DNA from: a virus
Virus record (IMG/VR): IMGVR_UViG_3300006802_012847
Coordinates: 36,319-100,318 of that record
DNA length: 64,000 nt
Strand: one strand, 5' to 3'
Below, piece by piece: positions 1 to 64,000 of this stretch. A model generated the notes under the pieces. The model was not told the origin of the DNA. It worked only from the letters and a program-made list of their open reading frames with translations, and did not search any database. The position numbers and the translations under genes are program-made. How positions within the stretch are numbered: position 1 is the first letter of the stretch; every line of letters starts with the position of its first letter.

Positions 1-396
1 ATATGTGAATTAGCAAATAAAAATTTTGATGTGAATAAAGATGGAATTGTTAGTTACGACGATGCTTACATGATCTGGAACTATTTTATAGAGAATTTAA
101 CTATAGAAAATTATTATCAATATATTTCGCCGACATCGAGACGTAAAAATTATAACGATATTATATCATTTTTAGATTTAAAAACTGCTAGAAATAGTCA
201 AAATAAGATCAAGGGAGAATTCTTTAATTATAATTATAGCTCGTCGGTTGATCCAACAGGATCTTATTTAGCACCATATATAACAGACGTTGGTTTGTAT
301 GCTGGAGCTGATTTAGTGGCTATAGCAAAAATAGCTTCACCTATAAAAAATAATGGACAAATACCTATTAATATTGTGGTGAAATGGGATACATAA
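1..396 (+). CDS. virion structural protein, C-terminal part (partial)
   Basis: The reading frame is open from base 1, so only the C-terminal ~131 residues are present and the real start lies outside the window. Near the start is a calcium-loop-like motif, DVNKDGIVSYDD, of the EF-hand/dockerin type (acidic side chains at loop positions 1, 3, 5 and 12). The C-terminus (GLYAGADLVAIAKIASPIK, ending in VVKWDT) resembles the end of fibre or baseplate-wedge proteins of T4-like phages, where a short beta-rich tail reads like 'GLY..LLAVAK.S.PI'. I infer a tail or baseplate structural protein; the exact family is not certain. Confidence 0.6.
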   Translation: MCELANKNFDVNKDGIVSYDDAYMIWNYFIENLTIENYYQYISPTSRRKNYNDIISFLDLKTARNSQNKIKGEFFNYNYSSSVDPTGSYLAPYITDVGLYAGADLVAIAKIASPIKNNGQIPINIVVKWDT

Positions 397-399
397 TTA

Positions 400-406
400 T
401 ATTTAT
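400..406 (+). promoter_or_regulatory. TATTTAT promoter-like element
   Basis: TATTTAT within TTATATTTATTATA, 21 nt before the ATG at 428. This is one member of a motif repeated upstream of many genes in this window, always in gene orientation; see the finding on this element. It is inferred to be a -10-type late promoter. Confidence 0.5.
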
Positions 407-427
407 TATATAAGAACTTAAAATATT

Positions 428-910
428 ATGGCAACTTTACCCGATAGTAAAATCATAGATCGTGAATCGTCTGTTAAAAGTTTAGCAGATAGATATTTGG
501 CAGGTCAACCTGCTGGTGGTGCATATAATGTACAAAAAGACGTTAAAACCAACGGAACAAATGAATTAGCTTTAGGAGGAAGTAGTTTTGATCAAACTTA
601 TACAACCGAAAAAGGTTTTAAACTAGGTGCGACTACAGGCACCGAAAACTTTAATAATAAGTCTCTTAATTATAGTGATACTATCAATGGTGGTGTCAAA
701 ACAACAGGCGTCAATCAGATTTCTACTAATTGGAATGGAAATGCTTCTTTAAAAGATGCTACATATACTGTAGATCCAGGTTTTAAATTGCAAGCTCCTT
801 TAGGTCAAACGCAGTTTAAAGATGCTCAAGGAAATGAATCCAGAAATCAGTCGATTTATTTAAAAGGATTCAATAGTAACAAATATATTAACGGCAAGTT
901 CAGTCGATAA
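428..910 (+). CDS. hypothetical virion-associated protein
   Basis: A 160-residue protein not assigned to a known family. It is rich in Asn, Gly, Thr and Ser with no membrane segment or signal peptide. It contains loosely repeated stretches: TTEKGFKLGATTGTENF near residue 59 and TVDPGFKLQAPLGQTQF near residue 118 have the same pattern (x-GFKL-x-A-x-G-x-T-x-F). This suggests two copies of a ~60-residue module. It follows a probable tail protein and precedes a nuclease. Repeated, soluble, low-charge sequence fits a structural protein, but this is inference only. Confidence 0.65.
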   Translation: MATLPDSKIIDRESSVKSLADRYLAGQPAGGAYNVQKDVKTNGTNELALGGSSFDQTYTTEKGFKLGATTGTENFNNKSLNYSDTINGGVKTTGVNQISTNWNGNASLKDATYTVDPGFKLQAPLGQTQFKDAQGNESRNQSIYLKGFNSNKYINGKFSR

Positions 911-924
911 TATATATATTGTTA

Positions 925-1437
925 ATGGTTATATTAGGTTTAGACTCATCAACATCTACTACTGGATGGGCAATTAGTGTCGGTGGTAAAATTAAACATG
1001 CTGGTTTTATTGATACTAAAAAGTTAGAAACTACTAAAGAAAAAACGTTACACGTGATTTCGGAGTTAGAAAAAGTCCCACTTATAAAAAAAGTAGATTA
1101 TATTAACCTTGAAGCCGCCCTTAGTGGTTTTGCTGGAGGATTTACATCGCAACAAGTAATTATAACTTTGGCAAGACACAATGCTGTATTTGCTTATATA
1201 ATTGAAGAACATTTCAAAAAGAAAGTCAATCTTTTATCAGTTACAACAATGCGCAAACAACTATTTGGTAAATGTAGAGTTAAAGGTATTAAACCAAAAG
1301 AGTTTGTGAAGGAAGAACTAGAAAAAATGGTTCCAGATATTACTAAATTCAACATTAAAAATAAAAAAGGAAATTGGGACGAAAGAAACAGTGACATGTA
1401 CGATGGAGTTGTATGTGCATTGTATCAACAAATATAA
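925..1437 (+). CDS. RuvC-like Holliday junction resolvase / RNase H-fold nuclease
   Basis: About 170 residues. The N-terminal ILGLDSSTSTTGWAI is the first beta-hairpin of the RuvC/RNase H fold with the first catalytic Asp. NLEAALSGFAGG carries the second acidic residue and SDMYDGVVCAL near the C-terminus the last pair. Length fits RuvC-type resolvases (~160-190 aa). A TTG six bases upstream (919) is in frame, but the ATG at 925 places the conserved strand directly after Met and is preferred. It probably resolves branched DNA before packaging, the role T4 gives to the unrelated endonuclease VII. The primase gene follows closely. Confidence 0.8.
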   Translation: MVILGLDSSTSTTGWAISVGGKIKHAGFIDTKKLETTKEKTLHVISELEKVPLIKKVDYINLEAALSGFAGGFTSQQVIITLARHNAVFAYIIEEHFKKKVNLLSVTTMRKQLFGKCRVKGIKPKEFVKEELEKMVPDITKFNIKNKKGNWDERNSDMYDGVVCALYQQI

Positions 1438-1480
1438 ATGCTTGATTTTTATCATTTGTACATTACTCTGATAATGACCT

Positions 1481-2398
1481 ATGGTAGAAAAATCCGTTAT
1501 TGAAACATTAAGTAGACTTTTCAAGCATACTCCCATCATTCAAAAAGGTGGTACTGAAGTAATGTTTTTCTGTCCAAATTGCGATCATTACAAAAAGAAA
1601 CTTAATGTAAATACTACGAATGGGTATTATCATTGTTGGGTGTGTAATTTTAGTGGCAAAAGTTTTAGGACTCTTTTAAAGAAGTTAAAAGCACCGAAAG
1701 AGTTTTATGATATACTTTGTCAAATAAAATCAAAAGTCAGTTCTTTTAAAACTGAGGACACTAAATTATTTTTGCCGAGTGAGTTTGTTCCATTGTATAA
1801 CAAGTCATCTGACATAGGTCATAAACATGCACTGTCATATTGTGTTAAAAGAGGACTAACGGTTCACGATATTGTAAGATATAATATTGGATATTGTTCA
1901 GATGGTGTTTTTAAAAATAGGATAATAATTCCATCATACTCTGCATCTGGAGATTTAAACTTTTATTGTGGTAGAGACATTTATGATAGTAAAATGAAAT
2001 ATCGATTGTGTGACTCGTCTAAAGACATGATTGGATTTGAACTATTTACAGATTTTAATCATCCGTTAACTTTGGTCGAGGGAGTATTCGATGCTTTTTC
2101 TGTAAAGTATAATGCTGTTCCTTTATTTGGAAAAACATTATCTCATAGTTTGAAATTAAAGTTGATGAAACAAAAACCGCCACGGATAAATGTTTTATTA
2201 GATAATGACGCAATTCAAAATAGTATAGGAATATGTGAATTTCTTATTCAGAATGGAATTGATACACGATTGGTTTTATTAGATGGAAAAGATCCAAATG
2301 AGTTAGGACATATAAAAACTTGGAATGCCATAGATGCATGTGATAGGATGACTGAGAGTAGTTTATTTAAATTAAAGATTAAGTATAAAATTTTATGA
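1481..2398 (+). CDS. DnaG-type DNA primase (zinc finger + TOPRIM)
   Basis: 305 residues. An N-terminal zinc-binding module has CPNC at residues 31-34 and HCWVC at 51-55, the CHC2-type finger of bacterial and phage primases. The central domain contains LVEGVFDAFSV, the TOPRIM glutamate motif, and NVLLDNDA, the TOPRIM acidic motif. This is the T4 gp61/T7 gp4-N role: RNA primer synthesis for lagging-strand replication, working with the DnaB-type helicase encoded at 51687. The stop overlaps the next gene's start (ATGA), suggesting translational coupling with the SbcCD-like gene. Confidence 0.9.
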   Translation: MVEKSVIETLSRLFKHTPIIQKGGTEVMFFCPNCDHYKKKLNVNTTNGYYHCWVCNFSGKSFRTLLKKLKAPKEFYDILCQIKSKVSSFKTEDTKLFLPSEFVPLYNKSSDIGHKHALSYCVKRGLTVHDIVRYNIGYCSDGVFKNRIIIPSYSASGDLNFYCGRDIYDSKMKYRLCDSSKDMIGFELFTDFNHPLTLVEGVFDAFSVKYNAVPLFGKTLSHSLKLKLMKQKPPRINVLLDNDAIQNSIGICEFLIQNGIDTRLVLLDGKDPNELGHIKTWNAIDACDRMTESSLFKLKIKYKIL

Positions 2399-5217
2399 TT
2401 GTATTAAAAAATACACAGACTAACATTGATAATGTAGTACAAGTTTCGGATATTCACATTAGATTAACTAAACGACATGACGAATATACTTCTGTATTTG
2501 ATAAGTTGTATAGTGCATTGGATAAATTAAAAAATAATACAAATGTAATTTGTTTAATAACAGGTGATGTATTTCACAACAAAGTAGATTTATCGCCAGA
2601 ATGTGTTAAGTTAGGAAGTGATTTTCTAAAACAATGTGCTGACAGAGTTCCTACAATTTTAATTGCGGGAAATCATGATGCGTTATTAAATAATAAAAGT
2701 AGGTTAGATAGTTTAACTCCAATTGTTGAAGGATTAAATCATCCTAATTTACATTATTTAAAAGAAACAGAAATTTATAGATACGAAAATATTTTATTCA
2801 ATCATTATAGTGTATTTGATGAACCCGATAAATACATTAATTTTGATACAGTTCCTACAAAATATAAATTAGAAACGGACCATCATATTGCTTTATTTCA
2901 CGGACCTGTTAATGATGCTGTTACCGATGTTGGGTATACTGTAAGTAATCGTGCTATTACGAATGATATTTTTGACGGACATCATATGGTTATGCTTGGA
3001 GACATTCATAAACATCAAGTCTTACAAGAATATGATGAAAACAATAATAAACCGGTGATTGTTTATGCGGGGTCAATGATTCAACAAAATCATGGAGAAG
3101 AACTTAAAGGACATGGATTTTTATTGTGGAATTTAAAAAGTAAATTATTTAAACATTATGAACTGCCCAATGATTATGGGTATTATACTATTGAAATCGA
3201 TAAAGGACAGTTAATAACTGATATCACTGATATTCCTAAAAAGGCTAGAGTTCGTGCAAGATGTTTTGAATCAATTCCATCTCAAGTCAAGAATATCATG
3301 AATGAGATAAAAAATAAATGTGAAGTTATAGAATCTACATTTATACGAATTGATGAATATGCAAATTCAATGGTTAAAAGTAATGGTATATTAGATATAC
3401 ATAATATATTCAATACCGATTATCAAAATACTCTGATTGAAGAAGCACTAGTTGCAAAGAAAGTTGAAAGGCCTTTAATTGAAAAAATTAAAGAGTTAAA
3501 TGCTAACATAAATACCGAAATATCAAAGGACAAGACTCCGAAAAATATTAGATGGAGGCCAAAGACTTTTGAATTCGATAATATGTTTAGTTATGGAGAA
3601 AATAATTTCATTGATTTTACAAAGTTAAAAGGAACGATAGGTTTATTTGCTCCTAATGCAAGTGGAAAATCATCTATCATGGATGCATTAGCATTTTGTA
3701 TTTTTGATAAATTTAGTAAAGGATATAAAGCTATCCATGTGATGAATGCTCAAAAAATGAGTTTTCGTTGTAAATTTAATTTTGAAGTTAGTGGAGTAGA
3801 TTATTTCATCGAACGTGAAGGCAAATCAGACAAAAAAGGAAATGTAAAAGTTAATGTTAAGTTTTATAAAATAGATAATGATGGAAATGAAGTTCCTTTG
3901 AATGGAGAAGCCAGACGAAGCACAAATGATATTATTAGAGATTACGTTGGTTCGTATGATGATTTTATTTTGACAGTATTGAGTGTTCAAAATAGCAAGG
4001 CTGCATCTTTTATTGACTTGGGACAGACAGAACGAAAAGATTTGTTGTGTCAGTTTATGGGACTTAATCTATTTGATAAACTATACAGTGTGGCAAATGA
4101 TAATTTCAAAGAAACAAATACATTGTTAAAGAACACTAGCAGAGAACAGTTAGAAGAAGAGTTAAAAGATGTTCAAGATGATATCAAAATCAATAAAAGT
4201 AAAATTGATGAGTGTCATAAACAAAATGAATTATTGGAAAATGATAAAGATGTTGAAAGTAGTATTTTGTTAAAACTAAGTAATGATATTGTTAAATTAG
4301 ATAGTTTTGATTTTGATATTAAAGATCTAGAATCCAAAAAAATTAAATTAGATTCTAACATTATTGATATAGACAAAAATATAAAGCTAAATCGATCTGA
4401 ACTGTCATCTATTAAAGAAGAATTAAAATCGTTGGAGAGTGAATTGGCTAATTGTGAAAACATTGAAGGAGACTTTGATGAATACAGATTATATAAAACA
4501 AAAGAAGCAAAGAAATTATCAGAAATTGAACAACTGAAACTTCTTATTAAAACGAAAGTTGATAAACTTAAAAAATTAGAAGAACACAAATACGATCCAG
4601 ATTGTGAATTTTGTGTCAATAATGTTTTTGTTAAAGATGCTATTGCAACTAAAAATGAATTAGAAGAAGAAAAGTTAAATGCTAATAACATTGTTTTAGA
4701 ATATAATGAATTAAAACAAAAAGTTGAATCGTATGGTGACATTGAAACGAGATATAAAAGTTGTCAAAAACTACAAACTGATAAATCTTCTAAAGAAAAA
4801 GAATTAAATAATGTTAATTCATTGATATTGAAGTTTGAAAACTCTCTTATAAAAGATAAAAATGAATTGAAATCGGTCAGTCAACATATCGACACATTTT
4901 ATAAGAACAAAGATATTATTGAAAATAACACAAAACTTTTAAAAGAAATTGAATCTCAGAAGAATTTGATTAAAGAAATTGAATTAAAAATGAAATCTAA
5001 TAATCAAATTTTACATGAAGCATTAAATGAGTCTGGAACGATAAATTTTAAATTAACCAATGTTACAGAAAAACTAGATAAAGTTAAAGAGTTAGAAGAA
5101 TCTTATGAAGCTTATAAATTATATACTTCTTTGGTAAGTAGAGATGGTATTCCATACAATGTAATTAAAAAGACATTGCCAGAAATTGAGAAAGAAGTAA
5201 ATAATATCCTACACTAG
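2395..5217 (+). CDS. fused gp47-gp46 (Mre11-Rad50 / SbcD-SbcC-like), ends at an in-frame TAG
   Basis: 940 residues. Residues 1-~330 are a Mre11/SbcD-type metallophosphoesterase: SDIHIR (D19, H21), TGDVFHN and AGNHD motifs. From ~390 a Rad50/SbcC-type ABC ATPase starts: FDNMFSYGENN then a Walker A loop (APNASGKSS, ~residues 418-426) and a Q-loop region. A long Lys/Glu/Asn coiled coil follows, with a zinc hook CEFC at residues 737-740. T4 encodes these as two genes, 47 and 46; here they are one polypeptide. The second ATPase half (signature motif, Walker B) lies after a TAG at 5215-5217 in the same frame. Role: DNA end processing for recombination-dependent replication. Confidence 0.9.
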   Translation: MIVLKNTQTNIDNVVQVSDIHIRLTKRHDEYTSVFDKLYSALDKLKNNTNVICLITGDVFHNKVDLSPECVKLGSDFLKQCADRVPTILIAGNHDALLNNKSRLDSLTPIVEGLNHPNLHYLKETEIYRYENILFNHYSVFDEPDKYINFDTVPTKYKLETDHHIALFHGPVNDAVTDVGYTVSNRAITNDIFDGHHMVMLGDIHKHQVLQEYDENNNKPVIVYAGSMIQQNHGEELKGHGFLLWNLKSKLFKHYELPNDYGYYTIEIDKGQLITDITDIPKKARVRARCFESIPSQVKNIMNEIKNKCEVIESTFIRIDEYANSMVKSNGILDIHNIFNTDYQNTLIEEALVAKKVERPLIEKIKELNANINTEISKDKTPKNIRWRPKTFEFDNMFSYGENNFIDFTKLKGTIGLFAPNASGKSSIMDALAFCIFDKFSKGYKAIHVMNAQKMSFRCKFNFEVSGVDYFIEREGKSDKKGNVKVNVKFYKIDNDGNEVPLNGEARRSTNDIIRDYVGSYDDFILTVLSVQNSKAASFIDLGQTERKDLLCQFMGLNLFDKLYSVANDNFKETNTLLKNTSREQLEEELKDVQDDIKINKSKIDECHKQNELLENDKDVESSILLKLSNDIVKLDSFDFDIKDLESKKIKLDSNIIDIDKNIKLNRSELSSIKEELKSLESELANCENIEGDFDEYRLYKTKEAKKLSEIEQLKLLIKTKVDKLKKLEEHKYDPDCEFCVNNVFVKDAIATKNELEEEKLNANNIVLEYNELKQKVESYGDIETRYKSCQKLQTDKSSKEKELNNVNSLILKFENSLIKDKNELKSVSQHIDTFYKNKDIIENNTKLLKEIESQKNLIKEIELKMKSNNQILHEALNESGTINFKLTNVTEKLDKVKELEESYEAYKLYTSLVSRDGIPYNVIKKTLPEIEKEVNNILH

Positions 5218-5583
5218 ATTGTAGAATTTACTATTACTTTGAATACAGATGGTAAAAATATAATGACCAATATTGTGTACGATGATAAATATTGGCCTTT
5301 AGAAATGGCAAGTGGTATGGAGAAGTTTATTAGTGGACTCGCAATAAGAGTAAGTTTAATCAATATTAGCAATTTACCAAGACCAAATTGTATATGTATT
5401 GATGAAGGATTTGGTTGTGCTGATAGTGATCACTTGGGTCAGATGGGTTCATTATTTACATACTTAAAACACCAATTTGAATTCATTTGGGTTATTAGTC
5501 ATTTGGATCAATTAAGAGACATGGTTGACGAACATCTAGAAATTAAAAAAGAAAATGGATTTAGTAAGATAAATTGTGTTTGA
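5218..5583 (+). pseudogene. C-terminal ATPase half of gp46/Rad50-like protein, separated by in-frame TAG
   Basis: This is the same reading frame as the preceding gene, directly after its TAG. It encodes EFTITLNTDGKN immediately, then the ABC signature region (MASGMEKFISGLAIRVSL), Walker B (NCICIDEGFGCAD) and a switch His (WVISHLDQL). These elements are required to complete the Rad50-like ATPase whose Walker A is upstream. The first usable starts (TTG 5239, ATG 5263) come after conserved sequence begins. Options are: a disabled gene, stop-codon readthrough giving a 1,062-residue protein, separate translation of two interacting chains, or a sequencing error. The frame shows no further decay. 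Confidence 0.75.
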
Positions 5584-5598
5584 TTTATTTTTAAACAG

Positions 5599-5635
5599 TT
5601 CCGTCAAAGTGAATGCCATTCTGACGGTTTTTTTG
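5599..5635 (+). terminator. intrinsic terminator after gp47-46
   Basis: CCGTCA (5601-5606) pairs with TGACGG (5622-5627), with an inner GAAT/ATTC pairing and a following run of seven T. It closes the recombination unit before the sheath promoter region. Confidence 0.8.
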
Positions 5636-5674
5636 TGCATTTGTTATTTTTTTGTCTAAAAAGTTCAAAGTCGT

Positions 5675-5719
5675 TATAAATAGTATGATGTTCGACTTTT
5701 TTGGCAATATTTATAAATT
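5675..5719 (+). promoter_or_regulatory. sheath late promoter region (TATAAATA and ATATTTATAAAT)
   Basis: A perfect T4-type late promoter box TATAAATA lies at 5675-5682, and an ATATTTATAAATT element at 5707-5719 matches the TATTTAT motif seen before many other genes here. The sheath start follows ~50 nt later with a good ribosome site (GAAAGGAA) at about 5753-5760. Either or both boxes could drive the sheath mRNA; the sequence alone does not decide. Confidence 0.55.
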
Positions 5720-5766
5720 AACATAACTTAAAAAAAGTTAAAAGTTTACTGAAAGGAAAATAACAT

Positions 5767-8700
5767 ATGCCAATACAAGAAGGTGGAAGATTCAGTCCAA
5801 CACAAAATATAGTGAGTCCAGGCGTATTTACACGCGAAAACGACTTATCGGGGCTAGCACAAGGCGTAGCCAACATAGGAGGGGCAATTGTGGCGCCGTT
5901 TGCTGACGGTCCCGCGTTTTACCCCAATATTATAACAGACGTAGCAACTTTAGAACAACGATTCGGTTTAGCCGATGGAATTTACTACGGTCCATATACA
6001 GCAAAAGAATATTTGTTGCAACAAGGTATTGTGACAATTGTTCGTGTAGGTGGATTAACTGGTTACTGGCAGAAAAACCCACTAGTGGTTTATGCCCAAC
6101 CAGGTGAATGGGATAGAAGTTCGGACATAGGAGCGTTAACAACAGCGTCCTTTATGTACTTAAATAGTGATGATTATACCACTAATATTCAATATGTACA
6201 TAGTTCGTCCGCGTATGAAATTTCAGCATCTACATCAGTTCACAGAACCGGTTCATTATCTGGTGTGGGATGTACAGGTCAATTAACTACGTTGTCCGAA
6301 ATTTCTTCCTTTTTGGGATCTAATTCTGGCCTACCGTCAATTAATAATTTATCTGCTTCATTAGCAGCTGCATATGGGGATCGTAAATTAGTATCATTGA
6401 CAAGTATTCAAGCTTATACCGCATTTTCTGCATCTGTTGTTGCAGGTGGTAAAAAAGTTGGAACTACTTCCGACTACACACTTGCTTGGTGGGATGTTAA
6501 TAAAACAATTCCATCTGGTTCATTGTATGAATCTGGAAGTAATGGTTCAAGTACTATTGGCATTAATTCTACACTTAATGGTACTTACACTCCAGGCGGT
6601 GGAAAATCATTTAGTGCTGGATCTGGTTCATATCTGACTGCTTCGGTTATTATGACCACCTCTGGACAAATTAAATGGCCATTTGTGTTTGTCAATAATG
6701 CTGTTTCAACTGGAGTTACTGTAACTTCTTATGTGAATAATGCAGAGGCACAACCAACTGGAAGTAACTTTAGAGTTATTTCTTCGTATGATAACTCATC
6801 TATGGTGTTTAGTGGAAGTATCAATGCTAGATTTGGTCCAAAAGGAGCTACTAGTGGATATCCATCATCTTATAATGGAGAAGGAGCTAGTTTAAGTGGA
6901 AGTAAATTATATTACAATAAACAAGTTTCTTTAGGTACTGTTAAAACTGGAATGTTGGCAAGGTCATTCGATGGGGTAAGTTTACCATCATGGGCTGCTG
7001 GATATCATTATTTATCCTCCAGTGTTCAAGGATCGGATACTGATGAAGAAACACAAATTGCAACAGCAATTGCAGAAAGTACAGAAACTACTTACTTATT
7101 ATCTTGTAGTGTTCTTAATGTAGGAAGTACTACTTCTCAACTCTCATTGACATACGATCAAGATACATTTGATGCTACTAGTACATTATACATAAAGTCT
7201 GGTAGTTTCACTGCTGTTCGTAGTGCCGCAACTTGTGGTGCTGGTTTAAGATTCTTAGGTATAATTAACGGTGAATATGGTCCATTTGCTGGAACATTTA
7301 CTGCTAGTGATGCCGGATTAAATGATCCATGTAATCCAGTAACTGATGTACGTAAACCAATGGTATTATCTGTATTAGCAAATACCCAAAATGCTTCTAC
7401 GCAATTTGGAACAGATTATACAGTTAATGGGTTTGCAACTTCAACCATTAGTCAACAAACTAGTTCGGTATTTCCATACAATGGAGGCGTTAATCCTACA
7501 GAGAATGATTATCAATTAGTATTGAAGTATAACTACACTGACACAGAAGATAATACTTTTGCTGGCACTTATGGTTATTATAACTTTAGTTTAAATGAAA
7601 GTGATAATAACTACATTAAAGATGTATTTGGTATGATTGCTACTGTTGGTAATCCTGCTAAACAAATTGCTGGACAAAAAGTTGAAGCAGCTTACAACTA
7701 TGTATTGTTTGAAGATTCTATCAAACGATTCTTAGCTGAGAAAACTAGACCTTCGGCTGAAGGTGGTGGTTGGCAGTTAAGAGTTGCTTCAGTGCCATCT
7801 GCTTCGTTCTCCACAGGCGAATCTATGAAGTTTGTTGATCAATATTCATATGATCCAAATAGCGGTGACTCACAGTTTGCTATCACAAATGCAAAAACAC
7901 CATGGATTTATTCTCAAAAGGTATCTCCATTCAAGGGTAGTGCTGATGAAGCTGCTAAACCAACCAAATTCAAATTATTTAAAGTTCACACATTAAGTGA
8001 TGGTACTTTAAGTAATAAGAAATATAAGATTGAAATTAGTAACGTTAAATTAGCAGGCACAGTTCCAGGTAGTGATTGGGGTACATTCACACTTGCTGTA
8101 CGTGCTTATAGTGATACTGATAAGAGACCTAAGTATTTGGAAATCTTCCAGAACTTAAATCTAAACCCAGACAGTGCTAACTTTGTTGCACGTAGAATTG
8201 GTGATAGATATTCTTATATTACGTTTGCTGGCAAGATCATAGAATTCGGTACTTATGCTAATTTGAGTAAGTATATCAGAATTGAAATGACTGACGTTGC
8301 TTATCCAGATATTGTTGTTCCTTATGGATTTGAATCATACTATGCTCCGGTAGACGGAACAATGAGTACATTGTTACCTGCTGTAAGATATAGTAAGGCT
8401 TCTATCTTCGGATTGTCGCCTGGTAAATATCCATCTGGTACTGTGTTTGGTGAGGTTCCAGAAGCATCTGACGAACTTGCTTCTCTATATCCTACATCTT
8501 CGTTTGGTGTTGGTGTTGAAAATGACACTAAGAATTGGTTTAAACCACTTCCAACTTATGGTGGTGCTGATCAAAATGGTGACAACATTGACTTCAGTTT
8601 GGAAGATAAATCTTATGGAGGAGGAACTAGTGGATATTATGGACAAGGTGTACCAGCAAGTACAGGTTCTTTACTTGCTCCAAGTCTAAGTGGTAGTATT

Positions 8701-9744
8701 CCTGCTACATACGATCCAGTTAATGAAACTACTTACGTTAAACTTCGTAAATTCATTCTCGGATTCCAAGGTGGTTTTGATGGTCAATGGCCAGCAATTC
8801 CAATTAATGTAGGAAGTGATATTACTGCTGGTAACACTCAAGGTATGGATTGTACAAATATCAAGAGTCCAGGTAGTATCGCATACAAACAATGTATTGC
8901 TGCTCTTGGAAATGCAGATGAGTTCGATATCAACTTGATTGTATTGCCAGGTATCTTCAGAGAACAACACAGCTATGTAACTGAAATTACAATTGATATG
9001 TGTGAAGCTCGTGGAGATTGTTTCTACATTATGGATAACGTAGTATTCCCTGCTAGTAACCAATCTATTGGATTAATTGATGCAGCTCTTAATTCGGTTG
9101 CTACAATTGATAGTAACTATGTTGGTACATACTATCCATGGGTTAAGATTCTTGATACGAACATGAACAAGATCATCAGTGTTCCTCCATCAGTTGTCTT
9201 ACCGTCGGTATACGCATCAAATGATAATGCTGCTGCTGAATGGTATGCTCCAGCTGGTTTAAATCGTGGTGGAATTACAACTGCTGTTCAAGTTCTTGAT
9301 AGATTGACACACGCAGAACGTGATCAACTCTATGAAGGTCGTGTCAATCCAATCGCTGCGTTCCCAGGTCAAGGTATTGTAGTTTGGGGTCAAAAGACTC
9401 TCCAAATTGCTCCAAGTGCTCTTGATAGAATTAATGTAAGAAGATTGTTGATCAACTTGAAGAAGTTTATTGCAAGTTCAAGCAACTATTTGGTATTCGA
9501 ACAAAATGTTGCTTCTACACGTAATAGATTCTTGAGCATCGTCAATCCATTCTTGGAAAGTGTACAACAACGTAATGGTATTTACGCTTACCAAGTCAAG
9601 ATGGATGCCGAAAACAACACACCAGACTTGATTGATAGAAACATCCTATACGGACAAATCTTCATTCAACCAACCAGAACCGCTGAGTTCATTATCTTGG
9701 ACTTCAACATTCTGCCAACTGGAGGGGCTAGTTTTAGTGCTTAA
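5767..9744 (+). CDS. contractile tail sheath protein (T4 gp18-like), enlarged
   Basis: 1,325 residues, about twice T4 gp18 (659). The N-terminus has the classic sheath opening, IVSPGVFTRENDLSG. The C-terminal ~300 residues carry the conserved sheath core: INVRRLLINLKKFIASSSN, FLSIVNPFLESVQQRNGIY, DRNILYGQIFIQPTRTAEFI. The long middle (roughly residues 130-900), rich in Ser, Thr and Gly, must form extra surface domains. A strong Shine-Dalgarno site precedes the ATG, promoters lie upstream and a terminator downstream, so it is a highly expressed single-gene unit. Codons in the last third favour C-ending forms, as in the capsid gene. It sheathes the tail tube and contracts to drive it through the host envelope. 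Confidence 0.95.
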   Translation: MPIQEGGRFSPTQNIVSPGVFTRENDLSGLAQGVANIGGAIVAPFADGPAFYPNIITDVATLEQRFGLADGIYYGPYTAKEYLLQQGIVTIVRVGGLTGYWQKNPLVVYAQPGEWDRSSDIGALTTASFMYLNSDDYTTNIQYVHSSSAYEISASTSVHRTGSLSGVGCTGQLTTLSEISSFLGSNSGLPSINNLSASLAAAYGDRKLVSLTSIQAYTAFSASVVAGGKKVGTTSDYTLAWWDVNKTIPSGSLYESGSNGSSTIGINSTLNGTYTPGGGKSFSAGSGSYLTASVIMTTSGQIKWPFVFVNNAVSTGVTVTSYVNNAEAQPTGSNFRVISSYDNSSMVFSGSINARFGPKGATSGYPSSYNGEGASLSGSKLYYNKQVSLGTVKTGMLARSFDGVSLPSWAAGYHYLSSSVQGSDTDEETQIATAIAESTETTYLLSCSVLNVGSTTSQLSLTYDQDTFDATSTLYIKSGSFTAVRSAATCGAGLRFLGIINGEYGPFAGTFTASDAGLNDPCNPVTDVRKPMVLSVLANTQNASTQFGTDYTVNGFATSTISQQTSSVFPYNGGVNPTENDYQLVLKYNYTDTEDNTFAGTYGYYNFSLNESDNNYIKDVFGMIATVGNPAKQIAGQKVEAAYNYVLFEDSIKRFLAEKTRPSAEGGGWQLRVASVPSASFSTGESMKFVDQYSYDPNSGDSQFAITNAKTPWIYSQKVSPFKGSADEAAKPTKFKLFKVHTLSDGTLSNKKYKIEISNVKLAGTVPGSDWGTFTLAVRAYSDTDKRPKYLEIFQNLNLNPDSANFVARRIGDRYSYITFAGKIIEFGTYANLSKYIRIEMTDVAYPDIVVPYGFESYYAPVDGTMSTLLPAVRYSKASIFGLSPGKYPSGTVFGEVPEASDELASLYPTSSFGVGVENDTKNWFKPLPTYGGADQNGDNIDFSLEDKSYGGGTSGYYGQGVPASTGSLLAPSLSGSIPATYDPVNETTYVKLRKFILGFQGGFDGQWPAIPINVGSDITAGNTQGMDCTNIKSPGSIAYKQCIAALGNADEFDINLIVLPGIFREQHSYVTEITIDMCEARGDCFYIMDNVVFPASNQSIGLIDAALNSVATIDSNYVGTYYPWVKILDTNMNKIISVPPSVVLPSVYASNDNAAAEWYAPAGLNRGGITTAVQVLDRLTHAERDQLYEGRVNPIAAFPGQGIVVWGQKTLQIAPSALDRINVRRLLINLKKFIASSSNYLVFEQNVASTRNRFLSIVNPFLESVQQRNGIYAYQVKMDAENNTPDLIDRNILYGQIFIQPTRTAEFIILDFNILPTGGASFSA

Positions 9745-9756
9745 TTAAAAAACACA

Positions 9757-9790
9757 AAACCTCATCGTAATTGATGAGGTTTTATTTTGT
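9757..9790 (+). terminator. intrinsic terminator after the sheath gene
   Basis: AAAACCTCATC (9757-9767), loop GTAATT, GATGAGGTTTT (9773-9783) followed by T-rich sequence. An 11-bp perfect stem 12 nt after the sheath stop. Confidence 0.9.
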
Positions 9791-9825
9791 TTACTAGGTT
9801 TTTAACTTTTTACCCACTTATATAC

Positions 9826-9832
9826 TATTTAT
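9826..9832 (+). promoter_or_regulatory. TATTTAT promoter-like element
   Basis: TATTTAT ends only 4 nt before the ATG of the homing endonuclease gene at 9837, just downstream of the sheath terminator. If used as a -10 box the transcript would be leaderless. Confidence 0.5.
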
Positions 9833-9836
9833 TAAT

Positions 9837-10580
9837 ATGAAGAATATTAAAAAAATCTGTGAATGGACTGGTCAAGAATTTTATGTTGATTTTAAACATA
9901 GAAATCAAAGATTTATAGATAAAAATGCAATGTATACTTGGCGAAAAAATCAAAATAGAGAAACTGTTAAATGTTTAAAATGTGGAAACGAATTTGAAAG
10001 ATATAAAAATATATTACATCCAAAAAGCGGAAAACCCACACAATATTGTTCCAATGAATGTAACAGAACGTCCGATGAAAAACGAGAAAAATTAAAAAAA
10101 TGGGCAAATTCAAACAGTAATCATTGGTTTAATAAAAAGTGTCAATCTAAAGTAAAATTGACAAAACTTGAAAAATACGGAGATGAAAATTACAACAATA
10201 CAGAAAAGTCAATAGAAACTTGTTTATCTAAATATGGTGTTCCGTATACAGTTTATTTACCACATGTTAGATCAAATGGCAAAACCATATCTAAATTTCA
10301 AAAAAGAATTTATGATGAGGTTAAAAAAGAATATTCGGATGCTTTATTAGAAGAATATCTGTCGGATATAAATAAATCGGTCGATATTTATGTTCCTTCA
10401 AAGAAACTAATAATAGAATGTTTTGGTGATTATTGGCATTGTAATCCAAACGTATATAAACCAGAATACTATCATAAAAATGTTAAGTTAACAGCTAAAC
10501 AAATTTGGGATAGAGATAATGAACGAATTGAACATTTCAAAAAACTCGGTTATGATATAAAAATAGTTTGGGAATCATAA
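9837..10580 (+). CDS. free-standing homing endonuclease, EDxHD/Vsr-like
   Basis: 247 residues. Residues ~45-75 form a zinc-finger-like module (VKCLKCGNEFER ... YCSNEC). The C-terminal half is the very-short-patch-repair-like nuclease fold common in phage homing endonucleases: SVDIYVPSKKLIIECFGDYW, CNPNVYKPEYYH and WDRDNERIEHFKKLGYDIKI, ending in VWES. It has no Shine-Dalgarno site and sits alone between the sheath terminator and the next unit, as mobile free-standing endonucleases do. It may drive its own spread or that of a nearby intein or intron; its target is unknown. Confidence 0.85.
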   Translation: MKNIKKICEWTGQEFYVDFKHRNQRFIDKNAMYTWRKNQNRETVKCLKCGNEFERYKNILHPKSGKPTQYCSNECNRTSDEKREKLKKWANSNSNHWFNKKCQSKVKLTKLEKYGDENYNNTEKSIETCLSKYGVPYTVYLPHVRSNGKTISKFQKRIYDEVKKEYSDALLEEYLSDINKSVDIYVPSKKLIIECFGDYWHCNPNVYKPEYYHKNVKLTAKQIWDRDNERIEHFKKLGYDIKIVWES

Positions 10581-10588
10581 ACAGTTTA

Positions 10589-10595
10589 TATTTAT
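10589..10595 (+). promoter_or_regulatory. TATTTAT promoter-like element
   Basis: TATTTAT within TTTATATTTATAATAT, 5 nt before the ATG at 10601. Confidence 0.5.
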
Positions 10596-10600
10596 AATAT

Positions 10601-10888
10601 ATGATACTTTTTTCTAAAATTTTTAATGATATCAAAGAATCGGATGAATCTGGTAATTACGATGAACTAGTCAGATTAATTGATGTTGTTTTGAATGATA
10701 CTAATAAATTAGTTGTAGATAACTTAGAAGCTATTAAAAAAATGATTCAAAGCGGTAATATTAATAAAGACATTTTAGAAGTTTATTTATCTAATTACAA
10801 ACGTTATTTTAATAGAGATAGTGGTGGAACACCAGAAGTAGTTAGAGGAATAACAATGCAAAGTAAAATCGAGGATTTATTAAAATGA
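10601..10888 (+). CDS. hypothetical protein
   Basis: 95 residues, mostly helical by composition, acidic N-terminal half, no cysteine pair or membrane segment. Not recognised. A TATTTAT element ends 5 nt before the ATG and the last codon overlaps the next gene's start (ATGATT at 10885), so it probably heads a small operon with the flavodoxin-like and ligase-like genes. Confidence 0.7.
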   Translation: MILFSKIFNDIKESDESGNYDELVRLIDVVLNDTNKLVVDNLEAIKKMIQSGNINKDILEVYLSNYKRYFNRDSGGTPEVVRGITMQSKIEDLLK

Positions 10889-11658
10889 TTACTTTATTAG
10901 ATTTATTATCAGAAGCTAAATTGCCTCAGAGTGAACAAAATATGGATTTGTATGCTCGGAAGTATAAACGTACAATAGATTATTTAAGTGGTAAAAATAA
11001 AGTATTGTTATTAACAACTAGCAATCGTCGGAGTGTACACAGAGAAGATATTCCTAAAAGTACGCAGTTGGCAATTAAAGCGCAAGAATTTTTAGGTAAA
11101 GAAAAAGTAACTTTAATTGATACTACAAAATTAAACATAGTCCCATGTGAAGGAAATGTTTCATCTAAATGGGGAAATAATTGTGGCATAAAGGATGCGT
11201 CATTAAAAGACAAAGAGAAAAACCCAACTGGAAATCATCGTTGTTGGGCTAGTATAAATAATAAAAATGATGAACTTTGGAAAATAAGTAAAGAATTATT
11301 TGAAAGTGACTGTGTTGTATTTTTTACAAGTATAAGATGGGGTCAAGCAAATGGCTTTTATCAAAAATTAATTGAAAGATTAACTTGGATAGAAAATAGA
11401 TTTCATAGTTTAAGAGAAGGAAATATTGTAAAAAATATCGATGCTGGGGTTATAGCAATTGGTCAAAACTGGAGAGGAAAACAAGTAGTAGATGTTCAAA
11501 AAGAAGTGCTAGAATTTTATGGATTTAATACTCCGAATGAGTTATACTGGAATTGGCAATATACACAAGATGCGGATGACGAAACATTAAGATCTTATAA
11601 AAAGGCAATTACTACATTCGACAAAACATTTAAACCGAATTCATATGATAAAATTTAA
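10885..11658 (+). CDS. flavodoxin-fold NAD(P)H-dependent reductase-like protein with capsid-targeting-like N-terminus
   Basis: 257 residues. From ~residue 33 the sequence follows the NADPH-dependent FMN reductase/flavodoxin fold: strand KVLLLTTSNRRS (phosphate-binding loop region), VTLIDTTKLNI, then SDCVVFFTSIRWGQANGFY, where these flavoproteins usually have 'P.Y..s.pa.lK', and AGVIAIGQNWRG. The start MITLLDLLSE/AKLP closely resembles the T4 capsid-targeting peptide with its L-x-E/A cleavage site for the prohead protease, so the protein may be packaged in the head. Substrate unknown; the fold call is by pattern only. Confidence 0.65.
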   Translation: MITLLDLLSEAKLPQSEQNMDLYARKYKRTIDYLSGKNKVLLLTTSNRRSVHREDIPKSTQLAIKAQEFLGKEKVTLIDTTKLNIVPCEGNVSSKWGNNCGIKDASLKDKEKNPTGNHRCWASINNKNDELWKISKELFESDCVVFFTSIRWGQANGFYQKLIERLTWIENRFHSLREGNIVKNIDAGVIAIGQNWRGKQVVDVQKEVLEFYGFNTPNELYWNWQYTQDADDETLRSYKKAITTFDKTFKPNSYDKI

Positions 11659-12694
11659 TAAACTTTTAAAGAAAATTATAAAAGAAGTATTGTCAGAGGG
11701 TGGTGTAGGAGGACATATGGCCCATCCATTCGATTTTGCTTCTAATGGCAAGGAGTTAATTGATATTTTTAATAAAACAATTCTATCATTAGAAAAAGGC
11801 GACAGTGGTAGTGTTAAGATAGATGGTGTTAACTCTAGTATTAGATTAGTAGATGGTCGATTTGTTATGGATAGAGGTAGCGCCAAAGCATTTGATTTAA
11901 AAGGCATGCGTCCAGAAGATTTGCCGAATAGATTTGCTCCAGGCCATGGTTTTATAAAAATCGGAAGTAAGGTGATTAATATTTTCGACGAAGCTATTCC
12001 GTCAACTAAATCTGAACTTAAAAGTTTAGGGTTATTAGACAATCCTAATATTCTGTTGAACATAGAATATGTCGAAGGTCAAACTAATGTTGTTGGTTAT
12101 GATAACATTGGAAACTTTTTAGCAATTCATGGACTTAAAGAAATTAAACCAAGAACATTTGGAAAAGACGGATCTGTTAAAAGCAGAAGCACTGTTGAAA
12201 TTCCTTATGATAAAAATGTAATGCAATCTTATATAAATAAGTTAAACGTGGTTGCTAAAAAACATGGATTTAAAGTATTAGGAAGTGTTGATACGAAACT
12301 AAAAAGTAGACCTAAATTAAATAGTGCTTTAAATGAAAAGATTACATTTTATCCAGAAGGATTGCCCGTTACTAAAACATTAAATGAGTGGTTGAAGGAT
12401 GTTAAAATTGAAACACCGTTAATTACAAGAAAAGAGTTTTTGAATGTAACTAATAGTAAAAACTTGTCTAAAGATTTTGAGGGAAAAGATGTTAATAGAT
12501 TAATTAATGATTCTGTTGTATATCTTGCTACAGTTAAACTAGGCGATGAAATACTAAAACAAGCTACAAGTGAAATTGGAGATTTAAGTTCCCATGAAGG
12601 AATTGTTATTCGCGATCCAAGTATTTATAAAGATCCATACAAAATTACAGGTAATTTCTTAATAAGAGGCATGGGCAGTGAGTTTGGAAAATAA
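11645..12694 (+). CDS. ligase-like covalent nucleotidyltransferase (KxDG motif)
   Basis: 349 residues. SVKIDGVNSSIR (K58, D60, G61) is motif I of the DNA/RNA ligase and capping-enzyme superfamily, Lys being the adenylated residue. MDRGSAKAF follows at motif III distance or earlier, HEGIVIRDP near residue 318 is the motif IV EG signature, and KITGNFLIRG is a plausible motif V. GGHMAHPFD before the core is typical of a phage ligase-like family. Residues 1-18 (KIIKEVLSE/GG) look like a prohead-protease-cleaved targeting peptide. It overlaps the preceding gene by 14 nt. Probable nick or RNA sealing enzyme; substrate not determinable. Confidence 0.75.
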   Translation: MIKFNKLLKKIIKEVLSEGGVGGHMAHPFDFASNGKELIDIFNKTILSLEKGDSGSVKIDGVNSSIRLVDGRFVMDRGSAKAFDLKGMRPEDLPNRFAPGHGFIKIGSKVINIFDEAIPSTKSELKSLGLLDNPNILLNIEYVEGQTNVVGYDNIGNFLAIHGLKEIKPRTFGKDGSVKSRSTVEIPYDKNVMQSYINKLNVVAKKHGFKVLGSVDTKLKSRPKLNSALNEKITFYPEGLPVTKTLNEWLKDVKIETPLITRKEFLNVTNSKNLSKDFEGKDVNRLINDSVVYLATVKLGDEILKQATSEIGDLSSHEGIVIRDPSIYKDPYKITGNFLIRGMGSEFGK

Positions 12695-12718
12695 AATAAA
12701 TACGTATTAAACAAAGTT

Positions 12719-13357
12719 ATGAAAAAAGGAAAATCTAATTTAGATATTCTTCGCAATTATGTCGAAGGAACTCGACCATTTATTCAAGTTGGCTATGATG
12801 AAAATACTGCTTTGGAAAGTAGAAAAGAGGGTGAAGAATGGGAAGATGGTAGGGGTAATAGATGGAAAAAAGAAAATGGTATCAAGAAAAAAATATCGAA
12901 GAAAGCTACAATAATTAATGAAAAGAGATGTAGGATTTGTAACTGTGATACTCGTTGGGGCAATTATTTAGATGATAGAGTTTGGCCGAAAACTCAACTT
13001 TGTTATGATTGTTTTAATGAAGAAGAAACTAGAATGAAGTTAGACGGCACTTGGGAAATATTTAATAAATTAAGAGATTTAAAAAATGGAAAATCTGCTT
13101 TATTAGATCACAAAAGTAAATTTGAACAAACTAAAAAATGGTGTGAAGAAAATAAGGGAAAGCCGTTGGAGTTTGTGAATGAAGATGGCAGTATTGAGAA
13201 GTGGGAAGGCGATACTAGCGCAGAAAAAATATTAAAAGATGTTACGTCAGATTTAGGAATACTTGAGAATAGATTGACTGAAATAAATGATCTTATTGAT
13301 GGATTAGAAAAAGAATATGAGTCAAAATCTAAGAGAAATAATAAAACAAGAATATAA
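12719..13357 (+). CDS. zinc-ribbon protein preceding terminase (possible small terminase subunit)
   Basis: 212 residues. A CxxC...CxxC module (RCRICNCDTRWG ... LCYDC, residues ~64-92) probably binds zinc. The C-terminal third is a heptad-rich helical region (SDLGILENRLTEINDLIDGL) ending in a basic tail. It overlaps the terminase start by 41 nt, the place of T4 gene 16, and a coiled-coil oligomer would suit a small terminase subunit. I see no sequence signature proving it, and the zinc module is not usual for gp16. Treat the terminase link as position-based inference. Confidence 0.6.
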   Translation: MKKGKSNLDILRNYVEGTRPFIQVGYDENTALESRKEGEEWEDGRGNRWKKENGIKKKISKKATIINEKRCRICNCDTRWGNYLDDRVWPKTQLCYDCFNEEETRMKLDGTWEIFNKLRDLKNGKSALLDHKSKFEQTKKWCEENKGKPLEFVNEDGSIEKWEGDTSAEKILKDVTSDLGILENRLTEINDLIDGLEKEYESKSKRNNKTRI

Positions 13358-14165
13358 GAAGTGTGTAGAAAATCCAATATACTTCATGAAGAAGTATGTG
13401 AAGATTCAACACCCGATTAAAGGAACATGTAGTTTTGATTTATTTCCTTTTCAAGAAGAAGCATTATCTAGTTTAGTAAATAATCCACTAAACATTATCT
13501 TGAAAAGTCGTCAAATGGGTATTTCTACTCTTACAGCTGCATATAGTTTGTGGTTGATGACGTTTCACAATGATAAAAATATTCTTTGTATTAGTATTAC
13601 ACAAGAAACTGCAAAAGAAATTGTCACCAAAGTTAGATTTGCTAACGATAACCTTCCGTCATGGTTAAAAGTTCAATGTGTAGAAGATAATAGATTAAGT
13701 CTTCGTTTAAAAAATGGTTCTCAGATTAAAGCAGTATCTTCTGCTGGAACTGCTGGTCGTTCTGCCGCACTATCGCTTTTGGTAATAGATGAAGCTGCTT
13801 TTATTGATGGCATTGAAGAAATATGGTTATCTGCTCAATATACCTTATCTACTGGTGGTAGAGCAATTGTGTTGAGTACACCGAATGGAGTGGGTAATTT
13901 CTTTCATAAAACGTGGATAGGAGCAGAGTCTGGCGATAATGGATTTAAAACAATAAGACTTCCGTGGCATTTACATCCAGAACGAGATCAAGCATGGCGT
14001 GATAGACAAACAGAATTATCTGGTGTAAAAGGCGCGGCACAGGAGTGTGATTGTATATGGGGAGAATCTGTCGTCCGAGTTAAAGATAAAGATACGAATG
14101 AAGAATTTACAATTTCTTTAAAAGATTTATATAATTCGGGGTATTGTATAATTAATAATATTTAA
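13317..14165 (+). CDS. terL: terminase large subunit, N-terminal ATPase part fused to N-intein
   Basis: 282 residues. Residues 1-245 are the TerL packaging ATPase: FPFQEEAL adenine motif, LKSRQMGIST (62-71) in the Walker A position (the phage Q-M-G-x-S-T variant), LLVIDEAAF (154-162) Walker B and LSTPN (186-190) coupling motif. The extein stops at AAQECD, between ATPase and nuclease domains. Cys246 then starts a 37-residue N-intein (CIWGESVV...) that runs to the stop codon. The nuclease half is in a separate gene at 14212 behind a C-intein. Protein trans-splicing is expected to join 245 + 284 residues into a 529-residue TerL. Confidence 0.92.
   Translation: MSQNLREIIKQEYKKCVENPIYFMKKYVKIQHPIKGTCSFDLFPFQEEALSSLVNNPLNIILKSRQMGISTLTAAYSLWLMTFHNDKNILCISITQETAKEIVTKVRFANDNLPSWLKVQCVEDNRLSLRLKNGSQIKAVSSAGTAGRSAALSLLVIDEAAFIDGIEEIWLSAQYTLSTGGRAIVLSTPNGVGNFFHKTWIGAESGDNGFKTIRLPWHLHPERDQAWRDRQTELSGVKGAAQECDCIWGESVVRVKDKDTNEEFTISLKDLYNSGYCIINNI
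14052..14162 (+). other. N-intein (37 residues) of split TerL intein
   Basis: Residues 246-282 of the upstream TerL gene. It begins with the nucleophilic Cys of block A (CIWGESVVRV), has a beta-rich short segment with EEFTISLKDLYNSG, and ends at the TAA. The very short N-piece matches the atypically split AceL-TerL/VidaL architecture known from metagenomic terminases. Confidence 0.9.
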
Positions 14166-14211
14166 TTTTTTTAAAAATACTTATATAATTTTGATATTAG
14201 AATAAAATATA

Positions 14212-14544
14212 ATGGAATTTAAATTAAATAAAAATTTAGAGATACTTACCCCAACTGGATATAGAAATTTCCACGGTATTCGTAAATTAACAAAAGATGT
14301 TTGTTTTGAAATAAAATTTAATAATAATAAAAAATTAAAATGTTCAGAAACACATGTTTTTATCAGTGATAACAAAGAAATAAAAGCAAATGAGTTAACC
14401 GTAAAATCTTCAATTGACGGTAAAAATGGAGAATCTGTAATTGTTACAAGTATTAAAAAAATACAAGAAACTATAGATCTTTATGATATTGTAGAGGTAG
14501 ATAATGGTAATGTGTTTATTGTAGATGATATAGTTTCACACAAT
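14212..14544 (+). other. C-intein (111 residues) of split TerL intein
   Basis: Starts with its own ATG, opening MEFKLNKNLEILTPTGYRNF, and closes with DDIVSHN/C. The His-Asn end and Cys +1 are canonical. Opening and layout resemble the C-inteins of the AceL-TerL family. Confidence 0.9.
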
Positions 14545-15399
14545 TGTGACTTCTCAACTTCTGGTAATCAAGTTGTATCTGTAGAAACATTAGAATATTA
14601 TAAAGCTACGTTTGTTGTTGATCCTATTGAGAAAAGAGGAGCAGGCGGTGATTTTTGGATATGGGAGAGACCCGATTATAGTAAAAACTATATTATAAGT
14701 GCTGACTGCGCTCGTGGTGATAGTAGTGACTATAGTGCATTTCAAATATTCGATGTTGAAAGTATGGAACAAGTGGGTGAATACAAAGGTCAAATTACCA
14801 CTAAAGATTATGGCAATATGTTAGTTGCGGTGGCCACAGAATATAATAACGCATTGTTAGTTGTAGAAAATAACAACATAGGATGGGCTACTCTCCAACA
14901 AATAATTGATAGAGATTATAAAAATACTTTCTATAGTACTCCAGATTTAAATATAATTGATGTTGAACACAGTTATACTAATAAACTCAGTCGTCAAGAT
15001 AAAAAGTTAATAGCTGGATTTACAACTACAAATAAAAATAGACCTTTGATTATCAGTAATATGGAATCGTGTTTTAGAGATAAATCTATTACAATTAAGT
15101 CTGTTAGATTATATGAAGAATTGAATGTTTTTATTTGGCATGGAGCTAAAGCAGAAGCTATGAGAGGATATAACGATGACTTAGTAATGTCCTTAAGTAT
15201 AGGCTTGTGGATTCGTGATACAGCGCTTAAACTAAGAAATGAACAAATAAGTTATACTAAGAATATGTTAAGCGGAATTAAAAAAGTAACTAGTGTAGAA
15301 ACAAGACCAGGGCCGCAAAATAAGATATTAGCATCTCCAGAAGAGTCATGGGCTATGGAAGTTAATGGGAAAAAAGAAAACTTAAACTGGTTATTGTAA
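14212..15399 (+). CDS. terL: C-intein fused to terminase large subunit C-terminal nuclease part
   Basis: 395 residues. Residues 1-111 are the C-intein, with blocks B (KCSETHVF), F (LYDIVEVDNGN) and G (VSHN), ending at Asn111 with +1 Cys112. Residues 112-395 are the TerL RNase H-fold nuclease: SADCARGDSSDYSAF with the first catalytic Asp, LLVVENNN and a late RGYNDDLVMSLSIG acidic motif. It starts 46 nt after the stop of the ATPase half and in another frame (13317 and 14212 differ by one). No endonuclease domain remains in the intein. Expected to trans-splice with the upstream product. Confidence 0.92.
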   Translation: MEFKLNKNLEILTPTGYRNFHGIRKLTKDVCFEIKFNNNKKLKCSETHVFISDNKEIKANELTVKSSIDGKNGESVIVTSIKKIQETIDLYDIVEVDNGNVFIVDDIVSHNCDFSTSGNQVVSVETLEYYKATFVVDPIEKRGAGGDFWIWERPDYSKNYIISADCARGDSSDYSAFQIFDVESMEQVGEYKGQITTKDYGNMLVAVATEYNNALLVVENNNIGWATLQQIIDRDYKNTFYSTPDLNIIDVEHSYTNKLSRQDKKLIAGFTTTNKNRPLIISNMESCFRDKSITIKSVRLYEELNVFIWHGAKAEAMRGYNDDLVMSLSIGLWIRDTALKLRNEQISYTKNMLSGIKKVTSVETRPGPQNKILASPEESWAMEVNGKKENLNWLL

Positions 15400-15423
15400 T
15401 ACTTATATATAAGATAATACTGT

Positions 15424-18400
15424 ATGGACGATAAATCATTTCAAGAATTAAAAAACAGATCATTATATGCTAAATTAAAAAGATTATTTAGCAATGATGT
15501 AGTTGTTCGAAATGTTGGTGGTAAAAAATTAAAAGTAATTGATACCGATGAAGTTTTTTATGCAACGGATCGTAATAGTTTAAGAGACAGATTTAATCGT
15601 CTAAGAACTACATCATATAATCAATATACCAGAGATTATAATTTATCCTATCAAAGTTCCCGTGTAGAACTATTTCGTGATTATGATTGCGTTGGACCAG
15701 ATACAGTAGTACCACTACCCGATGGAACTTTTCCCACGATCGCGGAACTTGCTGAAAAATATAAAGATAAACCTCAAGAAAGATTTTATGTATTTTCATA
15801 TGATCATGAAACAGACAGTATAAAATTAGGTAAAGCATATCATCCTCGTAAAAAGAAAGGAAAACGTCAAGGATATAAAGTAACATTTGATAATGGTCAA
15901 TATGTCATTGCCAGTCTTAAACATCCATTTATGATGCGAGATGGAACATATAAACGAACATTTGAACTTAGAGTTGGTGATTCTATAATGCCATTTTATC
16001 AAAGAGAATACGGATATAAAAAACACGGGTTTAAAAGATATCGTAGATTGTATAATTTTTCAAAAGGATGGCAATCAGAACATAAAATTGTCGCTGAACA
16101 ATTTGATAGACCTCTTAAAAAAGGAGAGGTTGTACATCATATCAATATAAATGGCGCTGATAATAGTCCAGAAAATCTTTTGATAATGGATTGGAAAGAA
16201 CACAAAAAATTTCATTCTGAATATAATAAAAATGCGTTATGGGGTAAAGAAAATTATGAGAAACAACTAAATAAGTTGAGATCACATCCGAATTATATTA
16301 ATAGAAATATTCATCATTGGAATGGGGAAAGAAAGGGAGAAAATAATCCATTTTATGGAAAAATACATACCGATGAATCAAATAAACAGAGATCAGATAC
16401 TTTAAAGGAAGTATTTAAAAATAGAAATCAAAATGGAAATAAAAATCCAAAATATAGAGATGATATAACTTTTGATAATGTTAAAGAAAAAGCATACGAA
16501 TATTATAAAGAATATTCTAAAATTAATCTTTGGGATTTTATTAAACATATACATTGTGATCACTCCACTCTTCAAAATCGTTTAAAAACAGAAGGACATG
16601 ATTGGAAATCATTCAAACAAGATGTTGAAACAACATTGAATCATAAAATTATTTCAATAGAACACATTGGCGAAGTTGATGTATACGATGTAACAGTTGA
16701 AAAATATGAAAATTTTGCAACAGATAGTTGTTTCGTCTCGAATACAATGGATATGGACCCAATTCTTGCTGCAGCATTAGACATATATGCAGATGAATGT
16801 ACTACTAGAAATGAAATGGGCGAAGTAATCACTGTTAGAAGCACTAATGATGATGTTAAATTAGTATTAAACAATTTATTCTATGACATTTTAAACATTG
16901 AATTCAACTTATGGTCGTGGATTCGTAGTTTAGTTAAATATGGTGATTTTTATTTAAGACTTTATATAAGTCCAGAGTATGGGGTTTATATGGTAGAACC
17001 ACTAAGTACTTACTATGTCACCCGTGTAGAAAATGCTCATTTAACTAATAAAAATTTTGTAAAGTTCCAAGTTAATATGCCTTATGGTAATAAGATTGAA
17101 GACCTCGAAAATTACCAAATGGCACACTTTAGACTACTAAGTGATAGTAACTTTCTGCCATACGGTAAAAGTATGTTAGAAGGCGCAAGACGTGTCTGGA
17201 AACAATTAAGTTTGATGGAGGATGCAATGTTGATTCATCGTATCATGCGTGCTCCAGAAAAACGTATTTTCAAAGTAGATATTGGTAACATCCCACCAAA
17301 TGAAGTGGACAATCACATGGAGAGAATCATTAGTCAAATGAAAAAAACTCCATATCTAGATCAAAATACTGGTGATTATAATCTTCGATTTAATTTACAA
17401 AACATGGTCGAAGACTTTTTCTTACCAGTTCGTGGTAGTGATAGTGGTACTGCTATAGATAATTTGCCAGGTCTAGAGTGGACAGGTACAGATGATATCG
17501 AATATCTACGTAATAAAATGATGGCTGCTCTTAAAATACCTAAAGCATTTTTGGGTTATGATGAAACTGTAAGCGGTAAAGCTACATTAGCAGCTGAAGA
17601 TATTCGTTTTGCTAGAACAATTCAAAGACTCCAAAGAATCGTTGTTAGTGAATTAAATAAAATAGCAGTAGTTCATTTATATAGTCAAGGATATCGTGAT
17701 GAGGCTCTTGTTGATTTTAGTTTAGAATTGACAAATCCATCTACAATCTTTGAAAAAGAAAAACTCGATGTTTGGAAAAGTAAAGTTGAAGTTAGTGAAG
17801 CTATGCAGCAAGAAAAACTGTTTAGTAAGAAATGGATTTACGAAAATGTATTTGGTATGTCTGACCAAGACATGATTACAATGCAAAAACAACTGGTTGA
17901 TGATGCTAAAGGAATGTATCGATTTAAACAGATCGAAGAAGAAGGTGATGATCCAGCATTAGCATTTTTAAAATCTAAAGACGAAGAAGGCGGAGAAGGA
18001 GCACCAGAAGAAGGTGGGGAAGAAGGGGACTTAGGAGATCTTGCTGGTGGTACTGGCGAAGAAACGCCTGAAGGTGGAGCCGAAACTGAACCAGCAGCTG
18101 GGGGTGGTGGCGAAGAAGAAACACCTACATTAACTGAAAAAACGAAATTGACTGCTCATGAACGTGAAAAAGCAGCAAAAGAAAAAGAAAAAAATCGGGA
18201 TAGAGACCAAACTGGAAGAAAAAAAGCTAATGATTATAGATTTGGCGAAGATCCATTAGGTTCTCTGGAATTAAATTCGGAACCTGATAGAAGTGTATCT
18301 CATAAATATAAAGGTAGATCTCCTTTATCGCTTGAGGGATTATCTTCTATATTAGATGAACTAGAACAACATAAATCTATGTTGAATGAGACCAAAGAAA

Positions 18401-18444
18401 AATCATCAGGGTCTTACATGGATGAAATAAATATTAAAGAATAA
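15424..18444 (+). CDS. portal vertex protein (T4 gp20-like) containing an intein
   Basis: 1,006 residues, of which 89-440 are an intein, leaving a 654-residue portal. The extein matches T4-like portals: TMDMDPILAAALDIYADECT, then FYLRLYISPEYGVY, LPYGKSMLEGARRVWKQLSLMEDAMLIHRI, RAPEKRIFKVDIGNIPPNEV and PKAFLGYDETVSGKATLA. The C-terminal ~170 residues include a low-complexity Glu/Gly stretch (~residues 855-900) and a charged tail. It forms the dodecameric DNA gate on which the terminase docks and follows terL directly. An ACTTATATATAAG-like element lies just upstream. Confidence 0.95.
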   Translation: MDDKSFQELKNRSLYAKLKRLFSNDVVVRNVGGKKLKVIDTDEVFYATDRNSLRDRFNRLRTTSYNQYTRDYNLSYQSSRVELFRDYDCVGPDTVVPLPDGTFPTIAELAEKYKDKPQERFYVFSYDHETDSIKLGKAYHPRKKKGKRQGYKVTFDNGQYVIASLKHPFMMRDGTYKRTFELRVGDSIMPFYQREYGYKKHGFKRYRRLYNFSKGWQSEHKIVAEQFDRPLKKGEVVHHININGADNSPENLLIMDWKEHKKFHSEYNKNALWGKENYEKQLNKLRSHPNYINRNIHHWNGERKGENNPFYGKIHTDESNKQRSDTLKEVFKNRNQNGNKNPKYRDDITFDNVKEKAYEYYKEYSKINLWDFIKHIHCDHSTLQNRLKTEGHDWKSFKQDVETTLNHKIISIEHIGEVDVYDVTVEKYENFATDSCFVSNTMDMDPILAAALDIYADECTTRNEMGEVITVRSTNDDVKLVLNNLFYDILNIEFNLWSWIRSLVKYGDFYLRLYISPEYGVYMVEPLSTYYVTRVENAHLTNKNFVKFQVNMPYGNKIEDLENYQMAHFRLLSDSNFLPYGKSMLEGARRVWKQLSLMEDAMLIHRIMRAPEKRIFKVDIGNIPPNEVDNHMERIISQMKKTPYLDQNTGDYNLRFNLQNMVEDFFLPVRGSDSGTAIDNLPGLEWTGTDDIEYLRNKMMAALKIPKAFLGYDETVSGKATLAAEDIRFARTIQRLQRIVVSELNKIAVVHLYSQGYRDEALVDFSLELTNPSTIFEKEKLDVWKSKVEVSEAMQQEKLFSKKWIYENVFGMSDQDMITMQKQLVDDAKGMYRFKQIEEEGDDPALAFLKSKDEEGGEGAPEEGGEEGDLGDLAGGTGEETPEGGAETEPAAGGGGEEETPTLTEKTKLTAHEREKAAKEKEKNRDRDQTGRKKANDYRFGEDPLGSLELNSEPDRSVSHKYKGRSPLSLEGLSSILDELEQHKSMLNETKEKSSGSYMDEINIKE
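15688..16743 (+). mobile_element. portal intein with HNH homing endonuclease
   Basis: 352 residues, from Cys89 (block A, CVGPDTVVPLPDGTFPTIAE) to Asn440 (block G, SCFVSN) with +1 Thr441. The N-terminal splicing half includes LKHPFMMRDGTY (block B region). The middle has an HNH nuclease at residues 238-264 (HHININGADNSPENL ... EHKKFH), followed by a NUMOD3-like DNA-binding repeat (GENNPFYGKIHTDES) and a helix-turn-helix-like end. The penultimate residue is Ser instead of the usual His. As a full-length splicing and homing element it is probably still mobile. Confidence 0.92.
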
Positions 18445-18475
18445 ACAATTACCGAAGATTTTTTATTTTTAATTA

Positions 18476-18482
18476 TATTTAT
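18476..18482 (+). promoter_or_regulatory. TATTTAT promoter-like element
   Basis: TATTTAT within TTATATTTATAAATAA, 17 nt before the ATG at 18500; the overlapping TATAAATA also fits the T4 late box. Confidence 0.5.
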
Positions 18483-18499
18483 AAATAATAAAGAACTAT

Positions 18500-19375
18500 A
18501 TGCGAAAGAAAGCTAAACATTCAAAATTCAAAAACAGTGGGGTGCTGTTTGAATTGTTGACTCGTCAGATTACAGCAGATATATTGGCCGGTCGTGACGA
18601 ATCTTTTACAAAAAATTTGATGTTTCGTTATTTTAATGAACGCACCGTACTTGGAAAAGAATTTCAATTATATAATTTTATTGTAAACGAGACATCTAAA
18701 AGTGTGGAGTCTGCTGATCGTATTTTAAATGTCGTCTTACACACACGTTCTAAACTTAATGAACGTGAGTTGGAAAAACAAAAGTATAATCTTATTAAAG
18801 AAATCAAAGAAAAATATAACATCGATGAATTTCTTAAAAATAAGATTCCTAACTACAAACTTTATGCTTCTGTTTACAAGTTGTTTGAAGATCAATCTCC
18901 AGGCGAGTCAAAATTTGAAGTTAAAGAAATTATTGAGGCTAAGGAATGTGTAGTAGAAAATTTAACTAAAGAACGTCGAGTTGATGAAAAGTCTTTAGAT
19001 GTATATAGTTCTCAAACACCTGAAGTTAGATTATTAGCATATAAGTTCTTGATTGAAAACTTCAATAAGAAATATTCTTCTTTGTTATCATCTCAGAAAG
19101 ACTTATTGAAACAATATATTACAAATGTTTCAAATACAAACAAGTTTACTGATTATGTTAATAAAGAATACAAACGTGTCTCTGAATCATTAAAAGATTC
19201 GACTTCATCTATTGAAAACGATGTAATTAAAATTAAGTTAAATGAGACCGTTTCTCAACTATCTGGTAAAGTAATTACTGGTGTAGTCAAGGAAAATCAA
19301 TTATCCGCGCTTTTAAGTGCTTATGAATTGATTGAGGAAATTGATAGACTAAAAAATGAAAAGGTCTCTTCTTAA
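18500..19375 (+). CDS. hypothetical head-module protein
   Basis: 291 residues, highly charged and helical, no membrane segment. The N-terminus is strongly basic (MRKKAKHSKFK). Lies between portal and prohead protease, where T4 keeps its small core genes 67 and 68, and overlaps the next gene by 20 nt. Not recognised by sequence; a prohead core or head assembly role is inferred from position. Confidence 0.75.
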   Translation: MRKKAKHSKFKNSGVLFELLTRQITADILAGRDESFTKNLMFRYFNERTVLGKEFQLYNFIVNETSKSVESADRILNVVLHTRSKLNERELEKQKYNLIKEIKEKYNIDEFLKNKIPNYKLYASVYKLFEDQSPGESKFEVKEIIEAKECVVENLTKERRVDEKSLDVYSSQTPEVRLLAYKFLIENFNKKYSSLLSSQKDLLKQYITNVSNTNKFTDYVNKEYKRVSESLKDSTSSIENDVIKIKLNETVSQLSGKVITGVVKENQLSALLSAYELIEEIDRLKNEKVSS

Positions 19376-20483
19376 AGAATCTATCGATGAAATTAGAGAT
19401 ATTGTAAAAAAATATGCTCAGAGTTATCGACAGAATGAAGAAGCATGTAATGATAAATATCATACATGGTTAGATAATCACGCCGATAAACTTTCCAAAT
19501 TGTCTCCAGAGCTGGTTGATAAAATAAAATCAGCCGTATTAACTAGAATTAAAGAAGCATCTACTAGTAGTGCAGCTGGAGCCTATATGACTCCATTTGC
19601 TTTTTCAACCAGAGGGCCTGGTAATGTAAGAGCTGCCACACAATTGGGATATAGACTAGCTAAGCCTGTTAAAAGAAGTCCCAAATATGCTTTAGAAAAT
19701 CAAGTGTACAGTGAACCAGCATATGTAACACCTGCACAAGATATCGGGTTAGTATCAACTTGGGAAGATGAAAATGGTTTAATTCAACACGGAGATCCAG
19801 AAATGGACCCAGGCTTGGATGGTTACAAGCAATGTGAACTGCCTACTACAGAAACTATTGTTAAAGAAGGAATTGGAGTATCTAAATATATGACATTGGA
19901 AGCAGAAATAGAACCTGATGTGAAGGTGAAAGAAAAAGAGAAGGTGATCGTGAAAGATCCTCAACAAACTCCCACGCCTTCAGTAAATGTACAAACTTAT
20001 AATGTATTACCTGATTTCACTGCATTTGATGTTAAATTAAAAAATAGTACAGAGAAATTAAAGTTGGACTTACAGAAGAAAATCCAAGATCAAATTTTAA
20101 ATAAGAAGGTTGTTATTCGCGCCGCTAAGGGATATAAACAACCAGAAATGGATTATACTGTTAATGTAACAGGTGTTGCAATTGATTATTACTACGATAG
20201 ATACGTTATTATTGTGGTTGGCCGTGAAGAAAACAAACAAAAAGTTTCCAAATTCTTTTTGAAGCCTGGATATAAAATTAGAATATTAGGTCCTGCTGAT
20301 GTGAAACCTAAAGATAAATATCAAATTGCTAAATCACAAGCTTTAGTTGATCTAGATGCTTCTGCGATTGGAAGTGATAACGTTGTAACATCACCTGAAC
20401 CTATTGCTAAACCAAAAGAAGAACCAGTTGACCAACCTTTGGCAGAATTTACTTTTAAAAAACATTTAGATCAATTGAATTAG
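19356..20483 (+). CDS. head-module protein, possible prohead core/internal protein
   Basis: 375 residues. Starts MKRSLLKESIDEI, similar to other N-termini in this head cluster. Residues ~67-90 read TRIKEASTSSAAGAYMTPFA, a segment I associate with core proteins near gene 21 in T4-like phages. The middle is Pro/Lys/Glu-rich, and the C-terminal half has a beta-rich region (VTGVAIDYYYDRYVIIVVGR). Ends TAG, followed 7 nt later by the protease ATG. Function not established. Confidence 0.75.
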   Translation: MKRSLLKESIDEIRDIVKKYAQSYRQNEEACNDKYHTWLDNHADKLSKLSPELVDKIKSAVLTRIKEASTSSAAGAYMTPFAFSTRGPGNVRAATQLGYRLAKPVKRSPKYALENQVYSEPAYVTPAQDIGLVSTWEDENGLIQHGDPEMDPGLDGYKQCELPTTETIVKEGIGVSKYMTLEAEIEPDVKVKEKEKVIVKDPQQTPTPSVNVQTYNVLPDFTAFDVKLKNSTEKLKLDLQKKIQDQILNKKVVIRAAKGYKQPEMDYTVNVTGVAIDYYYDRYVIIVVGREENKQKVSKFFLKPGYKIRILGPADVKPKDKYQIAKSQALVDLDASAIGSDNVVTSPEPIAKPKEEPVDQPLAEFTFKKHLDQLN

Positions 20484-20490
20484 AAATACT

Positions 20491-21099
20491 ATGAAAACCG
20501 TACTTATTGATGTATTACCATTTGAGTTTAAAAAATCGTCACTTAATGAATCATTGAGTGATGGAAAATTATTAGTAACAGGCGTATTACAACGTGCTGA
20601 TCACAAAAATCAAAATGGTAGAGTATACCCAGAAGAAATTTTAAAGCGTGAGTCTGACAAATACATGGACAACTTTGTTAAACAACGTAGAGCTATGGGC
20701 GAATTAGATCATCCAGAGAGCAGTGTTGTTAATCTTAAAAATGTCAGTCATAATATTGTTGACATGGGTTGGGATGGAAAAGACTTAGTTGGTACAGTTG
20801 AAATTTTACCAACACCAAGTGGTAACATCTTAAAAGATTTATTAAAGGCTGGTATTTTATTAGGCATAAGTAGTAGAGGATTAGGTAGTGTTAAAAAAGA
20901 TATGCATGAAGGTGCAGATGTTGTTCAAGACGACTTTGACTTGATTGCTTTTGATTTTGTAAGTAATCCATCTACACAAGGTGCGTTTATGTATCCAGGT
21001 GGAAAAATAAACGAAGGAATTGTTCCAGTCACAAATAATATTGTTAATCCTTATGCTAATGTAGAAAGAATTATTCACGATATTATATCAGAATTATAA
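20491..21099 (+). CDS. prohead core maturation protease (T4 gp21-like)
   Basis: 202 residues, close to T4 gp21 (212). The phage prohead serine protease motifs are visible: RAMGELDHPES (catalytic His), GILLGISSRGLGS (catalytic Ser) and IAFDFVSNPSTQGAFM near the end. It processes scaffold, core and capsid proteins after (L/I)-x-E; matching sites are visible in the capsid protein and in several enzyme N-termini in this window. Sits directly upstream of core and scaffold genes, the usual T4 order. Confidence 0.92.
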   Translation: MKTVLIDVLPFEFKKSSLNESLSDGKLLVTGVLQRADHKNQNGRVYPEEILKRESDKYMDNFVKQRRAMGELDHPESSVVNLKNVSHNIVDMGWDGKDLVGTVEILPTPSGNILKDLLKAGILLGISSRGLGSVKKDMHEGADVVQDDFDLIAFDFVSNPSTQGAFMYPGGKINEGIVPVTNNIVNPYANVERIIHDIISEL

Positions 21100-21106
21100 T
21101 ATTTAT
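21100..21106 (+). promoter_or_regulatory. TATTTAT promoter-like element
   Basis: TATTTAT immediately after the protease stop, 24 nt before the ATG at 21131. Confidence 0.45.
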
Positions 21107-21130
21107 TATTAACAATCAATTTAATGTAAT

Positions 21131-21583
21131 ATGATAAAGTTTAAGAAATTAGCTGAAAGTATGTCTCCAGAGGAAGCGTATAAACCTTTGGCGCAAGAAG
21201 AAAAAGTTAAACTCCGTGAGACTGTAAAAGCGTACAACGAATATCGTAATGCTTTGAAAGCGGAAGCTATTTATGCTACTGCTGCTAAAATCTCAGAAGC
21301 AATTAACTTAGCAGAACGTTATGCTTTGCGTGAATGTGGAGAGTGGATGGAGGCAAAGATGGTAGAACGTGATATGAAAGAAGTAAAAAAACTTTCAAAT
21401 AAGCTAGTTGAAGAAGCAAACAAAATAAAAGAAGTAGAACACCAATTAGAAATGTTATATGAAGAAATTGGTTTAAAATTAGAACGTTATTTTGAAATTG
21501 CAGATCCAGTTGAAGAAAACTCTGAATTGCCAGGTGCAAGACCTATTGTTCAGACACACCAACAACCTCCATATCAAGACTAA
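21131..21583 (+). CDS. alpha-helical prohead core-like protein
   Basis: 150 residues, almost wholly helical with Glu, Lys and Ala heptads (VERDMKEVKKLSNKLVEEAN), ending in a Pro/Gln-rich tail. Start MIKFKKLAE/S could be a prohead-protease site. Located between protease and scaffold and followed by a strong terminator. A core component is likely by position and composition; no family recognised. Confidence 0.75.
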   Translation: MIKFKKLAESMSPEEAYKPLAQEEKVKLRETVKAYNEYRNALKAEAIYATAAKISEAINLAERYALRECGEWMEAKMVERDMKEVKKLSNKLVEEANKIKEVEHQLEMLYEEIGLKLERYFEIADPVEENSELPGARPIVQTHQQPPYQD

Positions 21584-21605
21584 TACATAACTTTATGTGT
21601 GCAAG

Positions 21606-21637
21606 AAAAAGCCCTTCAAAAGAAGGGCTTTTTTGTT
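21606..21637. terminator. bidirectional intrinsic terminator
   Basis: AAAAGCCCTTC, loop AAAA, GAAGGGCTTTT with T run on the + side and A run before it, so it works on both strands. It separates the + strand core gene from the convergent minus-strand pair. Confidence 0.9.
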
Positions 21638-21991
21638 TTATATATTTAAAGAAGGAGTTGAGTCTATATACTCAAGCATTTTTTTAAAAGTTTCAAAAAC
21701 ATATTTTCGATTAGTTTCTAATACATAACCTTCATTCGTTTTGTATGCTTTTATATTTACTTTTTTACTATCTTCTTCTAGATTTTGAAGTTCGACTTCG
21801 CAAGTCATTTCGTCTTCACTGTTTATTATGAATCCCATGTCTCCTAAAGTATCGATTTCGTTAAATTTCCATCCTTTGGGGTTTTCAATATCAGAAAGAT
21901 TATATCTAGATTCTTTTACTGAATCTTCGTCTTCATTATCAGCACGATTCAAGAATGCTTTAAATTTTATTGTGTTTGGTTTATAGTCCAT
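21638..21991 (-). CDS. hypothetical protein (minus strand)
   Basis: 117 residues, acidic, no cysteines or membrane segment. Contains NPKGWKFNEIDTLGDMGFI and a C-terminal KYVFETFKKMLEYIDS helix. Overlaps the start-distal end of the upstream minus-strand gene by 11 nt, so the two form a small operon inserted, reversed, in the head gene cluster. Function unknown. Confidence 0.7.
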   Translation of the reverse strand: MDYKPNTIKFKAFLNRADNEDEDSVKESRYNLSDIENPKGWKFNEIDTLGDMGFIINSEDEMTCEVELQNLEEDSKKVNIKAYKTNEGYVLETNRKYVFETFKKMLEYIDSTPSLNI

Positions 21992-22580
21992 ATGCGTTAA
22001 TTCTATCTATGAAGTCTGATAATACTTTAGTTTTTACTTCATCTTTGTTGTCAAATATACTACTGAGTGCGTATGCGACATTTTCAACTGATTTATCGTC
22101 ATCCGCATCTGATCCAACTATTCCTACAAAGCAACCGTAATTATAAAGACCAGGATTTTCATTATTTTTTAATTTCTTAAATACATAAGTCTTTGATGTT
22201 CCGTTATTGAAAACATTGGCAGATAATTCATTCGTAGATTTTTTATGAACGAAATTAACTCTACCCATACCACCAAACCCGTTTTGTTTATTTTGAAAAG
22301 ATAATAATTCTTTTTTATCAAATGGAACTCCGCCATTTTGACTTAGTACTTGTTTAAGACTTTGATTTGGAACTTCTCTCATTTTACTCATACTATACTC
22401 ATTTTCTTTAAGATTTTTGAGTATTTCTTTGAGTTTAGTAAAATCTTTTACATCACTTGGTTTTATATCTTTTGCCATTTTTCTTACTTTGGTTGATACC
22501 TTTTTTAACGGAATATTACCTGTTTGTACTCCACGTACTAATCTAAACAGTCTTGCTTGTTTTTCGCTTTTTGCAGGCAT
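21981..22580 (-). CDS. DUF3008-like N-terminus plus unknown domain (minus strand)
   Basis: 199 residues. MPAKSEKQARLFRLVRGVQTG then SDVKDFTKL resembles the short DUF3008-type proteins common in phages (MPAKS-x-x-Q-R pattern, then a 'kDvkdFa' helix). Here it is extended by a C-terminal domain (residues ~80-199) with GGMGRVNFVHKK and GCFVGIVGSDADDD. A TATTTAT element (plus-strand ATAAATA at 22587-22593) lies 6 nt before its ATG, in the gene's own direction. Function unknown. Confidence 0.7.
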   Translation of the reverse strand: MPAKSEKQARLFRLVRGVQTGNIPLKKVSTKVRKMAKDIKPSDVKDFTKLKEILKNLKENEYSMSKMREVPNQSLKQVLSQNGGVPFDKKELLSFQNKQNGFGGMGRVNFVHKKSTNELSANVFNNGTSKTYVFKKLKNNENPGLYNYGCFVGIVGSDADDDKSVENVAYALSSIFDNKDEVKTKVLSDFIDRINAYGL

Positions 22581-22586
22581 ATACCA

Positions 22587-22593
22587 ATAAATA
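22587..22593 (-). promoter_or_regulatory. TATTTAT promoter-like element on the minus strand
   Basis: Plus-strand ATAAATA, which reads TATTTAT (TTATATTTATTGG) toward the minus-strand gene starting at 22580. Its orientation relative to the gene matches the plus-strand examples. Confidence 0.55.
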
Positions 22594-22626
22594 TAATTTT
22601 TTTTTGCATTTTTAGAATTTTAATTA

Positions 22627-22633
22627 TATTTAT
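22627..22633 (+). promoter_or_regulatory. TATTTAT promoter-like element for scaffold/capsid unit
   Basis: TATTTAT within AATTATATTTATTTTA, ~100 nt before the scaffold ATG. The leader between contains small inverted repeats (CACC...GGTG, 22643-22658; GGAGTTCTCC near 22681) and a good ribosome site (AGAAAGGA) before 22731. Confidence 0.5.
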
Positions 22634-22730
22634 TTTAAAATACACCAATTGTTTGGTGTCTACTGCAATTTAACTTCTTTGGAGTTCTCCAATAACTTCA
22701 CGACAAAAAATAAGAAAGGATAATTATATC

Positions 22731-23804
22731 ATGAGCGATCTATTAAAGGAAAGCATCGCAGACGCAAAAGCTGTTCGTGAAACTGCTATTGCTAATGCTA
22801 AAACCTTTCTTGAGGAAAACTTTGCAAAGAGCATGAAAGAAATGTTTGCTGAGAAACTCAAGGAAGAATCAGAACAACAAGAGGAATCTGTTGAACCTAC
22901 CACTGAGGTAGACGAAAACTTAGATTCTTCTGGTATCGGTAAAGATAGTGGTAACACTGTCTCAAGTCAACGTCCAGTCGAACCATCTACTGCTGCAAGC
23001 AAGAATACGGTTCCAGCTGGAAAACAAGAATTTGATGCTGCTCTTGAAGAGAGCGAAGAAATTACTAGCGAAGAGTTAGATGAAATTCTTGCTGAACTAG
23101 AAGGTCAAGAAACTGTAGCCGAAACAGCACCAATCGCTGAAGAGGAAGAAGTTGAAGCCGAAGAGGAAGAAGAAATCAACTTAGAAGCATTAATCGCTGA
23201 ACTAGAAGCTGAAACTAACGAAGGACATGGTATGGCACATGATGTTGCTGCTATCAGAGACGACGAAGATCAGATTTCTAAATTAGCAAAAGATGCTGGT
23301 GAAGATGCCGCTGATATCAGCAGTGAAGAAATTGCGGAAGATGGCGATGGATCTGAACCAAGTATCGATGAGATGGCTGATGCTCTTCTCGCTATTAATG
23401 AAGAAAATGAACAATTGAAAAAAGAACTAAGTGAACACCAAGAAACCGTTAAGTACTTGAAGGGTGTATTGGAAGAAACTAATCTTTTGAATGCTAAATT
23501 GCTTTTCACCAACAAATTGTTCAAAGGAAAGAATTTAACTGAGAGTCAAAAACTCAAGGTTATCAATACGTTTGATTTAACCAAAACATTACGTGAGATT
23601 AAATTAGCGTATACCGTTTTAGCCGAATCATTTAATGCCGGTGGATCGGTTGCCAAGAAAAAAACTAATGCAACTGTCTCAACTATCACCGAAGGTTTGG
23701 CAAGCAAACCAGTATCCAGTACAAAGCCTGAAGCTAACATTGTAGAGCCTCAAGCTGATGACATGGCCTCTCGATTCCAAAAACTCGCTGGAATTGTAAG
23801 GTAA
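22731..23804 (+). CDS. prohead scaffold protein (T4 gp22-like)
   Basis: 357 residues, very acidic: a Glu-rich centre (~residues 100-165) flanked by helices, with an ENEQLKKELSEHQETVKYLK coiled coil before the C-terminal helical part (LLFTNKLFKGKNLTESQKLK). This composition and the position directly before the major capsid gene are characteristic of T4 gp22 scaffolds. The N-terminus MSDLLKESIADAK is amphipathic. A Shine-Dalgarno site (AGAAAGGA) precedes the ATG. The scaffold would be degraded by the prohead protease during maturation. Confidence 0.88.
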   Translation: MSDLLKESIADAKAVRETAIANAKTFLEENFAKSMKEMFAEKLKEESEQQEESVEPTTEVDENLDSSGIGKDSGNTVSSQRPVEPSTAASKNTVPAGKQEFDAALEESEEITSEELDEILAELEGQETVAETAPIAEEEEVEAEEEEEINLEALIAELEAETNEGHGMAHDVAAIRDDEDQISKLAKDAGEDAADISSEEIAEDGDGSEPSIDEMADALLAINEENEQLKKELSEHQETVKYLKGVLEETNLLNAKLLFTNKLFKGKNLTESQKLKVINTFDLTKTLREIKLAYTVLAESFNAGGSVAKKKTNATVSTITEGLASKPVSSTKPEANIVEPQADDMASRFQKLAGIVR

Positions 23805-23851
23805 TTTAGTTTGCGAGTAAAACCAAAAAAATAATAGATAGGAGAAATAAT

Positions 23852-25591
23852 ATGGACGTAAAGAGTCTACTAACAAATAATATGAATCCACAGGCTAAGT
23901 TAATGCAAGAAACCCGTGGACTACAAAGCAAGTGGGACAAGACTGGTCTTCTTGAAGGTATAAATGGTGTTGAAAAAGCACACATGTCCATCCTTTTGGA
24001 AAACCAAGCTAAACAATTGTTGGACGAAGCTTCAACAACTGGTACTTCCGCTAATAGTGAACAATGGGCAGGCGTTGCTCTTCCATTAGTAAGACGTGTA
24101 TTTGCTGAGATCGCAGCTAAGGAATTCGTATCGGTTCAACCAATGAATCTTCCTTCTGGTCTTATCTTCTACTTGGACTTCAAATATGGAAACAATGGTC
24201 TAGGTCATACAGCTGGTGATAGCTTATTCGGTGGTAACCAAAAGAAATTAGGTTCTACAGACGAAGCTGTTAAAGGTTTGTATGGTCAAGGTAGTTTTGC
24301 TTATTCTGAAAGAAGTGCTAGCAGTAATAACGGGGCTGTTACAAATGGTCTCTGGACTGTTGCTTCTGCTTCTTTAAGTGAAACCCAATTCGCATTGTTA
24401 AATACAGGTTCTAATGGTTTTGTTAAGGGTGTATTTAAATTGACAATTAATGTTGATGAAAATACACAAGCCACAGCAACTGCTGCTAATGGATATATGT
24501 ACAACGTTGACTTAAACGCTGTACGTTCTTTCCAAGCCAAGAAAGCCAATGCTACTAATTACACAATGTTAAACACTTACGCCTATGCTGATAACACAGG
24601 TAGTTTGGCTAACCCATACTATCGTGTACACTTGTTCGTAAGTCAATCTAGCGCAGTTGCAGCTCCAACAGTATCTGGATCTGTTATTTACACGATCCAA
24701 CCAACTGATGATGCTCGCGGTGACTTCGAAGATGGTAAGACTGCTGGTGAAGGTTCTGGTAATTCTGCATTTACTGAAACCCAAGCTATTGGTATTGACA
24801 TTAACATCCCAGAAGTTAACTTGGAACTCAAGAGTGAACCAATCGTTGCTAAAACTCGTAAGTTGAAAGCAGTCTGGACCCCAGAACTTGCTCAAGACTT
24901 AAATGCTTATCACAGCATTGACGCAGAAGCAGAATTAACTGCTCTCTTGTCTGAGTATGTATCGATGGAAATCGACCTTGAAATCCTCGACATGCTAAAT
25001 GAGTCTGTTCTTGGTAGCACAACCGAAGCTTGGTCTGCCCAAATCGGTACTGAATACACCAAGAGCGTAAACGCTACAACTGGAAGAGCTAGTTTCACAA
25101 GAAACATCGACGCTTCTCCAAATCGTACCGCTTATGTCAAATCTACTTGGTTCCAAACTCTTGGTAACAAGATCCAAAAGGTATCCAATAAGATTCATCA
25201 ATTGACATTACGTGGTGGTGCTAACTTCTTGGTATGTTCACCAGACGTTGCAACAATCCTTGAATCTATTCCAGGCTATGTTGTTAACACGGATGGCGAT
25301 CAAGCTAAGTTCGCAATGGGTGTAAGCCGTGTAGGTAGCTTCGCAAGTAGATTCCAAGTTTACAAGAACCCATACATGACCGACAATGCAATTCTTGTTG
25401 GTTTCCGTGGTTCTAACTTCTTGGAAACTGGTGCGGTATATGCTCCATACATTCCGCTCATCCAAACTCCATTGGTATACGATCCAACAAACTTCACACC
25501 ACGTAGAGGTGTTATGACCCGCTACGCTAAGAAGGTTGTTCGTCCTGAGTTCTACGGTAAGGTTCTTATCTCTGATCTCGACACCGTATAG
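23852..25591 (+). CDS. major capsid protein (T4 gp23-like)
   Basis: 579 residues (T4 gp23 is 521). Recognised by WAGVALPLVRRVFAEIAAKE, VQPMNLPSGLIFYLDFKYG and the conserved C-terminal VYAPYIPLIQTPLVYDP followed by RRGVMTRYAKKVVRPEFYG. QLLDE/ASTTG (after Glu59) is a good prohead-protease site, giving a ~520-residue mature protein. Strong ribosome site (GATAGGAG) and codon choice biased to C-ending codons show high expression. Ends with TAG, followed by a terminator, so TAG is used as a normal stop in this genome. Confidence 0.97.
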   Translation: MDVKSLLTNNMNPQAKLMQETRGLQSKWDKTGLLEGINGVEKAHMSILLENQAKQLLDEASTTGTSANSEQWAGVALPLVRRVFAEIAAKEFVSVQPMNLPSGLIFYLDFKYGNNGLGHTAGDSLFGGNQKKLGSTDEAVKGLYGQGSFAYSERSASSNNGAVTNGLWTVASASLSETQFALLNTGSNGFVKGVFKLTINVDENTQATATAANGYMYNVDLNAVRSFQAKKANATNYTMLNTYAYADNTGSLANPYYRVHLFVSQSSAVAAPTVSGSVIYTIQPTDDARGDFEDGKTAGEGSGNSAFTETQAIGIDINIPEVNLELKSEPIVAKTRKLKAVWTPELAQDLNAYHSIDAEAELTALLSEYVSMEIDLEILDMLNESVLGSTTEAWSAQIGTEYTKSVNATTGRASFTRNIDASPNRTAYVKSTWFQTLGNKIQKVSNKIHQLTLRGGANFLVCSPDVATILESIPGYVVNTDGDQAKFAMGVSRVGSFASRFQVYKNPYMTDNAILVGFRGSNFLETGAVYAPYIPLIQTPLVYDPTNFTPRRGVMTRYAKKVVRPEFYGKVLISDLDTV

Positions 25592-25614
25592 TCTATGGTT
25601 TAAGGGTAATATTC

Positions 25615-25646
25615 AAGGCTCGGCTCAAAAGGCCGAGCCTTTTTTG
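25615..25646 (+). terminator. intrinsic terminator after major capsid gene
   Basis: AAGGCTCGGC (25615-25624), GCCGAGCCTT (25632-25641) and a T run. A GC-rich 10-bp stem. Confidence 0.95.
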
Positions 25647-25677
25647 TTTTTTGATTTGAAGGCGCATATATATTCAT

Positions 25678-26046
25678 ATGAACAGATTTGAACAAACAGT
25701 ATTATTAAAACACGCGGGCGGTATTACAGCACAATGGTTAAATTCGTTTTCCAATCAAGTGGCTATTTGTACCTATTCACCTAAAGACAATGGAAAATAT
25801 TCTTTAGATTATGTATCGAGTCCATGGACCGGAATTAATAAACACGATACAGATGATTCATCTCAGTGGGAGTTAACTATCATACCAGGTTATGAGAAAG
25901 AAAGAGAACAAATTGCTTCGGAAGCGATGTTGATTTTAACGTGTTTAAATGCTAGTGTTGGTGGAGAAAGAGCTTTACAATCAATCTGGAATGCTCCTAC
26001 AATTGGTTTTGATTGGCCTGAACACCACGAAGAGTCAGGAGAATAA
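25678..26046 (+). CDS. hypothetical protein
   Basis: 122 residues, soluble, acidic C-terminus (EHHEESGE). Contains LLKHAGGITAQWLN and SQWELTIIPGYEKEREQIAS. Not recognised. It lies alone between the capsid terminator and a convergent minus-strand gene, preceded by CATATATATTCATATG with no clear ribosome site. Confidence 0.7.
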   Translation: MNRFEQTVLLKHAGGITAQWLNSFSNQVAICTYSPKDNGKYSLDYVSSPWTGINKHDTDDSSQWELTIIPGYEKEREQIASEAMLILTCLNASVGGERALQSIWNAPTIGFDWPEHHEESGE

Positions 26047-26052
26047 TTTTAG

Positions 26053-26829
26053 TTAAAAAAACGTATTAGTTGATTCTACGAGTATTTCATAAACTTCTTC
26101 TTTAAACGATGTATTTTTCGGATAAGGGAGAAGTTTATGTTTTAATGACTTAGTAAGTTTTTTGTTTTCAATTTTATTGCTTATAAATTTAATGTAACGA
26201 TGCTTACCACTTTCACGTTTTCTCCAAAAAGTTTTTCCAATTCTTTCTTTTAGTTTGTCTACACTGTGCGTTTTCCATCTAGCATACACACTTCTACTAT
26301 GTATCCATTCATAACTTGGAGGACCAATTAAACTAACACTATAATTTGGCATTAGAGCTACATCTACATAATTATCTCCTTGATATAAAAATCCAGTTGC
26401 TTGATATATAGTTCCAGTGTGACCTGCTTCACTATCAGCGTAACTTAGAATACATTTAATTCTTGGAAATTCTATATTCAATTGTCTGAAACTTTCTGCT
26501 ATACAAAAACTCTCCATATTTTTTCCATATCCATCTTCTATCCATAAACGTGTCAATTCAAACACGTTTTCGTTTTTTAAAAGAGGACTTATACTGGTAC
26601 TTGCATTTCTTCCAACTGCATTTCCATAAACCATCACACCAATTAATTTGTATTCATCGGTATTGAAAAAATCATTATTGATGTCATCTTTATAATAAAC
26701 TCCGTATGCTACAGTGCAACTTGTCCATTTATGTGAATAATGATGTTTTTCAATCAAATTTCGTGCTACGGACTTATTGATAGATTTCAAATGAATTAAA
26801 TTTGTATCACAATATTCAGAGTTTTTCAC
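26053..26829 (-). CDS. Mom-like DNA adenine modification protein (GNAT-fold)
   Basis: 258 residues, minus strand. The pattern is that of the Mom family: NLIEKHHYSHKW, LIGVMVYGNAVGRN, ELTRLWIEDGYGKNMESF, then LSYADSEAGHTGTIYQATGF. In phage Mu, Mom modifies adenines to N6-methylcarbamoyl-type adducts, which protects DNA from host restriction. The C-terminal ~90 residues are basic (RWKTHSVDKLKERIGKTFWR) and could bind DNA. Flanking genes are convergent or divergent, so it is a single accessory gene. Assignment is by motif pattern; activity is inferred from the family. Confidence 0.75.
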   Translation of the reverse strand: MKNSEYCDTNLIHLKSINKSVARNLIEKHHYSHKWTSCTVAYGVYYKDDINNDFFNTDEYKLIGVMVYGNAVGRNASTSISPLLKNENVFELTRLWIEDGYGKNMESFCIAESFRQLNIEFPRIKCILSYADSEAGHTGTIYQATGFLYQGDNYVDVALMPNYSVSLIGPPSYEWIHSRSVYARWKTHSVDKLKERIGKTFWRKRESGKHRYIKFISNKIENKKLTKSLKHKLLPYPKNTSFKEEVYEILVESTNTFF

Positions 26830-26883
26830 AATTTAAGTCTAAATGATACAGAATATTTGTCAATTTATTATAATTCTATATTG

Positions 26884-26890
26884 TATTTAT
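26884..26890 (+). promoter_or_regulatory. TATTTAT promoter-like element
   Basis: TATTTAT ends 6 nt before the ATG at 26897, supporting that start over an in-frame ATG at 26843. Confidence 0.5.
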
Positions 26891-26896
26891 ATTTGT

Positions 26897-27334
26897 ATGA
26901 TTCCAGTCGAACTAATTTCTATGGCCGCGGGTAGTATAACAGGCTTTATATTTAAATATGCAGCACAACGTGCAAAGGAAAGGCACGATAACTTTCAATT
27001 AGCTTTACAAGGTATAGAAGCACTTGATAAATCTAGAAATGCAGCTGTTGACCGCGTTTCTATTGATGCTGGTAAATGGGTTAGGAGACTTATAGTTGTT
27101 AGCACGTTATTCGGCGTGATAATTGCTCCATTCGTTTTATCATTATTAAACGAACCTATTTATGTTCAAGTGGATTCAGCCGCACGTACGTGGTTTTTTG
27201 GATTATTTGGTGGTAGTCCAGAAACATATTTTGTTCGAATAGATGGTTATTTAATGATCCCAGAAGTCAGACAGACATTAACTGCTATTGTTGGTTTTTA
27301 TTTTGGGAGTTCAACTGTTTCTTCCACTAAGTAA
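26897..27334 (+). CDS. membrane protein, possible holin-like
   Basis: 145 residues from ATG 26897 (an upstream in-frame ATG at 26843 would add 18 residues before the TATTTAT element). It has a weakly hydrophobic N-terminal segment (MIPVELISMAAGSITGFIF), a charged helix (AAQRAKERHDNFQLALQGIE), a clear membrane segment (LIVVSTLFGVIIAPFVLSLL) and a C-terminal hydrophobic stretch (LTAIVGFYFGSSTV). The gene for an apparent unimolecular spanin starts 3 nt after its stop. A lysis or membrane role is therefore suggested, but the family is not known to me. Confidence 0.7.
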   Translation: MIPVELISMAAGSITGFIFKYAAQRAKERHDNFQLALQGIEALDKSRNAAVDRVSIDAGKWVRRLIVVSTLFGVIIAPFVLSLLNEPIYVQVDSAARTWFFGLFGGSPETYFVRIDGYLMIPEVRQTLTAIVGFYFGSSTVSSTK

Positions 27335-27337
27335 ACT

Positions 27338-27793
27338 ATGAAAAATTTTGTTATATTTATATTAATTTTCTTAACCAGTTGTTCATCGGGTGGAGGTTTT
27401 GGTAGTGTATTTTTAAACAAAAAAAACTTAGTTAAAGATCCAGATGTTCCATATGTTTTACGTTTGAAAAGTGACGTTATTGAATCGAATCAATTAAAAT
27501 CTGATTTGGAGTCATCTGTTAAACCAATTGAAAAAACGAATGAAAAAAAAGTTTTAGTGTTTAGTCCATCACAAAATTCTGTAATTAGCATTCCCCTCAA
27601 ATCTGATAAGAAAGAATATTTGCAAGAGGACAAAAAAGCAGAAAGAGATGAACGTATATTTGTTGAAGATAAAAATGTTAATGATTTAGATAAACCTATA
27701 TCATCAAGACATTTTGCTTATTTATGGATGTTCTGCATGACGCCCATTTGCATTTTACTTTTTTCTTTATTGGTTAGGAAAAATAAAATTTAA
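27338..27793 (+). CDS. probable unimolecular spanin (lipoprotein with C-terminal membrane anchor)
   Basis: 151 residues. N-terminal lipoprotein signal MKNFVIFILIFLTSC with lipobox LTSC (Cys15), a hydrophilic Lys/Asp/Ser-rich middle with no fixed domain, and one C-terminal membrane segment (FAYLWMFCMTPICILLFSLL) followed by RKNKI. Outer-membrane lipid anchor plus inner-membrane anchor in one chain is the layout of u-spanins such as T1 gp11, which fuse the two membranes in the last lysis step. It sits next to a membrane protein gene. No endolysin is visible nearby. Confidence 0.65.
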   Translation: MKNFVIFILIFLTSCSSGGGFGSVFLNKKNLVKDPDVPYVLRLKSDVIESNQLKSDLESSVKPIEKTNEKKVLVFSPSQNSVISIPLKSDKKEYLQEDKKAERDERIFVEDKNVNDLDKPISSRHFAYLWMFCMTPICILLFSLLVRKNKI

Positions 27794-27800
27794 TATTTAT
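27794..27800 (+). promoter_or_regulatory. TATTTAT promoter-like element
   Basis: TATTTAT (TTTAATATTTATTATT) 4 nt before the ATG at 27805. Confidence 0.5.
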
Positions 27801-27804
27801 TATT

Positions 27805-28440
27805 ATGAAATTCAAAGATTTATTTAAAGAGATATCATATAGAACGGGAAACATTATATCCAATAAAAATGAAATTTGTTCTATGTGTTTGACTGAAGAA
27901 GTAGAAGTTAGTCCGAATTTAAAATACCATTTGACAAAAAAATTATCTCTAAGTGATTCTATTTTTAGAACTTATAGTGAATCGTATTTTGAATTGATTA
28001 GCGAAGTTCGTGATTTATATTTTAAGAATTTGATAGAGTTATGTGATGCTGATGCTGAATTAGTCGAAAGTGATTTAGGTGAAAAAGCAATCTTTGAAGG
28101 TCGTGAAGTATATTTGGATGCTCCAGTGGAAATCGAAGAAGATATAATTATGGAAGCAAAATATAAAGGTAAAAAGGTGAATTTGAATAAACCATTTAGA
28201 ACACCAGGCGGACCTAAAAAATATGCTGTGTATGTGAAGAATAAAAGGGGAAACGTTATTAAAGTTACTTTTGGAGATCCAAACTTGAAAGTTAAAGGAT
28301 CTAGTGCTGCTAGAAGAAAAAGTTTTGCTGCTAGACATAAGTGTAGTCAGAAGAAAGATAAGACTACCGCTGGATATTGGAGTTGTAGAAGTCACAGAAT
28401 GAGAAGTCTTGGTAACAAGGGAAAAGGTAAATATTGGTAG
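27805..28440 (+). CDS. virion-associated protein with conserved basic C-terminal module
   Basis: 211 residues. Residues ~112-211 form a module common in marine T4-like phages: AKYKGKKVNLNKPFRTPGG, KYAVYVKNKRGNVIKVTFGD, then a basic Cys-containing end (ARHKCSQKKDKTTAGYWSC). N-terminus MKFKDLFKE/I resembles other putative prohead-targeting starts here. It is probably a structural or internal virion protein, but the biochemical role is unknown. The reading frame ends in TAG. Confidence 0.7.
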   Translation: MKFKDLFKEISYRTGNIISNKNEICSMCLTEEVEVSPNLKYHLTKKLSLSDSIFRTYSESYFELISEVRDLYFKNLIELCDADAELVESDLGEKAIFEGREVYLDAPVEIEEDIIMEAKYKGKKVNLNKPFRTPGGPKKYAVYVKNKRGNVIKVTFGDPNLKVKGSSAARRKSFAARHKCSQKKDKTTAGYWSCRSHRMRSLGNKGKGKYW

Positions 28441-28447
28441 GATTTGT

Positions 28448-28747
28448 ATGAAACCATATACAGAAATCGATGTTGGGGATAACAATTTTATACGAGAATT
28501 TAAGTCAGATATATCTTCAGATGAGTTGGAGTGGCACTTAGATAAAGAGGACAGAATTATCGAAGTGGTTAACAATGATGGTGGATGGGAATTTCAATTA
28601 GATAATAGTTTGCCCATTTTGTTAAAAGAAACAATATTTATACCTAGAGAAACGTATCACAGAGTTATTAAAGGAAAAGGTGCGTTGACATTAAGGATAC
28701 AGAAATTATATGGATCAGAAAACAATAATTACACTGGAAAAAATTAA
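28448..28747 (+). CDS. small cupin-like protein
   Basis: 99 residues from ATG 28448 (the frame is open further upstream to 28409, but that would overlap the previous gene). The core is DELEWHLDKEDRIIEVVN, GGWEFQLDNSLP, IFIPRETYHRVIKG, a single-domain double-stranded beta-helix pattern with His residues that could bind metal. Similar small proteins are frequent in T4-like cyanophage and marine phage genomes. Role unknown. Confidence 0.7.
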   Translation: MKPYTEIDVGDNNFIREFKSDISSDELEWHLDKEDRIIEVVNNDGGWEFQLDNSLPILLKETIFIPRETYHRVIKGKGALTLRIQKLYGSENNNYTGKN

Positions 28748-28847
28748 GAAAGCTAAAGACAAAAAGGAGCAGAAAATTCTAGAAGAAATTAGATCAAAAC
28801 TGCCTCCAGTATCGGAATATAAAAGGATAGCTCAATCATTTTTATAA
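28710..28847 (+). CDS. short hypothetical protein (45 aa)
   Basis: ATG 28710 to TAA 28847, overlapping the end of the cupin-like gene by 38 nt. The product (MDQKTIITLEKIKKAKDKKE ...) is Lys/Glu-rich and helical, ending PPVSEYKRIAQSFL. It fills an otherwise empty gap and has no internal stop, so I consider it a probable small gene. Confidence 0.5.
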   Translation: MDQKTIITLEKIKKAKDKKEQKILEEIRSKLPPVSEYKRIAQSFL

Positions 28848-28885
28848 TTGATTACATTTTAATCAAATATAATTAAGAAATAATC

Positions 28886-28892
28886 TATTTAT
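28886..28892 (+). promoter_or_regulatory. TATTTAT promoter-like element
   Basis: TATTTAT (AATCTATTTATATTAT) 10 nt before the ATG at 28903. Confidence 0.5.
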
Positions 28893-28902
28893 ATTATAAT
28901 AT

Positions 28903-30282
28903 ATGAGCTTTCTTGACAAAGATTTATTACTTACAAAATATAGCGGAAGTGTATTTGTTGAATCAAAAATAACTCCCGTCTCTGGCTCTGTATTATTTTT
29001 TAACGGCAATAGAGATTTAGGTACTTTACTTACTTCTTCTTTGACCGTTAATTCTGCTTCTTATGCTGTTTCATCGTCATATGCTTCGGAGGGTGGTACA
29101 AATTATAATTTAAGTACTGTTGTTGCATCTGAAGATATTTTGAAGGGTGAAGTGGTCGAAACTACAACTGCTTTATCAGGTGACATTGTTGTTCGTAAAG
29201 CTGTTGCTAAAATCCCAGATCCAGTTTCTGGCTCATTAAGTACTGTTGTGGGTATTGCTTCTCAGAATATTACATCTGGGTCTAGAGGCAATATTATAAC
29301 ACAAGGATATTTAAGTGGATTAAATACATCTACTGGATTTTCTGACGGAGATACTTTATATGTAAGTTCTACGATTTCTGGTTCAATTACATCAATTCGA
29401 CCTCTTGCTCCTAAAGATAAAATAAAACTTGGTTATGTTTCCAAGATAGATGGATCAGCTGGAAGAATATTTGTAGATATTGAACAACCTAAAGCATTTG
29501 GAGATTTAAGTAATTTTTCTGGTTCGGTATCAGCCGGAGCATTCATGGTTTATGACGCATCCACTGGTAATTGGTCACCTAGATCTGAAGGTTTAGTTTT
29601 AAGCGGTAGTTTGAGTGCTAGTAACGCCGATGTTAATAGTTTGGTGGCTGGCACGATATTAGTAAATGATACGTTTTCTACATTAAATGCTACGGTACAA
29701 AATGATTTAATCATCGAAAATGATTTAACTGTTGCTAGAGATGTTGTTGTTGAAAGAACATTAATAGCTAGTGGATCAGTTACACCGTTTAGAGTTGCTA
29801 GTGTTGATAGTGATTTGCCAGTTCTATATGTAACTGGTAGTAGAGTGGGTGTTGGTAGAACTGATCCTCAGTTTACAATGCACGTAAGTGGATCATTTGC
29901 TGCTTCGACAAAATCATTCGTTATTGACCACGCTACTCAACCAGGTAAAGCTCTAGTTCATGCTACATTGGAGGGTCCAGAACATGCTGTATTTGTTCGT
30001 GGTCGTACAGATCAGTTAGTGATTGATTTGCCTGATTATTGGACATGGCTTGTGGATGAATCAACGATATCAGTGAACGTCTCAGCGGTTGATAATCCTG
30101 CTATTTATTATATTAAGAAAATCGAAAATAATAAGATTTACCTGGGTGTTACTAGAAATGACGCGTGGTATCAAAAACTTAAATTGCCATGGTCTGGTAA
30201 GAAAACAGATAATTACTATTATTTAGTACACGCTGAACGTAAAGATGTTGATAAGTTGAGAACTGTTATCAAAAGACGATAA
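28903..30282 (+). CDS. tail fibre-like or head fibre-like structural protein
   Basis: 459 residues. A Ser/Thr/Gly/Val-rich beta-structured body has heptad-like repeats (SSLTVNSASYAVSSSYAS). A C-terminal domain of ~140 residues starts TKSFVIDHATQPGKALVHAT and continues LEGPEHAVFVRGR and IDLPDYWTWLVDESTISVN. That last block recurs at the ends of phage fibre and appendage proteins, near intramolecular-chaperone-type domains. It likely forms a trimeric fibre. Whether it is attached to head or tail cannot be told. Confidence 0.75.
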   Translation: MSFLDKDLLLTKYSGSVFVESKITPVSGSVLFFNGNRDLGTLLTSSLTVNSASYAVSSSYASEGGTNYNLSTVVASEDILKGEVVETTTALSGDIVVRKAVAKIPDPVSGSLSTVVGIASQNITSGSRGNIITQGYLSGLNTSTGFSDGDTLYVSSTISGSITSIRPLAPKDKIKLGYVSKIDGSAGRIFVDIEQPKAFGDLSNFSGSVSAGAFMVYDASTGNWSPRSEGLVLSGSLSASNADVNSLVAGTILVNDTFSTLNATVQNDLIIENDLTVARDVVVERTLIASGSVTPFRVASVDSDLPVLYVTGSRVGVGRTDPQFTMHVSGSFAASTKSFVIDHATQPGKALVHATLEGPEHAVFVRGRTDQLVIDLPDYWTWLVDESTISVNVSAVDNPAIYYIKKIENNKIYLGVTRNDAWYQKLKLPWSGKKTDNYYYLVHAERKDVDKLRTVIKRR

Positions 30283-30326
30283 TAAATAAAGTTGGTGTAT
30301 AGTATTAAGTTACTATATATTGTTAT

Positions 30327-30614
30327 ATGACTACAGAAAATGTTATAAAGTTTAATGATGAGGAAATGCAGCAGATTGCTGAACTCCAGGCTAAATATCA
30401 ACAAAAAATCTTCGATTTAGGTCAGAATGAATTAGCTTATATTGATACCAAGCAACAATTGGAAGATATTGAAAATATCAAAAAACAAATTCTTGAAGCT
30501 TGGACTGATATTCAAAAAGAAGAAACTGCGCTTTTGAAATCACTAAGTGACAAGTATGGAGATGGTGTGTTGAATATTAAAGATGGAACTTTTAAACCAT
30601 CTACGGCTCAGTAA
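30327..30614 (+). CDS. coiled-coil hypothetical protein
   Basis: 95 residues with heptads through most of its length (MQQIAELQAKYQQKIFDLGQ, TKQQLEDIENIKKQILEAWT). The end YGDGVLNIKDGTFKP is beta-like. Small proteins of this layout are common in T4-like marine phages. Preceded by ACTATATATTGTTATATG without a ribosome site. Function unknown. Confidence 0.75.
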   Translation: MTTENVIKFNDEEMQQIAELQAKYQQKIFDLGQNELAYIDTKQQLEDIENIKKQILEAWTDIQKEETALLKSLSDKYGDGVLNIKDGTFKPSTAQ

Positions 30615-30618
30615 TTGA

Positions 30619-30625
30619 TATTTAT
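30619..30625 (+). promoter_or_regulatory. TATTTAT promoter-like element
   Basis: TATTTAT (TTGATATTTATATTAT) 5 nt before a GTG start at 30631; its position supports that the GTG frame is a real gene. Confidence 0.45.
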
Positions 30626-30630
30626 ATTAT

Positions 30631-30825
30631 GTGAAAACTAGAACAAAAGTAAGGTTTGAGCCTTACGACGATAATATTCTATACAACTCTTTGTTGGATT
30701 CTGATTTCAATTCCGAAGATCTTTCTTTTTGCGATTTATACGAACAAAAGTACCAAGGAGGAAAAATAAAATTAGATATTTCTGTAGGCCTATCCACGAA
30801 TTTTCTTGACATCCTAAATATATAA
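30631..30825 (+). CDS. short hypothetical protein
   Basis: 64 residues with a GTG start. Acidic N-terminal half (EPYDDNILYNSLLDSDFNSE), no motif recognised. The TATTTAT element 5 nt upstream argues for expression. A weak hairpin (AAGCA...TGCTT, ~30835-30857) follows before the next gene. Confidence 0.5.
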   Translation: MKTRTKVRFEPYDDNILYNSLLDSDFNSEDLSFCDLYEQKYQGGKIKLDISVGLSTNFLDILNI

Positions 30826-30882
30826 AGTATAAGCAGCGCTATTGAGTGCTTTTAGTTAGTGCTTTTATTCTATATATTAATT

Positions 30883-31248
30883 ATGAATGCTAGAAGTAAA
30901 TGCTTAAAAGCTAAGCAAGCTAAACAAGCTAAGCTTAAAACTAATAGTAATAAGCTATATAAAAAGAGCAAGCTTACTAAGCAAAGAGAATTGTGTGTTG
31001 AAACGCACCTTAATCAATTAATTCCTATAATTTTTAAAACTATGTATGTCGCTGATGGATTGTGTTTTGATCCAGAAAGTGACGAAGCAAAAATTTATAT
31101 AAGAAAACAATTGCAGAACAAAAGAAAATTAAATGTGTTGATTGAAGAAATAACACATGCTTTCTTTTGGGAGATGCCTGAGTATAGAGTAAGAAAATTT
31201 AGTGCTCAATTAGGTAAAATTATATACCATCTTTTCATAAAAAAGTAA
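30883..31248 (+). CDS. hypothetical protein with HExxH-like remnant
   Basis: 121 residues from ATG 30883. A very basic low-complexity start (KCLKAKQAKQAKLK, encoded by AAGCTAA-type repeats) is followed by a domain with LNVLIEEITHAFFWEMPEY. Related phage proteins usually read HExxHA at this place; here the first His is Glu (EEITHA), so a zinc peptidase activity is doubtful. ATTCTATATATTAATT lies just upstream of the start. Confidence 0.65.
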   Translation: MNARSKCLKAKQAKQAKLKTNSNKLYKKSKLTKQRELCVETHLNQLIPIIFKTMYVADGLCFDPESDEAKIYIRKQLQNKRKLNVLIEEITHAFFWEMPEYRVRKFSAQLGKIIYHLFIKK

Positions 31249-31267
31249 AAACACTTACTTTATATAA

Positions 31268-31274
31268 TATTTAT
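31268..31274 (+). promoter_or_regulatory. TATTTAT promoter-like element
   Basis: TATTTAT (TATAATATTTATTAGG) 6 nt before the ATG at 31281. Confidence 0.5.
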
Positions 31275-31280
31275 TAGGGA

Positions 31281-32444
31281 ATGATAAATACTAAGTATAA
31301 AATATATCTCGACATGGATGGTGTTATTGCTGATTGGGAAGGTCAGTTCAAGAAAAAATTTGGATATCCAGTTGAGGCATTTGATAGTCGTTTCGGTAAA
31401 GAAAAAAGACAGAAGTTAGTTCAACAGAATAGTCCTTTGTTTTATGAAAATATGCCATGGACTAAAGATGGTAAGATATTATTCAATTTTCTAAAACAAT
31501 TTCCTACAGAGATACTCAGTCATTCTACGGACGACCAATGTAAACAAGGAAAACAAACTTGGTTACAGAATAAGAATATTAATCTAACGCAACATTTAGT
31601 TGACAATAGACAAGATAAAGCTAAGTATGCTGGAAAAGATACTATTCTTATCGATGATAGAGAAGATAATATTGCTGAATTTCAAAATGCTGGTGGTATT
31701 GGCATTCTACATAAAAATTCAACGGATACAATTAATAAGCTGAAAGAAATATTAGGAGTAAAACAATCTCATAGAATTTATAATAGTATATTAAATCCAG
31801 AGTTATTCAATAATGATATTTTAAAACCAGAAGTGGTTGAACAATTATATAAAATTGCTAGAGAGTTTTATAAAGAAACAGAATTGGAAGTACCGATTGA
31901 AGATATTGTTTTATTAGGTAGTTCAGCAGGTTATAATTGGACTCCTACTAGTGATCTAGACTTGCATATAATTATAGATTTTAGTAAAATAGACGAAAAT
32001 ACTGACTTAGTTAAAAAAGCAGTTGATGGATATAAAAATAAATGGAATAATTTTCATGACATATACATCAACGAACATCCGGTAGAACTATACATTCAAG
32101 ACATTAATGAAGAAAATAAAAGTCAAGCAGTTTACAGTATTACTAAAAATGAATGGATCACTAAGCCGAAGTATGAATCGCCTAATATAGATAAAATAGC
32201 AATTAAAAGAAAGTATAAAGAATTAAAAGATCTCATTGATCGTTCTGTAACTGAATCCAACATTGAGAATCTTAAAAGTTTAGTTCGAAGAATTTACAAT
32301 ATGAGAGAAGCTGGACTAAGTTCCGGCGGAGAATATAGTACAGAAAATCTCGTATTCAAGCTATTGAGAAGTAATGGTTATATTGATAAAGTCCGTGATT
32401 CCATTATAAATTTAACGGATAAACAACTATCTAGCAGAGTATAA
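31281..32444 (+). CDS. HAD phosphatase (5'-nucleotidase-like) fused to pol-beta-type nucleotidyltransferase
   Basis: 387 residues, two domains. Residues ~5-160 form a HAD-fold phosphatase: YLDMDGVIADW (D11, D13 nucleophile pair), ILSHST and TILIDDREDNIAEFQNAGG, as in 5'(3')-deoxyribonucleotidases. Residues ~180-387 form a nucleotidyltransferase: LLGSSAGYNWTPTSDLDLHI, with GSS at 213-215 and the metal-binding D225/D227 pair. The fusion suggests linked phosphate removal and nucleotide transfer, for example end repair or tRNA/nucleotide modification, but the substrate is unknown. It precedes the tail tube gene in its own unit. Confidence 0.8.
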   Translation: MINTKYKIYLDMDGVIADWEGQFKKKFGYPVEAFDSRFGKEKRQKLVQQNSPLFYENMPWTKDGKILFNFLKQFPTEILSHSTDDQCKQGKQTWLQNKNINLTQHLVDNRQDKAKYAGKDTILIDDREDNIAEFQNAGGIGILHKNSTDTINKLKEILGVKQSHRIYNSILNPELFNNDILKPEVVEQLYKIAREFYKETELEVPIEDIVLLGSSAGYNWTPTSDLDLHIIIDFSKIDENTDLVKKAVDGYKNKWNNFHDIYINEHPVELYIQDINEENKSQAVYSITKNEWITKPKYESPNIDKIAIKRKYKELKDLIDRSVTESNIENLKSLVRRIYNMREAGLSSGGEYSTENLVFKLLRSNGYIDKVRDSIINLTDKQLSSRV

Positions 32445-32494
32445 TAATTTTGGTCAATATATATAAAAAAACATTGATTATTTAAATTTAGTGA

Positions 32495-32501
32495 TATTTA
32501 T
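32495..32501 (+). promoter_or_regulatory. TATTTAT promoter-like element for tail tube
   Basis: TATTTAT (GTGATATTTATATTCA) 31 nt before the tail tube ATG; a ribosome site (GAGGA, ~32520) lies between, so this unit has a normal leader. Confidence 0.5.
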
Positions 32502-32532
32502 ATTCATAAGACATAATTAGAGGACAAAACAT

Positions 32533-33024
32533 ATGGCAGAATTACTAAACCCAACAGAAATTTTCTACACAGCTTTTGAACCAAAAGTTCAAAACAGACA
32601 CATATTATACTGTGACGGCATTCCTTCATTCATTATTAAAAAGGTTGCTAGACCAACACTAACACAAGCCGCAAAAGAACTTGATCACATCAACATTAAG
32701 ACTTTTTATAAAGGTAAGTCAGTATGGGGCACAGTAGCTATGGAACTATACGATCCAATTGTTCCATCAGGCGCACAAGCAGTAATGGAGTGGGTACGTC
32801 TACACCACGAATCTGTGACTGGTCGTGATGGTTACCAAGACTTCTACAAGAAAGACTTAACTATCAATGTATTAGGACCAGTTGGCGATAAAGTTGAAGA
32901 ATGGACACTAAAAGGTGCATTTATTACATCCGCAGCTTTCGGTGAATTAGACTGGAGTAATGACGGAGATGCCCTTATGATTAGTTTAGAAGTACAACCA
33001 GATTATTGTATTCTCCAATACTAA
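32533..33024 (+). CDS. tail tube protein (T4 gp19-like)
   Basis: 163 residues, equal in length to T4 gp19. Conserved features include MAELLNPTEIFYTAFEPKVQ, RPTLTQAAKELDHINI, WGTVAMELYDPI and GAFITSAAFGELDWS, ending in EVQPDYCILQY. The tube-forming beta-barrel protein stacks in hexamers inside the sheath. Strong ribosome site GAGGA, own promoter element and a terminator show a high-level single-gene unit. Unlike T4 it is far from the sheath gene. Confidence 0.95.
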   Translation: MAELLNPTEIFYTAFEPKVQNRHILYCDGIPSFIIKKVARPTLTQAAKELDHINIKTFYKGKSVWGTVAMELYDPIVPSGAQAVMEWVRLHHESVTGRDGYQDFYKKDLTINVLGPVGDKVEEWTLKGAFITSAAFGELDWSNDGDALMISLEVQPDYCILQY

Positions 33025-33051
33025 TTTATATAACTTTAATTATGTTAGTAA

Positions 33052-33080
33052 AAAAGCTCATCTGGTGGTGAGCTTTTTTT
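33052..33080 (+). terminator. intrinsic terminator after tail tube gene
   Basis: AAAAGCTCA (33052-33060), loop TCTGGTGG, TGAGCTTTT (33069-33077) and further T. Confidence 0.85.
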
Positions 33081-33086
33081 ATAGAT

Positions 33087-33539
33087 ATGACAAATATAAA
33101 ATCAGACGATAGAATAGTAATGGCAAAAGAAACAATTTTGCCTTTAAAATTCCCAGTACCGCAACGTGATAGAGGAGCAAAACCTAGAGGCTTATGGTAT
33201 GCTATTGGTACTAGTTGGATTGACTGGGTTAGAAATGAAATGCCTGATTGGGAAGGTGATTACATTTATAAATTACAATTAAACGTCAATAGAATATTGA
33301 TAATAAAAACTTACAAAGAATTACTTGAGTTTTCAAATCGATACACCAAAAAAGATGATTCTTATAATGTTTTTTGGTCAGAAGTTTCTAAATTATATGA
33401 TGGTATTGAAATAAATCCATATCAACCAGATGCCAGATTTAATGATGAAACTATTTGGTATTACGGATGGGATGTAGCATCTGGTTGTATTTGGAATAAA
33501 AATGCTTTAAATACAATTAATAGAATTGTTAAAAAATAA
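33087..33539 (+). CDS. hypothetical protein with PRGLWYA motif
   Basis: 150 residues. Aromatic-rich: AKPRGLWYAIGTSWIDWVRN, INPYQPDARFNDE and a C-terminal YYGWDVASGCIWNK. Similar short proteins occur in phages and some bacterial loci, and the opening strand recalls ADP-ribosyltransferase-like folds, but I cannot show catalytic residues. Starts just after the tail tube terminator. Function not assigned. Confidence 0.65.
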   Translation: MTNIKSDDRIVMAKETILPLKFPVPQRDRGAKPRGLWYAIGTSWIDWVRNEMPDWEGDYIYKLQLNVNRILIIKTYKELLEFSNRYTKKDDSYNVFWSEVSKLYDGIEINPYQPDARFNDETIWYYGWDVASGCIWNKNALNTINRIVKK

Positions 33540-33541
33540 TA

Positions 33542-33548
33542 TATTTAT
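33542..33548 (+). promoter_or_regulatory. TATTTAT promoter-like element
   Basis: TATTTAT (AATATATTTATTATATA) directly after the preceding stop, 33 nt before the small gene at 33582. Confidence 0.45.
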
Positions 33549-33581
33549 TATATATAGTCACACATTGTTTAAGTTTGTTAC

Positions 33582-33743
33582 ATGTTTTACAAACAATCAA
33601 AACAAACTAAAATGTCAGACGAAAAAATTAAATTAAATTATATAGAAAAAGATATTCAGAAACATCAAAGTTTATTAGAAGATTTACAATATAAATCTAT
33701 AAAAAGAGATGCTTTGGAAGATTTAGAATCGTATGCAAAATAA
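33582..33743 (+). CDS. short coiled-coil hypothetical protein (53 aa)
   Basis: ATG 33582 to TAA 33743; a second in-frame ATG at 33612 is possible. The product is helical with heptads (IEKDIQKHQSLLEDLQYK). It overlaps the start of the NMNAT-like gene (ATG 33733) by 11 nt, suggesting coupled translation. Confidence 0.55.
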   Translation: MFYKQSKQTKMSDEKIKLNYIEKDIQKHQSLLEDLQYKSIKRDALEDLESYAK

Positions 33744-34524
33744 TATAACAGTATTAATGCCTGGTGGATTTAAACCACCTCATGATGGTCACTTATCATT
33801 AGCTAATAAATTTGCTTCTAGAAGTGATGTTGATAAGGTATTAGTAATGGTTGGACCAACAGAACGTGAAGGTATAAACAGAAAACAAAGTCTTGCTATT
33901 TGGAATGCTTTGCCAAAAAATCCAAAAGTAAAAGTTATACCTGTTTCTGAAGATAATCCAATGACAGCAGCGTTTAAATATGTGTTTAATCTTCCAAAGG
34001 ATAGTACAGAAACTATCGCACTGGGTTCTAGTTCTAAAGACCCAGATGATGCTAAAAGAGCTAAGATATTTAGATTGGCAATTGAAAAATATAAAAATAC
34101 TCCCAGCAAAAATGGAGAAACAGCTCCGCCAAATATAGTTGTCACAGATTTAACAGATGATGTTTACAGTGTATACAAGAATAGAACAGATGATTTAAAC
34201 GGATCGAGTATAAGTGCTACAACTCTTAGAAACGATTTAAAAAACAATGATTTTAATAATTTTAAAACTAATTATCCTAATATAGATGAAAGAACTGTTA
34301 AAAAGATTTTTCACATTTTAAAAGGTACTACTATGAACGAATTGAAAAAACAAAGATATATGGCTATCATTAAAGAAATGTTAAAAGAAGAAGATGATAG
34401 TTTTATGAACGCAATATTGGGGTCAGAGAAAGATTATAAAACCACCTTGGATAAAATAAATAAACGTGCTTCTGAATTAACAAAAGCTGCTCATGATGCT
34501 AAATCTAAAGCAGTTCCAAAGTGA
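33733..34524 (+). CDS. nucleotidylyltransferase-superfamily protein (NMNAT-like)
   Basis: 263 residues. MPGGFKPPHDGHLSLANKF has the HxGH motif (HDGH, 17-20) of the nucleotidyltransferase alpha/beta phosphodiesterase superfamily, and SSISATTLRNDL (~159-169) is the matching ISxTxxR motif. Such enzymes attach AMP or CMP to substrates such as NMN. The C-terminal ~65 residues (from Met200ish, MNELKKQRYMAIIKEMLKE) are helical and could be a second domain or a separately initiated product. A role in NAD metabolism or virion nucleotide modification is possible but not shown. Confidence 0.75.
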   Translation: MQNNITVLMPGGFKPPHDGHLSLANKFASRSDVDKVLVMVGPTEREGINRKQSLAIWNALPKNPKVKVIPVSEDNPMTAAFKYVFNLPKDSTETIALGSSSKDPDDAKRAKIFRLAIEKYKNTPSKNGETAPPNIVVTDLTDDVYSVYKNRTDDLNGSSISATTLRNDLKNNDFNNFKTNYPNIDERTVKKIFHILKGTTMNELKKQRYMAIIKEMLKEEDDSFMNAILGSEKDYKTTLDKINKRASELTKAAHDAKSKAVPK

Positions 34525-34575
34525 TCCGCAATTAAAATAAATTAAAATTGTTATATTTGTTCTATATATTAGTAT

Positions 34576-35391
34576 ATGAGTAACGAAGAAATTGTTTTAC
34601 AAAGAAGTGTACCTGAATTATCTACACAATCTCCAAAATATCCTACGGAAAAAATTGATTTACCAAGTAAAGGATATTTTTATCAAAGCAATAGTCCTTT
34701 GAGTTCTGGCGCAGTAGAACTAAAGATGATGACAGCAAAAGAAGAAGATATTCTAACTAGTCAAAATCTTATTAAAAAAGGAGTGGTTTTAGATAAACTA
34801 CTGGAAAGCTTGATTGTTACTCCAAACGTATCTGTGTCAGATTTACTCATATGTGACAAAAATGCTTTGTTTGTAGCAGCTAGACGACTTGCGTATGGTG
34901 ATAATTATGGTCCTTTACAAATAAAATGTCCACAATGTACTGAAGAATCTAAAGAAACTATTAATTTAAGTCTTTTAACTGATAAAGACGTAGACTTCTC
35001 TGGTTTTGAAAAAGGTCAAAATGTTTTTGAATTTGAATTACCTTACTCTAAAAAACTTATTCGTTTTAGGTTATTAACTTCTAAAGATGAAGATGAAATC
35101 GACGTAGAAGTAAAATCTGTTTCTAAGTTTTTAAAATCCGGTGGAAGTGCTGAAGTAACAACCAGATTAAAGAAATTAATTATAAGTATAGATGGAGATT
35201 CAGATAGGTCAAAAATCAATAAATTTGTAGATACAGAGCTACTTTCGAGAGATAGTTCAGCATTACGTACCTTTGTTAGAAAAGTGGCTCCTGAGCTAGA
35301 TTTGTCCTTTAATTTCACGTGTCCAAATTGCGCTCATGAAGAAAGGATGGATGTACCGATGACGGTACAGTTTTTTTGGCCTGAGTCTTGA
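34576..35391 (+). CDS. baseplate hub/tail assembly protein (T4 gp26-like), first tail chaperone
   Basis: 271 residues of the T4_baseplate family: PTEKIDLPSKGYFY, VELKMMTAKEEDILTSQNLI, LLICDKNALFVAARRLAYGD, with two Cys pairs (CPQC and CPNC) that can bind zinc, ending in VPMTVQFFWPES. It sits two ORFs before the tape measure gene, where tail assembly chaperones are encoded. The final codons contain a seven-T run (35371-35377) and overlap a second open frame that lacks a start codon, suggesting a frameshifted longer product. Confidence 0.85.
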   Translation: MSNEEIVLQRSVPELSTQSPKYPTEKIDLPSKGYFYQSNSPLSSGAVELKMMTAKEEDILTSQNLIKKGVVLDKLLESLIVTPNVSVSDLLICDKNALFVAARRLAYGDNYGPLQIKCPQCTEESKETINLSLLTDKDVDFSGFEKGQNVFEFELPYSKKLIRFRLLTSKDEDEIDVEVKSVSKFLKSGGSAEVTTRLKKLIISIDGDSDRSKINKFVDTELLSRDSSALRTFVRKVAPELDLSFNFTCPNCAHEERMDVPMTVQFFWPES

Positions 35392-35608
35392 GTATAAGGT
35401 ATCACTCCACAAACAAATATTCGAACTGTCTTATTTTTCTAATGGGGCATTAAATGTTGATATTGCGTATAACCTCCCAATATATCTTCGTAATTTTTAT
35501 TATAAAACTTTGTTAGAGATAAAACAAAAGGAAAGTAAATCTTATGAAGATGCTACAAAAAAACCTTCCAAAAATACTAACAAACCAAGGGTAGATAAAC
35601 CGTTTTAA
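35390..35608 (+). CDS. second tail-assembly frame without a start codon (probable frameshift extension)
   Basis: The frame is open from 35363 to the TAA at 35606-35608. Coding-like sequence starts at the upstream gene's stop: EYKVSLHKQIFELSYFSNG, then VDIAYNLPIYLRNFYYK and a Lys-rich tail. No ATG, GTG or TTG occurs before residue ~39 of it. It is in the +1 frame relative to the gp26-like gene and overlaps it across TTTTTTT (35371-35377) and TCTTGAG at the stop. Expression most simply requires a +1 or -2 shift, as for tail chaperone pairs upstream of tape measure genes. Confidence 0.6.
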   Translation, partial: EYKVSLHKQIFELSYFSNGALNVDIAYNLPIYLRNFYYKTLLEIKQKESKSYEDATKKPSKNTNKPRVDKPF

Positions 35609-35623
35609 AATGACATAGTTCTA

Positions 35624-35630
35624 TATTTAT
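35624..35630 (+). promoter_or_regulatory. TATTTAT promoter-like element, palindromic
   Basis: Part of TATATTTATAAATATA (35622-35637), a perfect palindrome containing TATTTAT and TATAAATA, before the tape measure ATG at 35648. Confidence 0.45.
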
Positions 35631-35647
35631 AAATATAACTATAAATT

Positions 35648-38089
35648 ATGGCAAATTCTATCCGACAATCAGAACTCGATAGACTCAAAAATTCTATTAG
35701 GGACATGACAGACTTATCTAGGTCTGTTCGTAATACATTCGACGAGATCAATTCAGTAACAGGCGATACAGCGGATAAATTTAAAACTATTGTAGATAAT
35801 GCTAAACAAAATGCAAATCTTGTTGAAAGATATCTTATAAGTCAACAACTCACCAAAAAAATACAATCGCAGATAAATGAATTTAAATCTAAGTCTGGTT
35901 ATTTAGATAGATCACAGCTAGAATTTAGAAAGAGCGAACTTTTATTACAAAAGAAAATTGCAACTGCTCAGATTAGTAGACTATTAAATTCTCAATTAGA
36001 TAATGATGCTAAAGAACAAGCAATTAATGCCATCAAGACAAGAATGATGATGGAGAGTGCTGAGTTAGACATATTAGAAAAACAAGTAGACACTCAGAAT
36101 GATATTGTAAGAGCATTAGAAGATCAACTCACAGCAGCTCAAAAATTAGGAGAAGTTACTATAGAACAAGACAATTTATTTGACCAAGGAAAAAATAAAT
36201 TACTTGATTGGTATAACAAATTTAAAAATATTAATGTTTTACAAAAAGGCATAGCGATAGCGACTACAACATTTGTAGCAATTATTAAAAAAGGATATGA
36301 AAACTTTCTAGCATTTGATACAGCTGCAACTAGTGTTAGACAGACCCTTGGATTTTTCCCAGGCGAGATGGATGCGTTGAGAGGTACTATAAAAAATGTT
36401 ACTTTTGATCTCATGGACATGGGTGCAACATTTGATGATGTTGCAAAATCCGTAACAGCTATCGCATCGGAAATAAATGGAATTGTTGCCCAAGACAAGG
36501 AGTTACTAACTACCGTAACCGCTCTGGCAAAAAACTTTGGAATATCAGAAGCTACATCTGCAAAGTTTTTAAAAACCATGGGTGGTGTGAGTAATCAAAC
36601 TGCTAAATCTCAAACAGCGATGATAGGATTTAGTAAAAACTTAGCAAAAGCATCTGGAGTTCCATTAGATCAATTGATGAAAGATGTAGCTGATGCTGGT
36701 GATAATGCTAGAATATATGCAGGTCGTACCGCAGTTGAATTAGTTAAAGCAGCGGCTGGTGCTAGAATGTTGGGAACTAATTTAGAATCAGCCGCAAAAT
36801 CAGCGGATCAGTTATTAAATTTTGAAAGTAGTATTAACTCCGAATTAAAAGCAAGTGCTCTATTAGGAAGAAATATAGATTTCAATCGTGCTCGTCAATT
36901 AGCATTTAGCAAAGATATTTTAGGATCAGAAAAAGAAATTTTACGTATAACAAAAGGTATTAAATTTAATGAACTGAATCCAATACAACAAAAAGCATAT
37001 GCTGAAGCAGCTGGTAAAACCGTTGGTGAATTACAAGACATGCTTCAAGCAGAAAAGAATATGCAACTTCTTCGTGAATCTGGTACTCAAGAACAAAGAG
37101 ATTTGATTAATGAGTATGATAGATTGATGCAAATGAAAGAGGAACAAGCACAGAGTGAAGGAGAAATTGCTGAACAACAAATCAAACAAAGATTGAATCA
37201 AGAAAGAATGGCTCAACTTCAAAATAAATTTAATAAATTAATATCTGAGCTAGCCGGACCAGTTATGGATTTTGTTGAACCACTGTTAGATTTAGCTATT
37301 AAGATTTTTCCTGGACTTGTAGCGGGAATGAAAATTTTTAGCAATGCTGTACTCTTTGTTACTGGTCTCGAACTATGGAAAATGATTCCTAAAGCTATAG
37401 GTGTATTTTCTAGATTTTTCAGTGGAGGTGCTGGATTTGTCAAATCGCTTGGGGCTGCAACTGTATCGATGTCAAATTCATTTGGTATATTTGTCAAGGG
37501 CCTTAGTTTCATAGGTAAATTACTTGGACCAATTGGTTTAGTAATAAGTGCTTTTTCTTTAATAGGAAACTTAATGAAAAGATGGCAAGAAGCTCCAGAT
37601 GGTATCTTAGGAGGTTTCGAAGCGATAGCAGGGGCTTTGTATGATACTTTCTTAAAACCTTTCGTGGATGCGTATGATTGGATAGCCGGTATGTTTGTCG
37701 GCAAATCCCCATCAAAATTAGCACTTGGAATATTAAAAGGAATTCAGTCAGTTGCTGGACTCATACTAGATGCTTTAACATTGCCATTCAGATTATTCTG
37801 GAACAACACAGTTGCTAAGATACCTGGCGTACCAGCATTAGGTGCTCCTAGTGAAGCGTTAGGATTGGGTGGTGCTGGTGGCGAATCTGGTGAAGGATCT
37901 ATAGGAGGAAACGATAAATTAATGGAAGTAATTTCCACTGGCAATCAACAAATAGTAAATAAAATTGATGAATTAATAACCGCACTAGGTAATGGTGGTA
38001 TTGGTGTTAATTTAGATGGTGTCAAAGTTAACTATGCTCTTGCTAAATCAGCTGTAACAAGAGGGAGTTTTGGACAAGCAACATTCTAA
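35648..38089 (+). CDS. tail tape measure protein
   Basis: 813 residues. The N-terminal ~180 residues are coiled coil (TKKIQSQINEFKSK). A central domain has the SVRQTLGFFPGEMDALRGTI and TAIASEINGIVAQDKELLTT regions seen in phage tail length proteins. The C-terminal part has hydrophobic stretches (LLGPIGLVISAFSLIGNLMK, LALGILKGIQSVAGLILDAL) that can enter the host membrane, then a Gly-rich tail. Follows the chaperone pair and precedes baseplate genes, as tape measure genes do. It sets tail length and may form the DNA passage. Confidence 0.8.
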   Translation: MANSIRQSELDRLKNSIRDMTDLSRSVRNTFDEINSVTGDTADKFKTIVDNAKQNANLVERYLISQQLTKKIQSQINEFKSKSGYLDRSQLEFRKSELLLQKKIATAQISRLLNSQLDNDAKEQAINAIKTRMMMESAELDILEKQVDTQNDIVRALEDQLTAAQKLGEVTIEQDNLFDQGKNKLLDWYNKFKNINVLQKGIAIATTTFVAIIKKGYENFLAFDTAATSVRQTLGFFPGEMDALRGTIKNVTFDLMDMGATFDDVAKSVTAIASEINGIVAQDKELLTTVTALAKNFGISEATSAKFLKTMGGVSNQTAKSQTAMIGFSKNLAKASGVPLDQLMKDVADAGDNARIYAGRTAVELVKAAAGARMLGTNLESAAKSADQLLNFESSINSELKASALLGRNIDFNRARQLAFSKDILGSEKEILRITKGIKFNELNPIQQKAYAEAAGKTVGELQDMLQAEKNMQLLRESGTQEQRDLINEYDRLMQMKEEQAQSEGEIAEQQIKQRLNQERMAQLQNKFNKLISELAGPVMDFVEPLLDLAIKIFPGLVAGMKIFSNAVLFVTGLELWKMIPKAIGVFSRFFSGGAGFVKSLGAATVSMSNSFGIFVKGLSFIGKLLGPIGLVISAFSLIGNLMKRWQEAPDGILGGFEAIAGALYDTFLKPFVDAYDWIAGMFVGKSPSKLALGILKGIQSVAGLILDALTLPFRLFWNNTVAKIPGVPALGAPSEALGLGGAGGESGEGSIGGNDKLMEVISTGNQQIVNKIDELITALGNGGIGVNLDGVKVNYALAKSAVTRGSFGQATF

Positions 38090-38101
38090 TACTTATACAA
38101 A

Positions 38102-40855
38102 ATGGCAAACAGTCAAACATTTTTAGAAGGAAATACTGGAGGCGGTGGACAGATTACAACTCTTTCCCAAGTACAGGGTGCGGGTCTTCAAATTCCAGGA
38201 AGTGATTTTATTAATATAAGATCGCCTGGTAAATTAAGAGCATTATTTGAAAGCAATGGTAATGCTGAACAAATTTATTCTGTTAACAAACCAGAAGATC
38301 TTGGATTAGCCGATGCTTTAAGAAATAGATTTCAGTATAAAAATCCAAATCAAGGTCAGCGTGATAGAAAAATTACAAACATAACTAGAGCTGCTGCTCA
38401 AGATGCCAATTTAGTAAGAAGTTTTTTACGTTCTAAAAATGGTACTAAATTTTTAACACAACAATTGTTGTTACAAGGATTTCAAGCATTTGACGAAACT
38501 AAATTATATAATCCACTATCTCCATATATTGCTGCTTTAAAACCGGCGTCATTTGGTTTAGTAGAAAATCCCACACGTCACGTTGATACGTCAAATGCGA
38601 TTGGCGGTATTGTAAATGGTCTGGGCATTGGAAAAATAACGTCTACTATTGGAGGTCTGTTTGGAGGCGCTCCATCTCAACCAGCACCGCCTCGTTCTTC
38701 TGTTGCTAGTGAAGCTAGTGGTGGATTTGGACTTGCTACGTTTACAAGTTTTCTAGGTGGTGGTGATAGAACAAGTAAAATTGTAGCACCTATTGCACGT
38801 GGTGATGTAAAAGGACTACTAAGAGGGGGAACTGCTACTGGTGCTTATAATGCTCCTAGATATACTAAGTTGGTTGGACAAGGAAACGGCGGAGGATTCT
38901 TCAAGAAACTTTTATCAGGTGTAGGAAAATTTATACAGAACAATACAGCTATAGGTGGACTATTACCTCCTAAACAACCATGGAATGCTAAGTATCGTGC
39001 TGATGAAGAAACATATGATTTGTATTTAAATGCTGGCAAACTTTTTGAGGCAGGAGATACTGGTATAGCTGGAGGTGGAATTTTAAGTGGAATTCTTAAT
39101 GCGATTGGATTTGGTAAAAAGGCTAATTATTCTTTAGCGGTAAAACAAAGGTTTCATACTACTTCTAAACAATCACCAGATTACAATAGATTAATTATAA
39201 CAAAAAATGTAGGTAAACAATCTGTTCCAAACACAACGTATACATACACAAATAATGTAGGAACGATTGCTGGACCAGGTAAACTTACAGGCAAAGATAT
39301 TGCTGAAGTTCCAGTGGCAAGTGGTTATGATTCAAATAGATCTAGATTAATTTATGGAGATGCAGTTGGATCTAGAGTGACTGGTCAATCAAGTGAAGCT
39401 GTTGAACAAAGCGATCAGTTATTAAACTATAAAGCATTAATAAATAATACAAAAGATTTTACACGTACATTTACAAACGAACAAGATGTAGTTGTACAAA
39501 GTTTAATTGAGAGTTTTAATGATGCGTTAATGGATATATCTACTCCAGAAAATGCAAAATATTCAATTAATCTTTCTAGTAAAAAGAATTTATATCCTTT
39601 ACAGTTTGCTAAATTTCAGTCTGGTAATAAAGTTGGTATGGATTATGTAGATCAAATTGATTCTACACCAAAAAATGACACAACTAAAAATAATAATTCA
39701 TACCAAGCAAGACTAAGATTTGACGAAACAAAAGCAAATAAAGTTCCATCTAGATTAGGAGAACTTGACTCAAAAGATAGATTCATAAGACCAACTAATA
39801 ATGTAGATTATGTTAACGCATTAGAAGTAATGAACGCAGAGGACTTTAAAAAGTATTACTCTGAAACAGAAAACTTTGGAGCATATGGTCCTGATATTAT
39901 CAAATTTTATTTTTATGACATTGTAAATAGAAAATATATTCCATTCAATGCTACGGTTAAAGGAATCACTGATACCAGTAATGCTGAATGGGAAGAAATA
40001 ACTTATATGGGTCGTGCTGATAAGTTACAATACTATAAAGGATTTACTAGAACTATATCATTATCATTTAAAACTGTTGTTCATAGTATTAAAGAATTAA
40101 GACCGATGTGGCAAAGAATAAATTATCTTTCTAGCTTAACTAAACCAGCAAATTATACGTTAGATAATTTTGGAGGATATATGATTTCTCCGATGGTACA
40201 ATTAACACTCGGCGATTTTTATAAGAATCACAATGTTGTAATTACGAGTTGTGGTGTTACCGTTCCAGATGATGCTTCTTGGGAAACTATACCTGAAGAT
40301 GCTCCGTCACATTTAAGTTGGTACTATGGATTGAACAGAGCAATTTCTTGGGACAGTACTAAAAATCTGTTAAACAGTTCTATAGATACAAGAAAAGCAA
40401 ATTCAAAAGGAAGATTTGCTCAGTTTCCAAGAGAGGCCGAGATTAGTTTACAAATGAAAGTACTTGAAAAAGATTTGCCAAAAGCTGGACGATCTTTATG
40501 GGGTGATTCTCCTGTTCAAAGAGTTACCGCAAAAGAGTATGATGCACTTTATGCTGAAGATGATCCAAATAATCTTTCTGCTGAAAAACTAGTATCGGAT
40601 GGAGCAACAATGGTTGACGTTTATTCTCAAGCATATAAACAGAACGTCACTGTTGCTGATGGAAGTGTACAACAATCAGATATTGATGTATCACGATTAG
40701 ACAGATTTTCAACATATATAAGATATGATAATTATCAACCTGTTGAAGATACTAAAAACGTAGAAGATCCATCGAAGAGTCCAGTAAATTCTCCTCCGCC
40801 TAAAATTGAAACGGCAGGTAGATCGATTACGGATATTCTTGGGCCAGCATCTTAA
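38102..40855 (+). CDS. baseplate/tail tube-initiator protein (gp48/gp54-like region)
   Basis: 917 residues. The N-terminal ~330 residues are Gly/Ser-rich and loosely structured. The C-terminal half has WEEITYMGRADKLQYYKGFT, RTISLSFKTVVHSIKELRP, INYLSSLTKP, GGYMISPMVQLTLGDFYK and GVTVPDDASWETI, the pattern of tail-tube-like baseplate proteins in T4-like marine phages. It likely caps the baseplate and nucleates the tube. The specific T4 equivalent is uncertain. A TATACAAAATGG start context, no ribosome site. Confidence 0.7.
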   Translation: MANSQTFLEGNTGGGGQITTLSQVQGAGLQIPGSDFINIRSPGKLRALFESNGNAEQIYSVNKPEDLGLADALRNRFQYKNPNQGQRDRKITNITRAAAQDANLVRSFLRSKNGTKFLTQQLLLQGFQAFDETKLYNPLSPYIAALKPASFGLVENPTRHVDTSNAIGGIVNGLGIGKITSTIGGLFGGAPSQPAPPRSSVASEASGGFGLATFTSFLGGGDRTSKIVAPIARGDVKGLLRGGTATGAYNAPRYTKLVGQGNGGGFFKKLLSGVGKFIQNNTAIGGLLPPKQPWNAKYRADEETYDLYLNAGKLFEAGDTGIAGGGILSGILNAIGFGKKANYSLAVKQRFHTTSKQSPDYNRLIITKNVGKQSVPNTTYTYTNNVGTIAGPGKLTGKDIAEVPVASGYDSNRSRLIYGDAVGSRVTGQSSEAVEQSDQLLNYKALINNTKDFTRTFTNEQDVVVQSLIESFNDALMDISTPENAKYSINLSSKKNLYPLQFAKFQSGNKVGMDYVDQIDSTPKNDTTKNNNSYQARLRFDETKANKVPSRLGELDSKDRFIRPTNNVDYVNALEVMNAEDFKKYYSETENFGAYGPDIIKFYFYDIVNRKYIPFNATVKGITDTSNAEWEEITYMGRADKLQYYKGFTRTISLSFKTVVHSIKELRPMWQRINYLSSLTKPANYTLDNFGGYMISPMVQLTLGDFYKNHNVVITSCGVTVPDDASWETIPEDAPSHLSWYYGLNRAISWDSTKNLLNSSIDTRKANSKGRFAQFPREAEISLQMKVLEKDLPKAGRSLWGDSPVQRVTAKEYDALYAEDDPNNLSAEKLVSDGATMVDVYSQAYKQNVTVADGSVQQSDIDVSRLDRFSTYIRYDNYQPVEDTKNVEDPSKSPVNSPPPKIETAGRSITDILGPAS

Positions 40856-40862
40856 ATAATTT

Positions 40863-41153
40863 ATGAGATATCAATTTACTCCAACTAATAATAGATTTGA
40901 CGGAAGTAAGGTGTATAAAACTACATATTATCCAGTGATACCACCTGATCCTACCGATATGTATATCATTGCTGATACAGAACAATATCTGGACAGTTTG
41001 GCAAAAAAATATTATGGAGATGAATCTTACTGGTGGGTAATAGCAAATGCTAATGGAATCGGAATGGGAAAACTATCTATTCCTGTTGGGAAACAAATTA
41101 GAATTCCTGGCAATTTAACAAGAATACTCCAAAATCTAAAATCGGTTAATTAA
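40863..41153 (+). CDS. LysM-like baseplate protein (gp53-like)
   Basis: 96 residues. YLDSLAKKYYGDESYWWVIA followed by NGIGMGKLSIPVGKQIRIP is a LysM-type fold, as in T4 gp53 and related baseplate wedge proteins. The N-terminus (RFDGSKVYKTTYYPVIPPDP) also matches gp53-like proteins. Seven nucleotides separate it from the preceding baseplate gene and six from the next, so they are co-expressed. Confidence 0.8.
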   Translation: MRYQFTPTNNRFDGSKVYKTTYYPVIPPDPTDMYIIADTEQYLDSLAKKYYGDESYWWVIANANGIGMGKLSIPVGKQIRIPGNLTRILQNLKSVN

Positions 41154-41158
41154 GTTAT

Positions 41159-44100
41159 ATGGCTAAAACAGTAATAAAATCGAGGTCAATTAAAACAAAT
41201 CAGCCGTCTTCGCCAGCTCGTGCGAAACAACTGCAAGCTTTTGTAAAGACCAGTAATTTTACTACCGAAAATATTATTGAAGAACCTCGTTGGTGGGAAG
41301 CTCAAAATATTCCATGGCAGTTAGTGCAAGAATTAAGAAGAAGAAAGTCCAATAATAACATAGGACAAGACTATCCATCAAAAGTTCCATTCGATGTTAC
41401 TGGAGATTTTTTTACACACCATAAAGATTACAAAGGACCACTCACACCATGGATTAGAGCATTTTCAAACGGAACTGGTAGAGTTGGATCAACATACGTT
41501 CCTAAAAGTAAGTATCTTTATAAAAATGACGCCGTTCAAACATACAATGGTTTTTTGTTAGAAGGTGGTCACGGATTTAACCAAGCGTATGGTTTCAAAA
41601 GAAATGGAAATGTTTTAGATAATGATAAAGCAATTATAGGATTTCAAGCAAATGGAGAACCACACTACATAGATACAAAATATAGAGACAATTATAAATA
41701 CAGTTCTCCAATCGATTGTAATTTCCCACAAAGGTCTAATGTTCCGTCTGTGATACCTCCGCCGGGCATTATAAGCATTGACATAAAAACATCAAAAGAT
41801 ATGTTATCATTTGCTACAATTAAATGGAGATGTTATACACTTGCTCAATTAGAGTATATGACTCCATTTTGGTTGTCTCCTAAAATTAATGTTTTTCTAG
41901 AATTCGGGTGGAACTTATATAATATAGATTCTTTGTTAGATCTAACCGATTTAAATGAATGTCGTAGCTTAATCAGAACTCCGCAAATTGCTGTAGATCG
42001 ATGGTACGACTCGTATGGAAATTACGGACTTGTAACAGGCATAATAACTAAATACAATTTTTCTACGAAAGATGGTATAGTATATGATTGTACAACAGAG
42101 ATAACATCCAGACAAGCCATGTATTCTGGTTTTAGGGTAGATAACCCAGTTTCTACATTTTATTTATCAGACAATGGAAATAATCCAAATACAGTAGAAC
42201 ATTTAACTCTTAAAAACTTCATGAAAACATATTTGACAGCAGTAACTGCTAAAGATGTTTTAAGAGCTAACATGAATTATGTTGAATATCTTTATACCAA
42301 GAAAAATATTAGTATAGCTAAACAAGGAGTAGATAGTGATCCAAACTTAATACGAAGTCCTAAAGAGGATGTAAATTATTTTTATGAAGGAAAGTCTGAA
42401 AATAGAATTTTTGTACCGAGAATTGAATCTATATATGGTGCTGCAGCAAATTTTAAGCCAAGAAGTGTCGGCGGCACCGGAACTTATGGATATGCTCCAG
42501 TAGTTCCTCCACCAGGTTCATATTATGACATACCTTCAGTGGATGCTATCCAATATGGTACGGATGAGGATGGAGCAAGACTTATATCTGATTTAGACAC
42601 CGAAACAGATTTTGACGCTCCAAATCCGTCAGCAACTGATCGAGTTTGGTATCAATTGGATTTTGTCTTCGAAGTAATTAATTTGTTCTGTGAAGAAAAT
42701 TATACAAAGAACAATAGAATTGATATTTCAGATACCGTTATAGGAGCACACCCAAACTTAATATCATGTGATTCAGATATATTAATACCAAATCCAGTTG
42801 CACCTAAGTTTAATAAAGGTAGAATACCTAGTTCGACAAAAGAAGGATTTTTAGAACAAGACGATATAAAAGATTCATCTGGGAATATTGTAAACGAATT
42901 TCCATATCAATGGTCATTTGATGATTGGAATGGTTATATAAATGATGCTGATAAATTTAGAAATGAATTATCATCTAGTAGATCAGAATGTGAAGAAAAT
43001 TCATCTCAACCTCCTTGGCAAGCAGCTATTGCACAATATAACGCATTTAAAACATTAGGCGCGCCCAGAGATAATTTAGATACTATTATCAATAAACTTT
43101 ATTATCAAAAACAATTTGAATCCAGAAAAAATAATAAACAACGTGTTAAATTGGCATCATTTCCAGCAGCGATTGATATCAACATAAAACAAAATGATGG
43201 AAATGAAAATGTGTATAAAAGATATTACAACGGATATCTAAAACACATTTATATTAGTTCAAATGTATTAGTAAATCTTGGGTCTGATTCATCTATTAAA
43301 ACTTTATCCGATTTAGTAAAATCTATATTGGATAGAGTAAATAATTCAGTTGACGGATTTTGGAATTTAGATATAGTCGAAAATGCTCGAGGTGGATTGG
43401 GCGTAATTGATAAGAACGTAAATTTTCAAAATGCAAAAAATTTATACGCATTTGATTTAGGTACTACAAACTCATTTGTTAAAAGTTATGATTTACAAGT
43501 TAATATGACAAATGAACAAACCGTACAAGCTTTATATGGAGCTGGGCAAAATACCGATGCAACTGTAGAAACTGTTATAAAGAAAATAGATGAGATAAAA
43601 AAAGCTGGGTTACCAATTCAAGAACAGATGGATAGAATAACAACTGTATCAAAGATGCCTGGTATAGTATATAGAGATAGATTCGAAGATGAAGAATTAC
43701 AACAAATAGTAAATAATGAACTAGAAGAATTATTAGCACAACAAGAAGAAAAAGAAAAGTTGGAAAAAGATACTTCTAAAAACTCTACTAGTACCGCTAA
43801 TATTCCAAAGGGGCCATTTAAAGAAAAAAATGAAGAAATAAGACAACTACAGATTTATGGAAAAGGAAATGCGAAGGACGCACCTTTAACTATGAGGTTG
43901 AGAAAATTATCTGCGAATCATGATTTGAATGATAGAGGACAAATTATAGATAAGCGTGACAAATCTTTGGTAGATGCAACAAAACTGCATAATTGGGTAA
44001 ATTTAACATTGCCGTCATACATGAAAGAAAGATTAAGACAAATGTTGGATGATGGAGATCTAACAAATAATACTTCTACATATGCTGGACCAGCAGATAA

Positions 44101-44314
44101 TTTCACATTACAGTTGACATTGGATGGAATATTTGGATTTAGAATGTTTCAACATTTTGCTGTAATGAATTTGCCTAAACCTTATGTCCCTGGCAATGTG
44201 ATATTTCAAATAAGTGAAGTTTCTCATCAATTATCTGGTGGAAAATGGGAGACAAATATAACAGCGATGTTAAGATGTGTAGGCACAAAACGATATAATT
44301 ATATTGTAATATGA
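41159..44314 (+). CDS. large baseplate hub-region protein
   Basis: 1,051 residues. Visible blocks: GIISIDIKTSKDMLSFATIKWRC split by CYTLAQLEYMTPFWL, NVFLEFGWNLYN (typical of hub proteins in marine T4-like phages), and GLVTGIITKYNFSTKDGIVY. A ~60-residue Glu/Lys-rich coiled segment lies near residue 850 (EEELLAQQEEKEKLEK-like). The C-terminus has FTLQLTLDGIFGFRMFQHFA. It overlaps the next gene by 4 nt. A central hub role (gp27/gp5-like) is inferred from context; no lysozyme domain is seen. Confidence 0.7.
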   Translation: MAKTVIKSRSIKTNQPSSPARAKQLQAFVKTSNFTTENIIEEPRWWEAQNIPWQLVQELRRRKSNNNIGQDYPSKVPFDVTGDFFTHHKDYKGPLTPWIRAFSNGTGRVGSTYVPKSKYLYKNDAVQTYNGFLLEGGHGFNQAYGFKRNGNVLDNDKAIIGFQANGEPHYIDTKYRDNYKYSSPIDCNFPQRSNVPSVIPPPGIISIDIKTSKDMLSFATIKWRCYTLAQLEYMTPFWLSPKINVFLEFGWNLYNIDSLLDLTDLNECRSLIRTPQIAVDRWYDSYGNYGLVTGIITKYNFSTKDGIVYDCTTEITSRQAMYSGFRVDNPVSTFYLSDNGNNPNTVEHLTLKNFMKTYLTAVTAKDVLRANMNYVEYLYTKKNISIAKQGVDSDPNLIRSPKEDVNYFYEGKSENRIFVPRIESIYGAAANFKPRSVGGTGTYGYAPVVPPPGSYYDIPSVDAIQYGTDEDGARLISDLDTETDFDAPNPSATDRVWYQLDFVFEVINLFCEENYTKNNRIDISDTVIGAHPNLISCDSDILIPNPVAPKFNKGRIPSSTKEGFLEQDDIKDSSGNIVNEFPYQWSFDDWNGYINDADKFRNELSSSRSECEENSSQPPWQAAIAQYNAFKTLGAPRDNLDTIINKLYYQKQFESRKNNKQRVKLASFPAAIDINIKQNDGNENVYKRYYNGYLKHIYISSNVLVNLGSDSSIKTLSDLVKSILDRVNNSVDGFWNLDIVENARGGLGVIDKNVNFQNAKNLYAFDLGTTNSFVKSYDLQVNMTNEQTVQALYGAGQNTDATVETVIKKIDEIKKAGLPIQEQMDRITTVSKMPGIVYRDRFEDEELQQIVNNELEELLAQQEEKEKLEKDTSKNSTSTANIPKGPFKEKNEEIRQLQIYGKGNAKDAPLTMRLRKLSANHDLNDRGQIIDKRDKSLVDATKLHNWVNLTLPSYMKERLRQMLDDGDLTNNTSTYAGPADNFTLQLTLDGIFGFRMFQHFAVMNLPKPYVPGNVIFQISEVSHQLSGGKWETNITAMLRCVGTKRYNYIVI

Positions 44315-44697
44315 TAAACGATACTAGTGTAGATTTAAAATTAAAACTAGGATATGGAAATTACCAAGTAACATTTCCGTCTCCTTACATTCGTAAAATT
44401 GATGATAAAGATTATAAAAATGGATACATAAAAAGGTATTTTGTTACTAAAAGAAATGTTTTAGATTATATAGAAATAAGTTTAAAAGATTATAATTCTG
44501 TCAATGGTTCTTTTTTCAATAAAGGAGAATTAATGTGGAAAATAACTGGACCACGATTTAATGTTTACAAAGGAACAATACTTGAAACTACAGGCGTAGA
44601 AGAGTATAATGCTTATCAAATTGCTACACTGGAACAAACATTGCCCGGCGTTGCAAAAATCCTTCCCGATCTCACACAATATTGGCGCAAGTATTAA
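44311..44697 (+). CDS. baseplate-operon hypothetical protein
   Basis: 128 residues, beta-rich with basic patches (PYIRKIDDKDYKNGYIKRYF, GELMWKITGPRFNVYKG) and no motif I can name. Overlaps the large hub-region gene (ATGA), so it is probably a small baseplate component. It is the last gene of the tail unit before the polymerase. Confidence 0.7.
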   Translation: MINDTSVDLKLKLGYGNYQVTFPSPYIRKIDDKDYKNGYIKRYFVTKRNVLDYIEISLKDYNSVNGSFFNKGELMWKITGPRFNVYKGTILETTGVEEYNAYQIATLEQTLPGVAKILPDLTQYWRKY

Positions 44698-44701
44698 TTT
44701 C

Positions 44702-44728
44702 TTGACCAGAATGATTCCGCCCTATAAG
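44702..44728 (+). promoter_or_regulatory. weak sigma70-like promoter for polymerase gene
   Basis: TTGACC (44702-44707) and TATAAG (44723-44728) with a short 15-bp spacer. The start codon at 44734 is 5 nt after the -10 box. Weak because of spacing. Confidence 0.3.
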
Positions 44729-44733
44729 TTAGC

Positions 44734-46032
44734 GTGGTGATAGAGTCATCTAAAATATATTTAAAAATAGTTTGTAGAGATGGAAATATTCATCCATTCC
44801 ACGATGAACCTATTGCTGCATTTGTATATGATTATGATACAAATAAAATAAATTATTTTAATTTTTCCCATCCCGATAAAAGTAAAGACTGTACTTTTTC
44901 TCAATTTAAGAAGTTGTTGAAAGTTGATAAAATATTTGTAAACAATAAAAAACGTTACAAATATTATTTAGATGTAGAAAACTTATATGATGTTAATTTG
45001 TTTTCGTTTATTGATACTGGAGACATTTTGGAGTTTAAGACTGATTTTTGTACAACTCATCTAAGAATGAAGCATCATGGTATAAATCAATTTAATTTGA
45101 TTGTACCTTATGTAACTCACCAAAAAGAATTTGATAAAGAAGTTGATGTGATTTGTGATATTGATGATGATTTAATCGACTCGTATTGTTTTAAATTTTT
45201 CAACACTGTAGCATCAGACACATTGTTTCAAATTGAGAAAAATGGATTATCAGTAGATAAAGATATATTTCGTAAGTACTTTGATTCTAAAGTAACTAAA
45301 GGAATGGTACATACAGAGTATAGTATTTATAATCCAACTGGACGACCGAGTAATAAGTTTGACAATGTTAACTATGTTGCTTTAAATAAAGAAAACGGGT
45401 GTAGAGAAAGTTTTAAATCTAGATATGATGGTGGACAACTTTTAATGGTAGACTTTACTGGTTTTCATCCTTACCTAGTTGCTCGACTTATACAATATAA
45501 AGTTCCAGATGATGAAACTATTTATGAACATCTTGCTAAACAGTATTACAATATTGATAATGTAGATGATGCTATCATGGCGAAATCCAAAAAGTTAACT
45601 ATGGTTAATTTGTATGGTCAGATAAATGAAAGTTATTTAAACATACAGTATTTTCAGAAAGTGGAAGAATTAAAAGAAAGTTATTGGACCGATTTTATTA
45701 ACAATGGATACGTAACTACACCGATATATAAACGAAAGATCAATAAAAATCATATTATTGATCCTAATAAGAATAAGTTATTTGCATATATAATTCAAGC
45801 CACAGAGACTGAATATGGGTTAAATGCTTTAAATAATGTCATAAAGTATGTCAAAGGTAAAGATATTACGCCTATACTCTATGTTTATGACAGTATTGTC
45901 TTTGATATAAAAAATTGTAATATTGAAGACTCTGATATTCAAGATATTATTAATATAATCCGTAGTAACAGATTTAAAGTCAAAGTTTATATAGGAAATA
46001 ATTATAATGAATTGAAATTAGTTGATCTGTAG
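44734..46032 (+). CDS. family A DNA polymerase, polymerase (palm) half only
   Basis: 432 residues, GTG start. Motif A region: NPTGRPSNKFDNVNYVALNK and LLMVDFTGFHPYLVARL (Asp240). Motif B: KSKKLTMVNLYG (287-295). Motif C: LYVYDSIVFDI (Asp386), where the usual His-Asp-Glu is Tyr-Asp-Ser. No 3'-5' exonuclease motifs are present, and the N-terminal ~190 residues are unlike that domain. RM378 also encodes its polymerase as two proteins; the exonuclease half should lie elsewhere in this genome. T4 itself uses a family B enzyme. Ends in TAG. Confidence 0.85.
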   Translation: MVIESSKIYLKIVCRDGNIHPFHDEPIAAFVYDYDTNKINYFNFSHPDKSKDCTFSQFKKLLKVDKIFVNNKKRYKYYLDVENLYDVNLFSFIDTGDILEFKTDFCTTHLRMKHHGINQFNLIVPYVTHQKEFDKEVDVICDIDDDLIDSYCFKFFNTVASDTLFQIEKNGLSVDKDIFRKYFDSKVTKGMVHTEYSIYNPTGRPSNKFDNVNYVALNKENGCRESFKSRYDGGQLLMVDFTGFHPYLVARLIQYKVPDDETIYEHLAKQYYNIDNVDDAIMAKSKKLTMVNLYGQINESYLNIQYFQKVEELKESYWTDFINNGYVTTPIYKRKINKNHIIDPNKNKLFAYIIQATETEYGLNALNNVIKYVKGKDITPILYVYDSIVFDIKNCNIEDSDIQDIINIIRSNRFKVKVYIGNNYNELKLVDL

Positions 46033-46035
46033 TAC

Positions 46036-46042
46036 TATTTAT
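46036..46042 (+). promoter_or_regulatory. TATTTAT promoter-like element
   Basis: TATTTAT (AGTACTATTTATAATA) 5 nt before the ATG at 46048. Confidence 0.5.
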
Positions 46043-46047
46043 AATAG

Positions 46048-47904
46048 ATGAACTTTAGGTCAATTATAAATAATATTTGTTGTGACAGCAGGCTCAAAGA
46101 GGGTGTGCTGAATCTTGAGAATGCCGAACATGTATTCGTGTTACAAGAGTACTTAGAAGAAGCTGGGTATGATATTAATGAAATTGTCGAAAAGACTGCT
46201 AAACTATTTGAAGCAGGTAGATTTCCCGAAAGGCAAGCATACAATAAAGATGGCATTCTTGTCACGTTTCCAACAAAAGAATATCGTGACAGAGCCGTTA
46301 ATAAAGGAACACACTTTGCCGAAAATCCTAAAAAGAACATCGGTACATTATTCGCACCTGGTCACACAGGGGAATTATCTACATCCGACATCGACGGCAC
46401 CATTGATTCAGATACTACAAATAACAATGAACCAGAATCGTCGAAAGAACCAGAAGATCAAGATTCAAAATCACTAGATCAAGAATTAGATCAAAAGGTA
46501 ACTGGCGATGATGATGTTGATAATAGAACTCCGAAAGAAAAATATCAAGATGGAGAAGCGGTAGATTATATTTTAACTAATGATCCCCTTCAAAACTATT
46601 CTGTTAATGAAACGAAAGAATGGTATACAATTGAAGAAGCAAAAGAATTGGGATATATCAAAGACGGATTATTGTGGTACAGTAATGAAAAATTAATTGG
46701 AGAACAATTTTACGATGATGTAGATGGTAAAGTTAAAATTAAATCAAGAGAATTTTATAAACCACCTTCGACCTTAAATGAAGGACCTGGGTGTAATGCT
46801 CAGAAAATGGAGACATATATCGACCAAGAATTCAATGGAATCGATTCAAAAGATTCTACAGCTAAAATTATTGCTTCTAAGTTAAAATCAATTGACAAGA
46901 TCAAAACAAGTCAAGAATTAGGAAACAAACAATGTCCTATATCTAATCAATATTTTTCTGAATTAAATAAAACTTCTAAAACTGACTTAGTATTTAATGA
47001 TAAGTTGAGAGTCAGTATGAAGTATGAAATAGCACAATTGTGTAGTGCTCAAAATTTAGAAATGAATTCTGTAATTTCTTCTGTGTTGAGAGAAAACGGA
47101 GAAGAACAACAAATTTTAAATCAAATAGGTTCGTTTATTATGGACGGACTTAAAAAAGACTTCTATATTGGATTAAAAGATCAAATAAAGAGTGAACTGC
47201 ATAAATCGTTAACCACAGCGATCAAATCAAATGATGAATCTGAAATAACAAAAGCAGTATCCAATATAGAATCGATAATAAATAAAAATAAAAAATATTT
47301 AAATGATGGTGTATTACCTCTTGATTCTAATTTAGTAATATCAAAAATAAATCGAGTATTTACAGATCCTAAACTTAAACATCAATTTATTGGTGAACTA
47401 GCAACTGGTCGTCTTAGATTCAAACAAGGAAAAGCTGATTTCTCAGCGATTTGTATTGCTGATCATATGATGACTTGGAATTGCGATGGCAACTATAAGT
47501 TGTATACTGTAGATAAATTTATTAATCAAAATGTAAATAACATTAATTTTAGATTTTCTAATCGTGGAGGAGCTCGCGGAATAGCATTAAGAGGAGATAT
47601 TAAAACAAAAATATCTGAACAACAACTTGATGAAATATCACTTTCTTCTATTAAAGATTCAATCTTTTCCATTTTATCCACGGATATATTAGAATTATTA
47701 AAGAATTTGTCGGGTAAAACAAAAGAATATTTTTCAAATGCTTGGAATAAAATAAAAAGCATGATCGAAGAATTGTTAGAATATATTGCTAAGATTGGTA
47801 GAATAATTGCTGCTTATATCGAAGAGGGATATATTCGTGTTATGGAACTTCTAGGGTTTGAGTCAGAGGGATTTGGAACGTGGAAATGGGAACCGCCGAT
47901 TTAA
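46048..47904 (+). CDS. large hypothetical, possible internal virion protein
   Basis: 618 residues. The N-terminal ~60 residues end in AKLFE/AGRFPERQAYN, a fit to the prohead protease site. An acidic linker follows (~residues 100-170, TSDIDGTIDSDTTNNNEPES). Then comes a helical domain and a conserved-looking segment with KADFSAICIADHMMTWNCDG and FRFSNRGGARGIALRGDIK. The C-terminus is helical and amphipathic. A TATTTAT element 5 nt upstream suggests late expression despite replication-gene neighbours. No catalytic signature seen; internal head protein is a guess from the cleavage-like site. Confidence 0.65.
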   Translation: MNFRSIINNICCDSRLKEGVLNLENAEHVFVLQEYLEEAGYDINEIVEKTAKLFEAGRFPERQAYNKDGILVTFPTKEYRDRAVNKGTHFAENPKKNIGTLFAPGHTGELSTSDIDGTIDSDTTNNNEPESSKEPEDQDSKSLDQELDQKVTGDDDVDNRTPKEKYQDGEAVDYILTNDPLQNYSVNETKEWYTIEEAKELGYIKDGLLWYSNEKLIGEQFYDDVDGKVKIKSREFYKPPSTLNEGPGCNAQKMETYIDQEFNGIDSKDSTAKIIASKLKSIDKIKTSQELGNKQCPISNQYFSELNKTSKTDLVFNDKLRVSMKYEIAQLCSAQNLEMNSVISSVLRENGEEQQILNQIGSFIMDGLKKDFYIGLKDQIKSELHKSLTTAIKSNDESEITKAVSNIESIINKNKKYLNDGVLPLDSNLVISKINRVFTDPKLKHQFIGELATGRLRFKQGKADFSAICIADHMMTWNCDGNYKLYTVDKFINQNVNNINFRFSNRGGARGIALRGDIKTKISEQQLDEISLSSIKDSIFSILSTDILELLKNLSGKTKEYFSNAWNKIKSMIEELLEYIAKIGRIIAAYIEEGYIRVMELLGFESEGFGTWKWEPPI

Positions 47905-47919
47905 TGCGGAATAACGACT

Positions 47920-48315
47920 ATGATACAAAAACAACTACTTTGTACATTCACTGATAGTACTAGATATCAACAAGTAATAAAAGATGTTGAAAATACATAT
48001 GACTTAGTTGATAATAGACTATTTGTGTTTGCGAATGAAAAAAATTTAAGAGAATTATATTTGACATTCAATATTGAAAGAAATCCAAATAATAAAGTCA
48101 AATATCCAAACACCATCAGTGTGCATCGAAAAAAACAAACAAATACATTGTATACACTTAATGCGATGAATCGTTTGATTGAAGATGAAAATGAAGGTGT
48201 CTTCGATAAAACATTTCAATTAAACTGGGATTTATATAAAAATTCAATTATTTTAATCACCGATATTGGAGTGAAAATAGTTCCATTAAAATTGTTTTCT
48301 ATCATAAATATTTAA
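47920..48315 (+). CDS. hypothetical protein
   Basis: 131 residues. Starts MIQKQLLCTFTDSTRYQQVI, with YPNTISVHRKKQTNTLYTLN in the centre and a hydrophobic end (SIILITDIGVKIVPLKLFSI). Not recognised. It lies just before the SSB gene, where T4-like phages often carry small regulators, but no RNA-binding signature can be claimed. Confidence 0.65.
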   Translation: MIQKQLLCTFTDSTRYQQVIKDVENTYDLVDNRLFVFANEKNLRELYLTFNIERNPNNKVKYPNTISVHRKKQTNTLYTLNAMNRLIEDENEGVFDKTFQLNWDLYKNSIILITDIGVKIVPLKLFSIINI

Positions 48316-48329
48316 TATTTATTTAGACC

Positions 48330-48358
48330 TTGACATGGATAACATTTGAGTGTATATT
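48330..48358 (+). promoter_or_regulatory. sigma70-type promoter for SSB leader
   Basis: TTGACA (48330-48335), 17-bp spacer, TATATT (48353-48358). A TATTTAT element also lies at 48316-48322. Transcription would start near 48365. Confidence 0.75.
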
Positions 48359-48364
48359 CACGTC

Positions 48365-48445
48365 ATGGTAAAAACTGTTATATCGCTTAATTCGGGTGAA
48401 TTAAGACTAATTAACATAATTAAACCAATTAAACACTTAAAATAA
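48365..48445 (+). CDS. 26-codon leader ORF upstream of SSB
   Basis: ATG 48365 to TAA 48445, starting exactly where the sigma70-type promoter would begin transcription, so it could be read from a leaderless mRNA. Product MVKTVISLNSGELRLINIIK plus KPIKHLK-like end. It may be a regulatory leader rather than a functional protein. Confidence 0.3.
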   Translation: MVKTVISLNSGELRLINIIKPIKHLK

Positions 48446-48455
48446 TTAAACAATT
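48386..48455 (+). promoter_or_regulatory. putative SSB autoregulatory operator (hairpin plus AATTAAAC repeats)
   Basis: A perfect hairpin CTTAATTC-GGGT-GAATTAAG (48386-48405) is followed by an unstructured A/T tract with repeated AATTAAAC-type words up to the SSB ATG at 48456. T4 gene 32 mRNA has the same plan, a 5' structure followed by a single-stranded A/U operator bound by gp32. Function here is inferred by analogy. Confidence 0.5.
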
Positions 48456-49337
48456 ATGGCATTAAATATATCTCAATTAAAGAATCGTTTGAGTGCTCTC
48501 TCAAACCAAGGAAGTGACAAGAAATCAAACATGATCTGGAAACCAAAGCCAGGTAAACAAGTTGTAAGAATTGTCCCTTATAAATTCAACCCAGAAAACC
48601 CTTTCATTGAACTCAAGTTCCATTATAATCTTAATGGTAAGACTTATCTCTCTCCTGACAGTTTCGGTCGTCCTGACCCAATTGTGGAGTTTTCTAACCG
48701 TCTTAAAAAGACTGGTTCAAAGGAAGATTGGCAAATGGGTAGGAAGATGGAACCAAAGCTTCGTACTTTTGCTCCAGTAATTGTACGTGGAGAAGAATCC
48801 GAAGGTGTAAAGTTCTGGGGATTCGGCAAGACTGTATATCAAGAATTGGTATCTGTCTGTCTTGATCCAGAATATGGTGATATTACAGACGCAGCTGAAG
48901 GTCGTGATATTACTGTAGAATTTAAGACAGCTGAAGAAGCTGGAAAAAGTTTTCCAGAAACTACAGTTCGTGTTAAGCCAAATACTTCGCCTGCTGTTGA
49001 TCCTAAAAATAAGGATCTTATGGAAAACCTCAAGAATCAGTCTAATATTCTTGATATGTTTCCAGAACTTTCTTATGAAGAACTCAAGGAAGTTATGGAC
49101 GCATGGCTTAATCCAGATGCAGAATCAGATGATGATGTAGAACCTTCTCTCGATACGGGTGGAGACTCATATACGCCTCAATCCGGCGACGACGAGGAAG
49201 AAACAGTATCTGCTTCAGTTACTGCTGTAAAGACTCCTAAGAAGGCGGCTGTGGCATCTCCAAGTGCTGCTGCTTCAAAAAAATCTTCGATGACCGATGA
49301 TGTTTCTAAGGCATTCGACGATTTGTTTAATTCCTAA
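48456..49337 (+). CDS. single-stranded DNA-binding protein (T4 gp32-like)
   Basis: 293 residues (T4 gp32 is 301). N-terminal basic segment (MALNISQLKNRLSALSNQ), OB-fold core with KPGKQVVRIVPYK, NPENPFIELKFHYNL, GVKFWGFGKTVYQELVSV and GRDITVEF. It ends in a long acidic and Ala/Ser-rich linker and the tail DDVSKAFDDLFNS used for partner binding. The zinc-binding His/Cys cluster of T4 gp32 is not visible. Protects ssDNA and organises replication and recombination with UvsX, encoded next. Codon bias indicates high expression. Confidence 0.92.
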   Translation: MALNISQLKNRLSALSNQGSDKKSNMIWKPKPGKQVVRIVPYKFNPENPFIELKFHYNLNGKTYLSPDSFGRPDPIVEFSNRLKKTGSKEDWQMGRKMEPKLRTFAPVIVRGEESEGVKFWGFGKTVYQELVSVCLDPEYGDITDAAEGRDITVEFKTAEEAGKSFPETTVRVKPNTSPAVDPKNKDLMENLKNQSNILDMFPELSYEELKEVMDAWLNPDAESDDDVEPSLDTGGDSYTPQSGDDEEETVSASVTAVKTPKKAAVASPSAAASKKSSMTDDVSKAFDDLFNS

Positions 49338-49346
49338 AAAATAAAT

Positions 49347-49383
49347 AAAGCCGCTGGGGATTTTTATACCCCAGTGGCTTTCT
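49347..49383 (+). terminator. intrinsic terminator after SSB gene
   Basis: AAAGCCGCTGGGG (49347-49359) pairs with CCCCAGTGGCTTT (49369-49381) with one G-T mismatch pair; the T run is short, so termination may be partial and allow read-through into uvsX. Confidence 0.75.
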
Positions 49384-49396
49384 AGTTATACATGTT

Positions 49397-50539
49397 ATGG
49401 TAAAGAAATCTAGTAAAAATACTGCTTCTTCTGGAAGAGATGAACTTTTAGATCTACTTCAATCTGAGTTAAATAAGGCTAATAAAGATGGAGGTAAAAT
49501 TGCTTATACATTGGATGAAGATGATAATCCCACCGATGTGAGTGAATGGATCAGTACTGGTTCGTCAATGTTAGATTTAGCAATTAGCAACAGACCTCAC
49601 GGCGGTTTGCCTGTAGGTCGTATGGTGGAGTTTAATGGTCTAGAAGGAACTGGAAAGAGTCTAATCTCCGCACATGTTGTGGCAGAGACTCAGAAGAAAG
49701 GTGGAGTAGCAGTTCTGATTGATACAGAAAATGCTGGTTCTCCAGAATTCTGGCAAAGCTTAGGAGTAGACTTAAAGAAAATGTTATATGTACAGTGTGA
49801 AACTGTCGAAGACATTTTTGAACAGATGGAACGAATGATTACAATTGTAAGAAAATCCAATAAAGATAGAATTCTTACAATCATTGTTGATTCAGTTGCT
49901 GCTGCTTCTACTAAAGCTGAATTAGAAAGTGACCATGGTAAAGATGGATTTGCTACTGGTAAATCTATCATTATCTCTAAGGCCATGAGAAAAATTACCA
50001 ATATGATTGGTAAACAAAAAGTGTTAACTATCTTTACTAATCAACTACGTCAAAATTTGAATGCTATGGCATTTGGGGATAAGTATGTTGTTAGTGGAGG
50101 AAAAGCACTTGCTTATCATTGTAGTGTTCGCGTTCGATTGAATAATAGCGGAAAGCTCAAGAAAGGTACTGATGTTATTGGCAATGAGTGTAAAGCTGTA
50201 GTTGTTAAAAATCGAATGGGTCCGCCACAAAGAACCGCTATCTTTGAAATTTATTTTGATAGTGGTATTGCTGACTATAGTAGTTGGATCAAGGTTATGA
50301 AGGAAAATAACGTTGTCAAACAAGGCGGCGCTTATTATACTTACACAAAAGATGATGGATCGGAATGGAAGTTTCAATCCAAAACGTTTATAGATGAATT
50401 ACAAAAAGACACAAAGCTTAAAGAAGAAATTTATAGTAAGATTTGTGATGCTGTAATCATGAAGTACAAAGATCCAAATAGTAAAATAGTTGAAGATGCT
50501 GAAGTTTCTACCGACGAGGAAGATGACAGTGTTGAATAA
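49397..50539 (+). CDS. uvsX: UvsX/RecA-like recombinase
   Basis: 380 residues (T4 UvsX 391). Walker A GLEGTGKSL near residue 75, VLIDTENAGSPEFW, Walker B region ILTIIVDSVAAAS, loop L1/L2 region FTNQLRQNLNAM and VVSGGKALAYHCSVRVRL. Acidic C-terminal tail (STDEEDDSVE). Catalyses strand exchange for recombination-dependent replication, with SSB immediately upstream and the fused gp47-46 elsewhere. The next gene starts 3 nt after its stop. Confidence 0.93.
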   Translation: MVKKSSKNTASSGRDELLDLLQSELNKANKDGGKIAYTLDEDDNPTDVSEWISTGSSMLDLAISNRPHGGLPVGRMVEFNGLEGTGKSLISAHVVAETQKKGGVAVLIDTENAGSPEFWQSLGVDLKKMLYVQCETVEDIFEQMERMITIVRKSNKDRILTIIVDSVAAASTKAELESDHGKDGFATGKSIIISKAMRKITNMIGKQKVLTIFTNQLRQNLNAMAFGDKYVVSGGKALAYHCSVRVRLNNSGKLKKGTDVIGNECKAVVVKNRMGPPQRTAIFEIYFDSGIADYSSWIKVMKENNVVKQGGAYYTYTKDDGSEWKFQSKTFIDELQKDTKLKEEIYSKICDAVIMKYKDPNSKIVEDAEVSTDEEDDSVE

Positions 50540-50542
50540 AAG

Positions 50543-51610
50543 ATGAGTGTGTTTACTTCCAACGAAAAGAAAAGATTGTTTTCGCTTTTTGAAAACGTCA
50601 AGGAGGAAGACAGAGTTGGCGGTCTTAATGTGACCGCCGACTCTGATATTCTTATTGTTGATGGTCTTAATACATTTATTAGATCGTTTATGGCAGTGCC
50701 GTCAATGAATGACGATGGTATGCACACTGGAGGAATTGCGGGATTTTTAAAAAGTGTAGGATATGCTATTAAACTTTTAAAACCTACAAAAGTTGTAGTA
50801 GTATTTGACGGTCATGGTGGCAGTCAAAAACGTAGAAAAATTTTTCCAGATTATAAACGAGGACGTAAAACAAAGATTAGATTTAATAGAACTTATCAAG
50901 AAATGTCTAGTAGTGACATTGAAGATAAAAATATAAGAATGGAATTGTTGAGGCTTGTAAATTATTTAGAAGTACTGCCCGTTACATCTATGTCTATTGA
51001 TAACATAGAAGCAGACGACACAATTGCATATTTGTCCACAGATACATTTAAAGATAAAAATGTAACTATTATGTCTTCAGATAAAGACTTTTTACAATTA
51101 GCTAGTGATAAAGTAAAAATCTGGAGTCCTACAAAGAAAAAAATATTTGGTTGTAAAGAAATATTAGATGAGTACGGAATAACTTGTAATAACTTTGTAT
51201 ATTACAGAATTATGGAAGGCGATGATAGTGATAGTATACCTGGAATTAAAGGTGCTGGATTAAAAACTATATTAAAAGCATTTCCATTTTTAGCAAATGA
51301 AGAACAAGTTTCTTTACAAGAAATATATAATTATGCTGAAAATCATAAATCTAAATACAGAATTTATGAAAGAGTATTAGAAGAAAAATTAACGATGGAA
51401 AGAAATCTTGAGTTGATGCAACTTAAAGATACTCAGATTCAAAGTTTCACTCAACTACGCATTGAAGAAATTCTTCAGAAACCTGTTCCACACTTAAATA
51501 AGTTGGCATTCAGTAAACTTATTAATGAAGATAAAATGTGGAACAACTTACCTAACTATATTGTATGGCTTAATGAAACATGGGGCCGTGTAAATAGCTT
51601 CGTAATTTAA
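50543..51610 (+). CDS. 5'-3' exonuclease / RNase H (T4 rnh-like, FEN family)
   Basis: 355 residues. FEN-type motifs: DILIVDGLNTFIRSFMAVPS, VVVVFDGHGGSQKRRKIFPD, YKRGRK, IEADDTIAYLS, VTIMSSDKDFLQL and GDDSDSIPGIKGAG (helix-hairpin-helix). This enzyme removes RNA primers on the lagging strand, as T4 RNase H does. Forms an operon with uvsX. Confidence 0.92.
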   Translation: MSVFTSNEKKRLFSLFENVKEEDRVGGLNVTADSDILIVDGLNTFIRSFMAVPSMNDDGMHTGGIAGFLKSVGYAIKLLKPTKVVVVFDGHGGSQKRRKIFPDYKRGRKTKIRFNRTYQEMSSSDIEDKNIRMELLRLVNYLEVLPVTSMSIDNIEADDTIAYLSTDTFKDKNVTIMSSDKDFLQLASDKVKIWSPTKKKIFGCKEILDEYGITCNNFVYYRIMEGDDSDSIPGIKGAGLKTILKAFPFLANEEQVSLQEIYNYAENHKSKYRIYERVLEEKLTMERNLELMQLKDTQIQSFTQLRIEEILQKPVPHLNKLAFSKLINEDKMWNNLPNYIVWLNETWGRVNSFVI

Positions 51611-51634
51611 AACCCTAAACCCTAAAAATAAAAG

Positions 51635-51663
51635 TTGATTATGCTACGCATGATGTGTAGTAT
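51635..51663 (+). promoter_or_regulatory. sigma70-type promoter for helicase gene
   Basis: TTGATT (51635-51640), 17-bp spacer, TAGTAT (51658-51663); helicase ATG 24 nt downstream. Confidence 0.65.
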
Positions 51664-51686
51664 GGCGCTTGTAAATTGTAAAACAT

Positions 51687-53075
51687 ATGGAAGATAAAAT
51701 CATTATAGATAATTTGAAGAAGTTTGGAAATGAATTCCAAATTAAGTGTATTTCTGGACTAGTATCCGACAGACCATTTATTGAAAGGTTGTGCGATATT
51801 GTAGAACCAGAGTTTTTTGAAAGTGAAGCTCACAAGTGGATTGTAAAAAATAGTATTAAGTATTTTAATGAATACAGAGATTTACCTACTCTAAATGTTT
51901 TTAAAGTAAGATTAGAAAGTGTTACTAATGAAGCATTAAAAATGAGTATTGTTAATAATCTCAAAGTTGTTTATCAAAAGATGAATGATGGGGATTTAAT
52001 TTTCATCAAAGAACAGTTTCTAGAATTCTGTAAAAATCAAAAGTTAAAGAATGCTATTAATGAAAGTGTCGATCTATTAGTTTCTGGTCAATATGAAAAA
52101 ATTAAAAGCAAAGTTGATGAAGCATTAAAAGCTGGAATGGAACGAAATATCGGTCATGACTATGAATTGGATGTAGATAAACGAATGACAGTTATGGCTA
52201 GAGATTCTATCAAGACAAATTGGGAAGTTGTTGATTCATTGATGGATGGTGGACTTGCTGCTGGAGAGTTAGGAATTATTACTGCTTGTGCTGGATCTGG
52301 TAAGAGTTGGGTATTGGCAAAACTAGGAGCAGAAGCAATGAGACAAGGTAAGAATGTTCTTCATTTTACTTTGGAGTTGAATGAAAATTATGTTGGTCTA
52401 CGATATGACAGTTGTTTTACTGGCATTGACTTTCAAAATATCAGAAACAACATTGATATAGTAAAACAAAAAATTGAAGCCGTGCCTGGAAAGTTGAAGA
52501 TTAAGTATTTCCCAATCAAAACCGTTTCAGCTCACAGTCTTAAAGCTCATTGTGAACGCATTCATACTCTTGGAACTAAGATTGATATGATCATTGTAGA
52601 TTATGCTGATATTCTTCGACCAATACACAGTGAACGAAATAGTAATAGTTATAGTGAGGCTGGTGGAATTTATGAAGAATTGAGAAGTGTGGCTGGAGAA
52701 CTTCAAGTTCCAATTTGGAGTGCCTCTCAAAGTAATAGAGCTGCTATGGATGCTGATATTATTGAAGCAAATAATATTGCTGATAGTTATCGTAAAATCA
52801 TGACAGCGGATTTTGTTATGAGTCTCAGTCGTAAAGTTACTGACAAAGTAAACAACACAGCACGATTTCATATCATCAAAAATAGGTTCGGTCCAGATGG
52901 TTTAACTTTCCCAAGTAAAATGAATGCTGGGTGTGGACAAATCGAAATTTACAGCGATTCTTCAAGAGAGGGAATGGCTCTTCAAAATGAGATGATGGAT
53001 GGAGAAAATCAAGTTAAAAAGATATTAAAAAATAAATGGAATGCTCATAATACTGATGATGACGATGACGTGTAA
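51687..53075 (+). CDS. replicative DnaB-type helicase (T4 gp41-like)
   Basis: 462 residues (T4 gp41 475). N-terminal helical domain with FIERLCDIVEPEFFESEAHK; RecA-type motor with Walker A TACAGSGKSWVLAKLGAEA (~residue 198), VLHFTLELNENYVGLRYDS, Walker B IDMIIVDYADILRP and WSASQSNRAA (motif H3). Acidic tail (TDDDDDV). It unwinds the fork and partners with the primase at 1481. Confidence 0.93.
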   Translation: MEDKIIIDNLKKFGNEFQIKCISGLVSDRPFIERLCDIVEPEFFESEAHKWIVKNSIKYFNEYRDLPTLNVFKVRLESVTNEALKMSIVNNLKVVYQKMNDGDLIFIKEQFLEFCKNQKLKNAINESVDLLVSGQYEKIKSKVDEALKAGMERNIGHDYELDVDKRMTVMARDSIKTNWEVVDSLMDGGLAAGELGIITACAGSGKSWVLAKLGAEAMRQGKNVLHFTLELNENYVGLRYDSCFTGIDFQNIRNNIDIVKQKIEAVPGKLKIKYFPIKTVSAHSLKAHCERIHTLGTKIDMIIVDYADILRPIHSERNSNSYSEAGGIYEELRSVAGELQVPIWSASQSNRAAMDADIIEANNIADSYRKIMTADFVMSLSRKVTDKVNNTARFHIIKNRFGPDGLTFPSKMNAGCGQIEIYSDSSREGMALQNEMMDGENQVKKILKNKWNAHNTDDDDDV

Positions 53076-53191
53076 TGTATATTTTTGATATTAATAAAAC
53101 GGCCAATAAAAAAGTTAAAAAATTTTAGTTAATGGGGTAAGATACATTTATTTGAGTCATAGTTATTAACTACCGAGTTATCATTTTGTTT

Positions 53192-55480
53192 ATGAAAAAA
53201 GATATTTTTATTAAAAAAAGAGGTGGAACCGTCGAAAATTTTAGTGCGGATAAGATCAATAGGGTATTGCAGTGGGCAACTGACGGTATCAAGGGGGTCA
53301 GTTTTGAAGAAGTGGCGATGAACGCACATTTAAACTTCTTTGATGGAATGACATCTAAAGATATTCATTCTATGTTAATTGAAGCAGCTGCTAATTTAAT
53401 CAGTGAAGAAAAGTCAAATTATCAGTTTGTTGCTTCTAGATTGTTAAATTATCAGTTAAGAAAAGAAGTATGGGGTGGCAAAAATCCACCTAAGTTGTAC
53501 GATATCGTTAAAGATAATATTAGTAATTTGGTCTATGATGAAGATATTTTAAAGTGGTATACAAAACAAGAGTTTGATAAGTTAGATGAGTATTTAAAAC
53601 ACGATAGAGATTTTTCATTTTCATATGCTGGAATTAAACAGTTGTGTGATAAATACCTTGTTCAAAATAGATCTATTAAAAAGATTTATGAAACACCTCA
53701 GATTGCTTATATGTTAATTGCCATGACGTTCTTTAAAGATTATAAGGATCGTCGAATAGAATTAGTCAAAAGAGCATATACATACTTTAGTAAACATAAA
53801 ATCAATTTGCCTACTCCTATTATGGCTGGAGTAAGAACTCCGATGAAGAGTTATGCTAGTTGTTCATTATTTACAGTTGCTGATACATTAAAGAGTATTT
53901 TTAGTAATAATAGTGCTGTTGGTTTTGCTACTGCTAGTAGATACGGTATTGGATTAAACTTATCACGATTAAGAGCAACAAATTCGCCAATCAGAAATGG
54001 CGAAGTAATTCATACAGGTCCAATTCCATTTGCTAAGACATTTGAAAGTACTGTTAAAAGTTGTCACCAAAATGGTATTCGTGGAGGAAGTGCTACTGTA
54101 AACTTTTCATGGTTTCATTATGACATCATGGATATTTTAGTTCTCAAGAACAATACTGGTACAGATGATAATCGAGTTCGTAAATTAGATTACTGTATTG
54201 GTATGGATAAAGTTCTATTTGAAAGATTTTTAAAGAACGAAGAAGTAACACTATTCAGTTATCATGAATGTCCACAATTGTGGGATAGCTTTGGATTTGA
54301 AAATTTTAAAGAAAATTACGAAGCTGCTGAAAATAATAAGAATATAAAATTTAAGAAAAAGATCTCAGCTAGAGAATTAATGATGTTATTGGCTAAAGAA
54401 CGTCTGGAGACTGGACGTATTTATACAATGTTTGTTGATCATGCAAATTTCCATGGAAGTTGGTTGGAACAAGTAGATACTAGTAATCTTTGTTTGGAGG
54501 TAAATCAGCCATTGATTCCCATTGAAGATGTTAATGATCCAAATGGTGAAATTGGTGTTTGTATTCTTGCTGCTGTCAATTGGCTTGAAATTCAAAACGA
54601 CACTGAGATGAAAAATGTCTGTGAAATCATTGTTAGGATGTTAGATTCTTTAATTGAACATCAAGATTACTTTGTGCCTGCTGCTGAAAACTTTGCTAAG
54701 AAACGTAGAAGTTTGGGTGTGGGTGTTAGCAACTTGGCTGCTTTGTTGGCAAAAGAAGGTGTTAAGTATTGGGACGAAGCTGCTCCTAATATTGTAGCTA
54801 GATGGATGGAAAAACAAAGTTATTATTTGATTGAAGCATCTGTTCAAATGGCAAAAGAAATGGGTGTATGTGAAAAATTTGAAAAATCTAAATTTAGTAA
54901 AGCAATATTGCCTATTGACACATACAAGCCAGACATCAATGAATTTATTACAGAACCTCTCAACATGGATTGGGAAGCTCTTAGAAAAGATATTAAGAAA
55001 TATGGAATGAGACATTCTACTTTAACAGCTTGTATGCCTGTTGAATCTAGTAGTGTTATTCAAAGTTCAACAAATGGAATTGAACCACCTCGTAGTTTAA
55101 TTAGTTATAAAGGAAGCAAAAGTAACATTTTACCTGTTGTAGTTCCTGGCATTGAAAAGTATAAACAAAATTATACGTTTGCTTTTGACATGCCTAATAA
55201 TGAAGGTTATTTAAAAGTTGCTGCTGCTATACAAAAGTTTACGGATATGAGTATTAGTACCAACACATATTACATTCCGTCGCGTTATCAAAATAATAAG
55301 GTACCTGTTCAAGAAGTTATTAAAGATATGTTATTAGCATACAAATATGGCATCAAAAATCTGTATTACGCAAATACCGATGATGGTGATAAACAAACCG
55401 CAATGAATACATCTGGAACCACCAACGATAGACAGATTATGGAAGAATCAGGTTGTGCTAGTGGGGCTTGTGCATTATAA
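53192..55480 (+). CDS. nrdA: class Ia ribonucleotide reductase large subunit
   Basis: 762 residues from ATG 53192 (a TTG two codons earlier is in frame but less likely). N-terminal ATP-cone-like region (KRGGTVENFSADKINRVLQW), SYASCSLFTV with one redox Cys, SNLCLEVNQPLIP with the radical-site Cys and adjacent Asn/Glu, ACMPVESSSVIQSSTNGIEP, and the C-terminal redox pair in GCASGACAL. Closely E. coli/T4 type. Supplies dNTPs during infection; nrdB follows after 12 nt. Confidence 0.95.
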   Translation: MKKDIFIKKRGGTVENFSADKINRVLQWATDGIKGVSFEEVAMNAHLNFFDGMTSKDIHSMLIEAAANLISEEKSNYQFVASRLLNYQLRKEVWGGKNPPKLYDIVKDNISNLVYDEDILKWYTKQEFDKLDEYLKHDRDFSFSYAGIKQLCDKYLVQNRSIKKIYETPQIAYMLIAMTFFKDYKDRRIELVKRAYTYFSKHKINLPTPIMAGVRTPMKSYASCSLFTVADTLKSIFSNNSAVGFATASRYGIGLNLSRLRATNSPIRNGEVIHTGPIPFAKTFESTVKSCHQNGIRGGSATVNFSWFHYDIMDILVLKNNTGTDDNRVRKLDYCIGMDKVLFERFLKNEEVTLFSYHECPQLWDSFGFENFKENYEAAENNKNIKFKKKISARELMMLLAKERLETGRIYTMFVDHANFHGSWLEQVDTSNLCLEVNQPLIPIEDVNDPNGEIGVCILAAVNWLEIQNDTEMKNVCEIIVRMLDSLIEHQDYFVPAAENFAKKRRSLGVGVSNLAALLAKEGVKYWDEAAPNIVARWMEKQSYYLIEASVQMAKEMGVCEKFEKSKFSKAILPIDTYKPDINEFITEPLNMDWEALRKDIKKYGMRHSTLTACMPVESSSVIQSSTNGIEPPRSLISYKGSKSNILPVVVPGIEKYKQNYTFAFDMPNNEGYLKVAAAIQKFTDMSISTNTYYIPSRYQNNKVPVQEVIKDMLLAYKYGIKNLYYANTDDGDKQTAMNTSGTTNDRQIMEESGCASGACAL

Positions 55481-55492
55481 TAACGAAAGTAT

Positions 55493-56551
55493 ATGAAGAC
55501 TGTGCTAAATAAATCTAATATTGACCAATTGAAAAATCCGATGTTTTTCGGTGAAGACCTATCATTACAACGATACGATTTGATTAAGTATCCAAAATTC
55601 TATGATTTGTATGATCAACAACTAAATTTCTTTTGGAGACCACAAGAAGTCACTTTAGTAAAAGATATCAGTGATTATAAATCATTGTCGGCAGAAGAAA
55701 GATTTGTGTTTGATAGTAACCTTAAATTTCAAACTATGACTGACAGTATGTTAAGTCGTAGTATTCACGAATTAATGAAACATGTTACTAATTCTGAATT
55801 AGAAATTTGTATGAACACGTGGAGTTTCTTTGAAACAATTCATAGTAATTCTTACACATATATTCTTCAGAATGTATATCCAGATGCTACTAAGTTTTTT
55901 AATAGTATTTTGGAAGATGAACAGATCGTCAAAAGAGCAAAGGCTATTAGTAAGAAGTATGACTTATTATTAAGTAGTAAAGGAGATGAAAAACAACAAA
56001 TGTTTGACGCTATTTTAGCAACACAGATCACAGAAGGTCTTATATTTTATGTATCTTTTGCTTGTAGTTTTTATTTCGGATATCGTGGTAAAATGGAAGG
56101 AAATGCTAAAATTATTAAATTTATTTCTAGAGACGAAAATTTACACGTTGCTATCACTCAAAATATTATGAAAAACTGGGCTAATAATTCGTCCGAAGGA
56201 TTTCAAGATATTGTTAAGAAAAGCGAGGATAAAGTATATGCTGCTTATGAAATGGCAGTTAATGCTGAAAAAGATTGGGCTGACTATTTGTTCAGTAAAG
56301 GGAGTTTGGTAGGATTAACTGCTGAAAGTCTAAAACATTATATAGAATGGTTGGCAAATAATAGATTGACGAGTTTAGGGTACAAGAAACTCTATCCAAA
56401 TGCTAAGACAAATCCTTTATCTGGGTGGCTAGATAGTTACTACGATAGTAAGAAATTACAAGTTGCTCCGCAAGAAACAGAGTTAAGTAGCTATGTTAAA
56501 GGAGTTGATAATACAATAAATGAAGACGCTTTTGCTGATTTTAAATTATAA
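55493..56551 (+). CDS. nrdB: class Ia ribonucleotide reductase small subunit
   Basis: 352 residues. NLKFQTMTDSML, TWSFFETIHSNSYTYILQN (iron-binding Glu/His and the radical Tyr position), LEDEQIVKRAKAISKKYDLL, ISRDENLHVAITQNI (second Glu/His pair) and the C-terminal peptide EDAFADFKL that docks on NrdA. Complete and consistent with an active di-iron tyrosyl-radical subunit. Confidence 0.95.
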   Translation: MKTVLNKSNIDQLKNPMFFGEDLSLQRYDLIKYPKFYDLYDQQLNFFWRPQEVTLVKDISDYKSLSAEERFVFDSNLKFQTMTDSMLSRSIHELMKHVTNSELEICMNTWSFFETIHSNSYTYILQNVYPDATKFFNSILEDEQIVKRAKAISKKYDLLLSSKGDEKQQMFDAILATQITEGLIFYVSFACSFYFGYRGKMEGNAKIIKFISRDENLHVAITQNIMKNWANNSSEGFQDIVKKSEDKVYAAYEMAVNAEKDWADYLFSKGSLVGLTAESLKHYIEWLANNRLTSLGYKKLYPNAKTNPLSGWLDSYYDSKKLQVAPQETELSSYVKGVDNTINEDAFADFKL

Positions 56552-56578
56552 ATAATATAATTTTTGTTAATCATGTAA

Positions 56579-56585
56579 TATTTAT
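56579..56585 (+). promoter_or_regulatory. TATTTAT promoter-like element
   Basis: TATTTAT (GTAATATTTATATGTA) 13 nt before the ATG at 56599, separating the following genes from the nrd operon. Confidence 0.5.
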
Positions 56586-56598
56586 ATGTAGAAATATT

Positions 56599-57237
56599 AT
56601 GAACAATAGAGTTAAACTAAAAAAAGTCATTAAAACGCTCGTAGAACAAGTAATTAAAGAAAAAACTACAGCTGTAGACAGAACCTGGGCTAGAATGATG
56701 GAATCTTTATCGGGTGCCATCAAAAAACCAATTGTTTTGGATGATGCTGGAAATTATAATATTTGTGAATGTGAGCCACATCATATTAGCTTAAGACCTA
56801 TTGTTCATGATGTTTTTGACCTTCTTTATATTAAGGATGGTGTAGAAAGACAGAAAGTTTTATTTGTACCATTTGAAGATGTTAAAAAATATGTTAAAGA
56901 ATGGTTGAATTCAAAAGAACTCAACTATGTTGATAACGAATATGACCGTTGTGTAGAAAACAGTAAAGACAAAGAAGGTGGAAAGAAAGCTGATAAACAA
57001 GCTGATGATTTGGCTGTAGATCCAGAAAAAGACTATGCTCCTGTCAAAAATATAAAAGCAGAAGACGAAAATCCTAAAGAAGACGATCCTACAGAACCAA
57101 TGCGACCTGCTGGTAAATTTGAAAGACAAATCGATTATAAGTCTAAGAAACCAAATTATGAACCACCTAAATTACCAAAGAATCTTAATAAATTAGTAGT
57201 GAAATATTCTAAATTGAATGGCAAACCTAGAAAATAG
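56599..57237 (+). CDS. hypothetical, possibly virion-associated
   Basis: 212 residues. N-terminus is a basic amphipathic helix (RVKLKKVIKTLVEQVIKE/K) like other putative prohead-targeted proteins here. A folded region follows (HHISLRPIVHDVFDLLYIKD), then a long charged, Pro/Lys/Asp-rich tail. Not recognised. Ends in TAG. Confidence 0.65.
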   Translation: MNNRVKLKKVIKTLVEQVIKEKTTAVDRTWARMMESLSGAIKKPIVLDDAGNYNICECEPHHISLRPIVHDVFDLLYIKDGVERQKVLFVPFEDVKKYVKEWLNSKELNYVDNEYDRCVENSKDKEGGKKADKQADDLAVDPEKDYAPVKNIKAEDENPKEDDPTEPMRPAGKFERQIDYKSKKPNYEPPKLPKNLNKLVVKYSKLNGKPRK

Positions 57238-57258
57238 TAATTAATAGTCGTTTTCAGT

Positions 57259-57540
57259 ATGTCAAACGAAGAGTTCAATCCAAATAGTTACGATGCTATT
57301 TTAGGTGGCATTAAAAGTGAACTTCATAGCATAAATGAATCATTGACTAATTTAGAAGATAATCAAGGTCAAATTCATAAACGCATAAGTGATTTAGACT
57401 TAAAGGTTACAAAAAATGTTACGGATGTTAATAATAAAGTTGTTGCTTTAGAATATTTTAAGAATTATTTAATGGGAGCAGTTGCTGTATTTAGTAGCAT
57501 CGCATCTTACTTTTTTGTCAAATTTTTTGGGGAGAAATAA
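57259..57540 (+). CDS. coiled coil with C-terminal membrane anchor, possible holin-type
   Basis: 93 residues. An N-terminal heptad helix (ILGGIKSELHSINESLTNLE) is followed by one C-terminal membrane segment (YLMGAVAVFSSIASYFFVKF). The layout recalls XhlA-like haemolysin/holin proteins of phages. It could belong to the lysis system or anchor a complex at the membrane. The exported protein gene follows. Confidence 0.65.
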   Translation: MSNEEFNPNSYDAILGGIKSELHSINESLTNLEDNQGQIHKRISDLDLKVTKNVTDVNNKVVALEYFKNYLMGAVAVFSSIASYFFVKFFGEK

Positions 57541-57572
57541 TATTTAAACCGAAACTAAAAGAAAGGTGATAT

Positions 57573-58016
57573 ATGAAAAAACTGATTATTGGTGCTTTGT
57601 TGGCATCATTAGTAATAACACAGCCTGTAGCAAATGCGGGTGATAAAGAATGGGCGGTTGCAGGAAAAATATTAACAGGTTTATTTGTTTTAGATAAAAT
57701 TGTAAGCCCGCCGCCACCTCAAGTAGTTTACACTCAACCAACAGTCGTTTATACACAACCTACAACTGTCACATCGACAACTGTAGTACAACCGACAACA
57801 GTGACGACTACAACGCAACATGCGATTGTACAACCACAAATCATTGTGCAACAACCCACAGTGGTTTATCATCAACCAATGATGCCATATTATAGTCAAT
57901 ATGCGCCGACATGTTCTACAAGCAGAAGCACATCTCTTGTGTTTAATTTTGGAAGTAGATCAAGTAGATCATCTTACCATCGTGAATGTGCTCCAATGCG
58001 TAGACATCAACGATAA
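57573..58016 (+). CDS. exported Thr/Val/Gln/Pro-rich protein
   Basis: 147 residues. Signal peptide KKLIIGALLASLVITQPVANA, then a short hydrophobic helix (VAGKILTGLFVLDKIVS) and a repetitive stretch of VVYTQPT/TTVTTTT type (residues ~48-100), ending in a basic Ser/Arg/His tail. Strong ribosome site (GAAAGGTGA). Export and composition suggest a periplasmic or surface protein made during infection, for example for superinfection exclusion or envelope modification; no family known to me. Confidence 0.7.
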   Translation: MKKLIIGALLASLVITQPVANAGDKEWAVAGKILTGLFVLDKIVSPPPPQVVYTQPTVVYTQPTTVTSTTVVQPTTVTTTTQHAIVQPQIIVQQPTVVYHQPMMPYYSQYAPTCSTSRSTSLVFNFGSRSSRSSYHRECAPMRRHQR

Positions 58017-58035
58017 ATAAAAATAACATTTAGTG

Positions 58036-58068
58036 AAAAAAAACCACGATTAATTTCGTGGTTTTTTT
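58036..58068 (+). terminator. intrinsic terminator
   Basis: AAAACCACGA ... TCGTGGTTTT hairpin with A-rich left flank and T run, closing the unit before the AAA+ gene promoter. Confidence 0.9.
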
Positions 58069-58078
58069 ATTTTTGCCA

Positions 58079-58107
58079 TTGACATTTTTTAAAAGATCGC
58101 ATACTAT
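58079..58107 (+). promoter_or_regulatory. sigma70-type promoter for AAA+ gene
   Basis: TTGACA (58079-58084), 17-bp spacer, TACTAT (58102-58107). The ATG at 58114 is at the expected transcription start, so the mRNA would be leaderless. Confidence 0.75.
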
Positions 58108-58113
58108 CAATAT

Positions 58114-59103
58114 ATGGTTAAAAACAAAAAGAAAGCTACTACTGAAATGAATGTTAATTTGATCACCAGCAAGAATTTTGATATGAAATCATATTTGAAT
58201 GATTGTGTTGAACTTCGACCATCTTCTCTCATCATGGAAGATATTAAGTGGAAATATCTTGTACGATCTGCTTTACGTGGCAAGAATATTCTTATGCTTG
58301 GACCCACGGGATGTGGTAAAACCCTCGCTGCTCAGACTATTGCCAATGTTCTAAAAAAAGATTCTAATTTCTTTTACTTTAATCTAGGTGCTACTCAAGA
58401 TGCACGAGCATCTTTAATTGGCAATACCCATTTTGATAAGTCTACTGGAACATTTTTTAAAGAATCTAGTTTTGTTAAAGCAATTAGAACTCCAAATGCT
58501 ATTATTCTTTTGGACGAAATTAGTCGTTGTCATCACGATGGTGTTAATATTCTAATGACTGTTTTAGATGATCTTCAACGGTATTTGAGGCTTGATGAAA
58601 AAGAAGATAGTGAGGTAGTGAATGTTGCTAAAGGAGTTACGTTTATTGCTACAGCTAATGTTGGCAATGAATATACCGCTACCAGAGTGATGGATCGTGC
58701 TCTTTTGAGTAGGTTCCCTGTCAAGATTGAAATGGAACCATTGAAGAAAGACAAAGAATTTGCTTTATTAAAAGACAGATTTAATATTGAAAATGAAGAT
58801 GATCTACACTTATTGGAAAGTGTATGTGATATTGCTGAACATACAAGAACCCAAGTGAAGCTAGAAGAAAGTAAGCTTACAAATTTCATTCCAACACGTG
58901 CTACTGTAGAAATTGCTGAACTTATTGTTGATGGTTTTAGTTTAGTTGAAATTGCCGAGACTACAATTTACCCTAATTTTAGTGACGATGGCGGTGTAGA
59001 CAGCGAACGAACTTACATGAAACAATTAGTGCAAAAATATATTAAGTCCACAGATGAAGAACTTTTCACTGATCCTACAAATGAATCTCAAGTGCCGTTT
59101 TGA
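58114..59103 (+). CDS. MoxR/CobS-type AAA+ ATPase
   Basis: 329 residues. Walker A LGPTGCGKTLAAQTIA (~residue 65), Walker B AIILLDEISRCHHDG, sensor 1 TFIATANVGNEYT, arginine-finger region VMDRALLSRFPVKIEM. The domain order is that of MoxR/CobS-like ATPases, which work with von Willebrand A (VWA) partner proteins as metal-chelatase or chaperone motors. The next gene encodes exactly such a VWA protein, so the two should act together. Has its own sigma70-type promoter. Confidence 0.9.
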   Translation: MVKNKKKATTEMNVNLITSKNFDMKSYLNDCVELRPSSLIMEDIKWKYLVRSALRGKNILMLGPTGCGKTLAAQTIANVLKKDSNFFYFNLGATQDARASLIGNTHFDKSTGTFFKESSFVKAIRTPNAIILLDEISRCHHDGVNILMTVLDDLQRYLRLDEKEDSEVVNVAKGVTFIATANVGNEYTATRVMDRALLSRFPVKIEMEPLKKDKEFALLKDRFNIENEDDLHLLESVCDIAEHTRTQVKLEESKLTNFIPTRATVEIAELIVDGFSLVEIAETTIYPNFSDDGGVDSERTYMKQLVQKYIKSTDEELFTDPTNESQVPF

Positions 59104-59117
59104 TTTAAAAAAAGTGG

Positions 59118-59146
59118 TTGACAAAGTGGCAGTTTTATTATAAACT
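59118..59146 (+). promoter_or_regulatory. sigma70-type promoter for VWA gene
   Basis: TTGACA (59118-59123), 17-bp spacer, TAAACT (59141-59146); ATG at 59155, again near-leaderless. Confidence 0.7.
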
Positions 59147-59154
59147 ACGCATAT

Positions 59155-61311
59155 ATGAAAAATACTACGTGTTATAGTGATTTCTGGTTTGAAGATTACG
59201 ACATGGATTGGGATTTTGAAGACGATTCCGTTGTGGATACTTCTCACGCTCAATCGGATAGTACTGAAAAACTCATTCGGTTATCTTCTGCTAGACGAGC
59301 TATTTCAAATTATGTTTCCATTTTGACCAATAAAAGCATTCCAGTCATGTTTAATGATAATAATAACAGCATGACAGATGGAAAGGTTGTGTACATCGGA
59401 TCTGATGCTAGTAGTAAAAAGAACTTCGATATTGCTGTAGGTCTTGCTTTACATGAAGGAAGTCATATTTGTTATTCAAATTTCGATTTGTTTAAAAATA
59501 TTTGGGGCAATGTTCCAAGAGAAATTTCTGATCTTGGTAAGAAGCTGAAAATTTCTAAAAGCGAGATCGTGGAGTTAGTGAAGACTCTTACAAATATTGT
59601 CGAAGATAGATATATAGATCATACTGTTTATTATAGTGCTCCTGGTTATAGAGGATATTATCAGGCTTTATATGATAAATATTTCAACGCAAAAGTTGTT
59701 GACGATGGGTTGAAAAGTGAAATGTATAGAGTTCCTAGTATTGAATCTTATTTGTTTAGGATTATTAATATCACAAATAAATTCACCGACTTAACCGCAT
59801 TGCCTGGATTGTATAATATTGCAAAAATTTTTGGTTTGTCTTCCATTCAAAGATTGACAACTCCAAAAGATAGGTTTGAAGTGGCTTGTAATATTGCCGA
59901 GGTTATTTTGAGTAATATTGATCAGTACATGACAAATTCAGAGAATTTGCAACTAAGTGATGGCGACGGTAATGAGGGCGATGGGAATGAAGAAAAGCCA
60001 GATACGTTTTCTATATTTGATGATATTAAAAATAATAATGTCCCAAAAGATAAACCATCTGATAATTTAGATGATATATTGGGTGGAGAAGATACACAGG
60101 TAGAATCTTCTAAAAGCGATGCTGTCATGAATGATATTGGCGATGATGAAAAAATGTCTGACAATAAAAAGAATAAATTGGCAAAAGCTTTTAATAAACA
60201 GAAAACTTTTGTATCAGGTGATATCAAAAGAAAAAAGGTAACCAAAAAAGAAAATGATGTTTTAGATATTATTGAAAAAAGTAAAGTGGATTTGGTAGAT
60301 GTTGGTCAACAATATATGCAAGATCAATATGCTTTGGAAAATAGTACTGTAGAGTGTATTCTTGTGAAGAATATGACCAGAGAATTAATTTTTTCACAAG
60401 ATTTTCCTCTGACTCCACATATAAACAGACACTTCCTTGCTAGTGGACAAAAACTATCTGAAAACCCATATTCTAAAAGAATGCAACAAGTTATTGATTC
60501 GGGTATTTCAATGGGAATTAAACTTGGAAAACGTCTACAATTCAGAAATGAAGTTAATGTAGAGAAATATAGCAGACGTGAAACTGGCAAACTTGATAAA
60601 CGTCTTATTAGTGAACTTGGTTATAATATGGAAAATATTTTCTATACTACTCATCAAAGTAAATATAAGAAAATGCACTTTCATATTTCCGTAGATGCAA
60701 GTAGTAGTATGACTGGACCAAAATGGGAAAAGTCTATTAAACTAACAACTGCTATTGCAAAAGCTGCTAGTATTTTGGAAAATATTAGAGTGAGTATTAG
60801 TTTCAGAAGTACAAGTCAAAATAAACCATATGTAGTAATGGCATATGACTCTGATAAAGATAAATTTAATAAAATCAAGAATTTGTTTTGTCATTTATCT
60901 GCTAATGGTACTACACCTGAAGGATTGGCATTTGAAGCTATATTGAAAGTTTTACCAAAAGTTGATTTGAATTCCGAAAATTACTTTATCAATATTAGTG
61001 ATGGAGAGCCGGCATTTTCATTCCAAGAGACTAAACATAATAATAAAATTACATATCAAGGACAAGGAGCCGCAAAACATACCAAAATTCAATGCAAGAA
61101 AATAAAAAAAGAAGGATATAACATTATCTCTTATTTTGTAAGTGAGACCGAATCATCCGATTCACGGTTATATCAAGCATATGGTGGATTAAACCCTGGA
61201 GATTTATTTAAAATAATGTATGGGACTGACGCTATTTTTACAAATGTAGAAAATTTGTCCCAAGTTGTAACAACTTTAAATAAAAAGATGTTGGAAAGTA
61301 TTGACATATAA
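59155..61311 (+). CDS. VWA-domain protein with HExxH metallopeptidase-like domain (CobT-like)
   Basis: 718 residues. Residues ~95-155: LALHEGSHICYS (H100, E101, H104) and NIVEDRYID (Glu150 possible third ligand), a zinc-peptidase-like signature. Residues ~260-370 are acidic low complexity. A C-terminal VWA domain starts HFHISVDASSSMTG (MIDAS D514, S516, S518) with ANGTTPEGLAFEA and FINISDGEP. The VWA partner of a MoxR-like ATPase; CobT in cobaltochelatase and related systems share this layout. In a phage it may remodel or cleave a host or virion target; function undefined. Confidence 0.85.
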   Translation: MKNTTCYSDFWFEDYDMDWDFEDDSVVDTSHAQSDSTEKLIRLSSARRAISNYVSILTNKSIPVMFNDNNNSMTDGKVVYIGSDASSKKNFDIAVGLALHEGSHICYSNFDLFKNIWGNVPREISDLGKKLKISKSEIVELVKTLTNIVEDRYIDHTVYYSAPGYRGYYQALYDKYFNAKVVDDGLKSEMYRVPSIESYLFRIINITNKFTDLTALPGLYNIAKIFGLSSIQRLTTPKDRFEVACNIAEVILSNIDQYMTNSENLQLSDGDGNEGDGNEEKPDTFSIFDDIKNNNVPKDKPSDNLDDILGGEDTQVESSKSDAVMNDIGDDEKMSDNKKNKLAKAFNKQKTFVSGDIKRKKVTKKENDVLDIIEKSKVDLVDVGQQYMQDQYALENSTVECILVKNMTRELIFSQDFPLTPHINRHFLASGQKLSENPYSKRMQQVIDSGISMGIKLGKRLQFRNEVNVEKYSRRETGKLDKRLISELGYNMENIFYTTHQSKYKKMHFHISVDASSSMTGPKWEKSIKLTTAIAKAASILENIRVSISFRSTSQNKPYVVMAYDSDKDKFNKIKNLFCHLSANGTTPEGLAFEAILKVLPKVDLNSENYFINISDGEPAFSFQETKHNNKITYQGQGAAKHTKIQCKKIKKEGYNIISYFVSETESSDSRLYQAYGGLNPGDLFKIMYGTDAIFTNVENLSQVVTTLNKKMLESIDI

Positions 61312-61363
61312 TATATCTGTGATAAACTTTATTTAATAATGTGTAACTAAAGAAAGGTAATAA

Positions 61364-61726
61364 ATGAAAAAAACTGATAGAAAAAATAAAACCAACTTAA
61401 CTGTTTCATGGCCAACTAATATTTTCACCATTGAAGAGTTAAATAATCACAACCCTGAGTTTATTAATATTACTCTTAGGGTTCGTCTAAAGGCTGCTAT
61501 TTCTAACAATGAAGTATTAGAAGTAGGGTATCTACATAATGGAAAAGGTCGTCCACGATTGGTACTTGTTCATGGCAATATTACTCAAGAACATATCGCT
61601 CAAGCTAAAGATAGAGGCGTTATTCTCAAGGATAATTTGAGTGCCAATGTGATGGGTGATCACCACGTAGAAGAAACGGTGACGGTTATCAAAACGTTTG
61701 ATTCAACTCACGTAGGCGTTAATTAA
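61364..61726 (+). CDS. hypothetical protein
   Basis: 120 residues with a good ribosome site (GAAAGG, ~61353). Basic N-terminus, then VSWPTNIFTIEELNNHNPEF, LRVRLKAAISNNEVLEVGYL, GRPRLVLVHGNITQEHIAQA. The strand-helix pattern could be a small DNA- or protein-binding domain. Not recognised. A terminator hairpin follows. Confidence 0.7.
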   Translation: MKKTDRKNKTNLTVSWPTNIFTIEELNNHNPEFINITLRVRLKAAISNNEVLEVGYLHNGKGRPRLVLVHGNITQEHIAQAKDRGVILKDNLSANVMGDHHVEETVTVIKTFDSTHVGVN

Positions 61727-61735
61727 ATATAATTA

Positions 61736-61975
61736 TTAAACATTATGCGACCAAAGTGGACTCAATTTTAAGGGTCCACTTTTTTCTTTTGTATAAAAAT
61801 AAATGGATGCGTTAGGCATATGTTTTTTAATATTTCTAATAATACCTTCGCACATATTCCAGCTTCCAATATAGATTGGGAAGTCAAATCCGCTATCAAA
61901 TACTGAGAAAGTAATCGACGAAGTTTCTATCACATAAAAATTCTTTTCTTTTGGGTTGATTTTTTTAAACTTCAT
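61736..61975 (-). CDS. short hypothetical protein (minus strand)
   Basis: 79 residues, aromatic-rich (NFYVIETSSITFSVFDSGFD, IYIGSWNMCEGIIRNIKKHM). A TATTTAT element in its own direction (plus-strand ATAAATA 61994-62000) lies 18 nt upstream, and no plus-strand gene overlaps it. Its last codons cover the terminator hairpin of the convergent gene, which is unusual. Moderately supported. Confidence 0.5.
   Translation of the reverse strand: MKFKKINPKEKNFYVIETSSITFSVFDSGFDFPIYIGSWNMCEGIIRNIKKHMPNASIYFYTKEKSGPLKLSPLWSHNV
61753..61785 (+). terminator. intrinsic terminator
   Basis: AAAGTGGAC (61753-61761) pairs with GTCCACTTT (61774-61782), then T run; ends the 61364 gene. Confidence 0.8.
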
Positions 61976-61983
61976 GGTACAAT
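61956..61983 (+). promoter_or_regulatory. sigma70-type promoter for DruA-like gene
   Basis: TTGATT (61956-61961), 16-bp spacer, TACAAT (61978-61983). Transcription would begin near 61990, just before the preferred ATG at 62000. Confidence 0.6.
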
Positions 61984-61999
61984 GCTATTAAATATAAAT

Positions 62000-63187
62000 A
62001 TGGATACATTACAAGAATTTTTTGGAATTGAGAAACAAGATTTCGATTATGATGAAAGTAAGAAAAAACTTATCGATAATCTTGATTTTTTAAAGTCAAT
62101 GTCTGTCCAAGAGCAAACCTTCTATAAGAAATGGAAGGAAGTTCAATCTTTGGAAAAATACATGGATAAATCTATTATTGTTAAAAATAAGATATGGACT
62201 CCATCCGATTTAAATGATGAAAAAAAGACCATCAAAGAAATCGAAGACATTAATCCAACAGTTGTTTATGTAAAAAATAAAACTAGTTTAGATACTGATT
62301 GGATTATGTTACGCACTTATGTGCATACTATGGCATATGACCAAACTCCAGGCAGATTCATTAAAATTCTTATTACAGATGGCAATAAAGATAATCCACG
62401 CTATCTTGGAGCGATTAGTATGTCCAGTGACGTTATTACTATTACAGACAGAGATAACTATATAGGATGGACTGCTGATCAAAAATTGAAGAATAAAAAA
62501 CTTAACAATAGTGCTATTGGCAGTTGTATCATGGCAACGCAACCATTTGGTTATAATTTTCTAGGTGGTAAATTGGTTGCTGCTTTAGTTACTGGAGAGA
62601 CAATTAGAAACCTATGGAAAGATCTATATGGACAAGTATTAGCTGGAATTACTACTACTAGTTTATATGGAAGTTATAGTATGTACAATAGTCTTAAATG
62701 GTGGCACAAATGTGGTACAAGTGCTGGCAAAATGACTATTAAACCAGATGATGACGTTTATAAGATATGGCATGACTGGATTAAAGAGAATAAGGCTGAT
62801 AAATATATTCAAGCTATGACTCAAAAAGAAGGAGTCTCTGGACCTGTAACGGGAGCAAAAAACAGAGTTTTAAGTATGATATTTTCTCAATGTGGTATAA
62901 AGTCTTCCAATTATGTTCATGGATTTGAACGTGGTACTTACTACGCATGTCCTTACACAAATAGTAGAGAGTTTTTAAGAGGAGAAATTGAAGAAAGCAA
63001 ATTAAATCCAAATACTAAATATACTGAAGAATATATTAAGAATTGGTGGAAAGAAAAGGCTATTTCTAGATATAAAACTCTGAAAAATGATAATAGACTC
63101 AAGCCAGAAATATTATATTATAATAAAATGATGGGTATGTCATATGAAGATTGTAAAAATATGTATTTTGGTGAGGTAGGACGCTGA
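62000..63187 (+). CDS. DruA-like (DUF4338-type) protein
   Basis: 395 residues from ATG 62000; an ATG at 61982 is in frame but overlaps the -10 box. The core reads RYLGAISMSSDVITITDRDN, YIGWTADQKLKNKKLNNSAI, GSCIMATQPFGYNFLGGKLV, then YGSYSMYNSLKWWHKCGTSA. This 'lG.i...s......RD.yIGW' followed by 'LNn....il' matches the DUF4338 family that includes DruA of the Druantia defence system; a phage branch of it is known to me from marine phages. The function of the phage version is unknown. Confidence 0.6.
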   Translation: MDTLQEFFGIEKQDFDYDESKKKLIDNLDFLKSMSVQEQTFYKKWKEVQSLEKYMDKSIIVKNKIWTPSDLNDEKKTIKEIEDINPTVVYVKNKTSLDTDWIMLRTYVHTMAYDQTPGRFIKILITDGNKDNPRYLGAISMSSDVITITDRDNYIGWTADQKLKNKKLNNSAIGSCIMATQPFGYNFLGGKLVAALVTGETIRNLWKDLYGQVLAGITTTSLYGSYSMYNSLKWWHKCGTSAGKMTIKPDDDVYKIWHDWIKENKADKYIQAMTQKEGVSGPVTGAKNRVLSMIFSQCGIKSSNYVHGFERGTYYACPYTNSREFLRGEIEESKLNPNTKYTEEYIKNWWKEKAISRYKTLKNDNRLKPEILYYNKMMGMSYEDCKNMYFGEVGR

Positions 63188-63196
63188 TATTCTTAC

Positions 63197-63203
63197 TATT
63201 TAT
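63197..63203 (+). promoter_or_regulatory. TATTTAT promoter-like element
   Basis: TATTTAT (TTACTATTTATTATGG) 12 nt before the ATG at 63216. Confidence 0.5.
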
Positions 63204-63215
63204 TATGGTAAGAAT

Positions 63216-64000
63216 ATGGGAAAAAGTAAAAATCCAAATATAGATTATACATTTGCAGATAGATATCAAAGATTTGTATCGAGTCTTGTTGTATTTGCAT
63301 CATCAAATCAACTTCCAACAGCCATTGATAACAGCCCAAATGGGATTTTCACAGGCGAAACGGGAGATTTAATAACTAAATTTGGAAATCAAATATTCTA
63401 CAGAAAAATTACAAATGCCGATTTTGTTTCCTTATCAGATAATTTTCCAATTATAACTGAAGATACCAATTATTTACTAAATCAAGGAACAAATAAATAT
63501 GCTACGTGGGTAAAAACTTCTGACTCAGAAAAGTCGTGGAATTTTGTTGGGTACACATGTGCTATTGCTGGTGTTAATTGTTGTTTTGTCAATGTATCAC
63601 CGACACCTACACCATCAACAACTATTAGTGTAACTCCATCTGTTACAGTAAGTAATACTCCATCTGTTAGTGTAACACCGAGTGAAAGTGTCACACCATC
63701 TGTTAGTGTAAGTTCGACACCATCTGTCAGTGTAACGCCATCTGTTAGTGTAACACCATCTGTTAGTGTAACACCAAGCGAAACAATTACACCATCTGTC
63801 AGTGTAACACCAAGTGTCAGTGTAACACCAAGTGTCAGTGTAACGCCGAGTATTAGCACATCTGCTGGTGTAAGTTCTACACCATCTGTTAGTGTAACAC
63901 CAAGTGAAACAGTTACACCATCTGTCAGTGTAACACCAAGTGTCAGTGTAACGCCGAGTATTAGCACATCTGCTGGTGTAAGTTCTACACCATCTGTTAG
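63216..64000 (+). CDS. fibre/adhesin-like protein with TPSVSV repeats (partial, runs off the window)
   Basis: Open from ATG 63216 to the end, at least 261 codons. An N-terminal domain of ~125 residues (MGKSKNPNIDYTFADRYQRF ... SWNFVGYTCAIAGVNCCFVN) is followed by a Thr/Pro/Ser/Val repeat region built on TPSVSV and TPSETVTPSVSV units. Mucin-like spacers of this kind link domains in phage fibres and surface adhesins. The C-terminus, where a receptor-binding domain would be expected, lies outside the window. Confidence 0.75.
   Translation, partial: MGKSKNPNIDYTFADRYQRFVSSLVVFASSNQLPTAIDNSPNGIFTGETGDLITKFGNQIFYRKITNADFVSLSDNFPIITEDTNYLLNQGTNKYATWVKTSDSEKSWNFVGYTCAIAGVNCCFVNVSPTPTPSTTISVTPSVTVSNTPSVSVTPSESVTPSVSVSSTPSVSVTPSVSVTPSVSVTPSETITPSVSVTPSVSVTPSVSVTPSISTSAGVSSTPSVSVTPSETVTPSVSVTPSVSVTPSISTSAGVSSTPSV
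63597..64000 (+). repeat. tandem TPSVSV-coding repeats with higher-order copy
   Basis: Units of 12-18 bases such as ACACCATCTGTTAGTGTA recur throughout. A longer block (about 63790-63900) ending in AGCACATCTGCTGGTGTAAG, TTCTACACCATCTGTTAG recurs nearly identically at about 63915-64000. The reverse strand is also open over this stretch only because of the repeat. Confidence 0.9.

What the first reader, a model, noticed from the sequence alone, without database searches (positions are those of the whole stretch)
13317..15399. Terminase large subunit in two genes joined by an atypically split intein, in full phage context
The ATPase half ends in a 37-residue N-intein (Cys246 start) and the nuclease half begins with a 111-residue C-intein ending SHN/C. 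The 46-nt gap and different frames show two separate genes, not one frameshifted gene. The very short N-piece and the opening of the C-piece match the AceL-TerL/VidaL type, known mainly from metagenomic fragments. This window gives the phage lineage, gene order and neighbours. All splicing residues appear intact, so packaging should depend on trans-splicing.
Basis: partly seen in the sequence, partly recalled or inferred. Interest (0 to 1): 0.92.

Follow-up and report, generated by a model that had tools for sequence, protein, structure and literature searches.

The report
Phage packaging motor spliced from two genes
A phage from environmental DNA makes its essential DNA-packaging motor protein as two separate pieces that almost certainly join themselves through a split intein; the intein is a new member of a known type, and relatives of it show every stage by which such elements invade, decay and perhaps fuse back together.

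Summary
A second contig repeats it at 99.98% identity. No single frameshift joins the ORFs and no RNA intron model matches. An otherwise near-identical phage (L002) has the exact empty site (QECD|CDFS). Window/L002 differences cluster around that site (39 of 44 within 417 bp, p=8e-24), the footprint of recent homing or gene conversion. The C-piece matches the solved Cat (consensus atypically split TerL) intein by sequence and fold, and the split follows helix alpha-1: the AceL/GOS-TerL type, not VidaL. Forty-eight distinct relatives at this site show putative nuclease ORF present (29), remnant (6), none (10) or a single-ORF intein (3). So this is a new, endonuclease-less member of a known kind. 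The claim 'known mainly from metagenomic fragments' is too strong: cultured Aeromonas and Vibrio phages carry relatives, PX29 already annotated. Splicing itself is untested. New leads: TerL in three pieces with two split inteins (L197-L200); a conserved 15-nt copy of the homing site upstream of the nuclease ORF, resembling I-TevI operators; apparent re-fusion of a split intein.

The parts
13317..14165 (+). Gene 1: TerL ATPase half fused to the N-intein (282 aa)
   Evidence: ORF; Pfam Terminase_6N 1.7e-12; PHROG terminase large subunit 7.7e-40
13317..14051 (+). N-extein (245 aa), ends QECD
   Evidence: 87-98% identical to uninterrupted TerL of L002, L003, L005, L007
14052..14162 (+). N-intein (37 aa), Cys1, ends just after the helix alpha-1 segment
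   Evidence: alignments A2/A7; profile of A2 matches CatN 6dsl_A, E 0.0023
14166..14211 (+). 46-nt gap; no endonuclease ORF; keeps a TACTTATATA box (14178-14187) like that upstream of the nuclease-like ORF in relatives, and FDIRIKYN-like codons resembling that ORF's C-terminus (weak, p about 0.06)
14212..15399 (+). Gene 2: C-intein fused to the TerL nuclease half (395 aa)
   Evidence: ORF; matches CatC 6dsl_B E 1.2e-15 and T4 gp17 nuclease E about 1e-8
14212..14544 (+). C-intein (111 aa), block-B His, penultimate His, terminal Asn
   Evidence: A6: His48 and S-H-N|C invariant in 26 sequences; AlphaFold model pLDDT 90, best PDB hit 6dsl Cat, TM 0.81/0.78
14545..15396 (+). C-extein (284 aa), +1 Cys, nuclease domain
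   Evidence: PHROG terminase 4e-14; 100% identical to uninterrupted L002
13799..14709 (+). Co-conversion footprint: within 252 bp left and 165 bp right of the insertion, window and L002 differ at 39 positions (5 in the other 1,771 bp compared)
15688..16743 (+). Second, cis-splicing intein (352 aa) with NUMOD3/HNH nuclease in the portal gene 15424..18444, DYD|C...SN|T (neighbour, not part of the split TerL)
   Evidence: empty site DYD|TMDMDP in relatives

Best explanation
The phage encodes TerL as two polypeptides. The 37-aa N-intein on the ATPase half and the 111-aa C-intein on the nuclease half associate into a HINT fold. Class-1 protein trans-splicing follows: Cys1 acyl shift, transthioesterification to Cys112 of gene 2, Asn111 cyclisation. 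It joins ...QECD to CDFS... and yields a 529-aa TerL. It is an AceL/GOS-TerL (S2) type atypically split intein whose lineage probably began as a 'fractured gene': a split intein with a free-standing putative homing endonuclease between the halves. This copy entered an intein-free lineage recently by recombination or homing with co-converted flanks, and the endonuclease ORF was deleted before or after that. Shown: anatomy, homology, exact empty site, co-conversion, intact residues, purifying selection in relatives, fold. Inferred: splicing activity, endonuclease function, order of events.
For: Exact empty site in L002, 98-100% identical in the extein proteins. C-intein matches CatC E 1.2e-15; N-intein profile matches CatN, whose extein EFE sits at the same position. 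The window C-piece folds like Cat (TM 0.81). A natural single-ORF homologue, L137, folds as a full intein (pLDDT 92) and reaches both NCBIfam intein cut-offs. Splicing residues invariant in 26 sequences. Intein dN/dS 0.03-0.49 wherever it could be computed, including pairs with nuclease-less members such as L138/L148, C-intein 0.04. Co-conversion: 39 of 44 differences in 417 bp, p=8e-24; in the left tract the window is 95% identical to L003 against 80% farther upstream, so the window is the recombinant. Active spread in kin: L006 and L094 share the insert at 96.8% but exteins at 84-85%. Endonuclease-ORF deletion caught in L096, between TAAAAATT repeats.
Against: No biochemical or mass-spectrometric data. 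The window's own intein has no relative above about 53% identity except L082, so selection on this exact copy was not measured. The N-piece alone has only weak database support because it is short.
Confidence: 0.92

Rival explanations
1. The two polypeptides assemble non-covalently into a working terminase without splicing (as split NrdA of phage Aeh1 does); the intein parts are inert tails.
For: Precedent for split phage enzymes that work as separate polypeptides (PMC2988022).
Against: Catalytic intein residues are invariant across 26 diverged sequences and the intein halves are under purifying selection in relatives; inert tails would decay.
Confidence: 0.04
2. Assembly or sequencing artefact: one TerL gene broken by error.
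For: G000 is a linear metagenomic record.
Against: Second contig with the same arrangement; stops in all three frames across the gap, so no single indel restores an ORF; dozens of relatives with the same architecture.
Confidence: 0.01
3. RNA-level splicing: a group I/II intron joins the two coding parts.
For: A spliced TerL transcript exists in another phage (ICP1, PMC10448857).
Against: No Rfam match in the window, nor at E<=1 in the locus; the inserted sequence codes for intein domains with matching fold.
Confidence: 0.01
4. The intein is defective in this phage and TerL function is supplied otherwise (co-infecting phage or a second terL).
For: 100 kb record, possibly incomplete; the intein copy is young in this lineage.
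Against: All splicing residues intact; no second copy of gene 2 found in G000.
Confidence: 0.02

Closest known systems
AceL-TerL / GOS-TerL / engineered Cat (atypically split TerL inteins, split site S2)
   Same: Same host protein and homologous extein site (Cat EFE| versus QECD|), split after helix alpha-1, short N-piece (25/37/30 aa; here 37), C-piece 104-115 aa (here 111), Cys+1
   Different: About 38% identity to CatC; N-extein is QECD; GOS-TerL uses Ser1, here Cys1; here the phage neighbourhood is known and no nuclease ORF lies between the halves
'Fractured genes' (Dassa et al. 2009; paper not held, only citations seen, content from memory)
   Same: Relatives L006, L016, L021 etc. have the arrangement N-intein gene / free-standing nuclease-like ORF / C-intein gene
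   Different: The window copy has no ORF between the halves
Aeromonas phage PX29 genes 17A/17B
   Same: Split TerL intein at the equivalent site (QQEH|C ... HN|C), already annotated as N-intein and C-intein
   Different: A GIY-YIG nuclease is fused to the C-piece; C-intein about 31% identical
VidaL
   Same: Naturally split intein with a short Cys-type N-piece
   Different: Split after beta-2 (S1), 16-aa N-piece; structurally farther than Cat from the window C-piece (TM 0.68 v 0.81)

Membership tests
Atypically split TerL intein (AceL/GOS/Cat type) | Sequence homology of the C-piece | tested here: met
   6dsl_B E 1.2e-15; hhalign 99.6%
Atypically split TerL intein (AceL/GOS/Cat type) | Homologous insertion site in TerL | tested here: met
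   CatN carries EFE before position 1, aligned to the ECD of QECD; site at the ATPase/nuclease boundary
Atypically split TerL intein (AceL/GOS/Cat type) | Split after helix alpha-1 (S2), N-piece 25-37 aa | tested here: met
   Helix 27-33 then loop in the L137 model; N-piece 37 aa; S1/S2 definition from PMC13014065
Atypically split TerL intein (AceL/GOS/Cat type) | HINT fold | tested here: met
   C-piece v 6dsl TM 0.81; single-ORF homologue v many inteins; the two window chains together were not folded
Atypically split TerL intein (AceL/GOS/Cat type) | Trans-splicing activity | not testable with these tools
   Needs co-expression and mass spectrometry
VidaL-type (S1) split intein | Split directly after strand beta-2, about 16-aa N-piece | tested here: not met
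   37-aa N-piece includes the helix alpha-1 segment
Fractured gene | Free-standing endonuclease ORF between the intein halves | tested here: not met
   46-nt gap, no ORF; no match to the relatives' ORF family in G000. Relatives meet it

The most novel reading that the evidence does not exclude
The TerL split inteins of these phages form a natural life-cycle series: a fractured gene with a putative homing endonuclease that controls its own expression through a 15-nt copy of its homing site placed just upstream of its ORF, then endonuclease deletion leaving a nuclease-less split intein (this window), then occasional re-fusion into a cis intein; and some phages need two different split inteins to build one TerL from three genes.
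Probability: 0.35. Interest if true: 0.75.

Novelty: new member of a known kind. Interest (0 to 1): 0.6.

Why it matters
It places an atypically split intein, a class used as a protein-labelling tool, in its natural genome. It gives a pair of phages alike except for the element and its converted flanks, and a graded series of relatives. That makes two questions directly testable: how split inteins arise and persist, and whether a phage's packaging motor can depend on protein trans-splicing. The relatives also supply about 30 new natural N/C intein pairs, and cultured relatives (E. coli phage kaaroe on K-12) offer a laboratory handle.

Tried and rejected
RNA intron (no Rfam match). Frameshift or assembly error. 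Endonuclease of the family elsewhere in the genome to mobilise the intein in trans: none found in the 100-kb record, which may be incomplete. Endonuclease remnant in the 46-nt gap: codons FDIRIKYN resemble the relatives' C-terminus but p is about 0.06 by shuffling, so only suggestive. Placing the nuclease-like ORF in a named family: no Pfam, PHROG or PDB match passes a threshold; the EDxHD/Vsr idea rests on memory and found no support here. GTDB genomes: only a weak hit in Budvicia (28%), so no host link. Papers on the original GOS-TerL and fractured-gene work are not in the library.

Full report
WHAT IS THERE. Gene 1 (13317..14165) encodes the T4-type terminase ATPase followed by a 37-residue N-intein that starts at Cys246; gene 2 (14212..15399) encodes a 111-residue C-intein ending SHN, then Cys112 and the nuclease domain. 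Predicted splicing gives 529 residues with Walker A, Walker B, the STP motif and the three nuclease acidic positions intact. The genes differ in frame and a stop at 14203 in gene 2's frame rules out a one-step frameshift. The window lies in a 100,318-bp IMG/VR record; a second contig, L082, is 99.98% identical over 12,357 bp and carries the same split. No RNA-intron family matches.

THE EMPTY SITE AND RECENT ARRIVAL. Contig L002 has an uninterrupted TerL 98% (N-extein) and 100% (C-extein) identical to the window, reading QECDCDFS across the point where the window has QECD|intein|CDFS. Of 44 nucleotide differences between the two over about 2.2 kb, 39 lie between -252 and +165 of the insertion (Fisher p=8e-24, recounted; one search used 40/4). 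In the left 240 bp the window is 95% identical to another empty phage, L003, but 80% farther upstream; L002 stays at 87.5% to L003 there, much as both phages stand against L005 (86%). So the window, not L002, is the recombinant. The right side is patchy: L003-like at +15 and +123 to +144, L002-like between. This is what homing or gene conversion from an L003-like donor would leave.

KINSHIP. The C-piece matches CatC, the solved consensus of AceL-TerL and GOS-TerL, at E 1.2e-15 (hhalign 99.6%); a profile of the N-pieces matches CatN with its EFE extein aligned to our QECD, so the insertion site is homologous. AlphaFold on the window C-piece (pLDDT 90) finds Cat first in the PDB (TM 0.81/0.78). 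A natural single-ORF homologue at the same site, L137, folds as a complete intein (pLDDT 92) and just passes both NCBIfam intein cut-offs. The split lies after helix alpha-1, the S2 position of AceL/GOS-TerL; VidaL is split at S1 (PMC13014065). Published piece lengths are 37/115 for GOS-TerL, 25/104 for AceL-TerL, 30/104 for Cat (PMC11766414); here 37/111.

THE SERIES OF RELATIVES. Scans with C-intein and nuclease-ORF alignments gave 48 distinct loci at this site in which both halves are visible: 29 with a nuclease-like ORF of at least 200 aa between the halves, 6 with a remnant, 10 with none (the window included), 3 in which one ORF runs through the intein. One of the 10 (L158) is an uncertain, diverged case, and one remnant (L104) is a weak match. 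On the intein tree, nuclease-less and single-ORF forms are scattered; holding the group of forms without a full nuclease ORF together is rejected (p-AU 7e-56), as is holding the single-ORF forms together (2e-4); at least 10 and 3 changes are needed. Deep branches are weakly supported, so direction is inferred mainly from pairs: L096 is an L006-type element whose nuclease ORF was deleted between TAAAAATT repeats; L160's single ORF keeps QEPEYLL where split relatives L159, L186, L195 end their N-piece with QECDYL or QECHYL and a stop, as expected of a re-fused split intein. L006 and L094 share the insert at 96.8% identity but exteins at 84-85%: recent spread of a nuclease-bearing element. Both intein halves are under purifying selection, also in pairs with nuclease-less members.

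THE NUCLEASE ORF. It resembles no curated family above threshold. Conserved Cys pairs and a GY.LDAYD..NVVLEIDE..H block, its place, and its association with spread make a homing endonuclease likely, but this is not shown.

A COPY OF THE HOMING SITE. In 11 diverged nuclease-bearing lineages a 15-nt copy of the left half of the empty site (CAAGAATGTGATTGT) lies between the N-intein stop and the nuclease ORF, in several directly before its ATG, and after an AT-rich box. It is 86% conserved against 34-51% in the flanks. These 11 were chosen because the copy was detected in them, so the contrast is somewhat inflated. It was detected in 18 of 33 nuclease or remnant loci and 1 of 12 others (Fisher p 0.007, not corrected for descent; counted by hand). 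T4's I-TevI represses itself by binding an operator that resembles its homing site and overlaps its late promoter (PMC2988022), so an operator is the leading guess; a relic of insertion is the alternative. The window shows no recognisable copy but keeps a similar box, TACTTATATA.

CULTURED RELATIVES. Aeromonas PX29 (annotated N-intein, and GIY-YIG nuclease plus C-intein), Vibrio VP-1 and 1.244 have split TerL inteins at the equivalent site; E. coli phage kaaroe and Yersinia TG1 have them at a Walker-B site. Nearest named TerL proteins lack the intein: Microcystis phage Mel-JY01 (50%) and Flavobacterium immuto phages (46%). The host of the window phage is unknown.

VERDICT. The observation and the core interpretation hold; the element is a new member of a known kind. 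What raises the interest is the recent, footprinted arrival and the graded series in relatives. Splicing remains to be shown at the bench.

Noticed in passing
L197 1542-5885 (also L198, L199, L200; four samples, about 99.5% or more identical over the shared TerL region): TerL encoded in three pieces: N-piece split at Walker B (DE|C), middle piece carrying a C-intein and a second N-intein (QE|CLDGD), and a C-piece, with two different nuclease-like ORFs in the two gaps. Two split inteins would be needed to make one TerL.
   Followed up: partly
L006 5227-5241, L016 5262-5276, L084 3246-3260, and L102, L116, L120, L126 and others: Conserved 15-nt non-coding copy of the intein insertion site just upstream of the nuclease-like ORF, a candidate operator like that of I-TevI.
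   Followed up: partly
L160 (and L162), L137, L125: Single-ORF inteins at the split-intein site; L160 retains the tail sequence of split N-pieces, suggesting re-fusion of a split intein.
   Followed up: partly
window 15688-16743: Portal gene carries a separate 352-aa cis intein with NUMOD3/HNH; penultimate residue Ser instead of His (SN|T). L004's portal ORF carries a second insertion at PYGK|C...HN|S.
   Followed up: partly
L008 1995-5138; L222 (E. coli phage kaaroe) 1269-4380; L224 (Yersinia TG1) 1534-4383: A different split-intein site in TerL immediately after the Walker-B DE; in L008 the ORF between the halves matches TnsA-like endonucleases.
   Followed up: partly
L223 (Vibrio phage VP-1) 828-4170: TerL with a cis intein in Walker A plus a split intein at the nuclease boundary whose N-piece runs on in frame into a long extra domain.
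   Followed up: no
window 26053-26829 (-): Mom-like DNA modification protein (PHROG 1384, E 5e-46), on the minus strand.
   Followed up: no
L108 and L115, TerL region: C-inteins differ more at synonymous sites (26/73) than their exteins (17/164 and 14/187), as if the intein had been exchanged between close relatives.
   Followed up: no

What the first reader, a model, noticed from the sequence alone, without database searches (positions are those of the whole stretch)
35363..35608. Start-less second frame before the tape measure gene: probable +1/-2 frameshift chaperone
A 72-residue conserved-looking frame begins exactly at the gp26-like gene's stop and lacks any usual start codon. The overlap has seven T (35371-35377) in CAG TTT TTT TGG, and the stop context TCT TGA G, which allows a +1 slip to CTT GAG. 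Tail assembly chaperones upstream of tape measure genes are classically made by frameshifting (-1 in lambda, predicted -2 in Mu). This would be the T4-like counterpart.
Basis: partly seen in the sequence, partly recalled or inferred. Interest (0 to 1): 0.7.

Follow-up and report, generated by a model that had tools for sequence, protein, structure and literature searches.

The report
+1 frameshift makes tail chaperone's long form
A T4-like virus gene for a tail-building helper protein carries a conserved slip signal that should make some ribosomes skip one base and add an extra domain, so that one gene yields the short and long helpers which phage T4 makes from two separate genes.

Summary
The gp26-like gene (34576-35391, PF12322) is overlapped by a +1 frame (35363-35608) with no usable start codon; the tape measure gene follows.

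Of 268 distinct junctions from related viruses, all 188 of the +1 type carry a YUU codon followed by U or C near the gene's end (UUU_U in 179). The second frame is under protein-level selection only in the +1 phase. The 0-frame stop varies in type and position, so the slip is at UUU_U (35374-35377), not at UCU UGA. UUC UUU and CUU_U variants argue against a -2 shift and transcriptional slippage.

The short form is homologous to T4 gp26 and gp51; its N-terminal domain most resembles HK97 and YqbN tail chaperone structures (moderate scores). The added domain links to the T4 gp51 C-terminus through cyanophage "gp51" frames, reached by -1 shifting at U_UUU_UUC. T4-type phages instead carry two gene copies.

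T4-like chaperones, and frameshifting in some T4-like groups, were published in 2022. What looks new is a large, mostly uncultured +1 clade in which the Phe codon used tracks shift direction. All evidence is comparative; nothing has been measured.

The parts
34576..35391 (+). gp26-like gene: short form of the tail assembly chaperone, 271 aa
   Evidence: PF12322 1.3e-14; phrog_150 baseplate hub 3.9e-18; single PF12322 copy in the record
35371..35377 (+). T7 run; slip site TTT_T is 35374-35377 (P-site codon 35374-35376, skipped base 35377), A-site codon TGG
   Evidence: YTT followed by T or C in 188 of 188 unique +1 junctions; slip-codon Phe 0 TTC in 104 representatives
35363..35608 (+). open +1 frame overlapping the gp26-like gene; translated part starts at 35378 (GGC) after the shift
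   Evidence: dN/dS-like ratio 0.05 in this frame, above 1 in the others
35378..35605 (+). C-terminal domain of the long form (76 aa); fusion total 343 aa
   Evidence: translation through the shift; homologous to cyanophage -1 'gp51' frames; phrog_634 hits in 3 of 44 relatives
35389..35391 (+). 0-frame stop TGA ending the short form; type and position not conserved
   Evidence: TGA 90, TAA 72, TAG 26 among 188 junctions
35648..38089 (+). probable tape measure protein, 813 aa, presumed client of the chaperone
   Evidence: BLASTP 5e-17 to the annotated tape measure protein of Flavobacterium phage immuto
32533..33024 (+). tail tube protein (gp19-like), 163 aa
   Evidence: phrog_4542 tail tube 2.2e-24, PF06841 1.1e-4, below its curated cut-off

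Best explanation
[quoted passage not shown] Most ribosomes read the gp26-like gene to its stop and make the short chaperone (271 aa). A fraction, with UUU in the P site and UGG waiting in the A site, slip one base forward (UUU_U, 35374-35377) and continue in the +1 frame, making a 343-aa long form with a helical C-terminal domain. By analogy with lambda gpG/gpGT, many short and a few long forms would coat the tape measure protein, and the added domain would recruit tail tube subunits. Shown here by comparative sequence: the conserved overlap, the conserved slip site, the phase in which the second frame is under selection, and homology of the short form to T4 gp26/gp51. Inferred: that the shift happens, how often, and the chaperone role.
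For: 188 of 188 unique +1 junctions have YTT followed by T or C in the overlap, TTT_T in 179. Slip-codon Phe is never TTC in 104 representatives below 75% identity, against 6-33% at six other conserved Phe columns. The fastest-changing codon position switches from the 0 frame to the +1 frame at the site; dN/dS-like ratio 0.05 in +1 versus 1.35 and 2.65 in the other frames. The 0-frame stop varies. Cultured isolates (Flavobacterium immuto, Microcystis Mel-JY01, SP-15, LIS04, GXN1) share the anatomy. Short form matches PF12322, as do both T4 gp26 and gp51. Its best solved-structure matches are YqbN and HK97 tail assembly chaperone (Z 5.6 and 5.4). Records with the overlap carry one PF12322 copy, T4-type records two. 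Tape measure gene directly downstream.
Against: No protein or reporter data. No conserved RNA structure or other stimulator was found, and UGG is not rarer than GGC in the window, so what makes the shift efficient is unknown. Structure scores are moderate. Direct similarity of the added domain to T4 gp51 is weak and runs through the -1 relatives. One relative inside the clade (L243) does not fit.
Confidence: 0.88

Rival explanations
1. The second frame is a separate small gene, translated by termination-reinitiation or from a non-canonical start codon, as annotated for cyanophage and KVP40 gp51.
For: KVP40 has TAATG at the stop, most of the cyanophage loci an ATG 5 nt after the start of the stop codon; huge phage LR756511 (L087) has TAATGG. 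Coupled reinitiation is common in phages.
Against: In the +1 clade no start codon is conserved: 159 of 188 junctions have none in the first ten codons after the slip, and CTG at 35381 becomes CTA or CTT in relatives. Residues before the 0-frame stop are conserved in the +1 phase, and the slip-codon wobble base is fixed, which reinitiation does not require. In T4 gp51 the domain is fused to a full gp26-like part.
Confidence: 0.07
2. The +1 frame is reached by a -2 ribosomal slip on the T run, as known for phage Mu.
For: The window's T7 run would allow re-pairing two bases back; -2 and +1 lead to the same frame.
Against: Relatives with TTC TTT TGG (6), TTT CTT TGG (5) or TTT followed by C (4) re-pair after +1 but poorly or not at all after -2.
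Confidence: 0.03
3. Transcriptional slippage on the T run yields some mRNAs with a changed number of U.
For: The site is a homopolymer run in an AT-rich genome.
Against: The run is only T7 and is interrupted in relatives that keep the overlap (TTCTTTT, TTTCTTT, TTTCGT). Reading and length limits of polymerase slippage are from general knowledge.
Confidence: 0.015
4. The broken frame is an assembly or sequencing indel in the T run.
For: Homopolymers attract errors.
Against: The same +1 arrangement is in 188 distinct junctions from independent assemblies and in cultured isolates.
Confidence: 0.005

Closest known systems
T4 gp26 and gp51, reported as the tail assembly chaperones of T4-like phages (Vladimirov, Gautam and Davidson 2022, Virology 566:9-15; text not held, known through PMC10885494 and PMC12846349)
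   Same: Same protein family PF12322; a short form and a long form with extra C-terminal domain; same neighbourhood of tail genes
   Different: T4 encodes the two forms by two genes; here one gene plus a +1 frameshift would give both
Cyanophage, KVP40 and Atu_ph07 gp26 with small gp51 frame (U_UUU_UUC, -1)
   Same: Same gene, same Phe-Phe position near the end, homologous added domain
   Different: Direction -1 with TTC as the second Phe codon; +1 with TTT in the window clade
Lambda gpG/gpGT (-1) and Mu (-2) tail assembly chaperones, review PMC5009743
   Same: Short and long chaperone from one gene just upstream of the tape measure gene, by low-frequency frameshifting
   Different: Different direction and protein family; role in this virus inferred
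Haloarchaeal myovirus HSTV-2 tail gene, very likely +1 (review PMC5009743)
   Same: Predicted +1 frameshift in a myovirus tail chaperone gene
   Different: Archaeal virus; site not compared here
prfB (CUU_UGA) and influenza PA-X (UCC_UUU_CGU) +1 sites
   Same: P-site YUU slips one base onto U or C
   Different: prfB has a stop codon in the A site; here it is UGG or UAC. Streptococcus phage GXN1 has UUC UUU CGU C, close to the PA-X motif

Membership tests
PF12322 T4_baseplate (gp26/gp51 family) | Score above the curated cut-off over most of the profile | tested here: met
   54.8 bits against 24.5, profile 9-219 of 219; 41 of 46 relatives match
Tail assembly chaperone, short/long type | Gene directly upstream of the tape measure gene | tested here: met
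   35648-38089 homologous to an annotated tape measure protein
[quoted passage not shown]
Tail assembly chaperone, short/long type | Fold of the short form as in HK97 gp13 | tested here: inconclusive
   Top rows YqbN Z 5.6 and HK97 chaperone Z 5.4, rmsd 3.8 and 2.9 over 84 and 73 residues; such Z values can be a common arrangement
Tail assembly chaperone, short/long type | Both products made, bind the tape measure protein and are absent from the mature virion | not testable with these tools
   Needs proteomics and binding assays
T4 gp51 C-terminal domain | Sequence homology of the added domain to the gp51 C-terminus | tested here: inconclusive
   Direct HHalign E 0.013 only; through -1 domains 95.9 and 95.2 probability; phrog_634 in 3 of 44 members, best 4.7e-4
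prfB-type +1 site | Stop codon in the A site at the shift | tested here: not met
   A-site codon is UGG or UAC in nearly all; 0-frame stop mostly 12 or 18 nt further on, of all three types
Mu-type -2 site | P-site tRNA can re-pair two bases back in the conserved site | tested here: not met
   TTC TTT, CTT_T and TTT_C variants
Canonical -1 heptamer frameshift (T4-like cyanophage type) | X_XXY_YYZ heptamer and second domain in the -1 frame | tested here: not met
   Second domain is in +1 in the window and its clade

The most novel reading that the evidence does not exclude
A whole clade of T4-like viruses, mostly uncultured and including Flavobacterium, Microcystis, Bacillus, Listeria and Streptococcus phages, makes its long tail chaperone by +1 frameshifting at a sense-codon site (YUU_U, mostly before UGG or UAC) with no stop codon in the A site and no conserved RNA structure. 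Across the family the shift direction follows the synonymous codon used for one conserved Phe (UUU for +1, UUC for -1), and T4's two-gene arrangement arose by duplication from a frameshifting ancestor.
Probability: 0.5. Interest if true: 0.6.

Novelty: new variant of a known kind. Interest (0 to 1): 0.45.

Why it matters
Tail chaperone frameshifting was described as conserved in long-tailed phages 'except T4' (PMC5009743); later work found the T4-like chaperones and some frameshifting groups. This adds a +1 branch of the family and a simple codon pattern that goes with direction. It offers a reason why cyanophage gp51 looks ~200 residues too short, noted without a mechanism in 2010 (PMC3037559): the missing part would be gp26, read before the shift. 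Many annotated genomes then lack the long form or list a small gene that may not exist on its own. It also supplies a natural +1 site at sense codons, an uncommon class, for mechanistic study.

Tried and rejected
The hairpin GTACCG-ATGA-CGGTAC just 5' of the T run looked like a stimulator, but RNAalifold finds no pairs across 31 diverse relatives, and the downstream 93 nt fold no better than shuffles (z 0.18). CTG at 35381 as a start codon was rejected because relatives have CTA or CTT there. Rarity of the A-site codon does not explain the shift: TGG (10.5 per 1000) is not rarer than the +1 codon GGC (7.0) in the window. Sequence searches of solved structures gave only chance hits, and the added domain had no convincing solved match. 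Scans seeded with KVP40 and SP-15 gp26 returned almost nothing new. Vladimirov et al. 2022 is not held, so whether it already describes +1 sites could not be checked; a last paper search for +1 sites in flavobacterial phages found none.

Full report
What is there. The gp26-like ORF runs 34576-35391 (271 aa) and ends CAG TTT TTT TGG CCT GAG TCT TGA. The +1 frame is open 35363-35608 and holds no ATG, GTG or TTG before an internal TTG at 35510. The next gene, 35648-38089, is homologous (5e-17) to the annotated tape measure protein of Flavobacterium phage immuto. The window lies in a 100,318-base viral record. The ORF matches PF12322 T4_baseplate and phrog_150 baseplate hub.

Relatives. Eighty IMG/VR contigs at 54-100% identity keep the +1 overlap. 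Further scans and annotated isolates gave 355 loci with a readable gp26 stop. In every one the second frame is open across the gp26 stop: 249 in +1 and 91 in -1, or 188 and 80 unique junctions.

The slip site. In 188 of 188 unique +1 junctions a YTT codon followed by T or C lies in the overlap: TTT_T 179, CTT_T 5, TTT_C 4. The commonest contexts are TTT TTT TGG (128), TTT TTT TAC (38), TTC TTT TGG (6) and TTT CTT TGG (5). TTC TTT and CTT_T variants re-pair after a +1 slip but not after -2, and have too few T in a row for transcriptional slippage. In 108 representatives below 75% identity the slip-codon Phe column has 0 TTC among 104, against 6-33% TTC at six other conserved Phe columns. Because the site search looked for YTT, the column test is the independent check.

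Reading phase. In 351 pairs of moderately diverged relatives the fastest-changing position is 0-frame codon position 3 upstream of the site and 0-frame position 1 (= +1-frame position 3) downstream; the nucleotides from -3 to +5 around the slip show no differences in this set of TGG sites. Single-change codons in the second domain give a dN/dS-like ratio of 0.05 in the +1 frame and 1.35 and 2.65 in the other two. This shows protein-level selection in +1 and puts the switch at the T run. Relatedness was handled only by clustering and limits on pairs, so no formal P value is claimed.

T4 and the -1 branch. T4 gp26 and gp51 both match PF12322 over its full length, both match phrog_150 and align to each other (2e-6), so they are paralogues; gp51 has an extra C-terminal stretch. 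P-SSM2, S-SM2, KVP40 and Agrobacterium phage Atu_ph07 end gp26 with T TTT TTC, one codon and a stop, with the small gp51 in the -1 frame. The heptamer is in 78 of 80 unique -1 junctions. Desulfovibrio phage 7757 has a -1 frame with no start codon at all; ACG-2014j has none before the conserved region. Most cyanophages do have an ATG close to the stop, so for them a separate start remains possible. The +1 and -1 second domains are homologous (HHalign probability 95.9), and the -1 domain is homologous to the gp51 C-terminus (95.2). Direct similarity between +1 domains and gp51 is weak, though phrog_634, the gp51 family, matches 3 of 44 +1 members. Copy number fits: PF12322 occurs twice in each of five T4-type genomes and once in the window record and in 14 others; immuto and Mel-JY01 fall below the threshold.

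Evolution. In a protein tree of 76 rows the +1 sequences fall together, apart from the outlier L243 inside them and the -1 Agrobacterium phage at their base; the T4-type duplicated genes form one group among the -1 sequences (support 95/96). The three labels need 3 changes in all. This suggests one main change of direction and one duplication from a frameshifting ancestor. Long branches make details unsure and the root is not known.

Structure. The short form is predicted well (pLDDT 87.8). Its best solved matches are YqbN (Z 5.6) and HK97 tail assembly chaperone (Z 5.4), then a PICI-element protein (4.1). These scores are moderate; that YqbN belongs with phage tail-assembly proteins is from general knowledge. 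Predicted viral structures that match include SP-15 and many T4-like hub proteins. The second domain is a short helical unit.

Mechanism. Likely course: tRNA-Phe on UUU in the P site, UGG (or UAC) slow to be decoded, the P-site tRNA slips onto UUU one base on, and GGC (or ACC) enters. What makes this efficient is unknown: no conserved RNA structure, and UGG is not rarer than GGC in the window. The short form nearly always ends in Phe-Phe-Trp/Tyr-Pro before a variable tail, which leaves room for a nascent-peptide or proline effect (inference only).

Prior work. The review PMC5009743 states that tail chaperone frameshifting is conserved in long-tailed phages except T4, and that -1, -2 and +1 all occur. 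Vladimirov et al. 2022, known here from title and citations, identified T4-like tail chaperones; PMC10885494 reports that some T4-like phages carry a short gene plus a fused long gene, and PMC12846349 cites it for poly-T -1 signals. PMC3037559 noted in 2010 that cyanophage gp51 lacks the first ~200 residues. So the kind of system and the T4 link are known. I found no description of the +1 clade or the Phe codon pattern in the searchable library, but the key paper could not be read.

Verdict. A real, strongly conserved +1 frameshift signal in a tail chaperone gene; a new variant of a known kind, untested at the bench.

Noticed in passing
L177 (Desulfovibrio phage 7757) stop 3218; L183 (ACG-2014j) stop 3212; L184 (AG-345-P14) stop 3212: Gp51-like -1 frames, with no start codon (L177) or none before the conserved region (L183; L184 has only a TTG within it), after T TTT TTC; unannotated in L183, and the other two records have no annotation.
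   Followed up: partly
L243, region of the gp26 stop: Lies inside the +1 clade, yet has TTC TTC TGG and the second domain in the -1 phase; either an indel or a real exception.
   Followed up: partly
L087 (huge phage LR756511) 6817; L178 and L179 (Vibrio phages D531, 207E48.1): Second frame begins with an ATG overlapping the gp26 stop (TAATGG or TAATGA), so a coupled separate start is possible there.
   Followed up: no
L085 (Streptococcus phage GXN1) 6703-6717; L358: Shift-site sequence TTC TTT CGT C / CGG C, close to the influenza PA-X +1 motif.
   Followed up: no
BFVD hits: Hits to short form and added domain come as neighbouring accessions from one phage (Leptospira LE4 A0A343LED6/LED7; G4KKH9/G4KKI0), hinting at the same gene pair in more distant phages; a 48-aa protein of Mu-like phage D108 also appears, weakly.
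   Followed up: no
window 31281-32444: One ORF joins a 5'-3' deoxyribonucleotidase-like N-terminal part to a second part matching phrog_36119 of unknown function.
   Followed up: no
window 33733-34524: ORF starting MQNNITVLMPGGFKPPHDGHLSL looks like a nucleotidyltransferase (by eye only), inserted between tail genes.
   Followed up: no
L363 (RB43) 1201-2494: The two PF12322 copies lie in tandem on one strand, unlike T4, where genes 26 and 51 are divergent.
   Followed up: no
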